Source: Lapillicoccus jejuensis (GTDB lineage: Bacteria > Actinomycetota > Actinomycetes > Actinomycetales > Dermatophilaceae). From it: a DNA stretch of 64,000 bases. The notes beneath the pieces are model-generated. The model had not been told where the DNA came from. It made no database searches and saw nothing but the letters and a program-made list of their open reading frames with translations. Positions within the stretch are counted from its first letter, which is position 1. Every line of letters starts with the position of its first letter. The stretch is taken from assembly GCF_006715055.1 (NCBI RefSeq), contig NZ_VFMN01000001.1, positions 2,046,001 through 2,110,000 of the forward strand, written 5' to 3'. The position numbers and the translations under genes were made by a program. This document shows, one piece after another, positions 1 through 64,000 of the stretch.

Positions 1-1519
<1,519 letters not shown>

Positions 1520-1539
1520 GTCTCCACCCTTCCCCGTGA

Positions 1540-1556
1540 ACTTGAACGAGTCAAGT
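1540..1556. promoter_or_regulatory. Candidate FurA operator
   Basis: The sequence ACTTGA-ACGAG-TCAAGT is a perfect 6-5-6 inverted repeat, 21 bp before the furA start. The position and the TTGA...TCAA form agree with autoregulatory FurA boxes described in actinobacteria. Binding is inferred. Confidence 0.6.
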
Positions 1557-1623
1557 CTCGAGGGGGTCAGGATTCCGTACGGAGTGCCTGTGAGACACCC
1601 GGGGCGCGTCCGGGAGGGCGCAC

Positions 1624-1629
1624 TAGGGT
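1624..1629 (+). promoter_or_regulatory. Leaderless -10 element of gpmA
   Basis: TAGGGT ends 7 nt before the gpmA ATG, the spacing expected when transcription starts at the first base of the start codon. Confidence 0.5.
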
Positions 1630-1636
1630 GACGCGC

Positions 1637-2380
1637 ATGACCTCCACCCTCGTCCTGCTCCGCCACGGCGAGAGCGTCTGGAACGCCAAGAACCTCTTCA
1701 CCGGCTGGGTCGACGTCGACCTGTCCGACACGGGCCGCAGCGAGGCCGTCGCCGGCGGCCGGATGCTCGCCGACGCGGGCGTGCTGCCCGACGTCGTGCA
1801 CACCTCGGTGCTGCGCCGGGCGATCACCACCGCCCACCTCGCGCTCGACGCCGCCGACCGGCACTGGATCCCCGTCCGGCGCGACTGGCGGCTCAACGAG
1901 CGCCACTACGGCGACCTGCAGGGCAAGGACAAGAAGCAGACGATGGAGCAGTTCGGCGAGGAGCAGTTCATGCTCTGGCGTCGCTCCTACGACACCCCGC
2001 CGCCGCCCATCGCCGACGACAACGAGTACAGCCAGCAGGGCGACCCGCGCTACGCCCACCTCGGCGACCAGATGCCCCGCACGGAGTGCCTCAAGGACGT
2101 CGTCGCCCGACTGGTGCCCTACTGGGAGACCGAGATCCGGGCCGACCTCGAGGCCGGCCACACCGTCCTCGTCGCCGCCCACGGCAACTCGCTGCGCGCC
2201 CTGGTCAAGCACCTCGACGGGATCGGCGACGACGAGATCGCCGCGCTGAACATCCCCACCGGCATGCCGCTGGTCTACGAGCTCGACGACGACTTCACCC
2301 CCGTCACGAAGGGCGGGCGCTACCTCGACCCGGAGGCGGCCGCGACCGCCGCGGCGGCGGTCGCCAACCAGGGCCGCTGA
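1637..2380 (+). CDS. gpmA: 2,3-bisphosphoglycerate-dependent phosphoglycerate mutase
   Basis: This glycolytic enzyme interconverts 3- and 2-phosphoglycerate. The 247-residue protein starts with the catalytic phosphohistidine motif [10 protein letters not shown], followed by [12 protein letters not shown]. The substrate-binding segment [19 protein letters not shown] and the second catalytic histidine in [17 protein letters not shown] are present, so the active site is complete. The ATG at 1637 is preferred over an in-frame GTG at 1628 because the family starts just before LVLLRHG and a leaderless -10 is correctly placed for it. It is convergent with phoU across a long perfect palindrome. gpmA next to senX3-regX3 is also the order in Mycobacterium. 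Confidence 0.96.
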
Positions 2381-2387
2381 CGGCGGA

Positions 2388-2433
2388 ACCGACGAGGGCT
2401 CCGTACGGCGCGCCGTACGGAGCCCTCGTCGGT
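2388..2433. terminator. 46-bp perfect palindrome, bidirectional terminator
   Basis: Two 23-base arms with no loop (ACCGACGAGGGCTCC then GTACGGCG and its mirror) lie between the convergent gpmA and phoU stop codons. The centre is built from two head-to-head copies of the CCGTACGG motif that recurs in this window. There is no T-run. The position suggests termination in both directions. Confidence 0.75.
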
Positions 2434-2447
2434 CTCGCGGGGTGGGC

Positions 2448-3146
2448 TCAGCCGAGCAGCCGCGCCTCGCGGTCGTCCTCGACCGACTCGTGGTCGAGCT
2501 CCTCGCGCTGGAACTCGCCGGTGACGAGGAAGACGACGCGGCGCGCGACCGACACGGCGTGGTCGGCGAACCGCTCGTAGTACCGCCCCAGCAGGGTGAG
2601 GTCGACGATGGTCTCGGGCTCGTAGACACCGCGCTCGGCCAGCAGCGCCGCGAACAGCCGGCGGTGCAGCTCGTCCATGTCGTCGTCCTCGCGCTCGAGC
2701 TGCAGCGCGGCCTCGGTGTCCTTCGAGGCGATGACGGAGCCCGCTTTGGCGACGATCCGCTCGGCGACCTGCCCCATCTCGACGACCTGGCCGACGAGCG
2801 CCGCGGGGATCGCCTTCTCCGGGTAGCGCAGTCGGGCGACCTTGGCGACGTGGCGGGCGAGGTCGCCCATGCGCTCCAGGTCGCTGCTCATCCGCATCGA
2901 GGTGACGACGATGCGCAGGTCGGTGGCCACCGGCTGCTGACGGGCGAGGAGGTCGATCGACAGGGCGTCGAGCTTCTCCCGGATGGCGTCGAGCTCGTCG
3001 TCGGCGGCGATGACGCTCTCGGCGAGGTGGACGTCGGCGTCGATGAGCGCCGTCGTGGCCCGCGCCATGGCCGACCCGGCCAGCCGGGTCATCTCGACGA
3101 GCTGGTCGGTGATGGTGTCGAGGTCCTCGTGGAAGGCGTCGCGCAT
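2448..3146 (-). CDS. phoU: Phosphate signalling regulator PhoU
   Basis: This 232-residue all-helical protein matches PhoU, a cytoplasmic negative modulator that links the Pst phosphate transporter to its sensor kinase. It begins MRDAFHEDLDTI and contains two repeats of the PhoU three-helix bundle with metal-binding acidic patches (ADDELDAIREKLD, and EREDDDMDELHRRLF). The segment MRMSSDLERMGDLARHVAK is typical. It is transcribed away from senX3-regX3 across a 171-bp shared promoter region that carries a PHO-box-like repeat, which supports its role in the SenX3-RegX3 circuit. No pst genes are in the window. Confidence 0.93.
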   Translation of the reverse strand: MRDAFHEDLDTITDQLVEMTRLAGSAMARATTALIDADVHLAESVIAADDELDAIREKLDALSIDLLARQQPVATDLRIVVTSMRMSSDLERMGDLARHVAKVARLRYPEKAIPAALVGQVVEMGQVAERIVAKAGSVIASKDTEAALQLEREDDDMDELHRRLFAALLAERGVYEPETIVDLTLLGRYYERFADHAVSVARRVVFLVTGEFQREELDHESVEDDREARLLG

Positions 3147-3212
3147 GTCGTGGGCATCCTCAGGGTGGTGGGGGTCGTCCGAGTGCGATCGGCTGCGACG
3201 GTGGCAGTCCCC

Positions 3213-3241
3213 GGTGAACGGCTGGCACAGATCAGGTGAAC
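3213..3241. promoter_or_regulatory. PHO-box-like 11-nt direct repeats
   Basis: GGTGAAC occurs at 3213-3219 and again at 3235-3241, exactly 22 nt apart, with a degraded unit (GGCACAG) midway at 3224. This gives three 11-nt units of the complement of GTTCACC, the core of actinobacterial PhoP/RegX3 boxes. It lies between the divergent phoU and senX3 starts. Binding by RegX3 is inferred. Confidence 0.65.
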
Positions 3242-3304
3242 ATCATGCCCGGACCCCCTCACGGGGTCGTCCCGGACGCGCGCGGCGGGTGAGACTCGCA
3301 CCCG

Positions 3305-3310
3305 TACGCT
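3305..3310 (+). promoter_or_regulatory. Leaderless -10 element of senX3
   Basis: TACGCT ends 7 nt before the GTG start of the histidine kinase, consistent with a leaderless transcript for senX3-regX3. Confidence 0.5.
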
Positions 3311-3317
3311 GAGGGAC

Positions 3318-4568
3318 GTGACCCCTGCGGTAGCGGCGATCGGTGGTGTCCTCGTGGGCATCGCCGTCACCCTGCTCGTCGTGCTCGCGGACCGGGACCG
3401 CAGGCGAAGGGAGTCGCTCCGCATGGAGGGGACGTCGACGGCGTTGCCCGACGGGGTCGGGGACGTCCTCGCCGTGCTGCGCAGCAGCGGCGTCGTCGTC
3501 GACGCCTCGGACGCCGTCGAGACGTACTCACCGAGCGCCGAGTCCTCGGGGCTCGTGCGCGGCGGTGAGCTCGCGCACCCGGAGCTGCTCGAGATGGCGC
3601 GGGCGGTGCGCCGCGACCACCGCATCCGCGAGGCCGAGCTCGAGCTGCGCCGCGGGCCGCTGGGGGAGCCGTCCTTCGTCGTGCACGCGCGGGTCGCCCC
3701 GCTCGGTGCGGCGCACGTCCTGCTGCTCGTCGAGGACCGGACGCAGGCCCGCCGCGTCGAGGAGGTGCGCCGCGACTTCGTCGCCAACGTCTCGCACGAG
3801 CTGAAGACCCCGGTCGGCGGTCTGGCCCTGCTCTCCGAGGCGGTGCTCGACGCGCACGACGACCCGGAGGCGGTCGCCCGCTTCGCCCGGCGCATGCAGG
3901 TCGAGTCGACGCGGCTGACCCGGCTGGTCAAGGAGATCGTCGACCTCTCGCGGCTCCAGGCGGCGGACACGCTGACCGATCCCCAGCTCGTCGACCTCGT
4001 CCCCGTCGCGCGCGAGGCCGTCGACGCCGTCCGGGTCACGGCCGAGGACAAGCGGATCGCGCTCGTCGTCGTCTCCGACTGCGGCGACCACCAGGTGTGG
4101 GGCGACCACGACCTGCTCGTCACCGCCGTGCGCAACCTCGTCGGCAACGCGGTCGCGTACTCCGAGAGCGGGACCCGCGTGACCGTGCGCGTGGCCGCCG
4201 GCGACGACCTGGTCACCGTCGCGGTGACCGACCAGGGTCTCGGCATCCCGGCCGCCGAGCGCGAACGCATCTTCGAGCGCTTCTACCGCGTCGACGGGGC
4301 CCGCTCGCGGCAGACCGGCGGGACAGGCCTGGGGCTCGCGATCGTCAAGCACGTCAGCAGCAACCACGGCGGCGACGTCGCCGTGTGGAGCGAGCCCGGG
4401 CAGGGCTCGACGTTCACCGTGCGGCTGCCCGCCGCGATCGGCGGGCGCGCGCCCGAGCCGTCGGCGTCGTCCGAGACGCCCGCCGACCCTGACCACCCCG
4501 AGCCGCCCCCGGCGGCGACCCACCCCGCCCGGTCCGTCGTGGCCGCGCCGACCACCGAGGTGCCATGA
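3318..4568 (+). CDS. senX3: Sensor histidine kinase SenX3
   Basis: This 416-residue membrane-bound histidine kinase partners with the overlapping response regulator. One N-terminal transmembrane helix (residues 5-24) is followed by a PAS-like region (about 45-140). The dimerisation domain carries VSHELKTPVGG with phospho-acceptor His160. The ATPase domain shows the N box (RNLVGNAVAYS), G1 (VTDQGLGIP), F box (IFERFYRVD) and G2 (GGTGLGLAIVKH). The tail after about 375 is Pro/Ala/Glu-rich and poorly conserved. In mycobacteria SenX3 senses phosphate status with PhoU, and the divergent phoU here fits. Its last four bases overlap the regX3 start (ATGA), so the two are translationally coupled. Confidence 0.93.
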   Translation: MTPAVAAIGGVLVGIAVTLLVVLADRDRRRRESLRMEGTSTALPDGVGDVLAVLRSSGVVVDASDAVETYSPSAESSGLVRGGELAHPELLEMARAVRRDHRIREAELELRRGPLGEPSFVVHARVAPLGAAHVLLLVEDRTQARRVEEVRRDFVANVSHELKTPVGGLALLSEAVLDAHDDPEAVARFARRMQVESTRLTRLVKEIVDLSRLQAADTLTDPQLVDLVPVAREAVDAVRVTAEDKRIALVVVSDCGDHQVWGDHDLLVTAVRNLVGNAVAYSESGTRVTVRVAAGDDLVTVAVTDQGLGIPAAERERIFERFYRVDGARSRQTGGTGLGLAIVKHVSSNHGGDVAVWSEPGQGSTFTVRLPAAIGGRAPEPSASSETPADPDHPEPPPAATHPARSVVAAPTTEVP

Positions 4569-5248
4569 GCCGCATCCTGCTCGTCGAGGACGAGGAGTCG
4601 TACTCCGACCCGCTGTCCTACCTGCTGCGCAAGGAGGGGTACGAGGTCGCGGTGGCCGGGACGGGCCCCGACGGGCTGGCCGAGTACGATCAGAACGGCG
4701 CCGACCTCGTGCTGCTCGACCTCATGCTCCCGGGGCTGTCCGGCATCGACGTCTGCCGCGCGCTGCGCCACCGCTCCGCCGTCCCGATCATCATGCTGAC
4801 GGCCAAGGACAGCGAGATCGACAAGGTCGTCGGCCTGGAGATCGGCGCCGACGACTACGTGACGAAGCCGTACTCCTCGCGCGAGCTGCTCGCCCGGGTC
4901 AAGGCGGTGCTCCGGCGGCTGGCCGAGCCCGAGGACCTCCTGCCCGCGACGCTGGAGGCCGGACCGGTGCGCATGGACGTCGAGCGCCACGTCGTCACCG
5001 TCGACGGCCGCACGACGTCGTTGCCGCTCAAGGAGTTCGAGCTGCTCGAGATCCTCCTGCGCAACGCCGGCCGGGTGCTCACGAGGATGCAGCTCATCGA
5101 CCGGGTCTGGGGGAGCGACTACGTCGGCGACACCAAGACCCTCGACGTCCACGTCAAGCGCCTGCGCGCCAAGATCGAGCCCGACCCCGGCCGGCCGCAG
5201 CACATCATCACCGTGCGCGGGTTGGGCTACAAGTTCGAGGCCGTCTGA
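4565..5248 (+). CDS. regX3: Response regulator RegX3
   Basis: This 227-residue OmpR/PhoB-family DNA-binding regulator is the phosphate-response partner of SenX3. The receiver domain (1-120) has the acidic pair (VEDEE), phospho-acceptor Asp52 in LLDLMLPGLSG, Thr in MLTAKDS and Lys in YVTKPYSSREL. The winged-helix output domain runs from about 130 and contains SLPLKEFELLEILLRNAG, RVWGSDYVGDTKTLDVHVKR and the final RGLGYKFEAV. No key residue is missing. It overlaps the kinase gene by 4 nt. Expected targets include the phoU-senX3 promoter itself. Confidence 0.95.
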   Translation: MSRILLVEDEESYSDPLSYLLRKEGYEVAVAGTGPDGLAEYDQNGADLVLLDLMLPGLSGIDVCRALRHRSAVPIIMLTAKDSEIDKVVGLEIGADDYVTKPYSSRELLARVKAVLRRLAEPEDLLPATLEAGPVRMDVERHVVTVDGRTTSLPLKEFELLEILLRNAGRVLTRMQLIDRVWGSDYVGDTKTLDVHVKRLRAKIEPDPGRPQHIITVRGLGYKFEAV

Positions 5249-5257
5249 CCGTCGCGG

Positions 5258-5345
5258 AACTACTGCGAAGCCGGGACGTCGAGGTCCCGGTCCCGCAGCA
5301 GTCGGGATCCGAGGGGGACGTCGAGGTCCCGGTCCCGCAGCAGTC
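5258..5345. repeat. 42-bp-period repeat element (short copy)
   Basis: A 31-nt sequence (GGGACGTCGAGGTCCC, then GGTCCCGCAGCAGTC) occurs perfectly twice, at 5273-5303 and 5315-5345, with a 42-nt period. A partial opposite-strand copy (ACTACTGCGAAGCCGGGAC) begins at about 5259, so the element can fold into a hairpin. It lies between the convergent regX3 and lipoprotein genes. The unit is the reverse complement of the larger array at 20235-20487. Confidence 0.8.
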
Positions 5346-5382
5346 CGTATTCCGGCGGCAACGTAACGGACGGGCTCGGGGG

Positions 5383-6027
5383 TCAGCCGGCGGAGGTCGT
5401 CGCCGAGGTCGTGGCGGCGGGGCCGGTCGTCTCCGACGGGGTCTCGCTGCTGGTGGCCGTGCTGGTGGACGTGCTCGTGCCCGACTCGATGCCGTCGGGG
5501 GTCTCGCCCGGGGTCGGGGTGACCGTCGAGTAGTAGAGGTCCGGGGGCAGGACGGGGACCTGGGCGACGACGTCGCCGGCGCCGGTGGACATCACCAGGC
5601 CCGTGAGCGCCCCGGGGGCCGCGGCGACCGACTTGATCTCGATGCCGGTGATGTCCCGCTGCTCACGGGGGCCGAGGTCGACCTTGCCGGCGGTGGCGCC
5701 GGTGCCGTCACCCGAGTCGGTCGCGAAGGTGACCGTCACGTCGTCGGTGCCGAGGTTGACGAGGTTGCCCGACAGCACCCCGGCCTCGCCCTTGGCCTTC
5801 GTGACGATGAGCAGGTTGCGCGCGTCGACCTGGCCGCTGGAGACGGCGATGCCGTCGGCCGGCTGGTAGGGCACGAGGGTCTGGGTGGGCGACTTCACCG
5901 TGCAGGCCCCGAGCAGCGTCAGCGAGCCCGCGGCCCCGGCGGCGAGCACCAGCGAGCCGAGGCGACGTCGGCGACGGGGAGCGACGGGGCGGGTGGGGGC
6001 AGCGGTGCGGAGCGCCGGTCGGGTCAC
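5383..6027 (-). CDS. Putative secreted lipoprotein, function unknown
   Basis: This 214-residue protein has a basic start (PVAPRRRRRLG), a hydrophobic segment and a lipobox LTLLGAC at about residues 36-42, so it should be a membrane-anchored exported lipoprotein. The middle is beta-rich, with NLLIVTKAKGEAGVLSGNLVN and FATDSGDGTGATAG, resembling small actinobacterial lipoproteins that carry an immunoglobulin-like copper-chaperone or DUF-type fold. The last 50 residues are Ser/Thr/Pro-rich. The GTG at 6027 is chosen because the signal peptide follows at normal distance; a longer in-frame start adds only a low-complexity Arg-rich stretch. It is divergent from carD. No specific function can be assigned. 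Confidence 0.8.
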   Translation of the reverse strand: MTRPALRTAAPTRPVAPRRRRRLGSLVLAAGAAGSLTLLGACTVKSPTQTLVPYQPADGIAVSSGQVDARNLLIVTKAKGEAGVLSGNLVNLGTDDVTVTFATDSGDGTGATAGKVDLGPREQRDITGIEIKSVAAAPGALTGLVMSTGAGDVVAQVPVLPPDLYYSTVTPTPGETPDGIESGTSTSTSTATSSETPSETTGPAATTSATTSAG

Positions 6028-6263
6028 ACCAGCAGGGTACCGGTGGGCGCCCCCGGTGCCGCACCCGTCCCCGGCCGCGTCGCAGCGGCGGCGCCGACGC
6101 CCCCGGTCGGGGTGCGGCGGCGCCGTACCGCTGCGCGTGCGCACCCTCGCGTTGCACGCGGGGAGCGTCGTTGTCAAGGGTTCACATCGGGCGGATGCGA
6201 CGCCGATAGGGCCTCTGACCTGCGCAAACAGCAGGCTCCGACTCGCTCCACAGGTCTATCCCG

Positions 6264-6272
6264 TGGTATTCT
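6264..6272 (+). promoter_or_regulatory. Extended -10 promoter of carD
   Basis: TGGTATTCT is an extended -10 (TG at 6264-6265, hexamer 6267-6272) with no convincing -35. It would give a leader of about 22 nt that includes an AAAGGGGA ribosome site before the carD ATG. Confidence 0.5.
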
Positions 6273-6299
6273 GGGGGTCGCGAAAGGGGAAAACACCAC

Positions 6300-6782
6300 A
6301 TGGTTTTCAAGGTCGGCGAGACGGTCGTGTACCCCCACCATGGGGCGGCACTGATCGAAGAGATGAAGACCCGCACGATCAAGGGCGAGGACAAGCTCTA
6401 CCTGAAGCTCAAGGTCGCTCAGGGCGACCTGACCATCGAGGTCCCGGCAGAGAACTGCGATCTGGTCGGCGTGCGAGACGTCGTCGGCCAGGAGGGTCTC
6501 GACCGCGTCTTCGAGGTGCTGCGGGCTCCGCACACCGAGGAGCCGACGAACTGGTCGCGGCGCTACAAGGCCAACCTCGAGAAGCTGGCCTCGGGCGACG
6601 TCATCAAGGTGGCCGAGGTCGTGCGCGACCTGTGGCGCCGTGAGAAGGACCGGGGCCTGTCGGCCGGCGAGAAGCGCATGCTCGCCAAGGCCCGTCAGAT
6701 CCTGGTCAGCGAGCTCGCGCTCGCGGAGAAGACCAACGAGGACAAGGCCGAGGCCATCCTCGACGAGGTCCTCGCGTCCTGA
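6300..6782 (+). CDS. carD: RNA polymerase-binding transcription factor CarD
   Basis: This 160-residue CarD binds the RNA polymerase beta subunit and stabilises open promoter complexes, an essential role in mycobacteria. The N-terminal Tudor-like interaction domain is [20 protein letters not shown] through about residue 55. The C-terminal helical DNA-binding domain carries the conserved tryptophan that wedges into the -10 bubble, in [21 protein letters not shown]. The length is normal. It heads a gene group with ispD, SDR and ispF; its stop codon overlaps the probable ispD start. carD-ispD-ispF is the order seen in mycobacteria. Confidence 0.97.
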
Positions 6783-7513
6783 TCGACACCACGCACACCG
6801 CAGCGCCGCCTCCCGGCCCCCGGGGGGCGGCGCTTCGCGTCGCCGTCGTCGTCGTCGCCGCGGGTTCCGGCTCACGGCTCGGCGCGGAGGTCCCCAAGGC
6901 GTTCGTCCGGCTCGCCGATCGGCCCCTGCTCGCCCACGCGCTGGAGCGGGCGGGGCGGTGCCCGGGCCTGGTGCGGGTCGTCGTCGTCGCACCCGCCTCC
7001 CACGTCGCGGACGCCCTCGCGCTCACGGCGGGGGTCACCGTGCCGACGCAGGTCGTGGCCGGCGGCGCCGAGCGCTCGGACTCCGTCGCCGCCGGGCTGG
7101 CCGCCGCGGGGGACGACGTCGACGCGGTCCTCGTGCACGACGCGGCCCGGGCGCTCGCCCCGCCGTCGCTGTTCGCGGCCGTCGTGGCGGCGCTCGCCGA
7201 GGGGCACCCGGCGGTCGTGCCGGGGCTGCCGGTGGTCGACACGGTCAAGGAGGTCGACAAGCACGGGGTCGTCGTCGCCACCCCGGACCGCTCGCGGTTG
7301 CGCGCCGTCCAGACGCCGCAGGGCTTCGACCGCGCGGTGCTCGCCCGGGCCCACGCGGACGCCCCGCCCGGGGCGACCGACGACGCCGCCCTCGTCGAGC
7401 GGCTCGGGCTCCCGGTCGTCGTCGTCCCCGGCGACCCGCTGGCCGAGAAGGTCACCACCCCGCGCGACCTCGCGGTCGCCCACGCCGTCCTCGCCGGCGC
7501 CGGGCCCCGCTGA
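6779..7513 (+). CDS. ispD: 2-C-methyl-D-erythritol 4-phosphate cytidylyltransferase
   Basis: This MEP-pathway enzyme transfers CMP from CTP to methylerythritol phosphate. The CTP-binding motif [24 protein letters not shown] near the end, and [11 protein letters not shown] and [17 protein letters not shown] between them are all present. The start is unusual. The catalytic N-terminus lies upstream of the first ATG, GTG or TTG in frame (a GTG at 6971 would delete it). The only reasonable upstream start is CTG at 6779, which overlaps the carD stop. The predicted protein then has 244 residues, including an extra N-terminal stretch of about 20. The product call is firm, and the start is uncertain. 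Confidence 0.88.
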
Positions 7514-7597
7514 GGCCGGACGGACGCCGTACGGCGCCGGTGGTTGGATGAGTCCGGCGGCCGCGCCGCCGACCCGACCCAGCAGGAGGAGCCGAGC

Positions 7598-8359
7598 ATG
7601 CCCGTCGCACTCGTCACGGGAGGGGGCTCCGGCATCGGGGCCGCGACCGCCGCCGCGCTGGCGCGGGACGGCCACGAGGTGGTCCTCGCCGGACGCCGCG
7701 CCGACCGCCTCGAGCAGGTCGCGGCCGGGCTGCCGGGCGCCCGCACCCTGGTCCTCGACGTCACCGACGCCGACGCCGTCACCCGGGCCGTCGCGGAGCT
7801 CGGCGACGTCGACGTCCTCGTCAACAACGCGGGCGGCGCCTTCGGCATGGACACCGTCGAGCACGGCCGCGCCGAGGACTGGCGGGCGATGTTCGAGGTC
7901 AACACGATCGGCGCGCTGCTCGTCACGCAGGCCCTCCTGCCGGCGCTGCGCCGCTCGCCGCACGGCACGATCGTCAACATCACCTCGACCGCCGGGTTCA
8001 TCACCTACGAGGGCGGCGGTGGCTACACCGCGGCCAAGCACGCGGAGACCGCGCTCACCGAGACGCTGCGGCTCGAGCTGAGCGGGAGCCAGGTGCGCGT
8101 CGTCGAGGTCTGCCCCGGGATGGTGCGCACCGACGAGTTCTCCACGACCCGGTTCCGCGGCGACGAGGAGCGCGCGGCCAAGGTCTACGAGGGCGTCGAC
8201 CGGCCGCTCGTCGCCGAGGACGTCGCCGAGTGCGTCGCCTTCTGCGTCCGGCTGCCGCAGCACGTCAACATCGACCGGCTCGTCGTCAAGCCCGTCGCCC
8301 AGGCGGCCCAGCACAAGGTGTGGCGCGAGCCCCTGCCCTGGGACGGGGAGCGTGGCTGA
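7598..8359 (+). CDS. Short-chain dehydrogenase/reductase, substrate unknown
   Basis: This 253-residue classical SDR has the Rossmann cofactor motif [15 protein letters not shown] near the N-terminus, NNAGG, the catalytic Ser in NITSTAGF, and the YTAAK dyad. Arg at [10 protein letters not shown] after the second strand suggests NADP preference. It resembles the YdfG/serine-3-dehydrogenase group ([14 protein letters not shown]). The ATG at 7598 has an excellent AGGAGGA at 7584-7590; a longer in-frame start has none. It sits between ispD and ispF and overlaps ispF by 8 bp, so it is cotranscribed. A role in isoprenoid synthesis is not shown by sequence. Confidence 0.9.
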
Positions 8360-8855
8360 CCGGCCGCCGTACGGCGTCCCGCGGGTGGGGGTGGGGGTCG
8401 ACGTCCACGCCCTCGCGCCCGAGGGGTCGGACCGGCCGCTGTGGGTCGCCGGGCTGCACTGGCCGGACGAGCGCGGGCTCGACGGGCACTCCGACGCCGA
8501 CGTCGCCGCGCACGCCTGCTGCGACGCGCTGTTCTCCGCCGCCGGGATCGGGGACCTCGGCGCGCACTTCGGCACCGCCCGACCAGAGTGGGCCGGTGCC
8601 TCCGGCGTCGCGCTGCTGGCCGAGGCGGCCCGGCTCGTGCGCGGGGCCGGCTTCGTCGTCGGCAACGTCGCCGTCCAGGTCGTCGGCAACCGGCCCAAGA
8701 TCGGGACCCGTCGGGCCGAGGCCGAGGCCGCGCTGTCCGCCGCCGCCGGCGGGCCGGTGTCGGTGAGCGGGACGACCACCGACGGGCTGGGGCTCACCGG
8801 CCGGGGCGACGGCGTCGCCGCCGTCGCCACCGCCCTCCTGCTGCCCGCCGGCTGA
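8352..8855 (+). CDS. ispF: 2-C-methyl-D-erythritol 2,4-cyclodiphosphate synthase
   Basis: This 167-residue MEP-pathway enzyme forms the cyclic diphosphate from CDP-ME-2-phosphate. Zinc ligands are visible in GVDVHAL (Asp, His) and in [28 protein letters not shown] and the C-terminal [16 protein letters not shown] (normally TTxExLGFTGRxEG) are recognisable. The segment [12 protein letters not shown] matches family motifs. A GTG start overlaps the SDR gene. The N-terminal PPYGVP is encoded by a copy of the GCCGTACGGC palindrome. Confidence 0.95.
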
Positions 8856-8936
8856 CGCGACCCGGCGTGCGCGGCGCCGTAGGGGCGTCGTCCGGGAGGG
8901 TGGAGCGGCGGGTCGCCGGCGTGATGTGCTGGACCC

Positions 8937-10019
8937 ATGCCGCAGACCGTCTCCGCCGTCATCGCCCGCGCCAAGGGCGCCCCCGTCGAGCTCGTCGACA
9001 TCGTCGTCCCCGACCCGGGACCGGGCGAGGCCGTCGTCGCCGTCGAGGCGTGCGGCGTCTGCCACACCGACCTGCACTACCGCGAGGGCGGCATCAACGA
9101 CGAGTACCCGTTCCTGCTCGGGCACGAGGCCGCCGGCCGCGTCGAGGCCGTCGGCGAGGGCGTCACCCAGGTCGCGCCGGGCGACTTCGTCGTCCTCAAC
9201 TGGCGCGCCGTGTGCGGTGAGTGCCGCGCCTGCGCCAAGGGGCAGCCGCAGTACTGCTTCGCGACGCACAACGCCACGCAGAAGATGACGCTCACCGACG
9301 GCACCGAGCTGTCGCCGGCGCTGGGGATCGGCGCGTTCGCCGAGAAGACGCTCGTCGCCGCGGGCCAGTGCACCAAGGTCGACGAGGTCGACGCCCGCGC
9401 GGCCGGGCTGCTCGGCTGCGGCGTGATGGCCGGGTTCGGTGCGGCGGTCAACACCGGTGCGGTGCAGCGCGGCGAGACGGTCGCGGTCATCGGCTGCGGC
9501 GGCGTCGGCTGCGCCGCCGTCGCGGGCGCGGTCGTCGCCGGCGCGACGACCGTCATCGCCGTCGACCTCGACCCGCGCAAGCTCGAGTGGGCCGAGGGCT
9601 TCGGCGCCACGCACACCGTCGACGCCAGCAGCGAGGACGTCGTCGAGCGGATCCGCGAGCTCACCGGCGGGTTCGGCGCCGACGTCGTGGTCGAGGCGGT
9701 CGGCCGTCCGGAGACCTACGAGCAGGCGTTCTACGCGCGCGACCTCGCCGGTCGCGTCGTCCTCGTCGGGGTGCCCACCCCGGACAAGGAGGTGACCCTG
9801 CCGATGATCGAGATCTTCGGCCGCGGCGGGTCGCTGAAGTCCAGCTGGTACGGCGACTGCCTCCCCTCGCGCGACTTCCCGATGCTCGTCGACCTGTACC
9901 AGCAGGGGCGGTTCGACCTCGACGCGTTCGTCACCGAGACGATCGGGCTCGGCGACGTCGAGGCGGCGTTCGCCAAGATGCACGACGGCACCGTCCTGCG
10001 CTCGGTGGTCCGGCTGTGA
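8937..10019 (+). CDS. mscR: S-(hydroxymethyl)mycothiol dehydrogenase
   Basis: This 360-residue zinc alcohol dehydrogenase oxidises the spontaneous formaldehyde-mycothiol adduct with NAD, the actinobacterial equivalent of glutathione-dependent formaldehyde dehydrogenase. Catalytic zinc ligands are in [22 protein letters not shown] and the downstream LLGCGV. The structural zinc site is [15 protein letters not shown]. The Rossmann motif is [45 protein letters not shown] is characteristic of the mycothiol subfamily. The gene ends in a GTGA overlap with a metallo-hydrolase, a pairing that suggests the second enzyme finishes the pathway. Confidence 0.93.
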
Positions 10020-10687
10020 CGGACCCGTCGCAGGCCGCCGCCGGGCTCGGCCGGTCCGCGGGCGGGGTGCGCGTCGAGCACGCCGTCACCGCCGGCACGT
10101 TCAGCCTCGACGGCGGCACCTGGGACGTCGAGAACAACGTCTGGGTGATCGGTGACGACGAGGAGTGCGTCGTCGTCGACGCCCCGCACGACGCCGGGCC
10201 GATCCTCGAGCTCGTCGGCTCGCGCACGGTGAAGGCGATCCTGCTCACCCACGCGCACGACGACCACGTCACGGTGGCCCGCGACCTCGTCACGGCGACC
10301 GGGGCGACGGCGTACCTGCACCCGGACGACGGAGCGGTGTGGCAGCTGAGCCAGGACGGCGACCCCGGCGGGGACCTGCACGACGGCGACCTCGTCGGCG
10401 TCGGCGACGTCGAGCTCCAGGTGCTGCACACCCCCGGCCACTCGCCCGGCGCGTGCTGCTTCCACGTCCCCGAGCTCGGCGTAGTCCTCACCGGCGACAC
10501 GCTCTTCGCCGGCGGGCCGGGCGCGACCGGCCGCTCGTTCAGCGACTTCCCGACGATCGTCGACTCGATCCGCCGCCGCCTGCTCACCCTCCCGCCGCAG
10601 ACCGTCGTCCTCACCGGGCACGGCGACGCGACGACGGTCGGCGACGAGGCCCCGCACGTCCAGGAGTGGCTCGACCGCGGTCACTGA
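10016..10687 (+). CDS. Metallo-beta-lactamase-fold hydrolase, probable S-formylmycothiol hydrolase role
   Basis: This 223-residue MBL-fold protein has the metal motif THAHDDH, the later histidine in [12 protein letters not shown], Asp in [10 protein letters not shown] and His in LTGHGDATT. It is of the glyoxalase II-like branch. The GTG start overlaps the mscR stop by 4 nt, so the two are translationally coupled. Such MBL genes accompany mscR in many actinobacteria. From that context, hydrolysis of S-formylmycothiol to formate plus mycothiol is a reasonable inference, but the sequence alone shows only a thioester/lactone-type hydrolase. Confidence 0.85.
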
Positions 10688-10716
10688 CGCCGAGGTCGAC
10701 AGGTGAGGATGGGGAC

Positions 10717-11613
10717 ATGACGACCGCACCCGCGTCCGGCACGACCTTCGCCTCCGTCGACGACGTCGTCACCCGGCTGGCCGCGGTCGGCTACCTCGCG
10801 TCGGAGTCGGTCGCGACGACCGTCTACCTCGCCGCCGTCCTCGGCAAGCCGCTGCTCGTCGAGGGGCCGGCGGGCACCGGCAAGACCGACCTGGCCCGCG
10901 CCGTCGCCGAGGCCACCGGGGCGGGCCTCGTGCGGCTGCAGTGCTACGAGGGCGTCGACGAGGCCCGCGCCCTCTACGAGTGGAACCACGCCAAGCAGCT
11001 GCTGCGGATCACCGCCGGCCGCGACGAGTCCTGGGACGCCGCCCGGACCGACGTCTTCTCCGAGGAGTTCCTCCTCGAGCGGCCGCTGCTCACCGCGATC
11101 CGGCGCGAGGAGCCCACGGTCCTGCTCGTCGACGAGACCGACAAGGCCGACGTCGAGGTGGAGGGGCTGCTGCTCGAGGTCCTCGGCGACTTCCAGGTCA
11201 CGGTGCCCGAGCTCGGGACGATCCGTGCGCGGCAGCGCCCGTTCGTCGTCCTCACCTCGAACGCGACGCGTGAGCTGACCGAGGCGCTGCGCCGGCGCTG
11301 CCTGTTCCTGCACCTCGACGTCCCCGAGCCGGCGCTCGAGGAGGACATCGTCCGGCTGCACGTCCCCGGCATCGACGAGGCGCTGACGACGTCGGTCGTG
11401 CGGGTGGTCGCCGCGCTGCGGGGTCTGCCGCTGAAGAAGGCGCCGTCGGTCTCCGAGACGATCGACTGGGCCCGCACCCTGCTCGCCCTCGGTGCCGACC
11501 GGCTCGACGCGCGGACCGTCGAGGAGACCCTCGGCGTCGTCCTCAAGCACCAGGAGGACGTCGTCCGCGCCCGCGCCGGTCTCGACCTCGACACCCTCGC
11601 CCGACGGGCCTGA
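10717..11613 (+). CDS. MoxR-family AAA+ ATPase
   Basis: This 298-residue AAA+ protein has Walker A GPAGTGKT (residues 50-57), Walker B VLLVDETDKAD, sensor 1 VVLTSNATREL and an arginine finger region (EALRRRCLFL). It belongs to the MoxR group, which works with von Willebrand A proteins as chaperone or metal-insertion pairs. The next gene, one base after its stop, is exactly such a protein. The CoxD/CoxE pair of carbon monoxide dehydrogenase assembly is the closest named example, but no cox genes are here, so the client is unknown. Confidence 0.9.
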   Translation: MTTAPASGTTFASVDDVVTRLAAVGYLASESVATTVYLAAVLGKPLLVEGPAGTGKTDLARAVAEATGAGLVRLQCYEGVDEARALYEWNHAKQLLRITAGRDESWDAARTDVFSEEFLLERPLLTAIRREEPTVLLVDETDKADVEVEGLLLEVLGDFQVTVPELGTIRARQRPFVVLTSNATRELTEALRRRCLFLHLDVPEPALEEDIVRLHVPGIDEALTTSVVRVVAALRGLPLKKAPSVSETIDWARTLLALGADRLDARTVEETLGVVLKHQEDVVRARAGLDLDTLARRA

Positions 11614-11614
11614 G

Positions 11615-13024
11615 GTGCCGGTCGCGGCGGACGTCACCCACGGGACCCCGTACGGCGCCCCGTCCGACGGCCTGCCCGCGCGCCTCGTCGCGATGGTGGG
11701 AGCGTTGCGCGACAAGGGGATCCCGTGCGGCACGAGCGAGACCGTCGACGCCGCCCGGGTGGCGCAGGTGCTCGGGCTCGACGACCGCGGCCGGCTGCGC
11801 GAGGGGCTGGCCGCCGCCCTGGTGCGGCGCGGCGGGCAGCGCGCGGTGTTCGATGCCGTCTTCGACCTCTACTTCCCGGCCGGCGTCGGCGCGACGCAGG
11901 GCACCCGCGACGGCGAGGACGACCTGCCGGCCGACCCCGACGACCGGGTCGAGCGGTTGCGCGAGGAGCTGCGCGACGCGCTGGTCGCCCGCGACGCGGC
12001 CGCCCTCGAGGCGCTCGCCGAGCGGGCCGTGGACGCCCTGGGCCGGGTCGGCGGGGAGGGCAACCGCTCGTTCTCGGCCCTGCAGACGCTCGAGCGGCTG
12101 CGTCCGCAGACCCTCGTCGCGGCGGTGGTGCAGGAGCGGGGCGACGACGGCGACCTCGGCGACCGGCTGGTCCGCGACGAGGTGCGCCGCGACGTCGAGC
12201 GGCTGAAGGCCCTGGTCGCGGCGGCCGCGCGCCGACGGGCCGCCGAGCTGCGCGGCCGCGAGCGGATGGCGACGTACGCCGTCCCGGACCCGGCCGAGCG
12301 GCAGGACTTCCTCACGACGAACCTCGCGCAGTTCGCCGCGCTGCGGGCCGCGGTCCGCCCGCTGTCGCGCAAGCTCGCGACCCGGCTGGCCGCGCGCCGC
12401 CGTGCGGCCCGCCGGGGCGAGGTCGACGTGCGGCGGACGCTGCGCCGGTCGATGTCGACCGGCGGCGTCCCGATCCGCCTGGTGCACAAGCGTCCTCGGC
12501 CCTCACGACCCGAGCTCGTGCTGCTCTGCGACGTCTCCGGGAGCGTCGCCGGGTTCTCCGGCTTCACGATGCTGCTCGTCCGCGCGCTCGCCGACCAGTT
12601 CACCCGGGTGCGCGTCCTCGCCTTCGTCAACGTCACCGACGAGGTGACGATGCTCGTGCAGGAGGGCCGCCCCGACCTCGTCACCGCCATCCAGCGCGAG
12701 GCCCGGGTCACCGGCTGGCACGGCAGCAGCGACTACGGCGAGGCGCTCGCCGACGTCGCCGAGTCCTACCTGGACGCCATCGGCCCGCGCACCGCCGTGC
12801 TCGTCCTCGGCGACGGCCGGAACAACTACGGCGACCCGAACCTCGCTGCGCTGCAGCGGATCCGGGACCGGTCGCGACGCACCTTCTGGCTCAACCCCGA
12901 GCCGCGTGGCCGCTGGGGGAGCGGCGACTCGTGCGCCGACGAGTACGCCACCGTCGTCGAGATGCACGAGTGCCGCACCATCGAGCAGCTCTCCCGCTTC
13001 ATCACCCACCTCCTGCCGGTGTGA
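11615..13024 (+). CDS. VWA-domain protein, CoxE-like partner of MoxR
   Basis: This 469-residue protein has a helical, Arg-rich N-terminal half (to about 290) and a C-terminal von Willebrand A domain. The MIDAS motif is LLCDVSGSVAGFS, with later metal residues in the TGWHGSSDYG loop and LVLGDGRNNYGDP. The end, WLNPEPRGRWGSGDS, is typical of CoxE-like proteins. The GTG at 11615 lies one base after the MoxR stop; an internal ATG at 11694 is possible but would remove conserved sequence. It is expected to act with the MoxR ATPase on an unidentified client. Confidence 0.88.
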   Translation: MPVAADVTHGTPYGAPSDGLPARLVAMVGALRDKGIPCGTSETVDAARVAQVLGLDDRGRLREGLAAALVRRGGQRAVFDAVFDLYFPAGVGATQGTRDGEDDLPADPDDRVERLREELRDALVARDAAALEALAERAVDALGRVGGEGNRSFSALQTLERLRPQTLVAAVVQERGDDGDLGDRLVRDEVRRDVERLKALVAAAARRRAAELRGRERMATYAVPDPAERQDFLTTNLAQFAALRAAVRPLSRKLATRLAARRRAARRGEVDVRRTLRRSMSTGGVPIRLVHKRPRPSRPELVLLCDVSGSVAGFSGFTMLLVRALADQFTRVRVLAFVNVTDEVTMLVQEGRPDLVTAIQREARVTGWHGSSDYGEALADVAESYLDAIGPRTAVLVLGDGRNNYGDPNLAALQRIRDRSRRTFWLNPEPRGRWGSGDSCADEYATVVEMHECRTIEQLSRFITHLLPV

Positions 13025-13029
13025 CACCT

Positions 13030-13103
13030 CACTTGTTGCCACTTTCCGCCCGGCGCCGGAAGGGACCGAGCAACACCTGACGCGCGAAAAGTGGCAACAA
13101 GTG
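13030..13103. repeat. Long inverted repeat between co-directional genes
   Basis: Perfect 16-bp arms, CACTTGTTGCCACTTT at 13030-13045 and its complement at 13088-13103, flank a 42-nt GC-rich loop. It starts 6 bp after the VWA gene stop. It may be a terminator, though the long loop and lack of a T-run are unusual. Confidence 0.75.
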
Positions 13104-13173
13104 GGGTTCCGGGTTGCCGACCCGGGTGGGCGGGGCCATGGTGCAGGGACGCGACGAGGCGAAGGAGCCTGCG

Positions 13174-14760
13174 ATGAGCCGACGACGGTGGTGGACCCGG
13201 GCGGTCCCGGCCCTGACCCTGCTGGTGGCGGGAGGGCTCGTGACGCCGGCCCTCGCGGCCCCGGCCCAGGCGGCGCCCGGAGCGCCGCCGGTGGTGCGCA
13301 CCGGGCAGGGCACGCTGCAGGGCGCGCTCGTCGACGGGGTCGACGACTTCCTCGGGGTGCCGTACGCCGCCCCGCCGACCGGCGCCCGTCGCTGGCAGCC
13401 CCCGGCGCCGGCGCCGACGTGGAGCGGCTCCCGCGAGGCGACGTCGTACGGACCCCGGTGTGCGGCCCTGGCCAGCAGCAACGGCGCCCGGTCCGACTCC
13501 GAGGACTGCCTCTACCTCAACGTCTACCGCCCGCACGGGGCGACCGCGTCGTCGGCGCTGCCCGTCTACCTCTTCATCCACGGCGGGGGCCTGGTCAACG
13601 GCAGCTCGAACCAGGCCGGCGGCGAGCAGTTCGCCCGCGAGACCGGCGCCGTCGTCGTCTCGATCAACTACCGACTCGGTGTCTTCGGCTTCCTCGGCCT
13701 CGCCGGGCTCTCCTCGCGCGGCGAGGGGAACTACGGGTTCCTCGACCAGCAGGCCGCGCTGCGCTGGGTCCAGCGCGAGATCGGCGCGTTCGGCGGCGAC
13801 AGCGGCCGGGTCACCGTCGGCGGCGAGTCGGCGGGTGGCTTCTCGGTCTGCGGGCACCTGGTGGCGCAGTCCTCGCGCGGTCTCTTCGCCCGGGCGATGA
13901 TGCAGTCGGGCGGCTGCCCGAGCCGCCCGGTCGCCGCGACCGAGAAGGACAGCCGCACGTTCGCCGCGACGGCGGGGTGCACGACCGACCGGGTCGCGTG
14001 CCTGCGCACCGCCTCGGCCGCGGCCCTGCTCGACGCGAGCACGGGGTTCTCGCCGACCCTCACCACGGGCGTCGCGCCGTTCCCCGTGCCGCTGGTGACC
14101 GCGGTCGAGCGCGGTGACGTCGCCCGGGTGCCGATGGTCGTCGGCTCCAACCGCGACGAGGGTCGCACCTTCTTCACGAACCTCATCGGCGGGAGCCGCG
14201 CCGACTACGTCGCCTTCGTCCGCGGTCTGTACGGCGCCTCGGCGGACGCCGTCCTCGCCCGCTACCCGTGGCCGGCGCGGTCCGACCGCTTCACCGCGGC
14301 GTACCTCGCGAGCGACGTGGCCACCGACTCCGGGATCCTCGCCGGGATCGGCGGCTGCGGCACCCTCGCCACGGCGAGCGCCTTCGACCGCGTCAACCCC
14401 GTGTGGATGTACGAGTTCGACGCCCGACGCGGGCCCGGCCTCACGCCGATCCCCGGCTACGTCTGGGGCGCCGGGCACGCGGCCGAGCTGGCCTACCTCT
14501 TCCCGAGCTTCGACAACGGCACCCCGATCGCGCCGACCTTCGACTCGGGGGAGCGGCAGCTCTCGCGCGACATGACGGCGTACTGGGGCGCGTTCGTCAC
14601 CACCGGCACCCCGCAGGCGACGAACCGGGCCCTGTGGCCCGGGCTCGCTGACGGCTCGGTGCTGTCGCTGCGCCCGGGTGGTCGCAGCACCGCCATCGGG
14701 GTCGACGCCTACCGCGCCGAGCACCGCTGCGACTTCTGGGCGTCGCTCGGCCGCGCCTGA
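13174..14760 (+). CDS. Secreted type-B carboxylesterase
   Basis: This 528-residue alpha/beta-hydrolase of the carboxylesterase type B (cholinesterase-like) family has a signal peptide (RRRWWTRAVPALTLLVAGG, cleavage near AQA-APG). The first family signature is DSEDCLYLNVYRP, the oxyanion hole is IHGGGLVNGS, and the nucleophile Ser219 sits in GGESAGGFS. The acid is likely Glu in SNRDEGRTF, and the histidine lies in WGAGHAAEL. ATG 13174 follows GAAGGAG; an upstream in-frame ATG would bury the signal peptide. It stands alone, with an inverted repeat on its 5' side. The substrate is unknown. Confidence 0.92.
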   Translation: MSRRRWWTRAVPALTLLVAGGLVTPALAAPAQAAPGAPPVVRTGQGTLQGALVDGVDDFLGVPYAAPPTGARRWQPPAPAPTWSGSREATSYGPRCAALASSNGARSDSEDCLYLNVYRPHGATASSALPVYLFIHGGGLVNGSSNQAGGEQFARETGAVVVSINYRLGVFGFLGLAGLSSRGEGNYGFLDQQAALRWVQREIGAFGGDSGRVTVGGESAGGFSVCGHLVAQSSRGLFARAMMQSGGCPSRPVAATEKDSRTFAATAGCTTDRVACLRTASAAALLDASTGFSPTLTTGVAPFPVPLVTAVERGDVARVPMVVGSNRDEGRTFFTNLIGGSRADYVAFVRGLYGASADAVLARYPWPARSDRFTAAYLASDVATDSGILAGIGGCGTLATASAFDRVNPVWMYEFDARRGPGLTPIPGYVWGAGHAAELAYLFPSFDNGTPIAPTFDSGERQLSRDMTAYWGAFVTTGTPQATNRALWPGLADGSVLSLRPGGRSTAIGVDAYRAEHRCDFWASLGRA

Positions 14761-14806
14761 CGGGGACCCGCCGACGACCGGCGGGACGGGCGGGGCGCGG
14801 CCCCAC

Positions 14807-14812
14807 TAGCGT
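14807..14812 (+). promoter_or_regulatory. Leaderless -10 element of the deaminase gene
   Basis: TAGCGT ends 7 nt before the ATG at 14820, and no Shine-Dalgarno sequence is present. Confidence 0.55.
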
Positions 14813-14819
14813 TCGACGG

Positions 14820-15863
14820 ATGAGCACCACCGCGCCCCGCCCCGACCTCGCCGCGTTCGTCGCCGGCCTGCCCAAGGCCGAGCTGCACGTCCACCACGTC
14901 GGGTCCGCGTCCCCCGCCATCGTCGCCGAGCTCGCCGCCCGCCACGAGGGCAGCAGCCCCGTGCCCGCCGACCCCGAGCGGCTCGCCGACTACTTCACCT
15001 TCACCGACTTCGCGCACTTCGTCGAGGTCTACCTCTCCGTCGTCGACCTCATCCGCACCCCCGAGGACGTGCACGCGCTCACCCTCGGGGTCGGCCGCGA
15101 CATGGCGGCGCAGCGGATCCGCTACGCCGAGCTGACCCTGTCGCCCTACACCTCGATCATCCGCGGGATCGACGCCGCCGACTTCACCGGCGCCGTCGAG
15201 GACGCCCGCCGCACCATCGAGGCCGAGGGCGGACCGGTCCTGCGCTGGGTCGTCGACATCCCCGGCGAGTCCGGGCTCGACGCCGCCGAGGTGACGCTCG
15301 ACTACGCGCTGCACCGCGCACCCGAGACGCTCGTGGCGTTCGGTCTCGGCGGGCCGGAGATCGGCGTCCCCCGACCCCAGTTCCAGCCGCACTTCGACGC
15401 CGCCCGCGCGGCCGGGCTGCACAGCGTCCCGCACTCGGGGGAGTCGACCGGACCCGAGACCGTGTGGGACGCCGTGCGGCTGCTCGGCGCCGAGCGGGTC
15501 GGCCACGGCATCACCTCGGCCCAGGACCCGGCGCTGCTGGCGCACCTCGCCGAGCACGGCATCGCGCTCGAGATCTGCCCGACGTCCAACGTGCGCACCC
15601 GCTCGGTGCCGTCGCTGGAGGAGCACCCGCTGCCCGTCATCGCCGCGGCCGGCGTGCCGTTCAGCATCGCCAGCGACGACCCGCCGATGTTCGGCACCGA
15701 CCTCGGCCACGAGTACCTCGTCGCCGCCGACCTGCTCGGTCTCGACGAGACCGGTGTCGCCGACCTGGCCCGGGACGCCGTACGGCAGTCGTTCCTCGAC
15801 GACGCCGGGAAGGCGTCGTTGCTGGCCGAGATCGACGCGTACGCCGGCAGCGGCGAGGCATAG
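14820..15863 (+). CDS. Adenosine deaminase family enzyme
   Basis: This 347-residue metal-dependent amidohydrolase belongs to the adenosine/AMP deaminase family. The first metal motif is PKAELHVHHVGSASP (HxH). GLGGPEIG, the catalytic HSGEST (His, Glu), VGHGITS and the metal-binding IASDDPPMFG follow. The HHVGS variant in place of the usual HLDGS marks an actinobacterial subgroup. Some members of this wider family deaminate 6-aminodeoxyfutalosine in menaquinone synthesis, so adenosine is not certain as the substrate. No other futalosine gene is in the window. Confidence 0.88.
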   Translation: MSTTAPRPDLAAFVAGLPKAELHVHHVGSASPAIVAELAARHEGSSPVPADPERLADYFTFTDFAHFVEVYLSVVDLIRTPEDVHALTLGVGRDMAAQRIRYAELTLSPYTSIIRGIDAADFTGAVEDARRTIEAEGGPVLRWVVDIPGESGLDAAEVTLDYALHRAPETLVAFGLGGPEIGVPRPQFQPHFDAARAAGLHSVPHSGESTGPETVWDAVRLLGAERVGHGITSAQDPALLAHLAEHGIALEICPTSNVRTRSVPSLEEHPLPVIAAAGVPFSIASDDPPMFGTDLGHEYLVAADLLGLDETGVADLARDAVRQSFLDDAGKASLLAEIDAYAGSGEA

Positions 15864-15891
15864 CCGCGCGCCGGCCGGCGTTGCGACCGGC

Positions 15892-16284
15892 ATGACCACG
15901 ACGCTCCCCGAGCCCGCCCGTGCCGTCCTCGACGCCCCCGAGCAGATCACCGTCGCCACCATCGAGCCCGACGGCCGACCGCAGCTGAGCCCGGTGTGGG
16001 CCAAGCGCGACGGCGACGACATCCTCTTCTCCACCGTCCGCGGCCGCCGCAAGACCGACAACCTCGAGCGCGACCCGCGCGTCTCCGTCGTCGTCTGGCC
16101 CAAGGACGACCCGTACTCCTACCTCGAGGTCCGCGGCACCGCGACGGTCACGGACGACCCGGGCGGCTCGCTCATCCAGGAGCTCTCGCGGAAGTACACC
16201 GGCGGCCCGTACACCGCCGACGCCCCGGACACCCCTCGCGTCGTCGTCCGCATCACCCCCGACAAGGTGCACTGGCGCGGCTGA
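15892..16284 (+). CDS. PPOX-class F420-dependent oxidoreductase-like protein
   Basis: This 130-residue split-barrel flavin/F420-binding protein has the pattern ITVATIEPDGRPQLSPVWAKRDGDDILFSTVRGRRKTDNL followed by PRVSVVVW and EVRGTATV, all typical of the TIGR03618-type actinobacterial pyridoxamine 5'-phosphate oxidase family. Members reduce varied substrates with F420 or act as haem/flavin binders. It lies between the deaminase gene and cysS with short gaps on either side. Cofactor identity is inferred from family. Confidence 0.85.
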   Translation: MTTTLPEPARAVLDAPEQITVATIEPDGRPQLSPVWAKRDGDDILFSTVRGRRKTDNLERDPRVSVVVWPKDDPYSYLEVRGTATVTDDPGGSLIQELSRKYTGGPYTADAPDTPRVVVRITPDKVHWRG

Positions 16285-16334
16285 CCGGCCGCCGGCCGGA
16301 CGACGGCGCGGCGGGCGGCCCCCCGCCGCGCCGG

Positions 16335-16340
16335 TAGCCT
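16335..16340 (+). promoter_or_regulatory. Leaderless -10 element of cysS
   Basis: TAGCCT ends 7 nt before the GTG start of cysS, so cysS-rlmB probably has its own leaderless promoter. Confidence 0.5.
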
Positions 16341-16347
16341 TGGGTGG

Positions 16348-17817
16348 GTGAGCCTCCGCCTGTACGACACCGCCGCGCGCGAGCTGCGCGACTTCGAGCC
16401 CCTGCGGCCCGGCACGGTGGGCATCTACATCTGCGGGCTCACGACGCAGGGCGCCCCGCACATCGGGCACGTCCGCTTCGCGGTCGCCTTCGACGTCCTG
16501 CGTCGCTGGCTGCAGACCGGTCACGGCTACGACGTCACGGTCGTGCGCAACGTCACCGACATCGACGACAAGATCCTGCGCAAGTCGGCCGAGGCCGGCG
16601 AGGACTGGTTCGCCCTGTCCTACCGCAACGAGCGGGCCACGAGCGAGGCGCTCGACCTGCTGGGGGTCCTGCCGGCGACGTACGAGCCGCGCGCGACCGG
16701 GCACGTCCCCGAGATGGTCGAGCTCATCGACACCCTCGTCGAGAAGGGGCACGCCTACCCGGCGCCCGACGGCACCGGCGACGTCTACTTCGACGTCGGC
16801 TCCTGGGGGGAGTACGGCGCCCTCAGCCACCAGTCGCCCGACGACATGGCCGCCGCCGAGGACGCCGACCCGCGCGGCAAGAAGGACCCGCGCGACTTCG
16901 CCCTCTGGAAGGGCCGCAAGGCCGACGAGCCGGAGTCCGCGTCCTGGCCGACGCCGTACGGACGCGGTCGCCCGGGCTGGCACCTGGAGTGCTCCGCGAT
17001 GGCGCGCAAGTACCTCGGCGACACCTTCGACATCCACGGCGGCGGCATCGACCTGCGCTTCCCGCACCACGAGAACGAGCAGGCGCAGAGCCACGCGGCC
17101 GGCCTCGGCTTCGCGCGCTACTGGCTGCACAACGCGTGGGTGACGGTGCGCGGGCAGAAGATGGGCAAGTCGCTCGGCAACGCGCTCGAGGTGCGTCGCG
17201 TGGTCGACGTCGAGTCGCCGCTCGCCGTGCGGTACTACCTCACCGCCGCGCACTACCGCTCGCAGATCGAGTACCACGAGGGGTCGCTGCACGAGGCCGC
17301 CGCGAGCGTCGAGCGGATCGCCGGGTTCCTCGACCGGGCCGAGCGGGTCCGCCCGCTCGACGGAGTCGTCGGCGACCTGCCGGACGCCTTCCGCGACGCG
17401 ATGGACGACGACCTCAACGTCTCCGGTGCGCTCGCCGTCGTCCACGACACCGTCCGCGCCGGCAACACCGCGCTCGACGACGGGGACGACGAGGGCGTCA
17501 CCGCCGCGGCCGCCGCCGTCGTCGCGATGACCGAGGTACTGGGTGTCAACCCGCTCTCCCCGGTCTGGCGGCGCGAGCGGCCCGGTGCGTCCTCCGACGT
17601 CGACGACGTCCTCGACGCGCTCGTCCGCGAGCGCCTCGAGGCCCGCCAGACGGCCCGCGCCGCGCGCGACTTCGCCGCCGCCGACGCCATCCGCGACCAG
17701 CTCACCGCCCTCGGCATCGCCATCGAGGACACCGCGTCCGGCGCCCGCTGGAGCCTCGTCCGACGCCCGTCGGCCGCCGTCGACACCACCGACCACCCCT
17801 CGACCCCGGAGATCTGA
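16348..17817 (+). CDS. cysS: Cysteinyl-tRNA synthetase
   Basis: This 489-residue class I aminoacyl-tRNA synthetase charges tRNA-Cys. The zinc cysteine in [17 protein letters not shown], the HIGH motif and [10 protein letters not shown] (KMSKS) are present. Further zinc ligands lie in WHLECSAMA and [11 protein letters not shown]. The C-terminal DALR and anticodon region ([17 protein letters not shown]) is complete, which separates it from the shorter mycothiol ligase MshC. Its stop overlaps the rlmB start by one base (TGATG). The cysS-rlmB pair is conserved in actinobacteria. Confidence 0.96.
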
Positions 17818-18791
17818 TGCCCGGCAACTCCCAGCGCCGCGGCGCGATCCGCAAGAACGCCAAGGGCGCGACCGTCGGCTCCGGCGGTCAGCGTCGTCGT
17901 GGGCTCGAGGGCAAGGGCCCGACGCCGAAGGCGGTCGACCGCGAGTACCACCCCGCGGCCAAGCGCGCCCGCAAGGCCGCCGGCCCGGGCCGGGCCGGCG
18001 CCCGCTCGGGAGGCCCCGCCCGGGGCGCGGCCCGCAAGGGCAAGGCGTCCAGCGAGGTCGTCGCCGGGCGCAACTCGGTCGTCGAGGCGCTGCGCGCCGG
18101 GGTCCCCGTGACGACGATGTACGTCGCCTCGCGGATCGACGCCGACGACCGCGTCCGCGAGGCGCTCAAGGCCGCCGGCGAGCGCGGCCTGCCCATCCTC
18201 GAGACCCCGCGCGGCGAGCTCGACCGGATCACCGACGGCGCCGTCCACCAGGGGCTGGCGCTGCAGGTGCCGCCGTACGACTACGCGGAGGTCGCCGACC
18301 TGCTCGACCCGCAGGCGCCGGGCATCCCGCTCGTGGTCGCCCTCGACGGCGTCACGGACCCCCGCAACCTCGGCGCCGTCGTCCGCTCGGTCGCCGCCTT
18401 CGGCGGCCACGGCGTCCTCGTGCCGGAGCGCCGCTCGGCCGGGATGACGGCCAGCGCGTGGAAGACGTCGGCCGGGGCCGCCGCGCGCATCCCCGTGGCC
18501 CGGGCGACGAACCTCACCCGCGCGCTGCAGGAGCTGCAGAAGGCCGGCTTCTTCGTCCTCGGCCTCGACATGGAGGGAGACGTCGACCTGCCCGGGCTCG
18601 CGCTCGCGACCGAACCGGTGGTCGTCGTCGTCGGCTCGGAGGGGAAGGGCCTGTCGCGGCTCGTCGCCGAGACCTGCGACCAGATCGTCTCCATCCCGAT
18701 GAGCTCGGCGGTCGAGTCGCTGAACGCCGGCGTCGCCGCGGGCGTCACCCTCTACGAGATCGCACGGCAGCGGGCTGCCACGGGTCGATGA
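17817..18791 (+). CDS. rlmB: 23S rRNA (guanosine-2'-O-)-methyltransferase RlmB
   Basis: This 324-residue SpoU-family (SPOUT) methyltransferase modifies 23S rRNA with S-adenosylmethionine. The first 85 residues are a very basic Lys/Arg/Gly-rich extension ([18 protein letters not shown]), common in actinobacterial homologues and likely RNA-binding. The substrate-binding domain starts at [17 protein letters not shown] motifs are [27 protein letters not shown] and [18 protein letters not shown], which form the knot. It is coupled to cysS by a one-base overlap. Confidence 0.95.
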
Positions 18792-18863
18792 AGTAGCGTG
18801 ACCCCCGGCTCGGGACGCCCGTCAGACACCCCGAGCCGACCCAGTCCTCGAAGGAGACCCCCG

Positions 18864-19733
18864 GTGGCCAAGAGCGCGCGGCAGAACAACGCCCAGCTCC
18901 AGAAGATCCGCGCCGAGCAGAAGGCGGCCGAGCGCCGCCGGAGCCTGATCATCGCCGGCTCGGCGACGGTGGTCGTGCTCGCCATCGTCGCGGCGGTCAT
19001 CATCTTCGCGGTCAACGCCCCCAAGGCCCCGCAGACCGCGGCGGCGACCTCGGGCACGGCGTCCGAGACGGTCGTCAAGGACCTCACCACCATCCCGGCC
19101 AGCGCGTTCGACACCGTCGGCGCCGGGTCGGCGCAGGGCACCGTGGTCAAGGACGTCAGCGGCGGGTCGGTCGTGGAGAAGGACGGCAAGCCGCGTCTGA
19201 TCTACGTCGGCGCCGAGTACTGCCCCTACTGCGCGAGCGAGCGCTGGTCCCTGGTCACCGCCCTCTCGCGCTTCGGCACCTGGTCGGGCCTCGACTACGC
19301 CGTGTCCTCGGACACCGACCAGCCGGCCAGCATCCCCACGCTGAGCCTCAAGGACGCCAAGTTCACCAGCGACTACCTCAGCTTCGAGTCCTACGAGGCG
19401 CAGGACCGCAACGGCAAGCCGCTGCAGGCCGTGCCGGACGACGTGCAGAAGATCGAGCAGTCGACGGGCACGACGGGCATCCCGTTCGTCTGGTTCGCCG
19501 GCAAGGCCTACCAGTCCGGGGCCCTCTACGACGGCACGGTGCTCCAGGGCCTCTCCCAGGAGAAGATCGCCGCCCAGGTGAAGGACCCCTCCACCGCCAT
19601 CTCCAAGGGCGTGCTCGGCGGCGCCAACCTCACGACCGCGCGGCTGTGCCAGCTGACCGGCAACAAGCCCGCCGACGTCTGCACCTCGTCCGGCGTCACC
19701 AAGGCGGCGGCCGCGCTGCAGTCGGGCTCCTGA
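18864..19733 (+). CDS. Membrane-anchored DUF929 thioredoxin-like protein
   Basis: This 289-residue protein has a basic cytoplasmic start (SARQNNAQLQKIRAEQKAAERRR), one transmembrane helix (LIIAGSATVVVLAIVAAVIIF) and an extracytoplasmic domain. The domain is of the DUF929 thioredoxin-like type, with a redox motif EYCPYCASERW, TTGIPFVWF in the cis-proline region and a later Cys pair (LCQLTGNKPADVC). GTG 18864 follows AAGGAGA. It is followed 13 bp later by a VKOR gene. The pair therefore probably forms a disulfide oxidation system, with VKOR re-oxidising this DsbA-like partner. Confidence 0.85.
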   Translation: MAKSARQNNAQLQKIRAEQKAAERRRSLIIAGSATVVVLAIVAAVIIFAVNAPKAPQTAAATSGTASETVVKDLTTIPASAFDTVGAGSAQGTVVKDVSGGSVVEKDGKPRLIYVGAEYCPYCASERWSLVTALSRFGTWSGLDYAVSSDTDQPASIPTLSLKDAKFTSDYLSFESYEAQDRNGKPLQAVPDDVQKIEQSTGTTGIPFVWFAGKAYQSGALYDGTVLQGLSQEKIAAQVKDPSTAISKGVLGGANLTTARLCQLTGNKPADVCTSSGVTKAAAALQSGS

Positions 19734-19746
19734 GGGCTGCCGCGCC

Positions 19747-20223
19747 ATGGCGACCACGCACGACGCCGTACGCCGCCCCGCGGTGCGCCACCCCCGGTGG
19801 CTCCCCCCGGTGTCGCTCGGGCTGTCGGTCCTCGGGCTGCTCTTCGCGCTCTACCTCAGCTACGAGCACCTGACGCAGAACGCGACGCTCGCCTGCGCGG
19901 AGAACTCGACCATCAACTGCGCCAAGGTGACCGAGAGCCAGTGGAGCTCGTTCCTCGGCATCCCGGTCGCCTACCTCGGCGTGCTCTTCTTCGTCTCGAT
20001 GATCGCGCTGACCCTGCCCGCGACCTACCGTCGCTCGACCCGAGCCGTCGACCTCGTGCGGGTCGCCTGGTGCGCCGTCGGACTGGTGTTCGCGCTCTAC
20101 CTCGTCTTCGCCGAGCTCTACCACATCAAGGCGATCTGCCTGTGGTGCACCGGGGTCCACGTCATCACCCTGGTCCTGCTGCTGACCCTCATCTTCGGGT
20201 CGCTGCTCACCGAACGCGACTGA
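19747..20223 (+). CDS. Vitamin K epoxide reductase (VKOR) family protein
   Basis: This 158-residue membrane protein has four predicted helices (about 22-40, 72-92, 105-125, 133-152). Its essential cysteines are the loop pair Cys in LACAENSTINCAKV and the quinone-side CxxC in KAICLWCTGVH. Bacterial VKORs pass electrons from a thioredoxin-like oxidase to quinone and drive disulfide formation outside the membrane. The preceding gene encodes a suitable membrane-anchored CPYC protein. The SFLGIPVAYLG segment is a VKOR hallmark. Confidence 0.93.
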   Translation: MATTHDAVRRPAVRHPRWLPPVSLGLSVLGLLFALYLSYEHLTQNATLACAENSTINCAKVTESQWSSFLGIPVAYLGVLFFVSMIALTLPATYRRSTRAVDLVRVAWCAVGLVFALYLVFAELYHIKAICLWCTGVHVITLVLLLTLIFGSLLTERD

Positions 20224-20234
20224 CCCCGTACGGC

Positions 20235-20487
20235 GGACTGCTGCGCGTCCGGGACGTCGCCGTCACCTCCGACATCGGACTGCTGCGCTTTCGGGACGTC
20301 GACGTCATCTCCGACATCGGACTGCTGCGCTTTCGGGACGTCGACGTCACCCCCGACATCGGACTGCTGCGCCTCCGGGACGTCGACGTCACCCCGTACG
20401 GCGGACTGTTGCGCCCGCGGGACGTCCCGCCCCCGCAGCAATCCGGGGTGGGGGAGGGACGTCGAGGTCCCGTTCCCTCAGCAGTCC
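20235..20487. repeat. Tandem 42-bp repeat array with inverted end copy
   Basis: Five units begin with GGACTGCTGCG (last one GGACTGTTGCG) at 20235, 20277, 20319, 20361 and 20403, exactly 42 bp apart. Each continues N5-GGGACGTCGACGTC or a close variant. The first and fifth units follow a CCGTACGGCG motif. The array ends with inverse copies (GGGACGTCGAGGTCCCG, then TCAGCAGTCC, to 20487), so outer parts can form a hairpin. It fills the convergent gap between the VKOR and DUF4032 genes. There are no unique spacers, so this is not CRISPR. Confidence 0.9.
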
Positions 20488-20494
20488 GGACCGG

Positions 20495-21751
20495 TCAGTC
20501 GAGGTCGACCTCGCCGTTGGCGAGGACGGGCATCTCGACGGTGTCGACACCGAGCACCGACTGCTCGTCGGGCTTGGCGGGCAGCACGGTGCGCAGGTAG
20601 TCGTCGACGGCGTCCTTGACGGTGACGTCCCGGCCGGCCCGCTCGGACATGTACCACCGGTGCTCGAGGACCTCGTGGAAGACCTCGGCGGGCTCGAGCT
20701 TGCCGGCCAGCTCGCGCGGCACGGCGCGCACCGTCGGCTCGTAGACGCGGGCCAGCCAGTCGTGGGCGACGATCTCCTCGTCGTCGTTCTGCCGGTCGGT
20801 CGCGGCCTGGAACGAGTCGAGGTCGTTGAGCAGGCGGCGGGCCTGGTTCTCCTCGACGTCGAGGCCGGTCAGGCGCAGCAGGCGCCGCGAGTGGTGGCCG
20901 GCGTCGACGACCTTGGGCTGGATCGAGATCGTCGTGCCGTCGAGGTCGGTCGACATGGCCAGCTCGTCGACGTCGAACCCCAGCTCGTTGAGGCGGCGGA
21001 TCCGCTCCTCCACGCGCCACCGGTCGCCGCGCTCGAAGCGCTCGGTCTCGGTCAGCTCGGCCCACAGCGAGGTGTAGCGCTCGACGATCTGGTTCGACAC
21101 CTCGATCGGGTCGGCCCGCTCCTCGAGCAGCCCGCCCGCCTCGAGGTCCATCAGCTCGCCGGCGATGTTGACCCGGGCGATGTCGAGGTCGTGCTCGCGC
21201 TGGCCGTCGGTGAGCGACGCGTGCAGCTCGCCGGTCTCGGCGTCGACGAGGTAAGCGGCGAAGGCACCGGCATCGCGGCGGAAGAGGGTGTTGGACAGCG
21301 ACACGTCCCCCCACCAGAAGCCCGTGAGGTGCAGCCGCACGAGCAGGACGGCGAGGGCGTCGACGAGCCGGTCGGCGGTGTCGGGCCGCAGCGTCTGGCT
21401 GTAGAGCGCGCGGTACGGCAACGAGTACTGCAGGTGGCGGGTGATGAGGCAGGCGTCCAGCGGCTCGCCGTCCGCGCCGATGCGCCCCGTGACGACGCCG
21501 AACGGCTCCACCGACGGCACCTCGAGCCGGCCGAGGTTGCGCAGCATCTCGTACTCGCGCCGCGCCAGCTCGGCCTTGATCTCCTTGATGGCGATGACCC
21601 GGCCCTGGAAGCGCACGAAGCGCACGACGTGCCGCGAGATGCCGCGGGGGAGAGCGGCGAGGACCTCCGAGGGCCAGTCCTCCAGGGGGACCGACCACGG
21701 CAGGTCGAGCAGGGCCGGCGCGGGTCGCGCCGTGGTGAAGTCGAGCGCCAC
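20495..21751 (-). CDS. DUF4032 protein with kinase-like N-terminus
   Basis: This 418-residue actinobacterial protein is of the DUF4032 family. The N-terminal half resembles small lipopolysaccharide-kinase-like folds: VIAIKEIKAEL (Lys strand), LLVRLHLTGFWWGDVSLSNTLF (catalytic-loop-like GDVSxxN) and AYLVDAETGEL (DxE in place of DFG). The C-terminal half, from about 230, is the DUF4032 domain with RRLNELGFDV, EVFHEVLEHRWYMSE and DYLRTVLP. It is a predicted cytoplasmic protein with no signal. It stands alone before msiK. Kinase activity has not been shown and is inferred from the motif pattern. Confidence 0.85.
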   Translation of the reverse strand: MALDFTTARPAPALLDLPWSVPLEDWPSEVLAALPRGISRHVVRFVRFQGRVIAIKEIKAELARREYEMLRNLGRLEVPSVEPFGVVTGRIGADGEPLDACLITRHLQYSLPYRALYSQTLRPDTADRLVDALAVLLVRLHLTGFWWGDVSLSNTLFRRDAGAFAAYLVDAETGELHASLTDGQREHDLDIARVNIAGELMDLEAGGLLEERADPIEVSNQIVERYTSLWAELTETERFERGDRWRVEERIRRLNELGFDVDELAMSTDLDGTTISIQPKVVDAGHHSRRLLRLTGLDVEENQARRLLNDLDSFQAATDRQNDDEEIVAHDWLARVYEPTVRAVPRELAGKLEPAEVFHEVLEHRWYMSERAGRDVTVKDAVDDYLRTVLPAKPDEQSVLGVDTVEMPVLANGEVDLD

Positions 21752-21771
21752 CTCGGCATCCTCGCAGACGA

Positions 21772-21805
21772 CGACGCCTCCCCGGGGAGACCCGGGGAGG
21801 CGTCG
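21772..21805. terminator. Strong hairpin terminator of msiK
   Basis: CGACGCCTCCCCGGG, a GAGA loop and the exact complement form a 15-bp perfect stem, extendable by one pair, just after the msiK stop on the minus strand and before the DUF4032 gene. No T-run follows. Confidence 0.8.
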
Positions 21806-21819
21806 TACGGGAGCGGGGC

Positions 21820-22923
<1,104 letters not shown>

Positions 22924-23100
22924 GAGCCATCTCCTTCACCGGCAGGAACGTGCCGGACGATCCGTTGTAAAGGCGGGAACCGGGCGTCGTCGCCCGGCCC
23001 CCGCATCATGCACGACATCGCCCGGACCCGCCAGCACCTGGCGCGGACCGGACACCCGGCCCGCGGGACGCCGGCGGGCCCGCCTGGGTAGAACTGTCAG

Positions 23101-24099
23101 GTGACGTCCAGCGACCTCGACGCGACCCTCTCCCACCAGCGCCCCGGCACGACGGCCGACGGCGAGCAGTCGGGCGGGGAGAGCGTCCTCACCGTCGTCG
23201 TCGCCCTGGTCGCCAACGGGCTCATCGCCCTGGCCAAGTCGGCGGCCGCCCTCCTGAGCGGGTCCGCGTCGATGGTCGCCGAGGCCGCGCACTCCTGGGC
23301 CGACACCGGCAACGAGGTCTTCCTCCTGCTCGCCGAGCGGCGCGGCAGCCGCCCCCGCGACGCCTCCCACCCGCGCGGCTACGGCCGCGACACCTACGTG
23401 TGGTCGCTCTTCGCCGCCTTCGGCCTCTTCATGGTCGGTGCCGCCGTCTCGATCCAGCACGGCGTGCAGAGCCTGACGAGCGAGGTCGAGGAGACCGACT
23501 ACCTGCTCAACTACGTGGTCCTCGGCGTCGCCTTCGTCCTCGAGGGGATCTCGTTCGTCCAGGCGCTGCGCCAGACCCGCGGCAACGCCCGCCGCACCGG
23601 CCTGCACCCGCTCTCCTACATCAACCGCACCTCCAACCCGACGCTGCGCGCGGTCTTCGTCGAGGACTCCTCGGCGCTCGCCGGGCTCGTCCTCGCCGCC
23701 CTCGGCGTGCTGCTGCACGAGCTGACCGGCAACGCCGTCTGGGACGCGGTGGGGTCCATCGCGGTCGGCGTGCTGCTCGGGGTCGTCGCCATCTTCCTCA
23801 TCCGGCGCAACCACCAGTTCCTCGTGGGGGAGGAGCTCGGTCCGGAGCAGCGCGAGCGCGTGCTCGAGACGCTGCTCGACCTGCCCGACGTCGACCGGGT
23901 GACCTACCTGCACCTCGAGTTCGTCGGCCCGCTGCGCTTCTTCGTCGTGGCCGCCGTCGACCTCACCGGCGACGACCCCGAGCACACCCTCGCGATCCGG
24001 TTGCGCGCGCTCGAGCGGCGCCTGGAGGAGCACTCGACCATCGAGGACGCCGTCCTCACCCTCTCGACCCCGGACGAGGTCTCGCTCGTCCCGCGGTGA
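23101..24099 (+). CDS. Cation diffusion facilitator family transporter
   Basis: This 332-residue CDF exporter of divalent metals (zinc, iron, manganese or cobalt) has six predicted transmembrane helices between residues 20 and 225. The metal site in helix 2 is AEAAHSWADTGNE (HxxxD); the partner site in helix 5 lies near DSSALAGLV. A cytoplasmic C-terminal domain starts at about 240 (LDLPDVDRVTYLHLEFVGPL). The metal cannot be told from sequence alone. The GTG start follows a TAGAAC-like -10 at 23089 by 6 nt, suggesting a leaderless mRNA. Confidence 0.9.
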   Translation: MTSSDLDATLSHQRPGTTADGEQSGGESVLTVVVALVANGLIALAKSAAALLSGSASMVAEAAHSWADTGNEVFLLLAERRGSRPRDASHPRGYGRDTYVWSLFAAFGLFMVGAAVSIQHGVQSLTSEVEETDYLLNYVVLGVAFVLEGISFVQALRQTRGNARRTGLHPLSYINRTSNPTLRAVFVEDSSALAGLVLAALGVLLHELTGNAVWDAVGSIAVGVLLGVVAIFLIRRNHQFLVGEELGPEQRERVLETLLDLPDVDRVTYLHLEFVGPLRFFVVAAVDLTGDDPEHTLAIRLRALERRLEEHSTIEDAVLTLSTPDEVSLVPR

Positions 24100-24125
24100 A
24101 ACCGCGGCGCCGGTGGCGCCCCGGA

Positions 24126-24139
24126 TGACAGCGTTGACA
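24126..24139. promoter_or_regulatory. LacI-type operator candidate 1
   Basis: TGACAGCGTTGACA fits the LacI/GalR-family pattern TGnnAnCGnTnnCA with a central CG. A near-identical site lies at 28369-28382 just before the GH13 gene. The malR product encoded downstream is the obvious candidate ligand. Confidence 0.5.
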
Positions 24140-24156
24140 GCGGCTGCCAGCCGCTG
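24138..24156 (+). terminator. Hairpin after CDF gene
   Basis: CAGCGGCT-GCC-AGCCGCTG is a perfect 8-bp stem with a 3-nt loop, 38 bp after the CDF stop, and probably terminates it. It partly overlaps the LacI-type operator. Confidence 0.5.
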
Positions 24157-24230
24157 ACGGCCGCGCACCGGCCCACACGACGCCGTACGGCGTGTCGTGC
24201 GGCGTGTCGTCGTCGAAGGTCACGACTTGG

Positions 24231-24276
24231 CCTGCAAGTTCTTGCAGGGACTGGCGCAGTCTTGCAAGAACTTGCT
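24231..24276. promoter_or_regulatory. Paired CTTGCA operators of malE
   Basis: Site A (24231-24248) is CCTGCAAG-TT-CTTGCAGG, with perfect 8-bp arms. Site B (24263-24276) contains GCAAG-AA-CTTGC. Both lie in the 100 bp before malE. CTTGCA repeats overlap amylase and maltose promoters in Streptomyces and are linked to MalR there. A TACGTT at 24276-24281 could be the -10, with site B over the promoter. Binding is inferred. Confidence 0.65.
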
Positions 24277-24332
24277 ACGTTCCCGCCCGCCACGGCGACC
24301 GGGACGGTCGCGGGAGTTTCGAAGGAGAGACC

Positions 24333-25661
24333 ATGCACAAACGTGCGTACGCCACCGTTGTTGCCGCATCCGGCGCGGTGGCCCTGCTCGTCTCGGGCTG
24401 CGGCGGGGGAGGCAGCTCCACCGGCGGCTCGACGGGCGCAGCGGCGCCGGCCACGACGTCGTCGACCACGACGACGGCCGCCGCGTCGCCGACCACGACC
24501 GGCGCGCCCAAGCGCGACGCCAACGCCGACCTCGTCATCTGGACCGACGCGGACCGCGCCCAGGCCGTGACGAAGTACGCGGACGCGTTCGGCCAGGAGA
24601 ACGGCGTGACCGTCGCCGTCCAGATCTCGACCGACGTGCGCCAGCAGTTCAAGGACGCCACCAAGGTCGGCCAGGGCCCGGACGTCATCGTCGGCGCCCA
24701 CGACTGGCTGGGTGAGCTCGTCCAGAACGCCACCGTGGCCCCGATCAACCTCTCGCCCGACGTCACCGCCAAGCTGGCTCCCAACGCCGTGGCGGCGACC
24801 AAGTTCAACGGGCAGACCTACGGCGTGCCCTACGCCGTCGAGAACATCGCGCTCATGCGCAACACGGCGCTCGCCCCCGACGCGCCGACGACGATGGACC
24901 AGCTGGTCGCCGAGGGCACGAAGATCAAGGACGCCTCCGGCGGCAAGGTCACCAACGTCCTCATCCAGCAGGTCGGCAAGACCGGCAACGCCTACTACTC
25001 CTACCCCTACCTGGCGGCGTACGGCGGCGGCATCTTCGCCACCAAGGCCAACGGCGACTACGACTCCACGAAGCTGCTCGTCGACAGCGCGGGCTCGCTC
25101 AAGGGCGCGGCCGAGCTGGCGAAGCTCGGCAAGTCGAAGGTCCTCAGCACCAACGTCGGCGACGACAACGCCGAGGCGCTGTTCGACGCGGGCAAGGCGC
25201 CGTTCTTCATCACCGGCCCGTGGGCGCAGACCAACGCCAAGAAGGCCGGCATCAAGTACGCCGTCAGCAACCTCCCGAGCCTCGCCGGCGGCGGCCCCAT
25301 GGAGCCCTTCCTCGGCGTGCAGATGTTCTACGTCTCGGCCAAGGCCAAGAACCCGACCATCGCGCAGGAGTTCGTGACGAACTACGTGACCCGCGAGGAC
25401 GTCCAGATGGCGCTCTTCGAGGCCACCGGCCGCCCGCCGGCCCTCACCACCGCCTACGAGAAGGCGGCCGCCGAGGACCCGATGGTCAAGGCGTTCTACG
25501 AGGCCGGCAAGAACGGCAAGCCGATGCCGAACATCCCGGCCATGAACTCCGTGTGGGGCCCGCTGGGGCAGGCCGCGGCCGACGTCATCTCCGGCGCCGA
25601 CCCGACCTCCCGCTTCACCGCGGCCCAGAAGGAGATCGCGGCGAACATCGCCAAGGGCTGA
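24333..25661 (+). CDS. malE: Maltose/maltodextrin-binding lipoprotein MalE
   Basis: This 442-residue extracellular solute-binding protein (family 1) has the lipobox LLVSGC at about residue 20-25 and a Thr/Ser/Gly-rich linker to about 65. The binding domains begin at ADLVIWTDADRAQAV. GPDVIVGAHDWLGELVQN, FNGQTYGVPYAVENIAL, APFFITGPW and FLGVQMFYVSA match maltose-binding proteins. GAAGGAGA precedes the ATG. It is the first gene of malEFG, and an intercistronic hairpin follows, which would favour excess binding protein. Confidence 0.93.
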   Translation: MHKRAYATVVAASGAVALLVSGCGGGGSSTGGSTGAAAPATTSSTTTTAAASPTTTGAPKRDANADLVIWTDADRAQAVTKYADAFGQENGVTVAVQISTDVRQQFKDATKVGQGPDVIVGAHDWLGELVQNATVAPINLSPDVTAKLAPNAVAATKFNGQTYGVPYAVENIALMRNTALAPDAPTTMDQLVAEGTKIKDASGGKVTNVLIQQVGKTGNAYYSYPYLAAYGGGIFATKANGDYDSTKLLVDSAGSLKGAAELAKLGKSKVLSTNVGDDNAEALFDAGKAPFFITGPWAQTNAKKAGIKYAVSNLPSLAGGGPMEPFLGVQMFYVSAKAKNPTIAQEFVTNYVTREDVQMALFEATGRPPALTTAYEKAAAEDPMVKAFYEAGKNGKPMPNIPAMNSVWGPLGQAAADVISGADPTSRFTAAQKEIAANIAKG

Positions 25662-25669
25662 GGCCCGCC

Positions 25670-25720
25670 GGGTCGGCCACCGCTCCCCACGAGCCCTCGT
25701 GGAGGAGCGGTGGCCGACCC
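25670..25720 (+). other. Intercistronic hairpin between malE and malF
   Basis: A 17-bp perfect stem (GGGTCGGCCACCGCTCC at 25670-25686 with 25704-25720) encloses an inner 7-bp stem CCACGAG-CC-CTCGTGG, separated by one bulged base. Its place after malE suggests 3'-end protection or partial termination that sets a high MalE to MalFG ratio. Confidence 0.75.
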
Positions 25721-25778
25721 ACCCCCGGCCGCCTCGCGGCCACCCCGTCACCGTCGCCGGACCCGCGGAGATCACCCC

Positions 25779-27395
25779 ATGAGCACCGACCTCAAGCCGA
25801 CCACCCCCGTGGAGCAGGGCCCGCCCCCGCCCGCCCGCCCGCTGGGCCGCGGCACCGTCCGGGCCCCCCTGTGGGCGACCGTGACCAAGTGGGTGCTCAT
25901 CGCCCTCGCCGTCCTGCTCGGGGCCTACCTCGTCCAGCGGGTCATCTCGGCCGGGTACGGCATCGGCGTCGTCGTCGTCGCGGTCGTCGTCATGGCGGTC
26001 GTCGCGGTCTACTCCACGCGTCGCGCCGTCCCGATGAAGTACCTGCTGCCGGGTCTCGTCCTGCTCCTCGCGCTGCAGGTCTGGCCGATCGTCTACACGG
26101 TCGCGACCGCGTTCACCAACTACGGCGACGGCCACGCGGTGAGCAAGGAGGAGGCGACCCGCTCGATCATCGCCAACTCGGTGCAGGAGGTCCCGGGCAC
26201 GCCCCGCTACCGGATGAGCGTCGCCGTCCCGGCGGGGTCGAGCCCGGACACCGGCGACCTCGCGCTGCTGCTGACCGACCCCCAGGGCAAGAGCTACGTC
26301 GGGACGTCCAAGGGCCTGAAGGACCTGCCGTCCGACGGCGTGAGCAAGACCGTGACCGGCAAGATCACCGCGGCCAAGGGCTGGACCATCCTCACCGCGC
26401 GGCAGGTCAACGCCCGCAAGGACCTGGCGAACCTCGCCGTCCCGACGTCCGACGGTGGCGGGATCAAGCCGGTCGGCCTCAGCGAGGCCTTCGTCGGGAA
26501 GACGACGATCGTGTACGACGCCGCCAAGGACACCCTGACCAACACGACGACCGGCAAGGTCTACGTGCCGCGCAACGCCTTCTGGGTGCCGCAGGACGGC
26601 CAGGGCGACGCCTTCCCCACGGGGTGGAAGGAGAACGTGGGCCTCAAGAACTTCTCGACGCTGCTGACCAACGAGACGATCCGCGCCGGGTTCCTGTCGA
26701 TCTTCGTCTGGAACGTCGTCTTCGCCGTCGTCTCCGTCGGCTCGACGTTCCTGCTCGGGATGCTCCTCGCGCTGCTCTTCGACGACAACCGGATCAAGGG
26801 CCGCAAGGTCTACCGCTCGATCCTCATCCTCCCGTACGCCATCCCCGGCTTCGTCACGGCGCTGCTGTGGCGCTCGATGTTCAACCAGGACTTCGGGCTG
26901 ATCAACAACCTCACCGGCCTCGACGTCGACTGGCTCGGCAACCCGTGGGCGGCGAAGGCGGCGATCCTCCTGACCAACCTGTGGCTGGGCTTCCCGTACA
27001 TGTTCCTCGTCTGCACCGGCGCCCTGCAGTCCATCCCCGGCGACGTCCGCGAGGCCGCCAAGATCGACGGCGCGTCCCCGTTCCGCACGCTGCGCTCGAT
27101 CATCATGCCGCTGCTGCTCGTGGCCGTCGGGCCACTGCTCATCGCGTCGTTCGCCTTCAACTTCAACAACTTCGGGCTCATCTACCTGCTGACCAAGGGC
27201 GGCCCGTACGAGTCGGCCGACACCTCGATCGGCTCGAGCGACCTGCTCATCACCTACGCCTTCCGGCTCGCCTTCTCCGGCGTGACGCCGAACTACGGCC
27301 TCGCCTCGACGGTCTCGATCTTCATCTTCGTCATCGTCGCCCTCATGAGCTACGCCGGCTTCCGCCGCACCAAGAACCTGGAAGAGGTCAACTGA
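25779..27395 (+). CDS. malF: Maltose ABC transporter permease MalF
   Basis: This 538-residue integral membrane permease has two helices at the N-terminus (about 38-60 and 62-82) and a third around 88-108. A large extracytoplasmic domain follows to about 300, comparable to the P2 loop of Escherichia coli MalF that contacts MalE. The core permease domain comes after it. The EAA loop that docks on the ATPase is EAAKIDGASPFRTLRSIIMPLL. It is paired with MalG one base downstream and needs an external ATPase, probably MsiK. Confidence 0.92.
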   Translation: MSTDLKPTTPVEQGPPPPARPLGRGTVRAPLWATVTKWVLIALAVLLGAYLVQRVISAGYGIGVVVVAVVVMAVVAVYSTRRAVPMKYLLPGLVLLLALQVWPIVYTVATAFTNYGDGHAVSKEEATRSIIANSVQEVPGTPRYRMSVAVPAGSSPDTGDLALLLTDPQGKSYVGTSKGLKDLPSDGVSKTVTGKITAAKGWTILTARQVNARKDLANLAVPTSDGGGIKPVGLSEAFVGKTTIVYDAAKDTLTNTTTGKVYVPRNAFWVPQDGQGDAFPTGWKENVGLKNFSTLLTNETIRAGFLSIFVWNVVFAVVSVGSTFLLGMLLALLFDDNRIKGRKVYRSILILPYAIPGFVTALLWRSMFNQDFGLINNLTGLDVDWLGNPWAAKAAILLTNLWLGFPYMFLVCTGALQSIPGDVREAAKIDGASPFRTLRSIIMPLLLVAVGPLLIASFAFNFNNFGLIYLLTKGGPYESADTSIGSSDLLITYAFRLAFSGVTPNYGLASTVSIFIFVIVALMSYAGFRRTKNLEEVN

Positions 27396-27396
27396 G

Positions 27397-28320
27397 ATGA
27401 CGTCGCTGACCCAGACCACGGCGGCGACCGCCGCCGCCACGCGGACCGGGGAGAGCACACGCCGTACGGTGCCCCGCGGCAGCGGCGGGGTGTGGTGGCG
27501 GTACGCCGTCGTGGCGCTCGCCCTGCTCTTCGCGCTCTTCCCCGTCGTCTACCTGCTCTCGGCCTCGCTCAACCCGGCCGGCAGCCTGCAGACGGCGACG
27601 CTGATCCCGACCTCGTTCTCGCTCAACAACTTCCAGACCCTGTTCAGCGACGAGTCGCGGCCCTACGTCGAGTGGTACAAGAACGCCTTCGTCATCGGCG
27701 TCGTCGGGGCGTTCGGGCAGACGTTCATCGGGGCCGCCGCGGCGTACGCCTTCTCGCGGATGCGCTTCGTCGGACGCCGCGCGGGCCTGCTCACGCTGCT
27801 CCTGCTGCAGCTCTTCCCGGCGCTGCTGACCTTCACCGCGCTCTACCTCACCTTCGCGGCGGTCAGCGACATCGTCCCCGGCGTCGGCCTCAACACGGTG
27901 TGGGGCCTCATCCTCGTCTACATGGGCGGGGCGATGGGCGCCAACGTCTGGCTGCTCAAGGGCTACTTCGACACCGTCCCGCGCGAGCTCGACGAGGCGG
28001 CCAAGGTCGACGGGGCCAGCCACGCCCGCATCTTCTTCACCATGACGCTGCGCCTGGTCATGCCGATCCTCGTGACGACCTTCATGATCGGCTTCGTCGG
28101 GCTCTACAGCGAGTTCCTCCTGGCCAGCATCTTCCTGCGCGACGTCGACGCGCAGACCCTCGGTGTGGGCCTCTACTCGATGACCCAGGGCAACGAGCAG
28201 TCGCGCCTCTTCGGCCAGTTCGCCGCCGGCTCGCTGCTCGCCTCGCTCCCGGTCGTCGCCCTCTACCTCGGCGCCCAGAAGTACCTCGTCGGCGGCCTGA
28301 CCCAGGGTTCGGTCAAGTAG
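27397..28320 (+). CDS. malG: Maltose ABC transporter permease MalG
   Basis: This 307-residue permease has six predicted helices. The N-terminal helix VVALALLFALFPVVYLLSA is followed by FSLNNFQTLF, typical of MalG. The ATPase-contacting EAA loop is ELDEAAKVDGASHARIFFTM. The C-terminus (LYLGAQKYLVGGLTQGSVK) matches the MalG tail that reaches into the ATPase dimer. The gene begins one base after the malF stop. RRTVP near the N-terminus is encoded across a CCGTACGG copy. Confidence 0.93.
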   Translation: MTSLTQTTAATAAATRTGESTRRTVPRGSGGVWWRYAVVALALLFALFPVVYLLSASLNPAGSLQTATLIPTSFSLNNFQTLFSDESRPYVEWYKNAFVIGVVGAFGQTFIGAAAAYAFSRMRFVGRRAGLLTLLLLQLFPALLTFTALYLTFAAVSDIVPGVGLNTVWGLILVYMGGAMGANVWLLKGYFDTVPRELDEAAKVDGASHARIFFTMTLRLVMPILVTTFMIGFVGLYSEFLLASIFLRDVDAQTLGVGLYSMTQGNEQSRLFGQFAAGSLLASLPVVALYLGAQKYLVGGLTQGSVK

Positions 28321-28368
28321 CACCGGGGCAGCCCCGGTTGTGCCATCGTGACCTCCGCCGCACCACAG

Positions 28369-28382
28369 TGACAACGTTGACA
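28369..28382. promoter_or_regulatory. LacI-type operator candidate 2, overlapping ribosome site
   Basis: TGACAACGTTGACA is a near-perfect palindrome around CG that fits the LacI-family consensus. It ends against the AGGAG ribosome site of the GH13 gene and differs at one base from the site at 24126-24139. Confidence 0.55.
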
Positions 28383-28393
28383 GGAGCACGTCC

Positions 28394-30316
28394 GTGTCCG
28401 ACACGACAGGGAGGGTGACCGGTCTCGACCTCCCGCACCACGACGGCTCGGAGCTGTACGTCTCCGACGTCGCGCCCCGCCTCGGCGACACCGTGTCGGT
28501 GTGGGTGCGGGTGCCGCGCGAGACCCCCCTGGACCGGGTGCACGCCCGCGTCGTCCACGACGCCGAGCCGCACTTCGTCCCGCTGCGGGTCGACCGCGCC
28601 CGCAGCGACGCCGCCGAGACCTGGTGGCGCGGCGAGATCGTCGTCCACAACCCCACGACGTCGTACCGCTTCATCCTCGCCGGGGGGCCCACCCGTTACG
28701 CGTGGCTCAACGCCGCCGGGGTGCACCGGCGCGACGTCCCCGACACCGGCGACTTCCGCCTCGTCGGGCACGACTCCCCGCCGCCCGCGTGGGCGCGCGA
28801 GGCGGTCGTCTACCAGGTCTTCCCCGACCGCTTCGCCCGCTCGCGCCGCGCCGTACGGCGCTCGGCCATGCCGGAGTGGGCGATCCCGGCGGCGTGGGAC
28901 GACCCCGTCTTCCCGCGCAAGACCGAGAGCGACGAGATCGGCCACCAGCTCTACGGCGGCGACCTCGACGGCGTCACAGAGCACCTCGACCACGTCGAGG
29001 AGCTCGGCGCCGACGTCGTCTACCTCACCCCGGTCTTCCCCGGCGAGAGCAACCACCGGTACGACGCCGCGACGTTCGCCGCCGTCGACCCGGTCCTCGG
29101 GGGCGACGCGGCGCTGCGCCGGCTCACCGACGCCGCCCACGCCCGGGGCATGAAGGTCATGGGGGACTTCACGACCAACCACACGGGGGTCACGCACGAG
29201 TGGTTCCGCGCCGCCGAGGCGAGCACCTCGGCGCCCGAGCGCGACTTCTACTTCTGGCTCGGCCGCAAGCGGTACGTCTCGTGGCTCGGGGTGAAGACCC
29301 TGCCCAAGCTGGACTGGTCGAGCACCGAGCTGCGCCACCGCGTGCTCGACGACCCGCAGGGCGTCGTCCGCAAGTGGCTCGGCCCCGACGGCGGTCTCGA
29401 CGGCTGGCGCGTCGACGTCGCCAACATGACCGGGCGGCAGGCCGGGCAGGACCTCAACCACGAGGTCATGCGCCTGCTGCGCGACGCCGTCGCCGACGCG
29501 GACCCGCAGGCGCTGCTCGTCGGCGAGCACACCAACGACTACACCGGCGACGTCGACGGCGACGGCTGGCACGGCGTGATGAACTACGCCGGCTTCGGCA
29601 AGCCGATGTGGACCTGGCTGTGCGACCCCGAGGACGCGCCGGACTTCCTCGGGCAGCCCGTCCTCGTCCCGCGGCTCGGTGGGGAGGCGGTCGTCGAGAC
29701 GATCCGCGAGTTCACCTCGCACCTGCCGTGGACCTCGCTCGTGCACTCCTTCAACCTCGTGGGCTCTCACGACACGACCCGCATCCGCAGCCTCGTCGGC
29801 GCGGACTCCCGGCTGGTCGACGTCGCGGCCGGGCTGCTCATGACCTTCCCCGGCATCCCGATGCTCACCTACGGTGACGAGATCGGGATGGAGGGGACCT
29901 TCGGCGAGGACGGCCGCCGGACCATGCAGTGGAGCGGGAAGGGCTGGGACCGTAGGCTGTTCGAGGTCTACCGGTCGCTCATCGCGCTGCGCAAGCGGTC
30001 GCGCGCGCTGACCCACGGCGGGCTGCGCTGGGTGCACGCCGAGGAGGACGCGCTGGTCTACCTGCGCGAGGCCGCCGGCCAGAGCGCGCTCGTGCACGTC
30101 GCCCGCGCCGAGCACGAGCCCATCGTCCTCGACGCCGCGCGGCTGCCCGGTATCGGTCGCGGCCGGGCGTCGTACGGCGACTCGGTGCGGGTGCGCGGCG
30201 ACCGGGTCACCCTGACCGCCGACGGGCCGGGCGTCGGGGTGCGGGTCTGGTCGACCTCGGCCCAGGGGGCCACGGGCGGAGCGACGCGGCGGGGCAAGGG
30301 TCGGCGGTCACGATGA
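28394..30316 (+). CDS. GH13 alpha-glucan hydrolase (neopullulanase/maltogenic type)
   Basis: This 640-residue cytoplasmic glycoside hydrolase is predicted to hydrolyse imported maltodextrins. An N-terminal immunoglobulin-like domain (to about 125) precedes the TIM barrel. The catalytic residues are Asp341 (GWRVDVAN), Glu378 (VGEHTND) and Asp460 (GSHDTTR); the first conserved region is DFTTNHTG. The separate N domain and VVYQVFPDRFARS place it near the GH13_20 neopullulanase and cyclomaltodextrinase group. It has no signal peptide, consistent with acting after import by MalEFG. Its stop overlaps the malR start (ATGA). Confidence 0.9.
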   Translation: MSDTTGRVTGLDLPHHDGSELYVSDVAPRLGDTVSVWVRVPRETPLDRVHARVVHDAEPHFVPLRVDRARSDAAETWWRGEIVVHNPTTSYRFILAGGPTRYAWLNAAGVHRRDVPDTGDFRLVGHDSPPPAWAREAVVYQVFPDRFARSRRAVRRSAMPEWAIPAAWDDPVFPRKTESDEIGHQLYGGDLDGVTEHLDHVEELGADVVYLTPVFPGESNHRYDAATFAAVDPVLGGDAALRRLTDAAHARGMKVMGDFTTNHTGVTHEWFRAAEASTSAPERDFYFWLGRKRYVSWLGVKTLPKLDWSSTELRHRVLDDPQGVVRKWLGPDGGLDGWRVDVANMTGRQAGQDLNHEVMRLLRDAVADADPQALLVGEHTNDYTGDVDGDGWHGVMNYAGFGKPMWTWLCDPEDAPDFLGQPVLVPRLGGEAVVETIREFTSHLPWTSLVHSFNLVGSHDTTRIRSLVGADSRLVDVAAGLLMTFPGIPMLTYGDEIGMEGTFGEDGRRTMQWSGKGWDRRLFEVYRSLIALRKRSRALTHGGLRWVHAEEDALVYLREAAGQSALVHVARAEHEPIVLDAARLPGIGRGRASYGDSVRVRGDRVTLTADGPGVGVRVWSTSAQGATGGATRRGKGRRSR

Positions 30317-31341
30317 CCGTCGGCGAGGTCGGGTCGCGGCTGGCCGACATCGCCCGCCAGGCGCAGGTCAGCGAGTCGACGGTCAGCCGGGTCCTCAACG
30401 ACAAGCCCGGCGTGGCCGAGTCGACGCGCGCCGCCGTGCTCACCGCGCTCGACGTGCTCGGCTACGACCGGCCCGCCCGGCTGCGGCGCACCAGCGCCGG
30501 GCTGGTCGGCCTCGTCGTCCCCGAGCTGACCAACCCGATCTTCCCGGCCTTCGCGCAGGTCATCGAGACGCTGCTCGCCCGTTCGGGCTACACGCCCGTG
30601 CTGTGCACGCAGACGGCGGGCGGGATCCACGAGGACGAGTACGTGCGGATGCTGCTCGACCGCGGCGTCGCCGGGATCGTCTACGTCTCGGGCCAGCACG
30701 CCGACACGACGACCGACCCGGGCCGCTACCGCCGGCTGCGCGAGCAGGGGCTGCCGATCGTCCTCGTCAACGGCTGGGTCGAGGGTGTCGACGCCCCGTT
30801 CATCTCCGACGACGACGTCGCCGCCATGCAGATGGCCGTCACCCACCTCGCCGACCTCGGCCACCGCGACATCGGCCTGGCCATGGGGCCGCGCCGCTAC
30901 GTCCCCTCGATCCGCAAGGAGCGCGGCTACCGCGAGGCGATGGCCGCCGTCGTCGGGCGGGCCGACGTCGACGACCTCGTCGAGCACGCGCCGTACACCG
31001 TCGAAGGCGGGGCGGCCGCCACCCTGCGGCTGCTCGAGCGCGGGGTCACCGCCGTCGTCTGCGGGTCCGACCTCATGGCCCTCGGGGCGGTCCGGGCGGT
31101 GCGCTCGCTCGGGATGTCGGTGCCCGGCGACGTCTCGGTCGTCGGGTACGACGACTCGACCCTCATGAGCCACACCGACCCTCCGATGACGACCGTCCGC
31201 CAGTCGGTGCTGGCGATGGGCGAGGCCGCCGTCTCCGCCCTGCTCGACGAGATCGTCGGCCACCCCACCCCCCGCAGCGAGCTGGTCTTCCGGCCCGAGC
31301 TCGTCGTCCGCGGCACGACCGGGGCGAGCCGGCGCCGTTGA
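30313..31341 (+). CDS. malR: LacI-family maltose regulator MalR
   Basis: This 342-residue LacI-family repressor has a helix-turn-helix (RLADIARQAQVSESTVSRVL), the hinge helix near RPARLRRTSAG, and a periplasmic-binding-protein-like effector domain (GLVVPELTNPIFPAFAQVIE, HADTTTDPGRY, VVGYDDSTLMSHTDPPMTTVRQ). It closely follows the pattern of Streptomyces MalR. It overlaps the GH13 gene by 4 nt, so it is made with the enzymes it controls. Candidate operators lie before malE and GH13. The effector, likely maltose or a maltodextrin, is inferred. Confidence 0.9.
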   Translation: MTVGEVGSRLADIARQAQVSESTVSRVLNDKPGVAESTRAAVLTALDVLGYDRPARLRRTSAGLVGLVVPELTNPIFPAFAQVIETLLARSGYTPVLCTQTAGGIHEDEYVRMLLDRGVAGIVYVSGQHADTTTDPGRYRRLREQGLPIVLVNGWVEGVDAPFISDDDVAAMQMAVTHLADLGHRDIGLAMGPRRYVPSIRKERGYREAMAAVVGRADVDDLVEHAPYTVEGGAAATLRLLERGVTAVVCGSDLMALGAVRAVRSLGMSVPGDVSVVGYDDSTLMSHTDPPMTTVRQSVLAMGEAAVSALLDEIVGHPTPRSELVFRPELVVRGTTGASRRR

Positions 31342-31367
31342 CGCCCGTGGACGCGCAGGCGCCCGAC

Positions 31368-32387
31368 ATGTCCGTTAGGTACCCTGCGGTGGTGCGCGCC
31401 GACGACCCGACCGCCACCGGTCGTCGGCGGCGACCGGCCGTCCGCTGGGCCGCCGCGATCCTCACGGGGCTGGTGGCGCTGGCCGTCCTCGGTGGCTCGA
31501 GCCGCCCGTCGCCCGACCCGACGCCGGCGCCGTGGCACCCCGTCTTCTTCGGCCTCGACGTGCCGAACGCCCGCACCTCCACCGTCGCCTCCGTCGGCGA
31601 GCGACTGGGCACGCGCCCCACGGTGGCGGGTCTCTTCATCCGCTACGACTCGACCTGGACGGCTTCGGCGCTGCGGCAGCTGGCCGCGGCGCGGCTCACC
31701 CCCTTCGTCACCCTCGAGCCGTGGCACGTGTCCGCGCGGACCGGCACGCCGGACCCCACCGACTCGCTCGCCGAGCTGCTGACGGGCCGCTTCGACGCCG
31801 CGCTCGCCCGGCAGGCGAGGGCGCTGGCGTCGTCCCCCGGCCCGATCTACCTGCGCTTCGCCCACGAGATGAACGGCGACTGGTACCCGTGGTCGATGGG
31901 CAAGAACGGCAACACCCCGCAGGAGTACGTCGCCGCGTGGCGCCACGTGCACGCGCTGTTCGCCCGGGTCGCGCCGGCGCTGCGGGTGCGCTGGGTGTTC
32001 GCCCCGGCGGCGCTCGGTCCGACCCGACCGGCGGCGGACCTCGCGCGGCTCTACCCCGGCCGCGACGTCGTCGACGCGCTCGGGCTCACCGGCTACGAGC
32101 ACGGCGGCACGTCGCCGTGGTCGACCTTCGGCCCGACCGTCGACGCGCTCTCGGCGCTCGGCCCGCAGCCGGTGCTGCTGGCCGAGATCGGGGTCGACGG
32201 GGCGGGCAAGGCCACCTGGCTGCGCGAGCTGGGGGGCTACCTGCGCGGCACCGCCCGGGTGCGCGGCTTCGTCTACTTCGACACGACCCCGGCGACGACC
32301 GGGGCGACCGGCGACTACGCCCTGGGCCGCGACGACCTGCCGGCCCTCCGGGCCGCCCTGCGCGAGGTCGGTCCGGCGTCCCCCTGA
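31368..32387 (+). CDS. Exported GH26-like glycoside hydrolase
   Basis: This 339-residue protein has one N-terminal membrane helix or uncleaved signal (AVRWAAAILTGLVALAVLGG). A TIM-barrel domain follows, resembling GH26 beta-mannanases and the related glycosidases of exopolysaccharide clusters. The acid/base glutamate motif is LRFAHEMNGDWYPWS, and the nucleophile is probably Glu in VLLAEIGVDG. TGYEHGGTSPW lies between them. ATG 31368 is chosen, though nearby in-frame GTGs at 31347 and 31389 are possible. It is 26 bp after malR and may be part of the same operon, which hints at polysaccharide use. Confidence 0.8.
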   Translation: MSVRYPAVVRADDPTATGRRRRPAVRWAAAILTGLVALAVLGGSSRPSPDPTPAPWHPVFFGLDVPNARTSTVASVGERLGTRPTVAGLFIRYDSTWTASALRQLAAARLTPFVTLEPWHVSARTGTPDPTDSLAELLTGRFDAALARQARALASSPGPIYLRFAHEMNGDWYPWSMGKNGNTPQEYVAAWRHVHALFARVAPALRVRWVFAPAALGPTRPAADLARLYPGRDVVDALGLTGYEHGGTSPWSTFGPTVDALSALGPQPVLLAEIGVDGAGKATWLRELGGYLRGTARVRGFVYFDTTPATTGATGDYALGRDDLPALRAALREVGPASP

Positions 32388-32394
32388 GGCCGCG

Positions 32395-33204
32395 TCAGCG
32401 GGCGCCCGGGGCGAGGTCGCTGCGCAGGGCCAGCAGCCGCCGGACGACGACGACGAGCGCGCCGACGGACGGCACGCGGTGCTCGGCGGCGGTGCCGCCG
32501 TCCCCGACCTTGACCGTCACGTGGCCGTCGGCGGCGGGCAGCACCCGGAAGGCGTCCTCGTCGGTGACGTCGTCGCCGCTGTAGAAGACGGACTCGGCGC
32601 CGACCACCCGGGCGAGGGCCAGCAGCGCGGAACCCTTGTCCGCGTGGGACACCGACAGCTCCACGACCGACTTCCCCCGCAGGACGCGGACGTCGTCGCG
32701 GCCCTCGCCGAGCCCCACCGCCTCCTCGAGGGCGGCCTGCTCGGCGTCGTCGGACAGCCCGCGGGTGTGCACGGCCACCGCCGCGCGCTTGCGCTCCAGG
32801 CGCGCTCCGCGGTGCCGCTCGATCAGCTCGGCGACGGTCGTCGTCAGCTCGTCGAGGAGGGCGCGCTGCCCGTCGTCGAGCCGCTGCGCGGTCACCCCGG
32901 CCACGCTCGACTCGGCGCCGTGGCTGCCGACGAGCGCGACCGGGTCACCCGGGCGCACCCCCGTCAGCTCGGCCAGCGTCGCGGCGTCGCGGCCGGAGAC
33001 GACGGCCACCGACGTCCCGGGCAGGCGGGCCAGGCCGCGCAGGGCGAGCATCGCCCCCGGGGCGGGCACGGTGTCGGCCGGGTCGCGGGTGAACTCCGCC
33101 AGGGCCCCGTCGAGGTCGGACGCGACGAGCACCGTCCGGCGGCGGGCGAGCCCGGTCAGCGCGTCCTCCAGCGCCGGGTCGCCGAGGGCGCCGACGTCGC
33201 TCAC
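32395..33204 (-). CDS. otsB: Trehalose-6-phosphate phosphatase
   Basis: This 269-residue HAD-superfamily phosphatase removes phosphate from trehalose 6-phosphate. Motif I is ASDLDGALAEF with Asp30 and Asp32; the residue after the glycine is Ala34 where the family usually has Thr. VVSGRDAATL, VGSHGAE, ERKRAAVAVHTRG, ADKGSALLAL and YSGDDVTDEDAF complete the active site and cap. The GTG start overlaps the otsA stop by 4 nt, so otsA-otsB are coupled. Only 7 bp separate its stop from the convergent GH26-like gene. Confidence 0.92.
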   Translation of the reverse strand: MSDVGALGDPALEDALTGLARRRTVLVASDLDGALAEFTRDPADTVPAPGAMLALRGLARLPGTSVAVVSGRDAATLAELTGVRPGDPVALVGSHGAESSVAGVTAQRLDDGQRALLDELTTTVAELIERHRGARLERKRAAVAVHTRGLSDDAEQAALEEAVGLGEGRDDVRVLRGKSVVELSVSHADKGSALLALARVVGAESVFYSGDDVTDEDAFRVLPAADGHVTVKVGDGGTAAEHRVPSVGALVVVVRRLLALRSDLAPGAR

Positions 33205-34745
33205 CGCTGCCCCCGGTCGGCGCCGGCCGGCGTCGAGGACGTCGTACGGCGTCGGGGGCCGCGGCGCTCGTCCGCCGCCCAGCGCGCCTCCTGGCTGGCC
33301 TCGTCCTCCGCGTCCTGACGCGCGGACCGCTGCGGGGCCCCCGGGGCGGCGGCGAGGGCGTCGAGGAAACGCTGCGCCCAGCGCTGGACGTCGTGGTCGG
33401 CGACCCGCCGGCGCAGGGCGCGCATGATCCGGGCCTTGTCCTTGGAGGGCGTGTGGATCGCCTTGAGGATGGTCTGCTTGAGGCCCTCGACGTCGTGCGG
33501 GTTGCAGACGAAGGCCTGGTGCAGCTCGTGGTAGGCGCCGGTGAACTCCGACAGCACGAGGGCGCCGCCGTTGTCCCAGCGGCAGGTGACGTACTCCTTG
33601 GCGACGAGGTTCATCCCGTCGCGCAGCGGCGTGACGAGCGCGACGTCGGCGGCGAGGTAGAGCGCCGCCATCTCCTCCAGCGGCTGCGTGTGGTGGATGT
33701 AGTGGACCGCCGGCGACCCGATCGCGCCGTGGTCGCCGTTGATCCGCCCGACCGTCGTCTCGATCTGGGTGCGCAGCTCGCGGTAGGAGTCGACGCGCTC
33801 GCGGCTCGGGGTCGCGACCTGGACGAGGGTCACCTGCGGCGGGGCGATCGCCCCGTCCTGGAGCAGCTCCTCGTACGCCTTGAGCCGGTGCCGGATCCCC
33901 TTGGTGTAGTCGAGCCGGTCGACACCGAGCATGAGCACCTCGGGGTCGCCGAGCTGGTGGCGCAGCTCGGCCGCGCGCTGTCGCACCGACTCGGAGCGGG
34001 CCAGCTCCTCGAGGCCGCGGAAGTCGATCGAGATGGGGATGGCCGCCGCCCGCACGGTGTGCGTGCCGCCGTCGGGGCGGTGCACCGTCACGGTGTCCTT
34101 GCGGGTCTGCGCGCGCAGCAGCTGGCGGCAGGCCCGGACGAAGTTCTGGGCGTCGGCGACGCGCTGGAAGCCGAGGAAGTCGGCGCCGATGAGGCCCTCG
34201 AGGATCGGCCGCCGCCACGGCAGCTGGGCGAACAGCTCGACCGGGGGGAAGGGGATGTGGTCGAACCAGCCGATCCGCAGGTCGGGCCGCAGCTCGCGCA
34301 GCATCGCCGGCACGAGCTGGAGCTGGTAGTCCTGCACCCACACCGTCGCGCCATCGTCGGCGACCTCGGCGGCGGCCTCGGCGAAGCGGCGGTTGACCGT
34401 GGTGTAGGCCCGCCACCACTCGCGGTGGAACGAGGCCTGGACGATGACGTCGTGGTAGATCGGCCAGAGGGTGTCGTTGCTCATGCCCTCGTAGTAGTGG
34501 GCGACCTCCTCCTCGCTGAGGGGCACCGGTCGCAGGTACATCCCGGCCTCGGTGAAGGGCTCCGGCGCCTCGCCCGGGTCGCCGGCCCAGCCCACCCACG
34601 CGCCGTCGCGGCCGCGCATGACGGAGTCCATGGCGGTGACCAGGCCCCCCGGGCTGCGGCCCCACGACGTCGACCCGTCCGCCGCGACGACGCGGTCGAC
34701 GGGGAGTCGGTTGGCTGCGATGACGAGGTCGTACCGCCGGGTCAC
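33201..34745 (-). CDS. otsA: Trehalose-6-phosphate synthase (GT20)
   Basis: This 514-residue retaining glycosyltransferase makes trehalose 6-phosphate from UDP- or GDP-glucose and glucose 6-phosphate. Key segments are [20 protein letters not shown] (the donor-loop glycine pair), [44 protein letters not shown] and [14 protein letters not shown]. The last 40 residues are charged and low in conservation. The product feeds OtsB, encoded in a 4-nt overlap. A GTG start is used, with GGAG upstream; a TAGGGT about 40 nt upstream is a possible -10. Confidence 0.96.
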
Positions 34746-34833
34746 GGGTGCGTCGCTCCTGGGTCGGGGGAACGGCTCCTACCCTAGGGGGCCGTCGCCG
34801 ACGCGGGGTCTGGCGTGTCCCGGCGCGGGCCTC

Positions 34834-34839
34834 TACCGT
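34834..34839 (+). promoter_or_regulatory. Leaderless -10 element of CBS gene
   Basis: TACCGT ends 6 nt before the ATG at 34846, with no ribosome site between. Confidence 0.5.
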
Positions 34840-34845
34840 CTGGTC

Positions 34846-35274
34846 ATGAAGATCTCAGACGTGCTGCGCAACAAGGGTGACGGCGTCGTGACGGTCGGTC
34901 CGGACGAGACGGTCGCGCGACTCCTCGAGGTCCTCGCCGAGCACGGCATCGGCGCGGTGGTGGTCAGCGGCGACGGCCGCGCCGTCGACGGCATCGTCAG
35001 CGAGCGCGACGTCGTCCGGCACCTGCACCGTGACGGCGTCGGCGTCGTCGACGGCCCCGTCTCGGCGATCATGACCCGCGACGTGGCGACCGCGGAGAGC
35101 GACGAGGAGCTGGAGGCGCTCGCCCGGACGATGACGGAGCGGCGGATCCGCCACGTGCCGGTCACCGTCGACGGCGTGCTCCACTCGATCGTCAGCATCG
35201 GCGACGTCGTCAAGCTGCGGATCGACACGCTGCAGTCCGAGCGCGACCAGCTCGTCGGCTACATCCAGCAGTAG
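34846..35274 (+). CDS. Two-CBS-domain protein
   Basis: This 142-residue protein is made of a tandem pair of CBS domains (about 8-60 and 74-128), which usually bind adenine nucleotides. The segments VTVGPDETVARLLEVLAEHGIGAVVV, DGIVSERDVVRHL and MTRDVATAES...MTERRIRHVPV are typical. It is the stand-alone type widespread in actinobacteria and proteobacteria, with no attached enzyme domain. The ligand and target are unknown. It is followed by two similar hairpins before the kinase gene. Confidence 0.9.
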   Translation: MKISDVLRNKGDGVVTVGPDETVARLLEVLAEHGIGAVVVSGDGRAVDGIVSERDVVRHLHRDGVGVVDGPVSAIMTRDVATAESDEELEALARTMTERRIRHVPVTVDGVLHSIVSIGDVVKLRIDTLQSERDQLVGYIQQ

Positions 35275-35294
35275 CGCGGTCACGTTCGCGTCCC

Positions 35295-35372
35295 CGTTCC
35301 TCGACGATCGTCGAGGAGCGCAGGCGCCCGGCCTGGTTCCGGCCGCGTTCCTCGACGATCTTCGAGGAACGC
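35295..35372. terminator. Two related hairpins after the CBS gene
   Basis: The sequence CGTTCCTCGACGATC occurs at about 35294 and 35346. The first copy contains the perfect 16-bp palindrome CTCGACGATCGTCGAG (35300-35315). The second has arms GCGTTCCTCGA around a 6-nt loop (35345-35372). The duplicated hairpins probably terminate the CBS transcript. Confidence 0.7.
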
Positions 35373-35437
35373 GCGACCCGACCCGATCCTGAGCCGCCCT
35401 TGAGCCGCGCCGCCCCGGCGCCGCCACCGGATGCGCT

Positions 35438-35443
35438 TACCGT
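35438..35443 (+). promoter_or_regulatory. Leaderless -10 element of kinase gene
   Basis: TACCGT ends 6 nt before the ATG at 35450. Confidence 0.5.
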
Positions 35444-35449
35444 AGGGAC

Positions 35450-37348
35450 ATGACGACGCACGCCGGTCGCGACGGCAGGGTGGGCGACCCCACCCGGCCG
35501 GTGCCGGCGGCGGAGCCGACCACCGCCGTGCCCGCCCCGCCCGGCGCGGTCGGCGAGGCGGCGGAGGCCCGCGAGCCCCAGACGCACGAGCGGCTCGGGC
35601 CGTACCGGCTGCTGCAGCGGATCGGCGAGGGCGGGATGGGCGTCGTCCACCTCGCCCTCGACCCGCAGGGCCGGGCGGTGGCCATCAAGGTGCTGCGGCC
35701 GCACATCGCCTACGACCCCGACGCCCGCGCCCGGCTCGAGCGGGAGGTCGACACGCTCGGCCGGATCCGCGACGAGCGGGTCGCCGCGGTCATCGACGCC
35801 GACATCCACGGCGAGCGGCCCTACCTCGTCACGCGCTACGTCCCCGGCCCGTCCCTCGACGAGGTCGTCGCGAGCGACGGCCCGCTCGGCGGCCCGGACC
35901 TGCTGCGCCTCGGCCAGGGCCTCGTCGGCGCGCTCGAGGCCATCCACGCCGTCGGCGTCGTGCACCGCGACCTCAAGCCGGGCAACGTCCTGCTTCTCGA
36001 CGGTGACCCCGTCCTCATCGACTTCGGCATCGCGCACGTCGCCGACGACGTCCGCCTCACCAGCACCGGCCTGGTCATGGGCACCCCCGGCTACCTCTCC
36101 CCGGAGGTGCTCGCCGGGGGTGAGGTGACCGAGGCGACGGACTGGTGGGGCTGGGCCGCGACCATCGCCTTCGCCGCGACCGGGCGGCCGCCCTTCGGCC
36201 GCGGCCGGATGGAGGCGGTCCTCGCCCGGGTCCGGCACGGCGAGTGCGACCTCACCGGCGTGGACGGCCGGCTGCGACCGCTGCTCGAGGCGGCGCTCGC
36301 CCCCGACCCACCCCGCCGCCCCCCGACGAGCGAGGTCGTCGCCGCCCTCGCGCGCTACCGCTCCGGCGGCCGCGCCACGGTGGCCGCGCCCCGCGTGCAG
36401 CCGACGGCCGCCTCCCCGAGGGACCCGGACGACGTGTGGGCGCAGGCGCCGCTCGACTGGGACACCCCGCTGCCGGCCGAGGACGCCACCGCCCCGGGCT
36501 GGCGCGACCGGCTCGCCGAGCGGCGCGAGGCCCGCACCGAGCGACGTCGCCGGGAGCTCGAGGAGCAGGCGGCCGCACCGCCGACCGAGCGGCAGCAGAC
36601 CTGGCGCACCTCCGCGCTGCCCGCCCAGCCCCCGCCGCCGCAGGGCACGCCGTACGACGTCCCGTACGGCGCCCCGGTCGAGCAGGGCGGCTGGGGCGAG
36701 CCGGACCCGGCGGTCGAGCCGGCGTACGGCGAGCCGGGCGGGCAGGACCCGCGGCGCGGGTTGCCGCTGCGCAGCGGCACCCTCGCCGCGCTGCTCACCC
36801 TCGTCGCCGCCGGGGCCGCCACGTGGCCGGGGGTCACCGCGGTCGCGGTCGTCGCCTGGTGCTGGCTGGCCCGGACCAGCGACCGGACCGTCACCTCGCT
36901 CGTCGTGCGCCGCTACGAGCGCGGTCGGCGCGGCTCCGACGTGCCGCGCGCGGTGGTGACCGGACCCTGGCACCTGCTCGCGGCCCTCGCCTCGACGGCG
37001 CTCGCGCTGCTGCTGCCGGCCGTCGTGACCGTCGCCGGCACGGTGTGCGCCGCGCTGCTCGTCTCCGCCACGCTCGGCGGGTCGCCGTCGGAGTCGGCCG
37101 GCCCGTCGCTGGCCGTCGGGGTGCTGGCGGGCGCGCTCGTCGCCTGGTGGGGGCCCGGGGGGTCGTCGCTGCGGCGCGGCTCGCGCTCGGTCGTGCGGGG
37201 CGTCGTGCCCGCCCGCGCGGCCCGGGTCGTCGTCCCCGTCCTCGTGCTCGCCGCGCTGGGCCTGGCCGCCCTCGTGCTCGCCCGTGACGGCGCGGTCGTC
37301 TGGTGGCCGCTGACCACCGACCCCCTCGCCTCGCTCCGCTCCACCTGA
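35450..37348 (+). CDS. Membrane serine/threonine protein kinase
   Basis: This 632-residue Hanks-type kinase has a catalytic domain at about residues 50-305. The glycine loop is IGEGGMGVVHLA, the lysine VAIKVL, the catalytic loop VHRDLKPGNVLL, the metal loop LIDFGIAHV, and the activation segment ends TPGYLSPEVL. A basic and proline-rich linker follows, with PYDVPYGAP encoded by copies of the GTACGG motif. Four or more hydrophobic helices lie at about 440-625. No PASTA or other sensor repeats are present, so the membrane region may itself be the regulatory part. The substrate is unknown; it precedes the Rpf gene but is separated by a hairpin and riboswitch. Confidence 0.92.
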   Translation: MTTHAGRDGRVGDPTRPVPAAEPTTAVPAPPGAVGEAAEAREPQTHERLGPYRLLQRIGEGGMGVVHLALDPQGRAVAIKVLRPHIAYDPDARARLEREVDTLGRIRDERVAAVIDADIHGERPYLVTRYVPGPSLDEVVASDGPLGGPDLLRLGQGLVGALEAIHAVGVVHRDLKPGNVLLLDGDPVLIDFGIAHVADDVRLTSTGLVMGTPGYLSPEVLAGGEVTEATDWWGWAATIAFAATGRPPFGRGRMEAVLARVRHGECDLTGVDGRLRPLLEAALAPDPPRRPPTSEVVAALARYRSGGRATVAAPRVQPTAASPRDPDDVWAQAPLDWDTPLPAEDATAPGWRDRLAERREARTERRRRELEEQAAAPPTERQQTWRTSALPAQPPPPQGTPYDVPYGAPVEQGGWGEPDPAVEPAYGEPGGQDPRRGLPLRSGTLAALLTLVAAGAATWPGVTAVAVVAWCWLARTSDRTVTSLVVRRYERGRRGSDVPRAVVTGPWHLLAALASTALALLLPAVVTVAGTVCAALLVSATLGGSPSESAGPSLAVGVLAGALVAWWGPGGSSLRRGSRSVVRGVVPARAARVVVPVLVLAALGLAALVLARDGAVVWWPLTTDPLASLRST

Positions 37349-37362
37349 CCCGCCTCTCCGCC

Positions 37363-37443
37363 GGGACGTCTTCGTGCTCCGGACGTGCCCGGATCGGGCG
37401 TAGTACGGGCCGGGACGGGCACCTCCGGAGCAGCAAGACGTCC
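37363..37443 (+). terminator. Long imperfect inverted repeat after kinase gene
   Basis: The left arm (GGGACGTCTTCGTGCTCCGG from 37363, reaching GTGCCCG) pairs with 37413-37443 over about 28 bases with few mismatches. It starts 15 bp after the kinase stop and probably ends that transcript. Confidence 0.65.
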
Positions 37444-37481
37444 TCGGCGACGTGGTCGCTTGGCCTGGGAACCGTCTCACA

Positions 37482-37523
37482 GGTCACGGAAAGGTCACGG
37501 AAAGGTGCTCCGCGGGCTTGGTT
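37482..37523 (+). promoter_or_regulatory. 11-nt direct repeats and -35 of the rpf promoter
   Basis: GGTCACGGAAA occurs twice head to tail at 37482-37492 and 37493-37503 and begins a third time with GGTG. A -35 TTGGTT (37518-37523) and -10 TACCGT (37541-37546) follow with 17-nt spacing. The tandem 11-nt spacing and GTCAC core resemble sites of OmpR-family regulators such as MtrA, which controls rpf genes in related bacteria. The regulator is inferred. Confidence 0.6.
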
Positions 37524-37627
37524 CGTGGCGCGAAACGTCGTACCGTCGTGAGGCCGACCGGTCCCTCACGACCGAGCGCGCCCCCCGTCCGGCACCGTCG
37601 GCGGGGGTCACTCCAGCACATCGCACG

Positions 37628-38547
<920 letters not shown>

Positions 38548-38569
38548 GCAGCACCCAGCACCACCAGCA

Positions 38570-38598
38570 GGGGCCCCGCGGCGACGCCGCGGGGCCCC
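38570..38598 (+). terminator. GC-rich hairpin terminator after rpf gene
   Basis: GGGGCCCCGCGGCG and its complement form a near-continuous stem 23 bp after the stop, followed by TT only. Confidence 0.8.
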
Positions 38599-38651
38599 TT
38601 GCGCATCCTCTAGGCTCGATCCGTCGCGTCGTACCGCCCGTACGGCGCCCG

Positions 38652-38724
38652 GCCGGCATGGCGCAACTGGCAGCGCACCTGTCTTGTAAACAGGGGGTTC
38701 CGGGTTCGAGTCCCGGTGCCGGCT
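38652..38724 (+). tRNA. tRNA-Thr (anticodon TGT)
   Basis: A 73-nt cloverleaf has acceptor stem GCCGGCA/TGCCGGC, D arm GCGC...GCGC, anticodon stem CCTGT/ACAGG with loop CTTGTAA (TGT at 38685-38687) and T arm CCGGG-TTCGAGT-CCCGG. The CCA end is not encoded. TGT reads ACA and other threonine codons. Confidence 0.97.
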
Positions 38725-38764
38725 CCCCTCCCGTCCCGGGGGACCTCTTAGCCGAAGGATCCGC

Positions 38765-39598
38765 GTGCCCCTCGTCACCACGGCCGAGCTCGTCGACGAG
38801 GCCCGCGCCGGCCGTCACGGTGTCGCCGCGTTCAACGTCATCACCCTCGAGCACGCCGAGGCCATCGCCGCCGGCGCCGAGCGTGCCGGCCGGCCCGCCG
38901 TCCTGCAGCTGAGCGAGAACGCCGTCCGGTACCACGGCGGACGACCGGCCCCGCTCGCCGCGGCGCTCGCCGCGCTCGCGCAGGAGTCGGGCGCGCGGCT
39001 CTCCCTGCACCTGGACCACGTCGAGGACGGCGCGCTGCTGCGCCGCGCCGCCGACGTCGGCGCCAGCTCGGTCATGGTCGACGCCTCGCGCATGCCGTAC
39101 GACGCCAACGTGGCCGCCACCGCCGACGCCGTCGCCTGGGGCCACGAGCACGGCCTGTTCCTCGAGGCCGAGCTCGGCGAGATCGGCGGCAAGGACGGCG
39201 CGCACGCCCCCGGGGTGCGCACCGACCCGGACGACGCGGCGGCCTTCGTCACCGCGACCGGCGTCGACGCCCTCGCCGTCGCGGTCGGCAGCTCGCACGC
39301 GATGGTCGACCGGACCGCGGCGCTCGACCTCGACCTCGTCGCCGCCCTGGCCGCCCGGCTGCCGGTCCCGCTCGTCCTGCACGGGTCGTCCGGCGTCCCC
39401 GACGCCACCCTGGCCGCCGCGGTCGCGGCCGGGGTGACCAAGGTCAACATCGGCACCATCCTCAACGTCGCCTTCACCGGCGCCGTGCGCGAGGCCCTGC
39501 ACGACGAGGGCCTCACCGACCCGAGGCGCTACCTCGCCCCCGCCCGGGACGCCGTCGCCGGCACCGTCGCGCACCTGCTCGGGGTCGTCGCCGGCTGA
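38765..39598 (+). CDS. Class II fructose/tagatose-bisphosphate aldolase family protein
   Basis: This 277-residue zinc-dependent aldolase is shorter than housekeeping FbaA and closer to the KbaY/GatY and small FbaA group. Motifs are AFNVITLEHAEAI, the zinc histidine in LHLDHVEDG, EAELGEIGGKDG, VGSSHAM, the zinc histidine in VLHGSSGVPD, and TKVNIGTILN. Its neighbours are an ammonia-lyase homologue and a Dabb protein rather than sugar kinases, so the natural ketose substrate is not clear. A GTG start with AAGGAT is used. Confidence 0.85.
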   Translation: MPLVTTAELVDEARAGRHGVAAFNVITLEHAEAIAAGAERAGRPAVLQLSENAVRYHGGRPAPLAAALAALAQESGARLSLHLDHVEDGALLRRAADVGASSVMVDASRMPYDANVAATADAVAWGHEHGLFLEAELGEIGGKDGAHAPGVRTDPDDAAAFVTATGVDALAVAVGSSHAMVDRTAALDLDLVAALAARLPVPLVLHGSSGVPDATLAAAVAAGVTKVNIGTILNVAFTGAVREALHDEGLTDPRRYLAPARDAVAGTVAHLLGVVAG

Positions 39599-39647
39599 TG
39601 GTCGACCGTGGCTAGGGTGACGTCGTCCCCGGCGCCCTGGAGGTCTC

Positions 39648-41096
39648 GTGCTCGTGCTCGACGGGAGCAGCCTCTCGCTCGACGACGTCGTCCGCGCCGC
39701 CCGCCGTCCCGGTCCGGTCGCGGTGAGCGACGAGGCCCGGGCGCGGGTCGCGGCGTCGTACGCCTTCGCGGGCACCGTGGCCGAGCAGCGCTCGGTCTAC
39801 GGGCGCTCGACCGGCGTGGGGGCCAACCGCGACCAGGAGGTGACCGCCTCCGCGGAACGGGCCCTGCAGCTGCTGCGCTCGCACGCGACGAGCTCGGGGG
39901 AGCGGCGGGCCCCCGAGCGGGTCCGGGCCATGCTGCTGGTGCGGGCCAACCAGCTGGCCGCCGACGGCTCCGGGCTCGACCCGCGCGTCCTCGACGCCCT
40001 CGTCGCCATGGTCTCGGCTGACGCCCTCCCGCCGGTCCGCGAGGGTGGCAGCGTCGGCACGGCCGACCTCGCCGCGCTCGCGACCACCGCGCTCGTCCTC
40101 ACCGGCGAGCGGCCCAGCGCCCCCGCGGTCCCGGCGGTGCCCGCGACCGTGACCTTCGACGCCGGCGACGCGCTGACCTTCATGTCGAGCAACGCCGCGG
40201 TGCTCGGCGACGCCGCGCTCGCGGTCGCGGACCTGCGCCGGCTCGTGCGGGCTTCGGTCGTCGTCGCGGCCCTCGCCTTCCACGCCGTCCGAGGCAACGT
40301 CGAGGCGTTCGGCGAGCCCGTCGAGGTGGCCACCCCGTTCCCCGGCGCGCAGGCGGTGTGCCGCGCGATGCGGACCCTGGCCGGTCCGTCCCCGCAGGCC
40401 GCCCGCATCCAGGACCCCTTCGGCCTGCGCACCTTCCCGCAGGTGCACGGCGCCGTCGTCGACCGGGTCGGCTTCGCCGAGCACGTCGTCGTCGCGATGG
40501 CCAACACCGCGTCGGAGAACCCGCTGCTCAGCGCCCGGTACGGCGTCGCCCACCACGGCGCCTTCCACGCGGCCTACCTCGTGCAGTCGCTCGACGCCCT
40601 CACCCTCGCGGTGGCGCAGTCGGCACAGCTGAGCCTGGCCCGGCTGGCCATGCTCACGGAGCCGGCCTACACCGGCGAGCGGCCCTTCCTCGGGGACGGG
40701 ACCCCGGCTGCCTCGGGCGTGATGATCGTGGAGTACTCCGCCGCGTCGGCGCTCGCGGAGCTGCGGGCGCTCGCCACGCCGGCCGGGCTGCAGGTCGTCA
40801 CCCTCTCGCGCGGGGTCGAGGAGGACGCGTCGTTCGCGACGCTCGCCGCCCGGCAGGCCCTCGACGCCGTGTCCCGCTACCGCGCCGTGCTCGCCGCCGA
40901 GCTCGTCGCCGCGGTCCGCTGCCTGCGGCTCCAGGGCGCCCGGCCCGCGCCGCTCGCCGAGGCGCTGCGCTGGCTGGACGACCGCGACGGCGGGGCGCCC
41001 GACATGCGCGACCGCGACCTCACCGACGACCTGCTGCTGGCCGAGGAGAGCGTCGTGGGGCTGCCCGACACGGTGAGCGTGCCGTGGCCGGCCTGA
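39648..41096 (+). CDS. Aromatic amino acid ammonia-lyase homologue lacking the MIO triad
   Basis: This 482-residue protein aligns along its whole length with histidine/phenylalanine ammonia-lyases. Preserved parts are the catalytic-loop Tyr51 in VYGRSTGVGANRD, AVRGNVEAFGEP, the substrate-binding QDPFGLRTFPQVHG, and NTASENPLLS. However, the site that should read GSVGASGDLAPL reads GSVGTADLAAL at residues 134-144. The Ala-Ser-Gly that cyclises to the MIO electrophile is therefore replaced and one residue is lost, while the flanks are intact. The reading frame is open, so this is not a sequencing frameshift. It may be a lyase with different chemistry, an isomerase-like enzyme or a non-catalytic relative. 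It lies 49 bp after the aldolase gene. Confidence 0.82.
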   Translation: MLVLDGSSLSLDDVVRAARRPGPVAVSDEARARVAASYAFAGTVAEQRSVYGRSTGVGANRDQEVTASAERALQLLRSHATSSGERRAPERVRAMLLVRANQLAADGSGLDPRVLDALVAMVSADALPPVREGGSVGTADLAALATTALVLTGERPSAPAVPAVPATVTFDAGDALTFMSSNAAVLGDAALAVADLRRLVRASVVVAALAFHAVRGNVEAFGEPVEVATPFPGAQAVCRAMRTLAGPSPQAARIQDPFGLRTFPQVHGAVVDRVGFAEHVVVAMANTASENPLLSARYGVAHHGAFHAAYLVQSLDALTLAVAQSAQLSLARLAMLTEPAYTGERPFLGDGTPAASGVMIVEYSAASALAELRALATPAGLQVVTLSRGVEEDASFATLAARQALDAVSRYRAVLAAELVAAVRCLRLQGARPAPLAEALRWLDDRDGGAPDMRDRDLTDDLLLAEESVVGLPDTVSVPWPA

Positions 41097-41133
41097 CGGG
41101 TCGCCGCCGCCGGCCCCGGCACAGGCTCCGCGG

Positions 41134-41418
41134 GTGATCCGCAACGTGGTCCTCGTCCGGCTCCGCGACGGCGTCGACCCCTCGTGGGCGGCCCACTGGC
41201 GCGAGCGGGTGGCCGGTCTCGACCTGCCCGGCACCGTCGCCTACACCCAGGGCGCCGACCTCGGGCTGCGCGACGGGACGTGGAGCTTCGCCCTCGTCGC
41301 CGACGTCGTCGACGAGGAGGCCTACCGGCGCTACGACCTCGACGAGGAGCACAACCGGCTGCGCGACGAGCTCGCGCCGTGGGCGCAGGACGTCGCCCGG
41401 GTGCAGTTCGAGCTCTGA
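41134..41418 (+). CDS. Dabb-domain (stress-responsive alpha/beta barrel) protein
   Basis: This 94-residue protein is a single Dabb domain of ferredoxin-like fold, usually a dimer. It begins IRNVVLVRLRDGV and contains the AYTQGADLGLRDGTWSFALVADV strand pair and RRYDLDEEHNRLRDEL. Members include small cyclases and stress proteins, but most are uncharacterised. It follows the ammonia-lyase homologue by 37 bp, so a shared pathway is possible. A palindrome CCCGCGATCGCGGG (41419-41432) directly after the stop can end transcription in both directions. Confidence 0.85.
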   Translation: MIRNVVLVRLRDGVDPSWAAHWRERVAGLDLPGTVAYTQGADLGLRDGTWSFALVADVVDEEAYRRYDLDEEHNRLRDELAPWAQDVARVQFEL

Positions 41419-41432
41419 CCCGCGATCGCGGG
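41419..41432. terminator. Short perfect palindrome between convergent genes
   Basis: CCCGCGATCGCGGG, followed by CCCTCT, separates the Dabb gene from the convergent small membrane protein gene. Confidence 0.5.
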
Positions 41433-41437
41433 CCCTC

Positions 41438-41638
41438 TCAGGCCGCGTCGGGCTGGGCCAGGCCGGGGACCTGCTCCCGGGCGGGGGCCTGGACCGGGGT
41501 GGCGGCCCGTTCGGCCGGGGCCGGGAGGGCGTCGCGCCCCGAGAGGCTGTCCTCGAGACGGTGCATGACGAACGGCAGCGACGCCGCGCCGGTGACGGTG
41601 AGCACGGCGGTGGTGCCGAAGAGCAGGGCGGTGTTCAC
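41438..41638 (-). CDS. Small single-helix membrane protein, unknown
   Basis: This 66-residue ORF starts with GTG after a GGAG at correct distance. It has one transmembrane helix (TALLFGTTAVLTVTGAASLPF), a short charged segment and a Pro/Ala-rich tail. It lies 131 bp downstream of the unknown gene at 41770 on the same strand and could be in its operon. No family is recognised. Confidence 0.55.
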   Translation of the reverse strand: MNTALLFGTTAVLTVTGAASLPFVMHRLEDSLSGRDALPAPAERAATPVQAPAREQVPGLAQPDAA

Positions 41639-41769
41639 GAGAGGGCTCCGGTGGGGCTGTGGAGGTGCCTGGTGCGGCCGGTCGGTGCGGGGCGCCCGTC
41701 GCGCCCGCCGGCACCCCGTACCCCCTCGGTCGCGGCTCACACCGACACGCCGTACGGCGTCCCTCCAGG

Positions 41770-42273
41770 TCAGGAGTGGGCCGCGCAGCAGGGGGTGGGG
41801 TCGGGCTGCTCGAAGCAGGCCACCCGGCCGCCGGCGGCCGGCCGCACGAGCAGGCGCAGCCGCCCACCGGTGAAGGTCGGGCGGACGAAGCGGCGTGTCA
41901 CGAGCACCGCGGACGGGTCGACCGGGGTCCCACCCAGCCCCTCGACGACGTCGACCGACGTCGTGGTGAGCAGCGTCGCCACCGTTACCTCCTCCTCCAG
42001 GAGGAGGCTTCCCGAGAAATGGAACACCCGGCCCGAGGTGCGCGAGCGGTGTTCTCCCGCCACGATCTCCGCGTGCGGACCACTGGCCCCCAGCACCTCC
42101 AGCGACCCGTCGGTGCACTCGAGGACGACGGCGACGCCGGCGTGGTCGGGCAGGAAGTGGGTGGCGGCCAGCACGACGTCGTCGCCCAGCAGCGGCTGGG
42201 TGTCGTGCTCGGCCGCGACGGTGGTCCGCCAGGTCGTGACCTGGCGGACCACGGCGGTGTGCTGGTCGGTCAC
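41770..42273 (-). CDS. Protein of unknown function coupled to PHP phosphoesterase
   Basis: This 167-residue protein is not recognised. Its GTG start overlaps the stop of the PHP phosphoesterase gene by 4 nt, so the two are coupled; a longer in-frame start would run into that gene. It lacks a signal or membrane helix. The sequence is beta-rich (VAVVLECTDGSLEVLGASGPHAEIV, GRVFHFSGSLLLEEEVTVATLL) and ends in a Cys-containing tail (ACFEQPDPTPCCAAHS) that could bind metal. It may be a partner or sensor domain for the phosphoesterase. Confidence 0.7.
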   Translation of the reverse strand: MTDQHTAVVRQVTTWRTTVAAEHDTQPLLGDDVVLAATHFLPDHAGVAVVLECTDGSLEVLGASGPHAEIVAGEHRSRTSGRVFHFSGSLLLEEEVTVATLLTTTSVDVVEGLGGTPVDPSAVLVTRRFVRPTFTGGRLRLLVRPAAGGRVACFEQPDPTPCCAAHS

Positions 42274-44003
42274 CGGGGCAGCACCCAGATGGGGTTGGTG
42301 TAGAACCACAGGTCCTGCCACGGGTCGGCGTCACCGAGGACGTCCGCGGCGGGGCCCGCCGGGTCGACCGCGGCCCCGTTGAGACCGACCGCCTGTCGCT
42401 TGCCGTCGGTGCCGCGCAGGCGGACGTAGAACGGCTCGTCGACGTAGCCGAGGTCGACCGTGAAGACGACCTTGCCCTTCGCGCCGGAGACGTCGCGCTG
42501 CACGAGGACCTTCGTGTCCGGGGCGTGGAAGGTGTCCCGGTCCGAGGCCGCCCCGGTGACCGAGCCGCGCACGACGTCGACGCGCGCCAGCTGCGGGAGG
42601 AACTGGGCGAAGTTCGGCAGGACGGCCGGGGTCACGGCGACGACCAGCTCGGTGCGGGTGCCCCGCTTCGGCGTGACGACCGAGCCGAGGGTGGCGCCGG
42701 GGGACCGGTCGCCCTTGGCGCGGACGCCGACCTCGAGGCCGCCGACCAGACCGCCGTGGTCGACCCAGACGCGGCCGGCGCGCAGGCCGTCCATGACCGC
42801 GGCGAAGCTGAACCGCGAGGCCCCCACGTGGGTCTTGGAGTAGTAGCCCGGCCAGAAGTCGCCCTGCGTCGTCCTGGCCCCCGTGGTGCCGTGCACCGGC
42901 GGGACGTAGTGCCCGAGGGCGGTGAACTCGTCGATGGTGCCGGCGCCGCCGCGCACGGAGTCGTCGAGGTAGATCTGGTGCGAGTCCGAGTTCGCGGTGA
43001 TCCACCACGCCTTGCCCTCGGCGAGGAGCGAGTCCCAGAGCCCGCCGACCGTGGCGGTCATCCAGTCGAAGCCGCCGTACGTGACGTAGGACTCGAGCGG
43101 GTAGCCGGCGAAGCTGTCGGCCGACGGGGAGTTGTCGTAGTAGCCGCGGCCCGAGCCCGGCCCGTACGGCGCGGGGATGCCGGCGGCCTGGTGGCCGGGG
43201 GCCCCCTCCATGCCGAGCGCGACGGTCGGCTGGCGGTCGCGCCACCCGCGGATCTCGTGCGGGGAGTCGATGCCCTTGCGTGCGGGGTGGTTGGCGAAGA
43301 AGGCGGCGTCCTTGACCCGGCCGGACGTGACCGAGCCGGCGAGGAAGTCGAGGCCGTCGAGGGCGTGCGCCTCGTTGGCGGCCGAGGAGGAGGTCCAACC
43401 GTTGACGACGCCGTCGAAGGAGTTCTCGAACTCCTTGAGCACGGCGACCTCGAGCGCGCCCGGGTGCACGAAGACGGTGCCGTGCTCGGCGCCGGGGATG
43501 TTCCACTCCAGGCCCTGGAAGACGAGGGTGCGGTCACCGAACTGCTGGCGAGCGGCGACGATGTCGGGGTTGACCTGGTCGACGCCGAGCTTGGCGTGGG
43601 TCACGCTGCCGTGGTCGGTGATGACCATCCAGTCCAGGCCGTAGGCGCCGGCGTGCTGCACCTGGTCGGCGACGCGGTACATCGCGTCCGAGCTGTACTG
43701 CGTGTGGATGTGGTGGTCGCCGGCGAGCCACTGGTAGGAGCCGGTGCTGGGGCGGGCCGTCGGCGCCGCGCCGTCGGCGGCGGCGGACTCGGTCTGCCCG
43801 AGGACGCTGGCCCCCGCGGCGGCCGCGCCGATGAGGCCGGCCCGCGTGAGGAACTGGCGTCGGCGCAGGCCGGCGGCGGTCAGGTCGTGGTCGGGGATCT
43901 GCGTGTCGACCGCCTCGACCGTGGACATCGGCAGGTCGGCGTGGGAGTGCGGGTGGTCGTGGTCGTGCGAGTGGGTGTGGCCACCGTGGGTGTGCGACGT
44001 CAC
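42270..44003 (-). CDS. Tat-exported PHP-domain metallophosphoesterase (CehA/McbA family)
   Basis: This 577-residue hydrolase has a His-rich N-terminus (THGGHTHSHDHDHPHSH) that could bind metal. A twin-arginine signal RRRQFLTRAGLIGAAAAG at about residues 47-65 follows, so the folded, metal-loaded enzyme is exported. The PHP domain shows metal motifs GDHHIHTQYSSDA, VITDHGS and LEWNIPG, and the later SDSHQ. The C-terminal 180 residues are a beta-rich domain. Family members include the carbaryl hydrolase CehA, but most natural substrates are unknown phosphoesters or similar. GTG 44003 gives the complete His-rich leader. Confidence 0.88.
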   Translation of the reverse strand: MTSHTHGGHTHSHDHDHPHSHADLPMSTVEAVDTQIPDHDLTAAGLRRRQFLTRAGLIGAAAAGASVLGQTESAAADGAAPTARPSTGSYQWLAGDHHIHTQYSSDAMYRVADQVQHAGAYGLDWMVITDHGSVTHAKLGVDQVNPDIVAARQQFGDRTLVFQGLEWNIPGAEHGTVFVHPGALEVAVLKEFENSFDGVVNGWTSSSAANEAHALDGLDFLAGSVTSGRVKDAAFFANHPARKGIDSPHEIRGWRDRQPTVALGMEGAPGHQAAGIPAPYGPGSGRGYYDNSPSADSFAGYPLESYVTYGGFDWMTATVGGLWDSLLAEGKAWWITANSDSHQIYLDDSVRGGAGTIDEFTALGHYVPPVHGTTGARTTQGDFWPGYYSKTHVGASRFSFAAVMDGLRAGRVWVDHGGLVGGLEVGVRAKGDRSPGATLGSVVTPKRGTRTELVVAVTPAVLPNFAQFLPQLARVDVVRGSVTGAASDRDTFHAPDTKVLVQRDVSGAKGKVVFTVDLGYVDEPFYVRLRGTDGKRQAVGLNGAAVDPAGPAADVLGDADPWQDLWFYTNPIWVLPR

Positions 44004-44160
44004 TGGGAGGGCTCTTCCTCGTGGTCCGACCGCGCCCGTCGGGCGCGCCAGGTCCGGGCGCGGGCCTGCGCGGCCAGCCCATCGGCCGCCGGTGACCTCC
44101 ACGCGGGGACGAGGTGAACATCCGGCGACGGCTGGGAGGGACCTGGGAGGCGCCGCGCGG

Positions 44161-44661
44161 TCAGAGCAGCGTGCGGATGGCGGCCGTCGCCCCGGCGAGG
44201 TACCGGTCGACGACGGCCCGCTCCTCGTCGGACAGCGACCCGTCGAGCCGGGCCAGCGCCTCGAACATCGGCGCGAGCCGGGCGAACGCCTCGGTGCGTC
44301 CGCCGTCGGTGAGGACGACGACCGTGCGTCGCCCGTCGCTGGGGTGCGGCCGGCGCTCGACGTGACCGTGCGCCACGAGCCGGTCCACGACGCCGGAGGC
44401 GGCGGCCGTCGTCACCCCCAGGCGGTGGGCGAGCTCGGCGGGGCCGAGCGGTTCGGCGGACAGGTGACGCAGGGCGTGCAGCTCGGAGGCGCTGACCTCC
44501 GCCCGACGCGCGACGGCCGCGGGCACGGTCGACGCGGCGTCGATGAGCGTCTGCAGGGCGGTGAGGGTCGACGTCTGCTGCCACCCGGGGAGAGGCTGGA
44601 GGGCGGGGTCGCGCACCGGGGTGTCGGCCGGCCGCGGCCCGGGGCGTCCGGTGGTGGGCAT
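44161..44661 (-). CDS. MarR-family transcriptional regulator
   Basis: This 166-residue winged-helix regulator has the MarR core: SELHALRHLSAEPLGPAELAHRLGVTTAAASGVVDRLVAHGHVERRPHPSDGRR split between recognition helix and wing. It is divergent from an MMPL/RND exporter gene, with 89 bp between starts, and very probably represses it until a ligand binds. A TAGGTT -10 lies 7 nt before the ATG. It carries a DGRRTVVVLTDGG wing, typical of drug-responsive members. Confidence 0.9.
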   Translation of the reverse strand: MPTTGRPGPRPADTPVRDPALQPLPGWQQTSTLTALQTLIDAASTVPAAVARRAEVSASELHALRHLSAEPLGPAELAHRLGVTTAAASGVVDRLVAHGHVERRPHPSDGRRTVVVLTDGGRTEAFARLAPMFEALARLDGSLSDEERAVVDRYLAGATAAIRTLL

Positions 44662-44692
44662 AATAGGTAACCTACTTAGCAATCTGTTGACC
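44662..44692. promoter_or_regulatory. Divergent marR-MMPL promoter and operator
   Basis: On the minus strand TAGGTT (44669-44674) is a leaderless -10 for marR. It overlaps the 9-bp palindrome AGGTAACCT (44665-44673), a possible MarR site. On the plus strand TTGACC (44687-44692) followed after 16 nt by TACGCC could serve the exporter. The region is markedly AT-richer than its surroundings. Confidence 0.55.
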
Positions 44693-44750
44693 AAGATCCT
44701 GAGCATCCTACGCCGACGCGCTGTCGGCGCCCCCGGAAGGACGTCCCGCC

Positions 44751-47048
44751 GTGACCGCCACCCCCTCCTCCGTCCCGGACGCCGAGTCGCCGTCGGGCTC
44801 CGGCCGCCGGCGCCGACGCGGTCGCCACGAGCGCACCCCGCGGCTCGGGCCCCGGGTCGTCCTCGGCGCCGTCGTCGTCCTGCTGGCCTGGCTGGCGCTC
44901 GCCGGGGTCGGCGGCCCGAAGACGGGTGAGCTGTCGAGCCTGCAGAAGAACGACAACGCCTCCTTCCTGCCCGCCGACGCCGAGTCGACCCGGGTGGCGG
45001 ACAAGGTCGCCGCGCTCCTCTCGGACCCCTCGCTCCCGCTCATCGTCGTCGCCGAGAAGCCGCAGGCCCTCTCCGCCACCGACCAGCAGGACGCCCAGCG
45101 CTTCGCCGCGGGTCTGCCCGGGCTCCCGCTGCCGGGGCTCGCCGGTCGCACGGTGGGGGACTACCTCACCGCGGGGGCCCAGGCCGTCGCCGTCCCGAGC
45201 AAGGACGGGCGGGCGGTCCTCGTCGTCCTCCCCCTCGCGGCCGACAGGGCCACGCAGACGGTCGGGGACAGCACCGTGCTCGCCGAGGTCGTCGCCGCCG
45301 TGAAGGACTCGGTCAAGAACGACCTGCGCGCGACGGGCTGGACGGCGTACGTCACCGGCCCCGCCGGCACCGTGGCCGACTTCGTCACCGCCTTCGCCGG
45401 CATCGACGGCATCCTGCTGCTCGTCGCGCTCGGGGTCGTGCTGCTCATCCTCCTCGTCGTCTACCGCAGCCCCGTCCTGCCGTTCGCCGTGCTGCTCACC
45501 GCCGGCTTCGGCCTCGCCGCGGCCGGCCTCGTCGTCTACCTCGTCGCCGACGCCGGGTGGATCACGGTGAGCGGACAGAGCCAGGGCATCCTGTCGATCC
45601 TCGTCGTCGGCGCCTCGACCGACTACTCGCTGCTGCTCGTGGCCCGCTACAAGGAGGAGCTGCACGACCAGGAGTCGACCTGGGCCGCGCTACGCACCGC
45701 CTGGCGCGCGACGATCGCGCCGATCGCCGCCAGCGCCGCCACCGTCGTGCTCGGCCTACTGGCCCTCACCCTCGCCCAGCTCAAGGCGACCTCGGGTCTC
45801 GGCCCCGTCGCCGCGCTCGGCATCGTCGGCGCGTTCCTGTCGGCGACGACCCTGCTGCCGGCCCTGCTCGTCCTCGGCCGCCGGTGGATCTTCTGGCCGG
45901 CCGTGCCGCGGGTCGACCACGTGCACCGGGCCGACGCGGTGGAGGCCGGCGGCGGCTGGGGGCGGGTGGCCCGCGCGGTCGGCGCCCACCCGCGCCGCAC
46001 CTGGGTCCTGGTCACCCTCGTCCTGCTCGGCGCGTCCGCCTTCCTGCCGACCCTGCGCACGGCCGGGATCTCGCAGACCGACACCTTCCTCACGAAGGTC
46101 GACTCGGTCCTCGGGCAGGAGGTGCTGGCCCGCCACTTTGACGCCGGGTCGGGCTCGCCCGTGCTCGTCGTCGCGCCGCAGGACCAGGCCCAGCGCGTCC
46201 TGGCGCAGCTGCAGCAGGAGGAGGGCGTGACGACGCCGTACGTCGGCTCGCAGCCGGGCCGGCCGCCGAAGGTGGTCGACGGGCAGGTGCTCGTGCAGGC
46301 CACCCTGACCGCGCCCGCGGACGCCCCCGCCGCCGTCGCGACGGTGAGCCGGCTGCGCACCGACCTGCACGCGATCTCGCCCGACGTCCTCGTGGGCGGC
46401 GAGACCGCCCAGACCCTCGACGTGCGCACCGCCGCGGACCGCGACATCAAGGTCGTCATCCCGACGATCATCGGCATCGTCTTCGTCGTCCTCGTCCTGC
46501 TGCTGCGGGCCCTGGTCGCCCCCGTGCTGCTCGTCCTGGCCAACATCCTGTCCTTCGGCGCGACGATGGGCGTCTCGGCGCTCGTCTTCAACCACGTCCT
46601 CGACTTCCCGGGCGGGGACCCGACGACGGTGCTCTACGGCTTCGTCTTCCTCGTCGCGCTCGGCGTCGACTACTCGATCTTCCTCATGACCCGGGCCCGC
46701 GAGGAGACGGCCGAGCACGGTCACCGGCGGGGCGTGCTCGTGGCTCTCACCGTCACCGGCGGGGTCATCACCAGCGCCGGCATCGTCCTCGCGGCGACCT
46801 TCGGCGCGCTGGCCGTGCTGCCGATCCTGTTCCTCGCCCAGATCGCCTTCATCGTCGCCTTCGGCGTGCTGCTGGACACCGTCGTCGTCCGCTCGCTGCT
46901 CGTGCCGGCGCTCGCCCTCGACCTCGGTCCGCGCACCTGGTGGCCGGGACGGCTCGGGCACGGCGAGAGGGACGCAGCGACTGCGGGCCGAGCAGAGAGC
47001 CGGACGGAGGACCGCACCGGCGGCCCGCAGGCGCTGGACCGAGGCTAG
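44751..47048 (+). CDS. MMPL/RND-family membrane exporter
   Basis: This 765-residue exporter has two halves, each with one helix, an extracytoplasmic domain and five more helices. The proton-relay motifs are GASTDYSLLLVARYKEEL in the first half and ALGVDYSIFLMTRAREE in the second. VTGPAGTVADF and TLLPALLVLGRRWIFWP are typical. MMPL proteins export lipids or drugs with proton drive. The divergent MarR gene suggests inducible drug or fatty-acid efflux. A GTG start with GAAGGA upstream is used. Confidence 0.92.
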   Translation: MTATPSSVPDAESPSGSGRRRRRGRHERTPRLGPRVVLGAVVVLLAWLALAGVGGPKTGELSSLQKNDNASFLPADAESTRVADKVAALLSDPSLPLIVVAEKPQALSATDQQDAQRFAAGLPGLPLPGLAGRTVGDYLTAGAQAVAVPSKDGRAVLVVLPLAADRATQTVGDSTVLAEVVAAVKDSVKNDLRATGWTAYVTGPAGTVADFVTAFAGIDGILLLVALGVVLLILLVVYRSPVLPFAVLLTAGFGLAAAGLVVYLVADAGWITVSGQSQGILSILVVGASTDYSLLLVARYKEELHDQESTWAALRTAWRATIAPIAASAATVVLGLLALTLAQLKATSGLGPVAALGIVGAFLSATTLLPALLVLGRRWIFWPAVPRVDHVHRADAVEAGGGWGRVARAVGAHPRRTWVLVTLVLLGASAFLPTLRTAGISQTDTFLTKVDSVLGQEVLARHFDAGSGSPVLVVAPQDQAQRVLAQLQQEEGVTTPYVGSQPGRPPKVVDGQVLVQATLTAPADAPAAVATVSRLRTDLHAISPDVLVGGETAQTLDVRTAADRDIKVVIPTIIGIVFVVLVLLLRALVAPVLLVLANILSFGATMGVSALVFNHVLDFPGGDPTTVLYGFVFLVALGVDYSIFLMTRAREETAEHGHRRGVLVALTVTGGVITSAGIVLAATFGALAVLPILFLAQIAFIVAFGVLLDTVVVRSLLVPALALDLGPRTWWPGRLGHGERDAATAGRAESRTEDRTGGPQALDRG

Positions 47049-47378
47049 CGGCGCCCACCGACAACCCTCGGCGGCCGCGTCACCGCGGCCGCCGGGGGGA
47101 CCCCCGGGCGGGCGCTCTCTGCTCGACGTCCGCCCGGGAGCCATGGCGCCTGTACCCAGGTGCCGGGCTCGGACCACGGCGGTGGCGCCACGGATCCGGT
47201 GGAGCGGTGGAGAAACGGTCCCTGGCAGGTGGGTGCCACGGCGTCACGGCGGGGCCGAACCGTGACGGACCCTGTCTGTCAGGCGGGCGGCGATGTGCAG
47301 TAGGTTCGGCATCCCCGGGTCTTCCGCTCCAGCAAAAGGGCCGCCCATCTGTCCCGGAGACGTACGAAGAGATGAGCG
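47049..47378. other. 330-bp non-coding region with tandem hairpins and a promoter
   Basis: Two GC-rich hairpins follow the exporter gene: an 11-bp stem at 47069-47094 (GCGGCCGCG core) and a 9-bp stem CCCGGGCGG at 47103-47138. They probably form a double terminator. A TAGGTT at 47301-47306 may be the -10 for the ANTAR gene, giving a leader of about 70 nt. The central 150 bp contain no recognised motif. Confidence 0.5.
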
Positions 47379-47672
47379 TTGACGCCTGATGTGACCGGGC
47401 CGTCCACACCGGACGGCGACGACCGCGAGAGCCGGGAGAGCCGTGAGCTCGCCGCCCTCTCGCCGGACGACCTGCGTCGGGAGGTCCTGCACCTGCGCCG
47501 GGCGCTGTCGAGCAACCGCCGGATCGGGGCCGCGGTCGGCATCGTCATGCACCAGCTGCAGGTGGACTACGACGAGGCCTTCGCGCGGCTGCGCAAGGAG
47601 AGCCAGAACACCAACACCCCGCTGGCGCAGGTCGCCGACTCGGTGGTCTACCTGCGCCGGCTCTGGGACTGA
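47379..47672 (+). CDS. Small ANTAR-domain protein
   Basis: This 97-residue protein has a charged N-terminus and a C-terminal ANTAR domain (SNRRIGAAVGIVMHQLQVDYDEAFARL and onward), which binds paired hexaloop RNA hairpins to prevent transcription termination. It lacks a GAF, receiver or kinase sensor, so any signal must come from a partner or from dimerisation. The start is uncertain: TTG 47379 has an AGAGATGAG site upstream, while GTG 47391 has none. The RNA target is not evident in the window. Confidence 0.8.
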   Translation: MTPDVTGPSTPDGDDRESRESRELAALSPDDLRREVLHLRRALSSNRRIGAAVGIVMHQLQVDYDEAFARLRKESQNTNTPLAQVADSVVYLRRLWD

Positions 47673-47691
47673 GCCGGGCCGGGCGGCCGGC

Positions 47692-48539
47692 TCAGGCGGC
47701 CCGCAGCAGGGCCGTCGAGTCCACCTGACGGCGGAACCAGCCCGGCAGCGGGGCGGGATCGGGCCGGCCGTCGACGAGCAGCGCCGTCGCGTCGACGTCC
47801 GCCCACAGCAGCGAGGGGCCGACGACGGTCGCCGAGGCGAGGCGGGTCGCCGCGACCCCGGTGCGCGGGTCGTGCACGTGCGCCCCCCGGGCGGCCGTCC
47901 CCGACGTCGCGACCGCGCCGGTGCGCAGCCGCACCGTGGCCAGCAGGCGGGCGCGGTCGGCCGGGTCCTCGACCCCGACCACCCAGTCGGGGGTGTCGGT
48001 CCGCGCGCACGCGACGGCCACGTCGCCGCCGGCGACGGCGAGGAGGTCGTACCCGCCGTGCCGGCGCCCGAGGCGCTCGAGCTCCTCCCGCAGACCCCGT
48101 ACGGCGTCCTGCACCGCCCAGCCCTTGACGAGCCCCGTCGGGTCCCACCAGCGCCGGCCCGTCACCGGGTCGGGACGCACGGCGTCGAAGGCGCCGTCGG
48201 TGCGCTCGCGCGCCTCGTCGCACAGCGACGCGACCAGGCGCACCCGCGGGCCGCAGCCGGCGAGCCGGGCCCGGCCGTCGCGCACGCGGCTGACGACGCT
48301 GTCGGGGCGGTAGGGGCTGAAGGTGGCGTCGTCGGCGCGCAGCCGCTCGTACGCCGCCGCGAGGGCCGCCGCGACCGCGTCGCCGTGCGCCCCCGGGCCG
48401 CGCACGTGCAGGCTGACCGGCAGGCCCATGACCTGCTCGACGACGGCGCGGCGGGGCATGGCGGGGTCGTCGTCGCGGGCCGGCTCGGTCCGCAGGCGCG
48501 GCAGGTCGGCCGGGCGGGGGAGCGCGGCCGCGTCGGCCG

Positions 48540-48543
<4 letters not shown>
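47692..48543 (-). CDS. apbE: FAD:protein FMN transferase
   Basis: This 283-residue ApbE-family enzyme attaches FMN from FAD to a threonine of target proteins. Motifs are DATFSPYRPDSVVSR (flavin site), DPTGLVKGWAVQDAV, LLAVAGGDV, TSGTAARGAHVHDPRTG and WADVDATALLV. It lacks a signal peptide. Its GTG start overlaps the stop of the FMN-binding protein gene by 4 nt, so target and modifying enzyme are made together. Confidence 0.92.
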
Positions 48544-49097
<554 letters not shown>

Positions 49098-49137
49098 GGC
49101 GGTCTCCTTCTCGAGTGGCGGGTGGGGGCGCCGGGGG

Positions 49138-50565
49138 TCACCAGGCGAAGTGCTCGACGTGCACGGCGTCCTCGGGGACGCCGGCGGCCAGCACGGCGGT
49201 GCGCGCGGCGGCCATCCAGGCCTCGGCCCCGCACAGGTAGACGTCGTGGTCGGCGACGTCGGGCACGATGTCGCGCAGCGCGGCGGCGTCGTCCAGGCCG
49301 GCGGCGCTCTGCGGGAGCCAGGAGTCGCGGCTGCGGACCCGCGGCCCGAGCACGTAGACGACGCGGGCGCCGCGCTGGGCGGCGAGGTCCTCGATCTCCC
49401 GGCGCAGCACGAGGTCGTGCTCCCCCCGGGCCCGGTAGACCAGGGTGACGTCGCCCGGCTGCTGCGGGAGCGACTCGAGCAGGCCGCGCAGCGGGGTGAC
49501 GCCGATCCCGGCCGCCAGGAGCAGGACCTTGCGGCGGGTGCGGACCCCCTCGTGGAGCCGGCCGTAGGGCCCCTCCACGGCGACCCGGGTCCCCGGCCGG
49601 AGCCCGAGGAGGTCGCCGCTGGCGTCGCCGAGGGCCTTGACGGTGATCCGCAGCGAGTCGCCGGTCGGAGGCGCGGACAGCGAGTAGGGGTGGCCGCGGG
49701 TCCACCCCGGGCGGCCGAGGAAGCGCCAGGTGAGGAACTGCCCGGCGCTGGCCGGCAGGCGGTGCAGGTCGCGCCCGGTCATCCAGATCGAGACGACCCC
49801 GGGGGCCTCGGGCACCACCGCGGTCACCCGCAGGTCGTGGCGCAGGGTGCGGTAGGTCGGCACGCCGACCCGCCAGACGAGCACGGCGGCCGCGGCGGCG
49901 CCCCACAGCGTCCACCAGTAGAGCGTCGCGAGGGGGCTGGAGAGGACCTCGGCGCCGGTCCACAGCTGGTGCGGCAGGGCGAGGCCGACCCCGAGGTAGG
50001 CGTAGAGGTGCAGCAGGTGCCACGACTCGTAGCGCAGTCGGCGCCGGGCCCGGCGGATGCTCGTGCCGGCGACGAGGAGCAGCAGGAGGGTGCCGACGAG
50101 GGCCAGCAGCATCCCGGGGTAGTCGACGAGCAGGTCCCAGGTCTGCGCGAGCACGGCGACCCGCGCCGTCATCGCGTACCCGACGGTGACGAGCACGACG
50201 TGGGCCAGCATGAGGTCGACCGACCAGAAGCCGACGAGCCGGTGCCGCCGGGCGAGCTCGTCCTGGCCGTAGCTGCGCTCGACGAACGGGATCCGCGCCA
50301 TGAGCAGCACCTGCACGAGCAGCAGGTCGGTGGCGACGAGGCCGGTGACCCGGCCCAGGGTGGTCACGGTCGTGCCCCCGCCGGTCAGCAGGTCCGCCAC
50401 CCCGCCGCCGTGCACCCACAGGGCGACGACGACGAGCATGCTCGCCCAGGTGAGCGCGCCGGCGGCGTCGCGCCACCAGCGGGGCACGCGGTGCGCGCCC
50501 GGCCGGACGAGCTCGTACGGCGCGGCCGCCCGGCTCCGGTCGGTGGGGTCGGCGGTCATGGTCAC
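49138..50565 (-). CDS. Ferric reductase-like membrane flavohaem oxidoreductase
   Basis: This 475-residue protein has six or more helices in the first 230 residues with the ferric-reductase-like fold. Paired histidines for b haems are in RHRLVGFWSVDLMLAHVV and SWHLLHLYAYLGVGLALPHQ. A cytoplasmic ferredoxin-NADP reductase-like module follows: FAD motif RGHPYSLSA, VEGPYGRLHEG and NAD(P) motif LLLAAGIGVTPLRGLL, ending YLCGAEAWM. It should move electrons from NAD(P)H across the membrane to the flavinylated protein encoded next to it. Confidence 0.92.
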   Translation of the reverse strand: MTMTADPTDRSRAAAPYELVRPGAHRVPRWWRDAAGALTWASMLVVVALWVHGGGVADLLTGGGTTVTTLGRVTGLVATDLLLVQVLLMARIPFVERSYGQDELARRHRLVGFWSVDLMLAHVVLVTVGYAMTARVAVLAQTWDLLVDYPGMLLALVGTLLLLLVAGTSIRRARRRLRYESWHLLHLYAYLGVGLALPHQLWTGAEVLSSPLATLYWWTLWGAAAAAVLVWRVGVPTYRTLRHDLRVTAVVPEAPGVVSIWMTGRDLHRLPASAGQFLTWRFLGRPGWTRGHPYSLSAPPTGDSLRITVKALGDASGDLLGLRPGTRVAVEGPYGRLHEGVRTRRKVLLLAAGIGVTPLRGLLESLPQQPGDVTLVYRARGEHDLVLRREIEDLAAQRGARVVYVLGPRVRSRDSWLPQSAAGLDDAAALRDIVPDVADHDVYLCGAEAWMAAARTAVLAAGVPEDAVHVEHFAW

Positions 50566-50779
50566 GCTCGGTCTCCTGGTCTCGGGGCCGCCGACGCGAC
50601 CACTGGCGACGACGATCCGGAGCGGGGCTGTGCGGATGCTGTGCGGACCACGTGACCCAGGTGCGAGAGCGTTTCACCCGCGGGGAACGGGCCGTCAGGT
50701 GGGATCCGCCCCGCACCGGGAACCTGCGCAACAGGCCCCACGTTGCTCCTGACCCACGTTCGGGGTGAGACTGGAGGGT

Positions 50780-51001
50780 ATGGACTCCCGATCGACCGCC
50801 GCCCGCTCGAAGCAGTCCACGAGTCCGTTCCGTCGGGAGGCCGCCCCGCCCACCCCGGACTACCAGGTGGACGACCGGGTGCAGCACGACCGCCACGGCC
50901 TCGGGCGGGTCGTGCGCGTGCACGGCGACCGCATGCACGTGCGCTTCGGCGAGACGACGGTGGACGTCGACTGCCGCAGCCCGCGGGTCCACCCGCTCTA
51001 G
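50780..51001 (+). CDS. Small conserved-looking protein, unknown
   Basis: This 73-residue ORF has a good TGGAGG ribosome site 4-9 nt before the ATG. The C-terminal half forms a compact beta pattern (YQVDDRVQHDRHGLGRVVRVHGDRMHVRFGETTVDVD), resembling Tudor/KOW-like modules of small CarD- or DUF3553-type proteins. The N-terminal part is basic and probably disordered. It is divergent from the ferric reductase gene. No function is assigned. Confidence 0.7.
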   Translation: MDSRSTAARSKQSTSPFRREAAPPTPDYQVDDRVQHDRHGLGRVVRVHGDRMHVRFGETTVDVDCRSPRVHPL

Positions 51002-51025
51002 CCGACCACCGCGGCAGCGCCACTC

Positions 51026-51057
51026 GCGTACGGCGCCCTCCCCAGGGCGCCGTACGC
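51026..51057. terminator. Bidirectional hairpin terminator
   Basis: GCGTACGGCGCCCT and its exact complement flank a CCCC loop, giving a 14-bp stem 25 bp after the small gene. It is another hairpin built on the CGTACGGCG motif. A second stem, GCTGCCCCGC with its complement, spans about 51101-51147. Confidence 0.8.
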
Positions 51058-51187
51058 CCGGCCGTTGCCGCCACTCGGGGGACGACCGCGGCCGGTGGGC
51101 CGCTGCCCCGCCAGGAACCTCCCCTCCCAGCGGGGCAGCGTGTCGGGACGGGACGGCGCCTGCCTGCAGCCGGTCCCGCCCCGAGGT

Positions 51188-52669
51188 TCAGCAGCCCGTG
51201 GCAGCGGGCGCCGAACCGCTCGGGGTGCTCCTGGGGGCCAGCGAGGTGTCGTTCCACCGGTCGCCCTGCCCGCTCCAGTAGCCCGCGAGGGCCTGTCCGA
51301 TCGCGATCCGCCCGAAGCTGTTGCCGCGGAAGGTCGCGCCCGCCATCGCCCCGGCCTGCAGGTCGACGGCGCTGTTCGTCGCGATGTTGCACGTCACGAC
51401 GGTGTAGTAGGAGCTCGTGTCCTTCGACGGCGCGGCCAGGCGGACGTCCTCCATGCGGAAGCTGAAGGCGGCGGAGGACGCGCGGTTGGCGACGTTGAGG
51501 GTCCAGGTGTTGCCCCACCCGGACTGCTGCTCGTTGAAGCCGATGGTGACGTTGTCCGCGACGTTGCTCGTGAAGAGGTTGAAGGACGAGTCCTGGTCGG
51601 TGGTGAAGGCCCGGCCGTTGCGGTCGAGGTCGTGCACCTTGTTGCCGGCGACGACGTTGTAGTCGGAGCCGTTGCCCAGGCGGATGCCCTCCTGCATGTA
51701 GTGGCTGGCCGTCGAGGTCGCGACGTGCGAGACGTCGTTGTCGGCGATGAGGTTGCCGTGCGAGTAGTTGGCCAGCCACAGCGCCGGGCCGGTGCCGCAG
51801 GCGATGTCCGTGATCGTGTTGCCGGCGATGACGCCCCACTCGGAGAAGCGCCCGAAGACGCCCTTGCCGGTGAGGGTGTTGCCGAGCAGCTGGATGTCCT
51901 GGGTCGGCGCCAGGGGCTTGCCGGTGACGCCGGCGAAGTAGGAGCGCAGCGTCCGCGACGCGGCCGGGTTGGCCGGGTACGACGCCCCGGGCACCCCGCG
52001 GCGGGCGGCCCAGTTGTGCGTGTTGATCATGGCCTTCTGCCAGTTCTGCACCTCGTCCGCGCCGAGCGAGGAGATCTTCACGCCCCCGCGGATGGTCAGG
52101 CCGGTGAGGACCCAGTGGCTCGCGCCCTGCATGAAGGACAGCGTCTTGTCCTCGTCCGGGCCGGTGGCGCCGCAGGAGGGGTAGCGCTGGTTCGGGGTCG
52201 CGATGACCGGAGTCGCCCCGGCGGCCGCCGCGACGACGACCGGGTGGTCGGCGGTGCCCGAGCCCTTGAGGGTGACCGGGCCGGCGTACGTGCCCGTGGC
52301 CAGCTCGATGCGGTCACCGGGGCGGGGGGCGGCCAGGGCGGCGGTCAGCTGCGCGGTCGTGGCGACCCGGACGATGCGGACGGGCAGCGCGGTGAGGCCG
52401 GCGGCGGGCGGGGCCGCGGTGACCGGGACCCAGCCCGGGTCGGCCGCGGAGGGGTACGTCGTCCCGCCGACCGAGCCGAGGGTGCCGCCGTCGACGGTCG
52501 GGCCGGAGCCGGTGCCGGAGACGGGCGACTGACCGGAGACCGGGCGCGGGCCGATGGCCCCCGCGGTCGTGCCGGTGAGGGCGGTGAGGGCGAGCGCGGC
52601 GGCGCCGGCCGCGGCCAGGCGACGGGCGGGACGCCCGAGGGGGAGGGTCTGTGGGGTCACTGGGATCAC
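51188..52669 (-). CDS. Secreted right-handed beta-helix (pectate-lyase-fold) protein
   Basis: This 493-residue protein has a signal peptide (RRLAAAGAAALALTALTG, cleavage near AGA-IGP). It has the parallel beta-helix fold of polysaccharide lyases, marked by repeated NxxxxN turns such as LLGNTLTGKG, VIAGNTITDIA, NLIADNDVSHVA, NVVAGNKVHDLD and NLFTSNVADNV. RPGDRIELATGTYAGPVTLKGSG opens the helix. Catalytic residues cannot be assigned, so it could be a lyase, a hydrolase or a structural binder. It has a long leader from a promoter at 52904-52933. Confidence 0.88.
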   Translation of the reverse strand: MIPVTPQTLPLGRPARRLAAAGAAALALTALTGTTAGAIGPRPVSGQSPVSGTGSGPTVDGGTLGSVGGTTYPSAADPGWVPVTAAPPAAGLTALPVRIVRVATTAQLTAALAAPRPGDRIELATGTYAGPVTLKGSGTADHPVVVAAAAGATPVIATPNQRYPSCGATGPDEDKTLSFMQGASHWVLTGLTIRGGVKISSLGADEVQNWQKAMINTHNWAARRGVPGASYPANPAASRTLRSYFAGVTGKPLAPTQDIQLLGNTLTGKGVFGRFSEWGVIAGNTITDIACGTGPALWLANYSHGNLIADNDVSHVATSTASHYMQEGIRLGNGSDYNVVAGNKVHDLDRNGRAFTTDQDSSFNLFTSNVADNVTIGFNEQQSGWGNTWTLNVANRASSAAFSFRMEDVRLAAPSKDTSSYYTVVTCNIATNSAVDLQAGAMAGATFRGNSFGRIAIGQALAGYWSGQGDRWNDTSLAPRSTPSGSAPAATGC

Positions 52670-52994
52670 TGCGGGAGGTCCTTCGCAGAGGCGTCCGGGC
52701 CCGTGGGGTGGGGCGGGACGGTGTGGGGAGGTGGGGAGGTGGGGAGGTGGGGAGGTGCGGGTCGTGCGGGTCGTGCGGGTCGTGCGGTCCGAGTACGGCA
52801 GGACGGTGCGGTCCGGTCCCGTCCGGCGGGCAGCGCGGGACGACGACGGATCGGGCGGTGGGGCCGCCCTCGGTCCGGGGTGGGGAGCCGGTCCGACCCC
52901 TGAAGATTACGGGCATAACGGACAGCCTGGCAATGCCCTGGACGTCAGCCGAACGGGTGAACCTTCGGCGGGTGGGGTCGCCGCCGCCGGTGGG
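52670..52994 (-). promoter_or_regulatory. Promoter and repeat-rich leader of the beta-helix gene
   Basis: On the minus strand TTGCCA (52928-52933) and TAATCT (52904-52909) with an 18-nt spacer form a near-consensus sigma70-type promoter, the best in the window. The transcript would have a leader of about 225 nt. Within it lie four perfect GTGGGGAG repeats (52723-52754) and three to four GTGCGGGTC repeats (52755-52790, plus-strand sense). Confidence 0.65.
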
Positions 52995-54236
52995 TCAGGC
53001 CCGCGTCTGCTCCTGGGCCCACAGGCCGACCAGGCCGCGGAAGTGGGCCATGAAGCGCTCCTGCTCGTGCGCGGGGTACGTCGCCTCGACCGTGCGGCGC
53101 AGCATCGCGTCGAACGCGGGGCCGGTGACGTAGTCGTGCACCCGCTCGGGCAGGTGGGGCAGCATCTCGTCGCACCACTGCCGGTAGCGGTCGGTCTCGA
53201 AGTGCTCGTCGGCGAGGGCCGAGTAGGCGGTGAGCTTGGCGTCGTACGAGAGCGACTCGTCGTCGGCGATCTCGTAGTAGGCGCGCGTGCGCAGGTCGAC
53301 CGACTGGGTGCGGCCGGTGACGAGGCAGTAGGTCGACCAGCGCACGAGCGCGGTGATCGCCCACGGGAAGTAGTAGTGCAGCGAGGTGACGGCGACGTCG
53401 GGGCAGGCGTTGGCGTAGTCGATCGGGTAGATCTCGTCGCCGGCGACGAGCATCTCGGCGGAGTTGAACTCCCAGCCGAAGAAGGCGTTGATGATGCGGC
53501 TGATCCGCGCGCACTCGGCCCCCGCCTTCGGGGAGAGGAAGTCGTGCGAGACGGCGTACCGGTTGTGCATCGGCTCGTCGGGGCGGAAGTCCATGACCAT
53601 CGTCTCGGGGCCGATGGACAGGGCGCGGGCGAAGACGTCGTACTCGACCGTCGCCTGGAGGTGCATGAGCATCTCGTCCGAGGCGTCGTACGCACGGTGC
53701 AGCGCGGCGCGGTCGTCGACCCGCGAGACGCCGCGCCAGCCGCCGCCGTCGAACGGCTTCATGTAGAGCGGGTATCCGAGCTCGTCGGCGATGGCGTCGA
53801 GGTCGAAGGGGCGGTTGTACTTGGCCGACGTGTAGGCCCAGCGGACGTTGTCGACGGGGTTCTTGTAGGGCACGAGGACGGTGCGCGGGATCTTCAGCCC
53901 GAGCCGCAGCATCGCGCAGTAGGCGCTGTGCTTCTCCATCGACTGGAAGGTGAACGGGCTGTTGAGCAGGTAGGTCCCGTCCATCAGCGCGGCCTTCTTC
54001 AGCCACTCGCGCGGGTGGTAGTACCAGTACGCGAGCCGGTCGATGACCAGGCCCGGGCGGACCGGGTCGGTCAGCTCGAAGGGCTCGATGGTCAGCCGCT
54101 CCGCCTCGACCTCGTGCACCCGACCGCTCGCGTCGGTCAGGCGCCCCACGCGGCGCAGGATCTCCTCGAACGCGGTGGGCCAGTCCTCCTCGGCGCCGAG
54201 CAGGAGTCCGACGAGGTGGCGGGAGCGGTCGGCCAT
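52995..54236 (-). CDS. ATP-grasp family protein, substrate unknown
   Basis: This 413-residue protein resembles ATP-grasp carboxylate-amine ligases. The nucleotide site is seen in ELGYPLYMKPFDGGGWRGVSRV, and the metal/ATP residues probably lie in EFNSAEMLVAGDEIYPIDYANACPD. The N-terminal domain (MADRSRHLVGLLLGAEEDWPTAFEEILRR) is typical of actinobacterial homologues found beside sugar and peptide genes. The substrate is not known. The next upstream gene, a fucosidase, begins 48 bp away on the same strand, so they may be cotranscribed. Confidence 0.8.
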   Translation of the reverse strand: MADRSRHLVGLLLGAEEDWPTAFEEILRRVGRLTDASGRVHEVEAERLTIEPFELTDPVRPGLVIDRLAYWYYHPREWLKKAALMDGTYLLNSPFTFQSMEKHSAYCAMLRLGLKIPRTVLVPYKNPVDNVRWAYTSAKYNRPFDLDAIADELGYPLYMKPFDGGGWRGVSRVDDRAALHRAYDASDEMLMHLQATVEYDVFARALSIGPETMVMDFRPDEPMHNRYAVSHDFLSPKAGAECARISRIINAFFGWEFNSAEMLVAGDEIYPIDYANACPDVAVTSLHYYFPWAITALVRWSTYCLVTGRTQSVDLRTRAYYEIADDESLSYDAKLTAYSALADEHFETDRYRQWCDEMLPHLPERVHDYVTGPAFDAMLRRTVEATYPAHEQERFMAHFRGLVGLWAQEQTRA

Positions 54237-54284
54237 GGCGCCGAACCTAGTGCGCGGACCGGTCCTTCGCGAGGGGGGCGCGCG

Positions 54285-55673
54285 TCAGCGCACGGGCAGC
54301 GCGACGACCTGGGGGCCGGGGACGGCGGGGGCGGGGACGGTGACCCGGACGCCGTCGCCGTCGGCGACCGCCGGCACCGGCGTGCCGTCGGTGGTGCCGT
54401 CGAGCAGGCGGGCACCGGCGGGGTCGACCCGGTCGGGGTCGGCGGTGAGGCGCACGTCGCCGGGCCCCGCGTCGACGACGCCGTACGCCGTCCGGTGGTC
54501 GGCGCTCGCGGTCCAGCGCAGCCAGGGGCCCCCGGGGTCGTCGCCGTCGTGGGTCGGGCGGGCGACCGCCGCGGCGAGCGGACGGGTGCCGTGGACGGCG
54601 TCGCCGTGCCGCTCCATCCAGTCGCCGAGCTGCTCGAGGCAGGCGCGCTGCAGCGGGGGGATGCGGCCGGCGGCGTCGGGGCCAACGTCGAGCAGGAGGT
54701 TGCCGCCGCGGGAGACGACGTCGAGCAGGTGCCGGACGGCGGCCGGGCCGTCGAGGTGGTGCTCGGGGCCCTCGACCTGGTTGTAGCCGAAGGAGAAGCC
54801 GATGCCGCGGCAGTTCTCCCAGGCGTCGTCGGCCTCGGCCGAGCGGCCCTGCTGGTACTCGCTGGTGCGGAAGTCCCAGTGGGTCAGGCCGAAGCGGTCG
54901 TTGACGACGCCCTCGGGGTTGGCCGCGTAGAAGGCGTCGAGGACGTGGGTGAAGGACAGCGGGCCCTCGGGCTTGCCGGCGTCGGGCCAGTCGATGTCGC
55001 CCCACAGCAGGTCGGGTCGGTAGCGCTCGACCAGGTCGAGCAGATGGGCGTTCGCGTACGCCGTGTACTCCTCGTCCACCGGCTTCTGCGCGATGCCGTC
55101 GAGGCCGCGGGTGATCGGGCCGAGGTCGCGCACGTGCCAGTCGAGGCCGCCGGAGTAGTAGGTGCCGAACCGGAGCCCGTGGCGGCGGGCGGCGTCGGCG
55201 TAGGCGCCGACGAGGTCGCGTCGCGGGCCGCGGGCGACGGTGTCGCGGCCGTCGGTGCCGGGCGCGTCCCACAGCGTGATGCCGTCGTGGTGCTTCGTCG
55301 TCGGGACGACGTAGCGGGCGCCGGCCCGGGCGAAGAGGGCGGCCTGCTCGTCGGGGTCGAAGTCCTCGGCCCGCCAGAGGTCGAGGAAGTCGTCGTACGG
55401 GCGGCCGCCCCACACCTCGCGGTGGTGCTGCTGCGCCGGGCTGCCGTCGATGCGGATCGTGTTGGCGTACCACTCGGCGTAGGGGACGTGGGCGAACCAG
55501 TACTCGTCGTCGAGCGTGCCGAGCTCGCCGACCGGCTCGGCCCAGGCCGGCACCGAGTAGGCGCCCCAGTGCACGAAGATGCCGAGCTTGGCGTCGCGGA
55601 ACCACGACGGCACCTCGTGGACGAAGCGCTCGTACGCCGCCGGTCGCTGCGGCTGGTCCTCGAACATCGCCAT
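54285..55673 (-). CDS. Alpha-L-fucosidase (GH29)
   Basis: This 462-residue glycoside hydrolase has the GH29 barrel: KLGIFVHWGAYSVPAWAEPVGE near the N-terminus, RYVVPTTKHHDGITLW, and the nucleophile Asp in LLWGDIDWPD. NLLLDVGPDAAGRIPP and a C-terminal beta domain complete it. It has no signal peptide, so it acts in the cytoplasm on imported fucosides. GGAG precedes the ATG at the expected distance. The ATP-grasp gene follows on the same strand. Confidence 0.92.
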   Translation of the reverse strand: MAMFEDQPQRPAAYERFVHEVPSWFRDAKLGIFVHWGAYSVPAWAEPVGELGTLDDEYWFAHVPYAEWYANTIRIDGSPAQQHHREVWGGRPYDDFLDLWRAEDFDPDEQAALFARAGARYVVPTTKHHDGITLWDAPGTDGRDTVARGPRRDLVGAYADAARRHGLRFGTYYSGGLDWHVRDLGPITRGLDGIAQKPVDEEYTAYANAHLLDLVERYRPDLLWGDIDWPDAGKPEGPLSFTHVLDAFYAANPEGVVNDRFGLTHWDFRTSEYQQGRSAEADDAWENCRGIGFSFGYNQVEGPEHHLDGPAAVRHLLDVVSRGGNLLLDVGPDAAGRIPPLQRACLEQLGDWMERHGDAVHGTRPLAAAVARPTHDGDDPGGPWLRWTASADHRTAYGVVDAGPGDVRLTADPDRVDPAGARLLDGTTDGTPVPAVADGDGVRVTVPAPAVPGPQVVALPVR

Positions 55674-55731
55674 GGTGCGGTGGGTCTCCTTCGTCCAGGT
55701 GCTCGGGAAGTGGTATCGCGGGACGCGGGTG

Positions 55732-56601
55732 TCAGCGGCCGGGGACGACGGCGTCGCCGACGTGCAGGGTGCCGGTGGTCAGCGGGAGGAGGCGGGTGCC
55801 GAACCAGGTCCGGCCGTCCCAGCGGCGGTGCCGGGCCAGGGTGCGGATGGGCTCCTTGCCACCGGCGAGGGTGACCGGGTCGATGGTCGTCATGACGCAC
55901 CGGTCGCACAGCTCGGTCGTGCGGAAGTCGACGTCCCCGATGCGCACGGTCGGCCAGCCGTCCTCGGCGAAGGGCTCGTCGCCGTCGACGACGACGTTGG
56001 GCCGGAAGCGCAGGATGTCGAGCGGCTCGAGGGTCGGCGCGGCGCTCGTGTCGCTGAGGTCCTCGGGGTCGAGGTCGGCCGGGTCGGGGACGTCCGCGCC
56101 CTCGGCGACCCACGCGTTGAGCCGGTCCATCGAGGTCTCGCTGGCGAGCAGCAGCGGGCCGGTGTCCGCGAGCGACACGACGTCGCCGGGGTGCCCCCCG
56201 TGCGCGCCGGAGACGGGGCGGCTCGAGGGGTCCTCCTGCCACACCAGCCGCAGCCGGCGGCCGACCCGCTCGGTCAGCCAGTCGCCCACGTCGGCGTCGG
56301 CGGGTGCGGCGAAGGGCATCCGCGAGACGGACACGGGGACCGGCGGGAGCCCGAGCGGGGTGTCGACGAGGATGCTCGCGCCGTCGGCCCGGTCGGTCAC
56401 CCGGATCGTGTCCTCGTCAACGACCTCGGCGGTGAGGCGCAGCAGCCCGTGGCACTCGCGGGCGGTGACGACGGTGCCCGCCTCGTCGACGACGCACCAC
56501 CGCCGGTCGCCGGCCAGGCCCTGCGGCTCCACGTCGGCGGCGTCGACCTCGAGGCCGCCGAAGGACTTCACGGGGTACACCCGCAGCGCGGTCACCTGCA
56601 T
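55732..56601 (-). CDS. MOSC-domain protein
   Basis: This 289-residue protein has an N-terminal MOSC beta-barrel domain (VTALRVYPVKSFGGLEVDAADVEPQGLAGDRRW) and the C-terminal MOSC domain with the molybdenum-cofactor cysteine in TTELCDRCVMTTIDP. RFRPNVVVDGDEPFAEDGW lies before it. The group is like YcbX and mitochondrial mARC, which reduce N-hydroxylated compounds with molybdenum cofactor. A redox partner domain is absent. It starts from its own region, divergent from the dioxygenase gene. Confidence 0.9.
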   Translation of the reverse strand: MQVTALRVYPVKSFGGLEVDAADVEPQGLAGDRRWCVVDEAGTVVTARECHGLLRLTAEVVDEDTIRVTDRADGASILVDTPLGLPPVPVSVSRMPFAAPADADVGDWLTERVGRRLRLVWQEDPSSRPVSGAHGGHPGDVVSLADTGPLLLASETSMDRLNAWVAEGADVPDPADLDPEDLSDTSAAPTLEPLDILRFRPNVVVDGDEPFAEDGWPTVRIGDVDFRTTELCDRCVMTTIDPVTLAGGKEPIRTLARHRRWDGRTWFGTRLLPLTTGTLHVGDAVVPGR

Positions 56602-56827
56602 GCGGGCGATCCTGCCACGCGGGCGTGCCGGCCCTGCGGCGGTCCGCGTCCCGGACGCTCACAGACACCGCCCAGGAGCGTCGAAGGGTCGCGACGGGCG
56701 GCCCCCGGACGGTGGGAGCACCCACCCACCTCGCGGCCGACGCGCCGTACGACGACCGGAGACCGCCATGGCGCAGCCCACCCCCCGACCCACCACCCCG
56801 TCGCCCGCTCCCCGCTAAGAGGGACGG

Positions 56828-57745
56828 GTGCTGCCGCGGCCCGACGAGGAGGTGCAGGACCAAGGGCTCGGGTTCGACCTGACGACGATGAGCCGACGTG
56901 GGCTGCTGCGGGCGCTCGGTCTCGGCGGGGTGACGCTGGGGCTGGCCGCGTGCGGGGCGGCGAGCAGCGCGTCGACCGCGACGACGTCCTCCTCGTCCTC
57001 CACGTCGTCCTCGTCGTCCTCGTCGTCCACCGGGACGACGGCGAGCGACGCGGCCGACGTGACGACCGAGATCCCGGACGAGACGGCCGGCCCCTACCCC
57101 GGGGACGGGTCGAACGGCCCCGACGTCCTCGAGAGCAGCGGGGTCGTGCGGTCCGACCTCCGCTCGAGCTTCGCCGGGATGAACGGCACCGCCAAAGGGG
57201 TGCCGATGACGCTCACCCTCATGCTGACCGACCTCGCGAACGGCGGGGCGCCGTACGCCGGCGCGGCCGTGTACGTGTGGCACGCCGACCGGGAGGGCCG
57301 CTACTCGCTCTACTCGGACGGGGTCACGGACCAGGACCACCTGCGCGGGGTGCAGGTCGCCGACAGCGCCGGGCGGGTGAGCTTCACGAGCATCTTCCCG
57401 GCCTGCTACGACGGGCGGTGGCCGCACATCCACGTCGAGGTGTACCCCGACGTCGCCGACGTCACGGACGCGGGCAACGCGGTCGCGACGTCGCAGGTGG
57501 CGCTGCCGCAGGCGACCTGCGAGCAGGTGTACGCGACCGCCGGGTACGAGGCGTCCGTGGCCAACCTCGCGAGGGTGTCGCTCGACAGCGACGGCGTCTT
57601 CGGCGACGACGGCGGGGTCCACGAGCTCGGCACGGTCACCGGGTCGGTCACCTCGGGCCTCGCCGTGTCGCTCGCCGTCCCGGTCGACACGCGGACCACC
57701 CCGAGCGGGGGCGGCATGGCCGGCGGTCCGCCGGCGAGCCGCTGA
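56828..57745 (+). CDS. Tat-exported lipoprotein with intradiol dioxygenase domain
   Basis: This 305-residue protein has a twin-arginine signal ending in a lipobox (MSRRGLLRALGLGGVTLGLAACG at about residues 21-43), so it is exported folded and anchored by lipid. A Ser/Thr linker (with an uninterrupted run of eight serines) leads to an intradiol ring-cleavage dioxygenase domain. Iron-ligand regions are ETAGPYPG (Tyr), GRYSLYSDG (Tyr) and GRWPHIHVEV (two His). PLTLT-type strands and AAVYVWHADREG match protocatechuate 3,4-dioxygenase. The substrate is unknown; an extracellular catechol is the simplest guess. Its stop is followed by hairpin CCCGCCC-GG-GGGCGGG. Confidence 0.88.
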   Translation: MLPRPDEEVQDQGLGFDLTTMSRRGLLRALGLGGVTLGLAACGAASSASTATTSSSSSTSSSSSSSSTGTTASDAADVTTEIPDETAGPYPGDGSNGPDVLESSGVVRSDLRSSFAGMNGTAKGVPMTLTLMLTDLANGGAPYAGAAVYVWHADREGRYSLYSDGVTDQDHLRGVQVADSAGRVSFTSIFPACYDGRWPHIHVEVYPDVADVTDAGNAVATSQVALPQATCEQVYATAGYEASVANLARVSLDSDGVFGDDGGVHELGTVTGSVTSGLAVSLAVPVDTRTTPSGGGMAGGPPASR

Positions 57746-57761
57746 CCCGCCCGGGGGCGGG
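57746..57761. terminator. Hairpin between convergent dioxygenase and MFS genes
   Basis: CCCGCCC-GG-GGGCGGG follows the dioxygenase stop directly and lies 12 bp from the MFS stop. Confidence 0.55.
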
Positions 57762-57773
57762 CACGACGGCGCG

Positions 57774-59246
57774 TCAGGCCGTCGGCGCCGTCCTGGGCAG
57801 CCGACCGGCCGCGACGGCGACGACGACGAGCAGGCCGACGAGGACGAGGAGGACGACCTCGAAGGCGGGGGCGAGGGCGCCGTACGGCGTCGTGGCGCGC
57901 TGGGCGACGGCGACCGAGAAGAACAGCGTCCCGACGACGGCCGCGCCGACGGCGCTGCCGAGCTGGCCGGTCGTCCCGAGCAGACCCGACGCCGAGCCGG
58001 CGTCGGCGACGGGGACGTCGGCGATGGTGAACATCCCGACCGGTGCGACGAGCAGCCCGAAGCCGGCGCCGCTGAGGACGAAGGCGGGGACGAAGACCCA
58101 CGTCGACGCGCCCGCCCCGGCGAGGTGCACCGTCGCGACCATCGCGAGGGTGCCGACGGCCCAGACGAGGGCACCGAGCTGGAGGACGCGCGGCCCGATC
58201 CGCGGGACGAGGACGGCCATCCCGAGGCCGGCGGCGAGCGACGTCGTCACGGCGTAGGGCAGCGCGGCGAGACCGGCGTGCAGGACCGACCAGCCGAGAC
58301 CGGCCTGGAGGTAGACGGTCTGGCAGAGGAAGGTTGCGGACATCGCGACGAAGAGCATGGCGTGGACCAGCGAGCCGGCGGCGAAGCTGCGGACCCGGTA
58401 GAGGCCGAGGGCGACGAGCGGCTCGCGGCCGGTGGCGGCGAGGTGGAGCTGGCGGCGCACGAGCGCCGCGAGGGCGACGAGGCCGGCGGCCATGACGACG
58501 AACCCGCCGACGGGCCAGCCGTGCTCGCGGCCGACGGTGAGCGGCAGGAGGATCGCGAGCAGGGTGCCGGCGAGGGCGAGGACGGCGACCGGGGTGAGGC
58601 CGGGACGGCGCTCCGACCGCGACTCGGGGACCAGGCGCAGGGCCGCGAGGAGGGCGACGACGCCGACAGGGACGTTGACGAGGAAGATGCTTCGCCAGCC
58701 GAGACCGGCGACGTCGACGGTGGTGAGGACGGCGCCGACGACCGGGCCGAGGACCGAGGTCACACCGGCCAGCGCGGTGAAGACGCCCATGGCCGCCGCG
58801 CGCTCGGCCAGCGGGTAGAGGACCTGGATGCACGTGAGGACCTGGGGGATCATCGCGGCGGCGCCGAGACCCTGGAGGGCGCGGAAGACGACGAGCTCGC
58901 TCGCGCCGGGGGCGAGTCCGCACGCCGCGGACATGAGCGTGAAGGCGACGAGGCCGACGATGAAGAGGCGGCGGCGCCCGAAGCGGTCGCCGAGCCGGCT
59001 GCCGGTGACGAGCGCGACGGCGAAGGCCAACGGGTAGGCGGCGACCATCCACTGCAGCTGGACCGCCGACGCCCCGAGGCCGCGCTCGATGCTCGGCAGC
59101 GCGACGTTGACGATGGTGACGTCGAGCAGCTCCATCGCGGAGGCGAGCAGCAGGGCCACGAGGGCGAGCGTGCGGGCCCGGCCGGTGGGCAGGTCCGGTG
59201 CGGCGGCGGCCGGGGTGGGCGGGGCGTCGTACGCGAGGCTGGTCAT
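57774..59246 (-). CDS. MFS multidrug exporter (DHA2/EmrB-QacA family)
   Basis: This 490-residue major facilitator has about 14 transmembrane helices. Motif A is GSRLGDRFGRRRLFIVGL, and LDVTIVNVALPSIERGLG in the first helix and GAVLTTVDVAGLGWRSIFLVNVPVG are hallmarks of the 14-helix drug-proton antiporters. ELLDVTIVNV places the conserved acidic residue in helix 1. It is divergent from a WYL-type regulator with 85 bp between starts and a 21-bp palindrome in the gap, so regulated drug efflux is likely. Confidence 0.92.
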   Translation of the reverse strand: MTSLAYDAPPTPAAAAPDLPTGRARTLALVALLLASAMELLDVTIVNVALPSIERGLGASAVQLQWMVAAYPLAFAVALVTGSRLGDRFGRRRLFIVGLVAFTLMSAACGLAPGASELVVFRALQGLGAAAMIPQVLTCIQVLYPLAERAAAMGVFTALAGVTSVLGPVVGAVLTTVDVAGLGWRSIFLVNVPVGVVALLAALRLVPESRSERRPGLTPVAVLALAGTLLAILLPLTVGREHGWPVGGFVVMAAGLVALAALVRRQLHLAATGREPLVALGLYRVRSFAAGSLVHAMLFVAMSATFLCQTVYLQAGLGWSVLHAGLAALPYAVTTSLAAGLGMAVLVPRIGPRVLQLGALVWAVGTLAMVATVHLAGAGASTWVFVPAFVLSGAGFGLLVAPVGMFTIADVPVADAGSASGLLGTTGQLGSAVGAAVVGTLFFSVAVAQRATTPYGALAPAFEVVLLVLVGLLVVVAVAAGRLPRTAPTA

Positions 59247-59258
59247 GTCGGGCTCCTT

Positions 59259-59279
59259 CGTCGAGGTGGTACCTCGACG
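59259..59279. promoter_or_regulatory. Operator-like palindrome in MFS-WYL promoter region
   Basis: CGTCGAGGT-GGT-ACCTCGACG is a perfect inverted repeat with 9-bp arms, 13 bp upstream of the MFS start and 53 bp from the regulator start. It is the best candidate binding site for the divergent regulator. Confidence 0.6.
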
Positions 59280-59331
59280 CTAGGAGCCCATCCGGTCAGT
59301 TCCTGGCCTGATGGTGGCAGAGTCTGGGGGC

Positions 59332-60297
59332 ATGGCCACGACGAGCGCCCGCACCCTGCGACTGCTGTCGCTGCTGCAGACCCACCGCTTCTGGCCCGGG
59401 CCGGAGCTGGCCGAGCGGCTCGAGGTGAGCGAGCGGACGCTGCGCCGCGACGTCGAGCGGCTGCGCGAGCTGGGGTACCCGGTCGACGCGGCGCGCGGGT
59501 CGGCCGGTGGGTACCAGCTCGGGGCGGGCGCGGCGATGCCGCCGCTCACCGTGGAGGAGGACGAGGCGATCGCCATGGCCGTCGCGCTCAACGGCGCGGC
59601 GCAGCTGACGTCCGGTCCGCTGGCCGAGGCGTCGGTGAGCGCGCTGTCGAAGGTCGTGCAGGTGCTGCCGCCGCGCCTGCGTCGGCGGGCCGAGGCGCTG
59701 CGCGCGGTGACCGACGACTCGCCCTTCGCGCGGGCGCCCGAGGTGCGCGCCGACGTGCTCGCGACGGTCGCGCAGGCGACCCGCGACGAGGAGCGGCTGC
59801 GGTTCCGCTACACCGCGGCCGCCGGGTCGGCGCCGGGCGAGGACCGGGGCAGGCACGTCGAGCCGCACCGCCTCGTCACGGTCGGGCGGCGGTGGTACCT
59901 CGTCGCATACGACCTCGAGCGGCAGGACTGGCGCTCGTTCCGGCTCGACCGGCTGCGGGAGCCGGCGGGGACGCGGGCGCGGTTCCGGCCGAGGTCGGTC
60001 CCGGGCGGTGACCCGGCGGCCTTCGTGCGCCAGGGGCTCTCGCGGTGGGAGCGCGAGGACGAGCGGATGGTCGCCGTCGTCGACGCGCCGGCCGCCGACG
60101 TCGAGAAGCGGCTCGGGCGGTGGGCCAGCGTCGTTGCCGTCGACGAGACCCGCTGCCGGATCGAGATGGCCGCCCGCGACCCCGCGTGGCTCGTGTTCTC
60201 GCTCGGCACCTGCGGCGCCACGTTCCGCCTCGAGTCCGCGACCGACGGGGTGCGCGCCGCCGTCGCCGACTGGGCCGCCCGCCTCGCCTCCGCCTGA
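59332..60297 (+). CDS. WYL-domain transcriptional regulator (YafY type)
   Basis: This 321-residue regulator has an N-terminal HTH of the DeoR/HTH_11 type (LLQTHRFWPGPELAERLEVSERTLRRDVERLRELGYPV) and a central WYL domain (VEPHRLVTVGRRWYLVAYDLERQDWRSFRLDRL), with the WCX region at the C-terminus. WYL domains are thought to sense ligands or nucleic-acid signals. ATG 59332 is preferred; an in-frame ATG at 59311 adds seven residues. It is divergent from the MFS gene and likely controls it. Confidence 0.9.
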   Translation: MATTSARTLRLLSLLQTHRFWPGPELAERLEVSERTLRRDVERLRELGYPVDAARGSAGGYQLGAGAAMPPLTVEEDEAIAMAVALNGAAQLTSGPLAEASVSALSKVVQVLPPRLRRRAEALRAVTDDSPFARAPEVRADVLATVAQATRDEERLRFRYTAAAGSAPGEDRGRHVEPHRLVTVGRRWYLVAYDLERQDWRSFRLDRLREPAGTRARFRPRSVPGGDPAAFVRQGLSRWEREDERMVAVVDAPAADVEKRLGRWASVVAVDETRCRIEMAARDPAWLVFSLGTCGATFRLESATDGVRAAVADWAARLASA

Positions 60298-60304
60298 CGG
60301 ACGC

Positions 60305-60407
60305 GGCCCCGGACATTATCGGGTCGCCCGATATTGTCCGGCCCTGCCGGAGAACGGTTCTCCGGCGAAGGTCACGTTTATCGGGCGACCCGATAATGTC
60401 TGGGGCC
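60305..60407. repeat. Nested inverted repeat before DNA ligase gene
   Basis: Outer 29-bp arms (60305-60333 and 60379-60407) match with one mismatch, starting GGCCCCGGACATTATC. Each arm itself contains the perfect hairpin TATCGGG-TCG-CCCGATA (or its mirror), and the middle holds CCGGAGAAC-G-GTTCTCCGG (60347-60365). The structure can form one long hairpin or a set of three. It begins 8 bp after the regulator stop. Confidence 0.85.
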
Positions 60408-60454
60408 GCTCCACGACGGGAGCGGGTGTCGGTGGGCGGTGCGAGGATCGGGCG

Positions 60455-61981
60455 GTGCTGCTGAAGGAGCTCGTCGACACCGCCGCGACGGTCGCCGCGA
60501 CCCGGTCCCGGTTGACCAAGGTCGAGGCCCTCGCCGACCTGCTGCGCCGGCTTCCCGCGGACGAGATCGCGCCGGCGGTGGGGTTCCTCGTCGGCCGCGC
60601 CCGCCAGGGCCGTGTCGGCGTCGGCTGGCGCCAGCTGTCGTCGGTGATGGGGGAGCCGGCCGACGCCCCCACGCTCACCGTCGCCGACCTCGACGCGCTG
60701 CTCGACCGGCTGCTCACGACGGCCGGCTCCGGCTCGGCCGCCCTGCGCAGCACCGCGCTACGCGACCTCACCTCGCGGGCCACGGCCGACGAGCAGGACT
60801 TCGTCGGTCGCGTCCTCATCGGGGAGATGCGCACCGGCGCCCTCGAGGGCGTCCTGCTCGACGCCGTCGCCCGCGCGGCCGACGCCCCGGGCGACGCCGT
60901 ACGGCGCGCCGCCATGCTCACCGGCGACCTCGGCGAGACCGCCAGGCTCGCCCTCGTCGACGGGCCCGACGCGGTCGCCGCCGTCGGCCTGCAGGTCGGC
61001 CGGCCCGTCCTGCCGATGCTCGCCTCCACCGCCGCCGACCCGGCCTCGGCGCTCGAGGTGACCGGCGAGGCGTCGGTCGAGTGGAAGCTCGACGGTGCGC
61101 GGATCCAGGTGCACCGCCGCGGCGACGACGTCCACGTCTACACACGCAGCCTCGCCGACATCACCCACCGCGTCCCCGAGGTCGTCGACGTCGTGCGCTC
61201 CCTCGCCGTCGACGACGTCATCCTCGACGGCGAGACGCTCTCGCTCGACGAGGACGGCGCGCCCCGGCCGTTCCAGGACACGATGTCCCGCTTCGGCGCC
61301 GACGCCCCCCGCGAGACGCTGCTGCGCCCGTGGTTCTTCGACGTCCTGCACGTCGACGGCCGCGACCTGCTCGACGAGCCGCTGTCGGCGCGGCTCGCCG
61401 AGCTCGAGCGGGTCGCCGCCGAGCACCGCATCCCCGGCGAGGTGACCGCGGATCCCGCTGTCGCCGAACGGGTCTCGCGTGAGGCTCTGGCCGCCGGGCA
61501 CGAGGGGATCGTCGTCAAGGGGGTCGACGCGCCGTACGCCGCCGGCCGCCGCGGCAAGAGCTGGGTCAAGGTCAAGCCGGTGCACACCTACGACCTCGTC
61601 GTCCTCGCCTGCGAGTGGGGGTCGGGACGGCGGCAGGGGTGGCTGTCCAACCTCCACCTCGGCGCGCTCGACCCTCAGGGGGAGTACGGCGAGCCCGGCG
61701 GCTACGTCATGGTCGGCAAGACGTTCAAGGGCCTGACCGACGAGCTGCTGCGCTGGCAGACCGAGCACTTCCAGTCGATCGAGACGCGGCGCACGGCGCA
61801 CGTCGTCCACGTCGAGCCGACCACCGTCGTCGAGATCGCGCTCGACGGGGTGCAGCGGTCGAGCCGCTACCCGGGCGGGATCGCGCTGCGGTTCGCCCGG
61901 GTCAAGGGGTACCGCGACGACAAGCGCCCGCAGGACGCCGACACGGTCGGCGCGCTGCGGGCGCTGTTGCCGGGGGCGTGA
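60455..61981 (+). CDS. ATP-dependent DNA ligase (LigB type)
   Basis: This 508-residue ligase seals nicked DNA using ATP. The adenylated lysine is in EWKLDGARIQVH (motif I). Motif III region YTRSLADITHRVPEV, motif IIIa PWFFDVLHVDG, motif IV HEGIVVKGVDAPY and motif V WVKVKPVHTYDL are present, with an OB fold after it. An N-terminal domain as in human ligase I and mycobacterial LigB precedes the core. It lacks the polymerase and nuclease modules of LigD. The GTG start follows the nested inverted repeat. Confidence 0.93.
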   Translation: MLLKELVDTAATVAATRSRLTKVEALADLLRRLPADEIAPAVGFLVGRARQGRVGVGWRQLSSVMGEPADAPTLTVADLDALLDRLLTTAGSGSAALRSTALRDLTSRATADEQDFVGRVLIGEMRTGALEGVLLDAVARAADAPGDAVRRAAMLTGDLGETARLALVDGPDAVAAVGLQVGRPVLPMLASTAADPASALEVTGEASVEWKLDGARIQVHRRGDDVHVYTRSLADITHRVPEVVDVVRSLAVDDVILDGETLSLDEDGAPRPFQDTMSRFGADAPRETLLRPWFFDVLHVDGRDLLDEPLSARLAELERVAAEHRIPGEVTADPAVAERVSREALAAGHEGIVVKGVDAPYAAGRRGKSWVKVKPVHTYDLVVLACEWGSGRRQGWLSNLHLGALDPQGEYGEPGGYVMVGKTFKGLTDELLRWQTEHFQSIETRRTAHVVHVEPTTVVEIALDGVQRSSRYPGGIALRFARVKGYRDDKRPQDADTVGALRALLPGA

Positions 61982-62002
61982 CGCCCCGGGGGATCGGACC
62001 CG

Positions 62003-62515
62003 TCAGATGACGGGGTCGGCCGGACCGGGCGGCGGGGTGGCGCCGGCCGACGGGGTCGGCGTCGTCCCGGGCGTGCCGGTGGTCGGCGCGGTCGGGGTCG
62101 TCGCGGTCGGGGTCGTCGTGCCGTAGGCCGGCGGGTGCACGGCGTCCTGCGGGGTGGCGTCCTGCGGCGTCGGGTCCGAGACGCCGTACGCCGTCGTGCC
62201 CTCGGCCGCCCCCGCCGCTGCGGCACCGCCCTCGGCGACCCCGGGCCGCTGCTCGGCGACCTTGTCCACGCCCTTCGCGGCGAGGTCCTTGGCCTTCGCG
62301 ACCTTGTCGGAGTACTTGCCCTGGGTGCGCTCGTCGAACGTCGCGCCGGCCTTGTCGATTCCGGTGGCGATCTTGTCGCGGTTCTCGTGGGCGAGCTCGC
62401 CGGCCTTCTCGACGGCCTGCTGGGTGCCCTTCTCGATCTGCTGGGCGAGCTTGTCGGCCTTGCCCTGCAGGTCGTACTCGTCGGCCTTCTGCTTCAGCTT
62501 GTCCATGAAGCCCAT
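62003..62515 (-). CDS. MT0933-like antitoxin-family small protein
   Basis: This 170-residue protein has a helical N-terminal part (MGFMDKLKQKADEYDLQGKADKLAQQIEKG) and a central region GIDKAGATFDERTQGKYSDKVAKAKD that matches the MT0933-like antitoxin family of actinobacteria. The rest, about 70 residues, is a Pro/Thr/Ala-rich tail containing AYGV encoded near a GTAC motif. A perfect AGGAGGAG lies before the ATG, so strong expression is expected. No toxin gene is adjacent, so the antitoxin label is only by family name; a stress or cell-surface role is equally possible. Confidence 0.8.
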   Translation of the reverse strand: MGFMDKLKQKADEYDLQGKADKLAQQIEKGTQQAVEKAGELAHENRDKIATGIDKAGATFDERTQGKYSDKVAKAKDLAAKGVDKVAEQRPGVAEGGAAAAGAAEGTTAYGVSDPTPQDATPQDAVHPPAYGTTTPTATTPTAPTTGTPGTTPTPSAGATPPPGPADPVI

Positions 62516-62642
62516 CGACGGCTCCTCCTGTGCTCGGCGGGCGACGGCCCGCTGCGGCCCGGTGTGGCCGATGGTCCGAGCGTAGGTGCGCGGGCCGGGC
62601 CCTCGCACTCGGGAACGACCCTGGGCCGCCCCCGACCGACCC

Positions 62643-62687
62643 TTGCCCGGCGCGCCGCCCCGCCCTAGCCTGGACGCGGCGTCCAGG
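62643..62687 (+). promoter_or_regulatory. Promoter with overlapping palindrome before ankyrin gene
   Basis: TTGCCC (62643-62648), a 17-nt spacer and TAGCCT (62666-62671) form a good promoter. A perfect palindrome CCTGGACGC-G-GCGTCCAGG (62669-62687) covers the end of the -10 and the start site, a place where a bound protein would block transcription. The leader to the GTG is about 120 nt. Confidence 0.6.
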
Positions 62688-62800
62688 TCGCCACCGGTCC
62701 GCGGGAAGGGGCTCAGCCCCCCCTGGAGCAGGACCCGACCGGACGCACCCCTCTTTCCGGCCCGGCGCAGCGGACCGCGGGCTCACGGAAGGAGGCCCCG

Positions 62801-64000
62801 GTGGCCGTCACCCTGCCCCACCGGCCGCACCTCGAGCGGTTCCGCCGCGACGCCCGGCGCCTGCAGCGCGCCGTCCGCGACGGGGACGCCGAGGCGCTCG
62901 CGCTCGTCGAGCGCGTCATCGGCCGGCCCGTCGACGCGGCGACCCTGCCGCTCGCCACCGCCCTGTACGCCGTCGCCCGTCGGCACGGCTTCTCCAGCTG
63001 GCCGCGGCTGCGCGACTACCTGCGCACCGCCGAGCGGCTCGGCCGCGACACGAGCACCGACCCCGGCGAGGATCCCGTCGCACGACTGCTCGCCCACGCC
63101 TGCCTGGTGTACGACGCCTCCGACGGCCCGGACCGCTGGGCCGTCGCCCGCGACCTGCTGGCCACGGATCCTGCTGCGCCGCAACGGGACCCGTACGTCG
63201 CCGCGACCGTCGCCGACCCCGACGCGGTCGCCGCCCACCTGGCCCGGGAGCCGGCGCTGGCGCGTGCGCAGGGCGGACCCTTCGGCTGGACGATGCTCTT
63301 CCACGTCGCGTACTCCCGTGTGCCGCAACGGGACCCGCTCACGACGGCGGCCCTGCTGCTCGACGCGGGCGCCGACCCCGAGGCGGGCTACCTGTGGCAG
63401 GGGGCGCCGACCCCGTTCACCGTCCTCACCGGCTGCTTCGGCGGCGGCGAGCAGGGGCCGGGACGGCAGCCGGCGCACCCGCAGGGCGCGGCCCTCGCAC
63501 GGCTCCTCGTCGCCCACGGCGCCGACCCCAACGACGCGCAGACGCTCTACGACCGGATGTTCGCCCGCGACGACGAGCACCTGCGGGTGCTCCTGCCGCT
63601 CGGGTTGGGGCACGGCCCCGGCGGGGCGTGGCACCGGCGACTGGGGGAGGCCCTGGAGACCCCGGACGAGATGGTCCGCCGCCAGGTCGACTGGGCGCGG
63701 GACCACGGGTTCACCGACCGGCTCGCGCTGCTGGCCGAGCACGGCTTCTCCGACGGCACGACGGCCGACGCTCCCACGCCCTGGCGGGCCCGCCGCGGGC
63801 TGCCGCCGGTGGCCCGCGCGGGGACGCCGGACGCCGTACGGGCCCTCGCCGCGGCGGGCGGCGACCTCGACGCGCCGTACGAGGGCCGTACCGCGCTGCA
63901 CCACGCCGCGTGGGTGGGCGACGTCGAGCTGGTCCGCGCGCTGCTCGAGGCGGGCGCGGACCCGACGGTCCGCGACGCGACGTACGGGACGACGCCGCTG
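62801..64000 (+). CDS. Ankyrin-repeat protein (partial, runs off window)
   Basis: The first 400 codons of an open frame start at GTG 62801 after GGAAGGAGG. The N-terminus (HLERFRRDARRLQRAVRDGDAEALALVERV, ARRHGFSSWPRLRDYL) is a helical region common in actinobacterial ankyrin proteins. Ankyrin units appear as TALLLDAGADPEAGYL, ARLLVAHGADPNDAQTLY and GRTALHHAAWVGDVELVRALLEAGADPTVRD. The protein is probably a cytoplasmic binding scaffold with unknown partner. The 3' end lies outside the window. Confidence 0.88.
   Translation, partial: MAVTLPHRPHLERFRRDARRLQRAVRDGDAEALALVERVIGRPVDAATLPLATALYAVARRHGFSSWPRLRDYLRTAERLGRDTSTDPGEDPVARLLAHACLVYDASDGPDRWAVARDLLATDPAAPQRDPYVAATVADPDAVAAHLAREPALARAQGGPFGWTMLFHVAYSRVPQRDPLTTAALLLDAGADPEAGYLWQGAPTPFTVLTGCFGGGEQGPGRQPAHPQGAALARLLVAHGADPNDAQTLYDRMFARDDEHLRVLLPLGLGHGPGGAWHRRLGEALETPDEMVRRQVDWARDHGFTDRLALLAEHGFSDGTTADAPTPWRARRGLPPVARAGTPDAVRALAAAGGDLDAPYEGRTALHHAAWVGDVELVRALLEAGADPTVRDATYGTTPL

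Follow-up and report, generated by a model that had tools for sequence, protein, structure and literature searches.

In a 64,000-nucleotide stretch of the Lapillicoccus jejuensis genome (here referred to as the window), we found that a gene of the HAL/PAL family without the residue triad that forms MIO belongs to a conserved clade, represented by 42 copies, and is neither a decaying gene nor a sequencing error. Textbooks treat the MIO prosthetic group as the hallmark of these enzymes. We tentatively suggest that the clade is a second family of MIO-free HAL-fold lyases, predicted hercynine trimethylamine-lyases, through which histidine betaine may enter the hut pathway. Ergothionase already provides a known case of this fold without MIO, and the clade, its signature and its genomic linkage appear undescribed. 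A clade that shares the shortening seen in ergothionase means that more than one enzyme of this fold functions, or is at least maintained, without MIO. The features of the window that are discussed below are as follows.

38765 to 39598, + strand: class II aldolase gene, upstream of the lyase gene (PF01116, 259 bits; at 0/41 other lyase loci)
39639 to 39643, + strand: GGAGG, resembling a ribosome-binding site, before the GTG start (direct sequence reading)
39648 to 41096, + strand: gene of the predicted MIO-less lyase of PF00221, 482 amino acids (Pfam match, HutH model, AlphaFold2, Foldseek)
40047 to 40070, + strand: shortened triad site GSVG-T-A-DL, residues 134-141 (two residues between Gly137 and Asp140 in 42/42 copies)
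40185 to 40190, + strand: Ser180-Ser181, where HAL has Asn195-Gly196 (Ser-Ser in 42/42 copies)
40551 to 40559, + strand: His302-His303-Gly304, ahead of Phe306, the Phe329 equivalent (His302 in 39/42 copies, His303 in 37/42)
40731 to 40733, + strand: Glu362, where HAL has Gln385 (Glu in 42/42 copies; Gln in 25/26 HutH)
41134 to 41418, + strand: Dabb-like gene, downstream of the lyase gene (PF07876, 24.8 bits, just below the cut-off of 25; at 0/41 other lyase loci)

The window gene and its protein

The reading frame starts with GTG and runs through 482 codons without an internal stop. Its product matches PF00221 with 328 bits over residues 9-438 (gathering score 27.3) and is therefore a member of this family, while its score with the HutH model TIGR01225 is 256.9 bits, below the curated cut-off of 539.15, which places it outside HutH. 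The best five models of PAL, TAL and 2,3-aminomutases gave 88-161 bits, with cut-offs of 501-1000. Moreover, the AlphaFold2 model (pLDDT 88.7, pTM 0.91) was matched by Foldseek to HAL 1b8f with a TM score of 0.92 and to ergothionase 6s7j with 0.88; its residues 53-61, within the active-site loop, have pLDDT below 50.

The triad site reads G134-S-V-G137-T138-A139-D140-L141 and is one residue short of the MIO triad, so that the absence of Ala-Ser-Gly described in the original prediction is confirmed. The accompanying statement that all other landmarks are present holds for Tyr51, the QDxxxLR region and the NPL motif, but several further positions, among the HAL active-site residues whose roles are known, have changed. 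In the numbering of Pseudomonas HAL, the HMMER alignments place Ser180 at Asn195, Phe258 at Tyr280, Glu362 at Gln385 and Val390 at Gln413, and the SGGNF segment of HAL corresponds to HHGAF.

The view that the established way of making MIO is closed to this protein, which thus uses other chemistry or has another role, is supported. It had been argued from the need of known ammonia-lyases for MIO, and in fact PAL, TAL and the 2,3-aminomutases, which have the fold family in common with the new lyase and differ from it in this requirement, to our knowledge all require MIO. The argument was nevertheless incomplete, as the fold family already holds the MIO-free ergothionase.

A conserved clade with a shortened triad site

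The first 13 homologues with the same shortened site came from a search of 58 relatives and a scan of genome contigs. When 186 genomes from the family of the window were searched with a profile, the scores were bimodal, with 26 matches in 25 genomes scoring at least 511 bits and the others at most 293 bits among the matches listed. A phylum sample of 396 genomes contained the lyase in 8 more genomes beyond two already known, and plasmid records gave 2 further copies. Members of the clade occur in the window's own family, on an Arthrobacter plasmid and in further classes of the same phylum. The 42 copies compared here include the window copy, and the remaining 41 are referred to as the other loci. 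Repeat copies of the same genes (L069 and others) were left out, a lyase cut off by a contig end (L129, genome G035) stands outside the 42, and three proteins of other MIO-less types (L125, L126 and L048) are counted in no group. The HutH control consists of 26 distinct loci of 28, after L074 and L077 were dropped as duplicates of L011 and L028. One lyase copy, in G396 (L088/L119), has about 90 additional residues in the middle of the protein within one open frame.

All 42 copies have two residues between Gly137 and Asp140, namely TG in 32, TA in 8, TS in 1 and IG in 1. The original prediction had proposed to look for a conserved TAD-type clade among homologues, and such a clade exists, with T-[A/G/S] in 41/42 copies and I-G in the last. 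In the comparison rows the triad is CSG in 26/26 actinobacterial HutH and ASG in 6/6 other MIO-type proteins. The equivalent of Asn195 is Ser in 42/42 copies and so is the following Gly, against NG in 26/26 HutH, and the Gln385 equivalent is Glu throughout the clade. The Tyr280 equivalent is more variable (Phe 32, Tyr 8, Leu 1 and Val 1). The equivalents of Tyr53, His83, Asp145, Gln277, Asp278, Arg283, Phe329 and Glu414 are kept in every copy.

The new lyase is thus like HutH (PF00221, TIGR01225) in its fold and in the equivalents of Tyr53, His83, Arg283, Phe329 and Glu414, and unlike it in having neither Ser143 nor Asn195, in the loss of Tyr280 in most copies and in the change of Gln385 to Glu. 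The window genome, a single contig of 4.58 Mb, has one other PF00221 gene, an ordinary CSG-type HutH located 325 kb away. As the original prediction held, simple decay does not account for the variant: the frame is intact and the same shortening occurs in 42/42 copies. Moreover, dN/dS between the window gene and four Marmoricola copies is 0.26-0.38 (Nei-Gojobori; dS is rough owing to high GC3).

Neighbouring genes and the ABC transporter

The class II aldolase and Dabb-like neighbours had been taken to suggest a small pathway with the lyase. This suggestion was not borne out, as neither gene gave a match (phmmer, E ≤ 1e-3) near any of the 41 other lyase copies; both were rejected as pathway partners and are probably functionally unlinked to the lyase. 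The aldolase is also present without the lyase and the Dabb gene in the three relatives whose regions were read.

Most other lyase copies are divergent from an operon encoding an ATPase, permeases and an OpuAC-type binding protein, and some of them are accompanied by an IclR regulator. According to profile counts, an ATPase, permease or binding-protein gene lies within 9 kb of the lyase in 35/41 other copies, i.e. 23/25 in the family, 6/6 at genome-contig loci, 1/2 at plasmid loci and 5/8 in the phylum sample. The copies without it are L042 (G021), L096, L046, L113 (G570), L114 (G364) and L118 (G322); among these, the contig of L096 ends 0.9 kb upstream, with IclR present, and the transporter ATPase of L118 is about 10 kb from the lyase. 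Within 1.5 kb, the transporter accompanies 28/33 lyase copies versus 0/26 HutH loci (Fisher p = 7e-12, which is not a clean probability because the rows are related). In G247, however, one canonical HutH outside this control is encoded in the same operon as the transporter. The transporter ATPase is present in 177/186 family genomes and the lyase in 25, so the transporter must have other uses, and the idea of a dedicated partner of the lyase is tempered accordingly.

As a possible partner, this transporter resembles the EgtU/ProX/OpuC quaternary-amine transporters, its operon comprising an ATPase gene, two permease genes and a binding-protein gene. The binding protein is nearest to ProX 1sw1 (105 bits) in a PDB search, followed by OpuC types and EgtUC (84 bits). 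Compared with ProX, the main-clade binding protein keeps Tyr63, but Asp, Phe and Gln replace Tyr111, Tyr190 and Tyr214, and Ala or Asp stands at Lys13. The cage is thus partly lost, which makes a poor fit to a trimethylammonium ligand. Three of the four ProX Tyr are retained in the distant L116 binding protein. The Tyr-cage determinants of EgtU, as given in section 8 of PMC9732360, are not kept in the main-clade binding proteins. The binding protein beside the lyase in L033 appears circularly permuted, as its sequence opens with what is normally the second half of the OpuAC fold (direct reading). Alignment gaps suggest the same permutation in L034, L035, L036, L039, L043, L109 and L110, and the usual order is found in L040, L041, L044, L045 and others.

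Linkage to the histidine pathway

In distant lineages, some lyase copies lie within or close to operons of histidine degradation (hut). On the Arthrobacter plasmid (L047) the order is IclR, ATPase, two permeases, binding protein, urocanase and lyase, and in G247 it is symporter, HutH, ATPase, two permeases, binding protein, lyase, M20 hydrolase and urocanase, so that HutH and the new lyase occupy one operon. The distance from the lyase to the start of the urocanase domain is 4.9 kb in G322, 5.9 kb in G332 and 6.4 kb in G364 (the last two belong to one genus and are not independent), and HutF is also close to the lyase in G322 and G332. No urocanase was found near the lyase in G570, G311 or G396, or in the 25 genomes of the window's family that carry the lyase.

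The five nearby urocanases, the only ones scored, lie above the cut-off of the HutU model (875-928 bits versus 375) and below those of thiourocanate hydratase (626-678 bits versus 930) and S-methyl-thiourocanate hydratase (686-718 bits versus 880). Exactly one urocanase is present in 30/33 lyase genomes; G090 has two matches, one of them partial, and none was found in G132 (73% complete) and G333. Five of five lyase-less genomes also have one urocanase, so genomes with the lyase are not set apart by their number of urocanases alone. We also considered a tie to ergothioneine biosynthesis, which finds no support in the window's family, where EgtD occurs in 8/25 lyase genomes versus 47/161 others (p = 0.82).

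History of the window copy

The window copy adjoins neither the transporter nor hut genes. In G002, of the same genus, a lyase copy with 44% identity to the window copy stands next to the transporter. The transporter region of the window genome, at 1.23 Mb, has the same gene order as that of G002, with identities of 84% for the ATPase, 83% for the binding protein and 98% for dCTP deaminase. The lyase is missing from it, and about 160 bp separate the ATPase and hydrolase genes there.

L122 (window genome, 1.2225-1.2424 Mb), between 14339 and 14501: site lacking the G002-type lyase (comparison with G002)

The window copy groups with the four Marmoricola copies (support 100/99, identity 73-75%) rather than with the G002 copy of its own genus. 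This grouping, together with the missing lyase at the transporter locus, indicates that the window gene is a second, unlinked lineage. The transporter ATPase of the window genome has 71-72% identity to those of Marmoricola, about as much as the lyase itself, so a recent transfer from Marmoricola and an old paralogue are equally possible. The transporter would then act with the window lyase at a distance.

Relation to ergothionase

Ergothionase is described as a HAL-like enzyme without MIO in PMC13405746, and PMC7653990 gives its reaction as ergothioneine to thiourocanate and trimethylamine. The new lyase resembles ergothionase of Treponema denticola (PDB 6s7j/6s7q) in having the HAL fold without MIO, a two-residue triad site, Ser in place of Asn195, and retained Tyr53, His83, Arg283 and Glu411/414. 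In the PDB alignment the ergothionase site reads SSIG-EG-DI, and its VSCNA and GVGWNKD correspond to SSNA and GVGANRD in the new lyase, with the common pattern GVGxN[KR]D. The two-residue site and Ser at the Asn195 position occur in 5/5 ergothionase-type rows, as in the 42 clade copies, and are common to all four ergothionase-type plasmid genes. The roles of ergothionase residues were reportedly set out with its structure by Maurer in 2019, and the five-step breakdown of ergothioneine is said to be the work of Seebeck and co-workers. MIO is unneeded in ergothionase because trimethylamine departs from a quaternary nitrogen.

The similarity is weak in the C-terminal part. With a profile of the N-terminal 300 residues of the clade, ergothionase ranked second of 39 PDB sequences (164 bits), after 7tqr (185 bits), and with the whole protein as query it ranked tenth. 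For the C-terminal part of the window protein it ranked 26th with 17 bits, compared with 43-45 bits for HALs. At the position of Lys383 (T. denticola numbering, IQKT), which we take to be a catalytic residue of this ergothionase, Lys is present in 3/5 ergothionase-type rows, and the clade has Tyr in 39 copies, Leu in 2 and Phe in 1. A tree was built from 55 rows, in which well-supported branches set apart the 32 rows of the new clade, the 5 of the ergothionase group and the 15 MIO enzymes, and the two MIO-less groups are separate, each with 100/100 support; their sister relation has an AU p of 0.4, so a common origin is not rejected. Unlike ergothionase, then, the new lyase forms a clade of its own, does not share Lys383, has a new invariant Glu362, and is linked to HutU-type urocanases and an OpuC/ProU-type ABC transporter. 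At the four plasmid loci of ergothionase type no such transporter was observed next to the gene; in L090, other ABC ATPase matches lie farther off.

The four genes are from Sinorhizobium meliloti pSymA (L090), a Paracoccus saliphilus plasmid (L091), a Polaromonas plasmid (L089) and Burkholderia arboris (L093). Where annotated, they are called hutH/histidine ammonia-lyase or aromatic amino acid ammonia-lyase. In Paracoccus, the gene comes after hutI-hutH-hutG-hutU.

Proposed function and alternatives

The retained HAL-pocket residues (the carboxylate-binding Arg, Tyr, His and Glu), the ergothionase-type site, the transport of quaternary-amine type and the linkage to urocanate hydratase together make hercynine (histidine betaine) the simplest substrate. 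We favour, at somewhat less than even chances, a MIO-independent HAL-fold lyase that would convert hercynine into urocanate and trimethylamine, with its substrate imported by the OpuC/ProU-type transporter; activity, substrate, leaving group and residue roles are all predicted from comparison. After import by this ABC transporter, Arg261 (HAL Arg283) may grip the carboxylate of hercynine, and the imidazole may be held by His79, Glu391 and perhaps Glu362. The beta proton would be taken by Tyr51 (HAL Tyr53) or Glu391, trimethylamine would depart, and urocanate would pass into the ordinary hut pathway. MIO would be dispensable here because, as in ergothionase, a quaternary ammonium group leaves readily by itself, which offers a simple rule that a quaternary leaving group makes MIO dispensable. 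If this reading is true, the lyase would be a biological sink for the ergothioneine precursor and a new bacterial source of trimethylamine, and it would explain genes automatically annotated as histidine ammonia-lyase. We found no report of a hercynine lyase or of the new clade in the open PMC literature.

Several results count against hercynine, however. The lyase does not track EgtD, the aromatic cage of the main-clade binding protein is changed, and the transporter is nearly universal in the host family. Neither the 25 family lyase genomes nor G570, G311 and G396 show the hut linkage, G132 and G333 yielded no urocanase, and the window copy is beside neither transporter nor hut genes. Moreover, the C-terminal part of the window protein is far nearer to HALs than to ergothionase.

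An unlikely but serious alternative is that the protein is a predicted MIO-free lyase or isomerase of another N-substituted histidine (e.g. dimethylhistidine) or of an imported non-histidine amine. The Asp at the cage position of the binding protein would suit a proton-carrying amine, and both the widespread transporter without lyase and the restriction of hut linkage to part of the lineages are consistent with such a substrate. Yet the hut linkage with HutU-type urocanases in three separate lineages points to urocanate, and in an enzyme without MIO neither a dimethyl- nor a free amine, once protonated, leaves readily.

That the clade itself consists of ergothionases, predicted to turn ergothioneine into thiourocanate and trimethylamine, seems improbable to us. 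The same shortened site, the change of Asn195 to Ser, the GVGxN[KR]D pattern, the match of the binding protein to EgtUC and the AU result would all agree with it. They are opposed by the separation of the two clades, the Tyr, Leu or Phe at the Lys383 position in all 42 copies, the HutU type of the five nearby urocanases, the weak C-terminal similarity and the loss, in the main-clade binding proteins, of the EgtU cage determinants described in PMC9732360.

It is very unlikely that the protein is non-catalytic and, for example, senses or regulates the use of histidine or betaine or acts as a partner of HutH. Ser143 and Asn195 are lost, as is Tyr280 in 34/42 copies, and the low pLDDT of the active-site loop would also fit, but the equivalents of Tyr53, His83, Arg283, Phe329 and Glu414 are invariant (42/42), and the new invariant polar residues Ser180, Ser181 and Glu362 are unexpected for a dead enzyme. 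Finally, a sequencing error or decaying gene, which could appeal to the single observation in the window, has a negligible chance and is refuted by 42/42 agreeing copies from independent assemblies, the intact frame and the dN/dS of 0.26-0.38.

Other MIO-less types

Further MIO-less sites were observed in the family. In Burkholderia cenocepacia (NZ_CP091014.1, L048:5797-7359, + strand), a HAL-like protein has another MIO-less site, HGSVG followed by YLTHMAH, with the NGT motif kept; its nearest PDB sequences are HALs, and 137 bases separate the gene from a match to an ABC ATPase. Among Actinomycetota, a PF00221 protein of L125 (G040) has the MIO-less type GSVGS-SDL, and the type GAA/GVA-GEI is found in L126 (G049) and, beside the lyase in G322, at L145:9891-11318.
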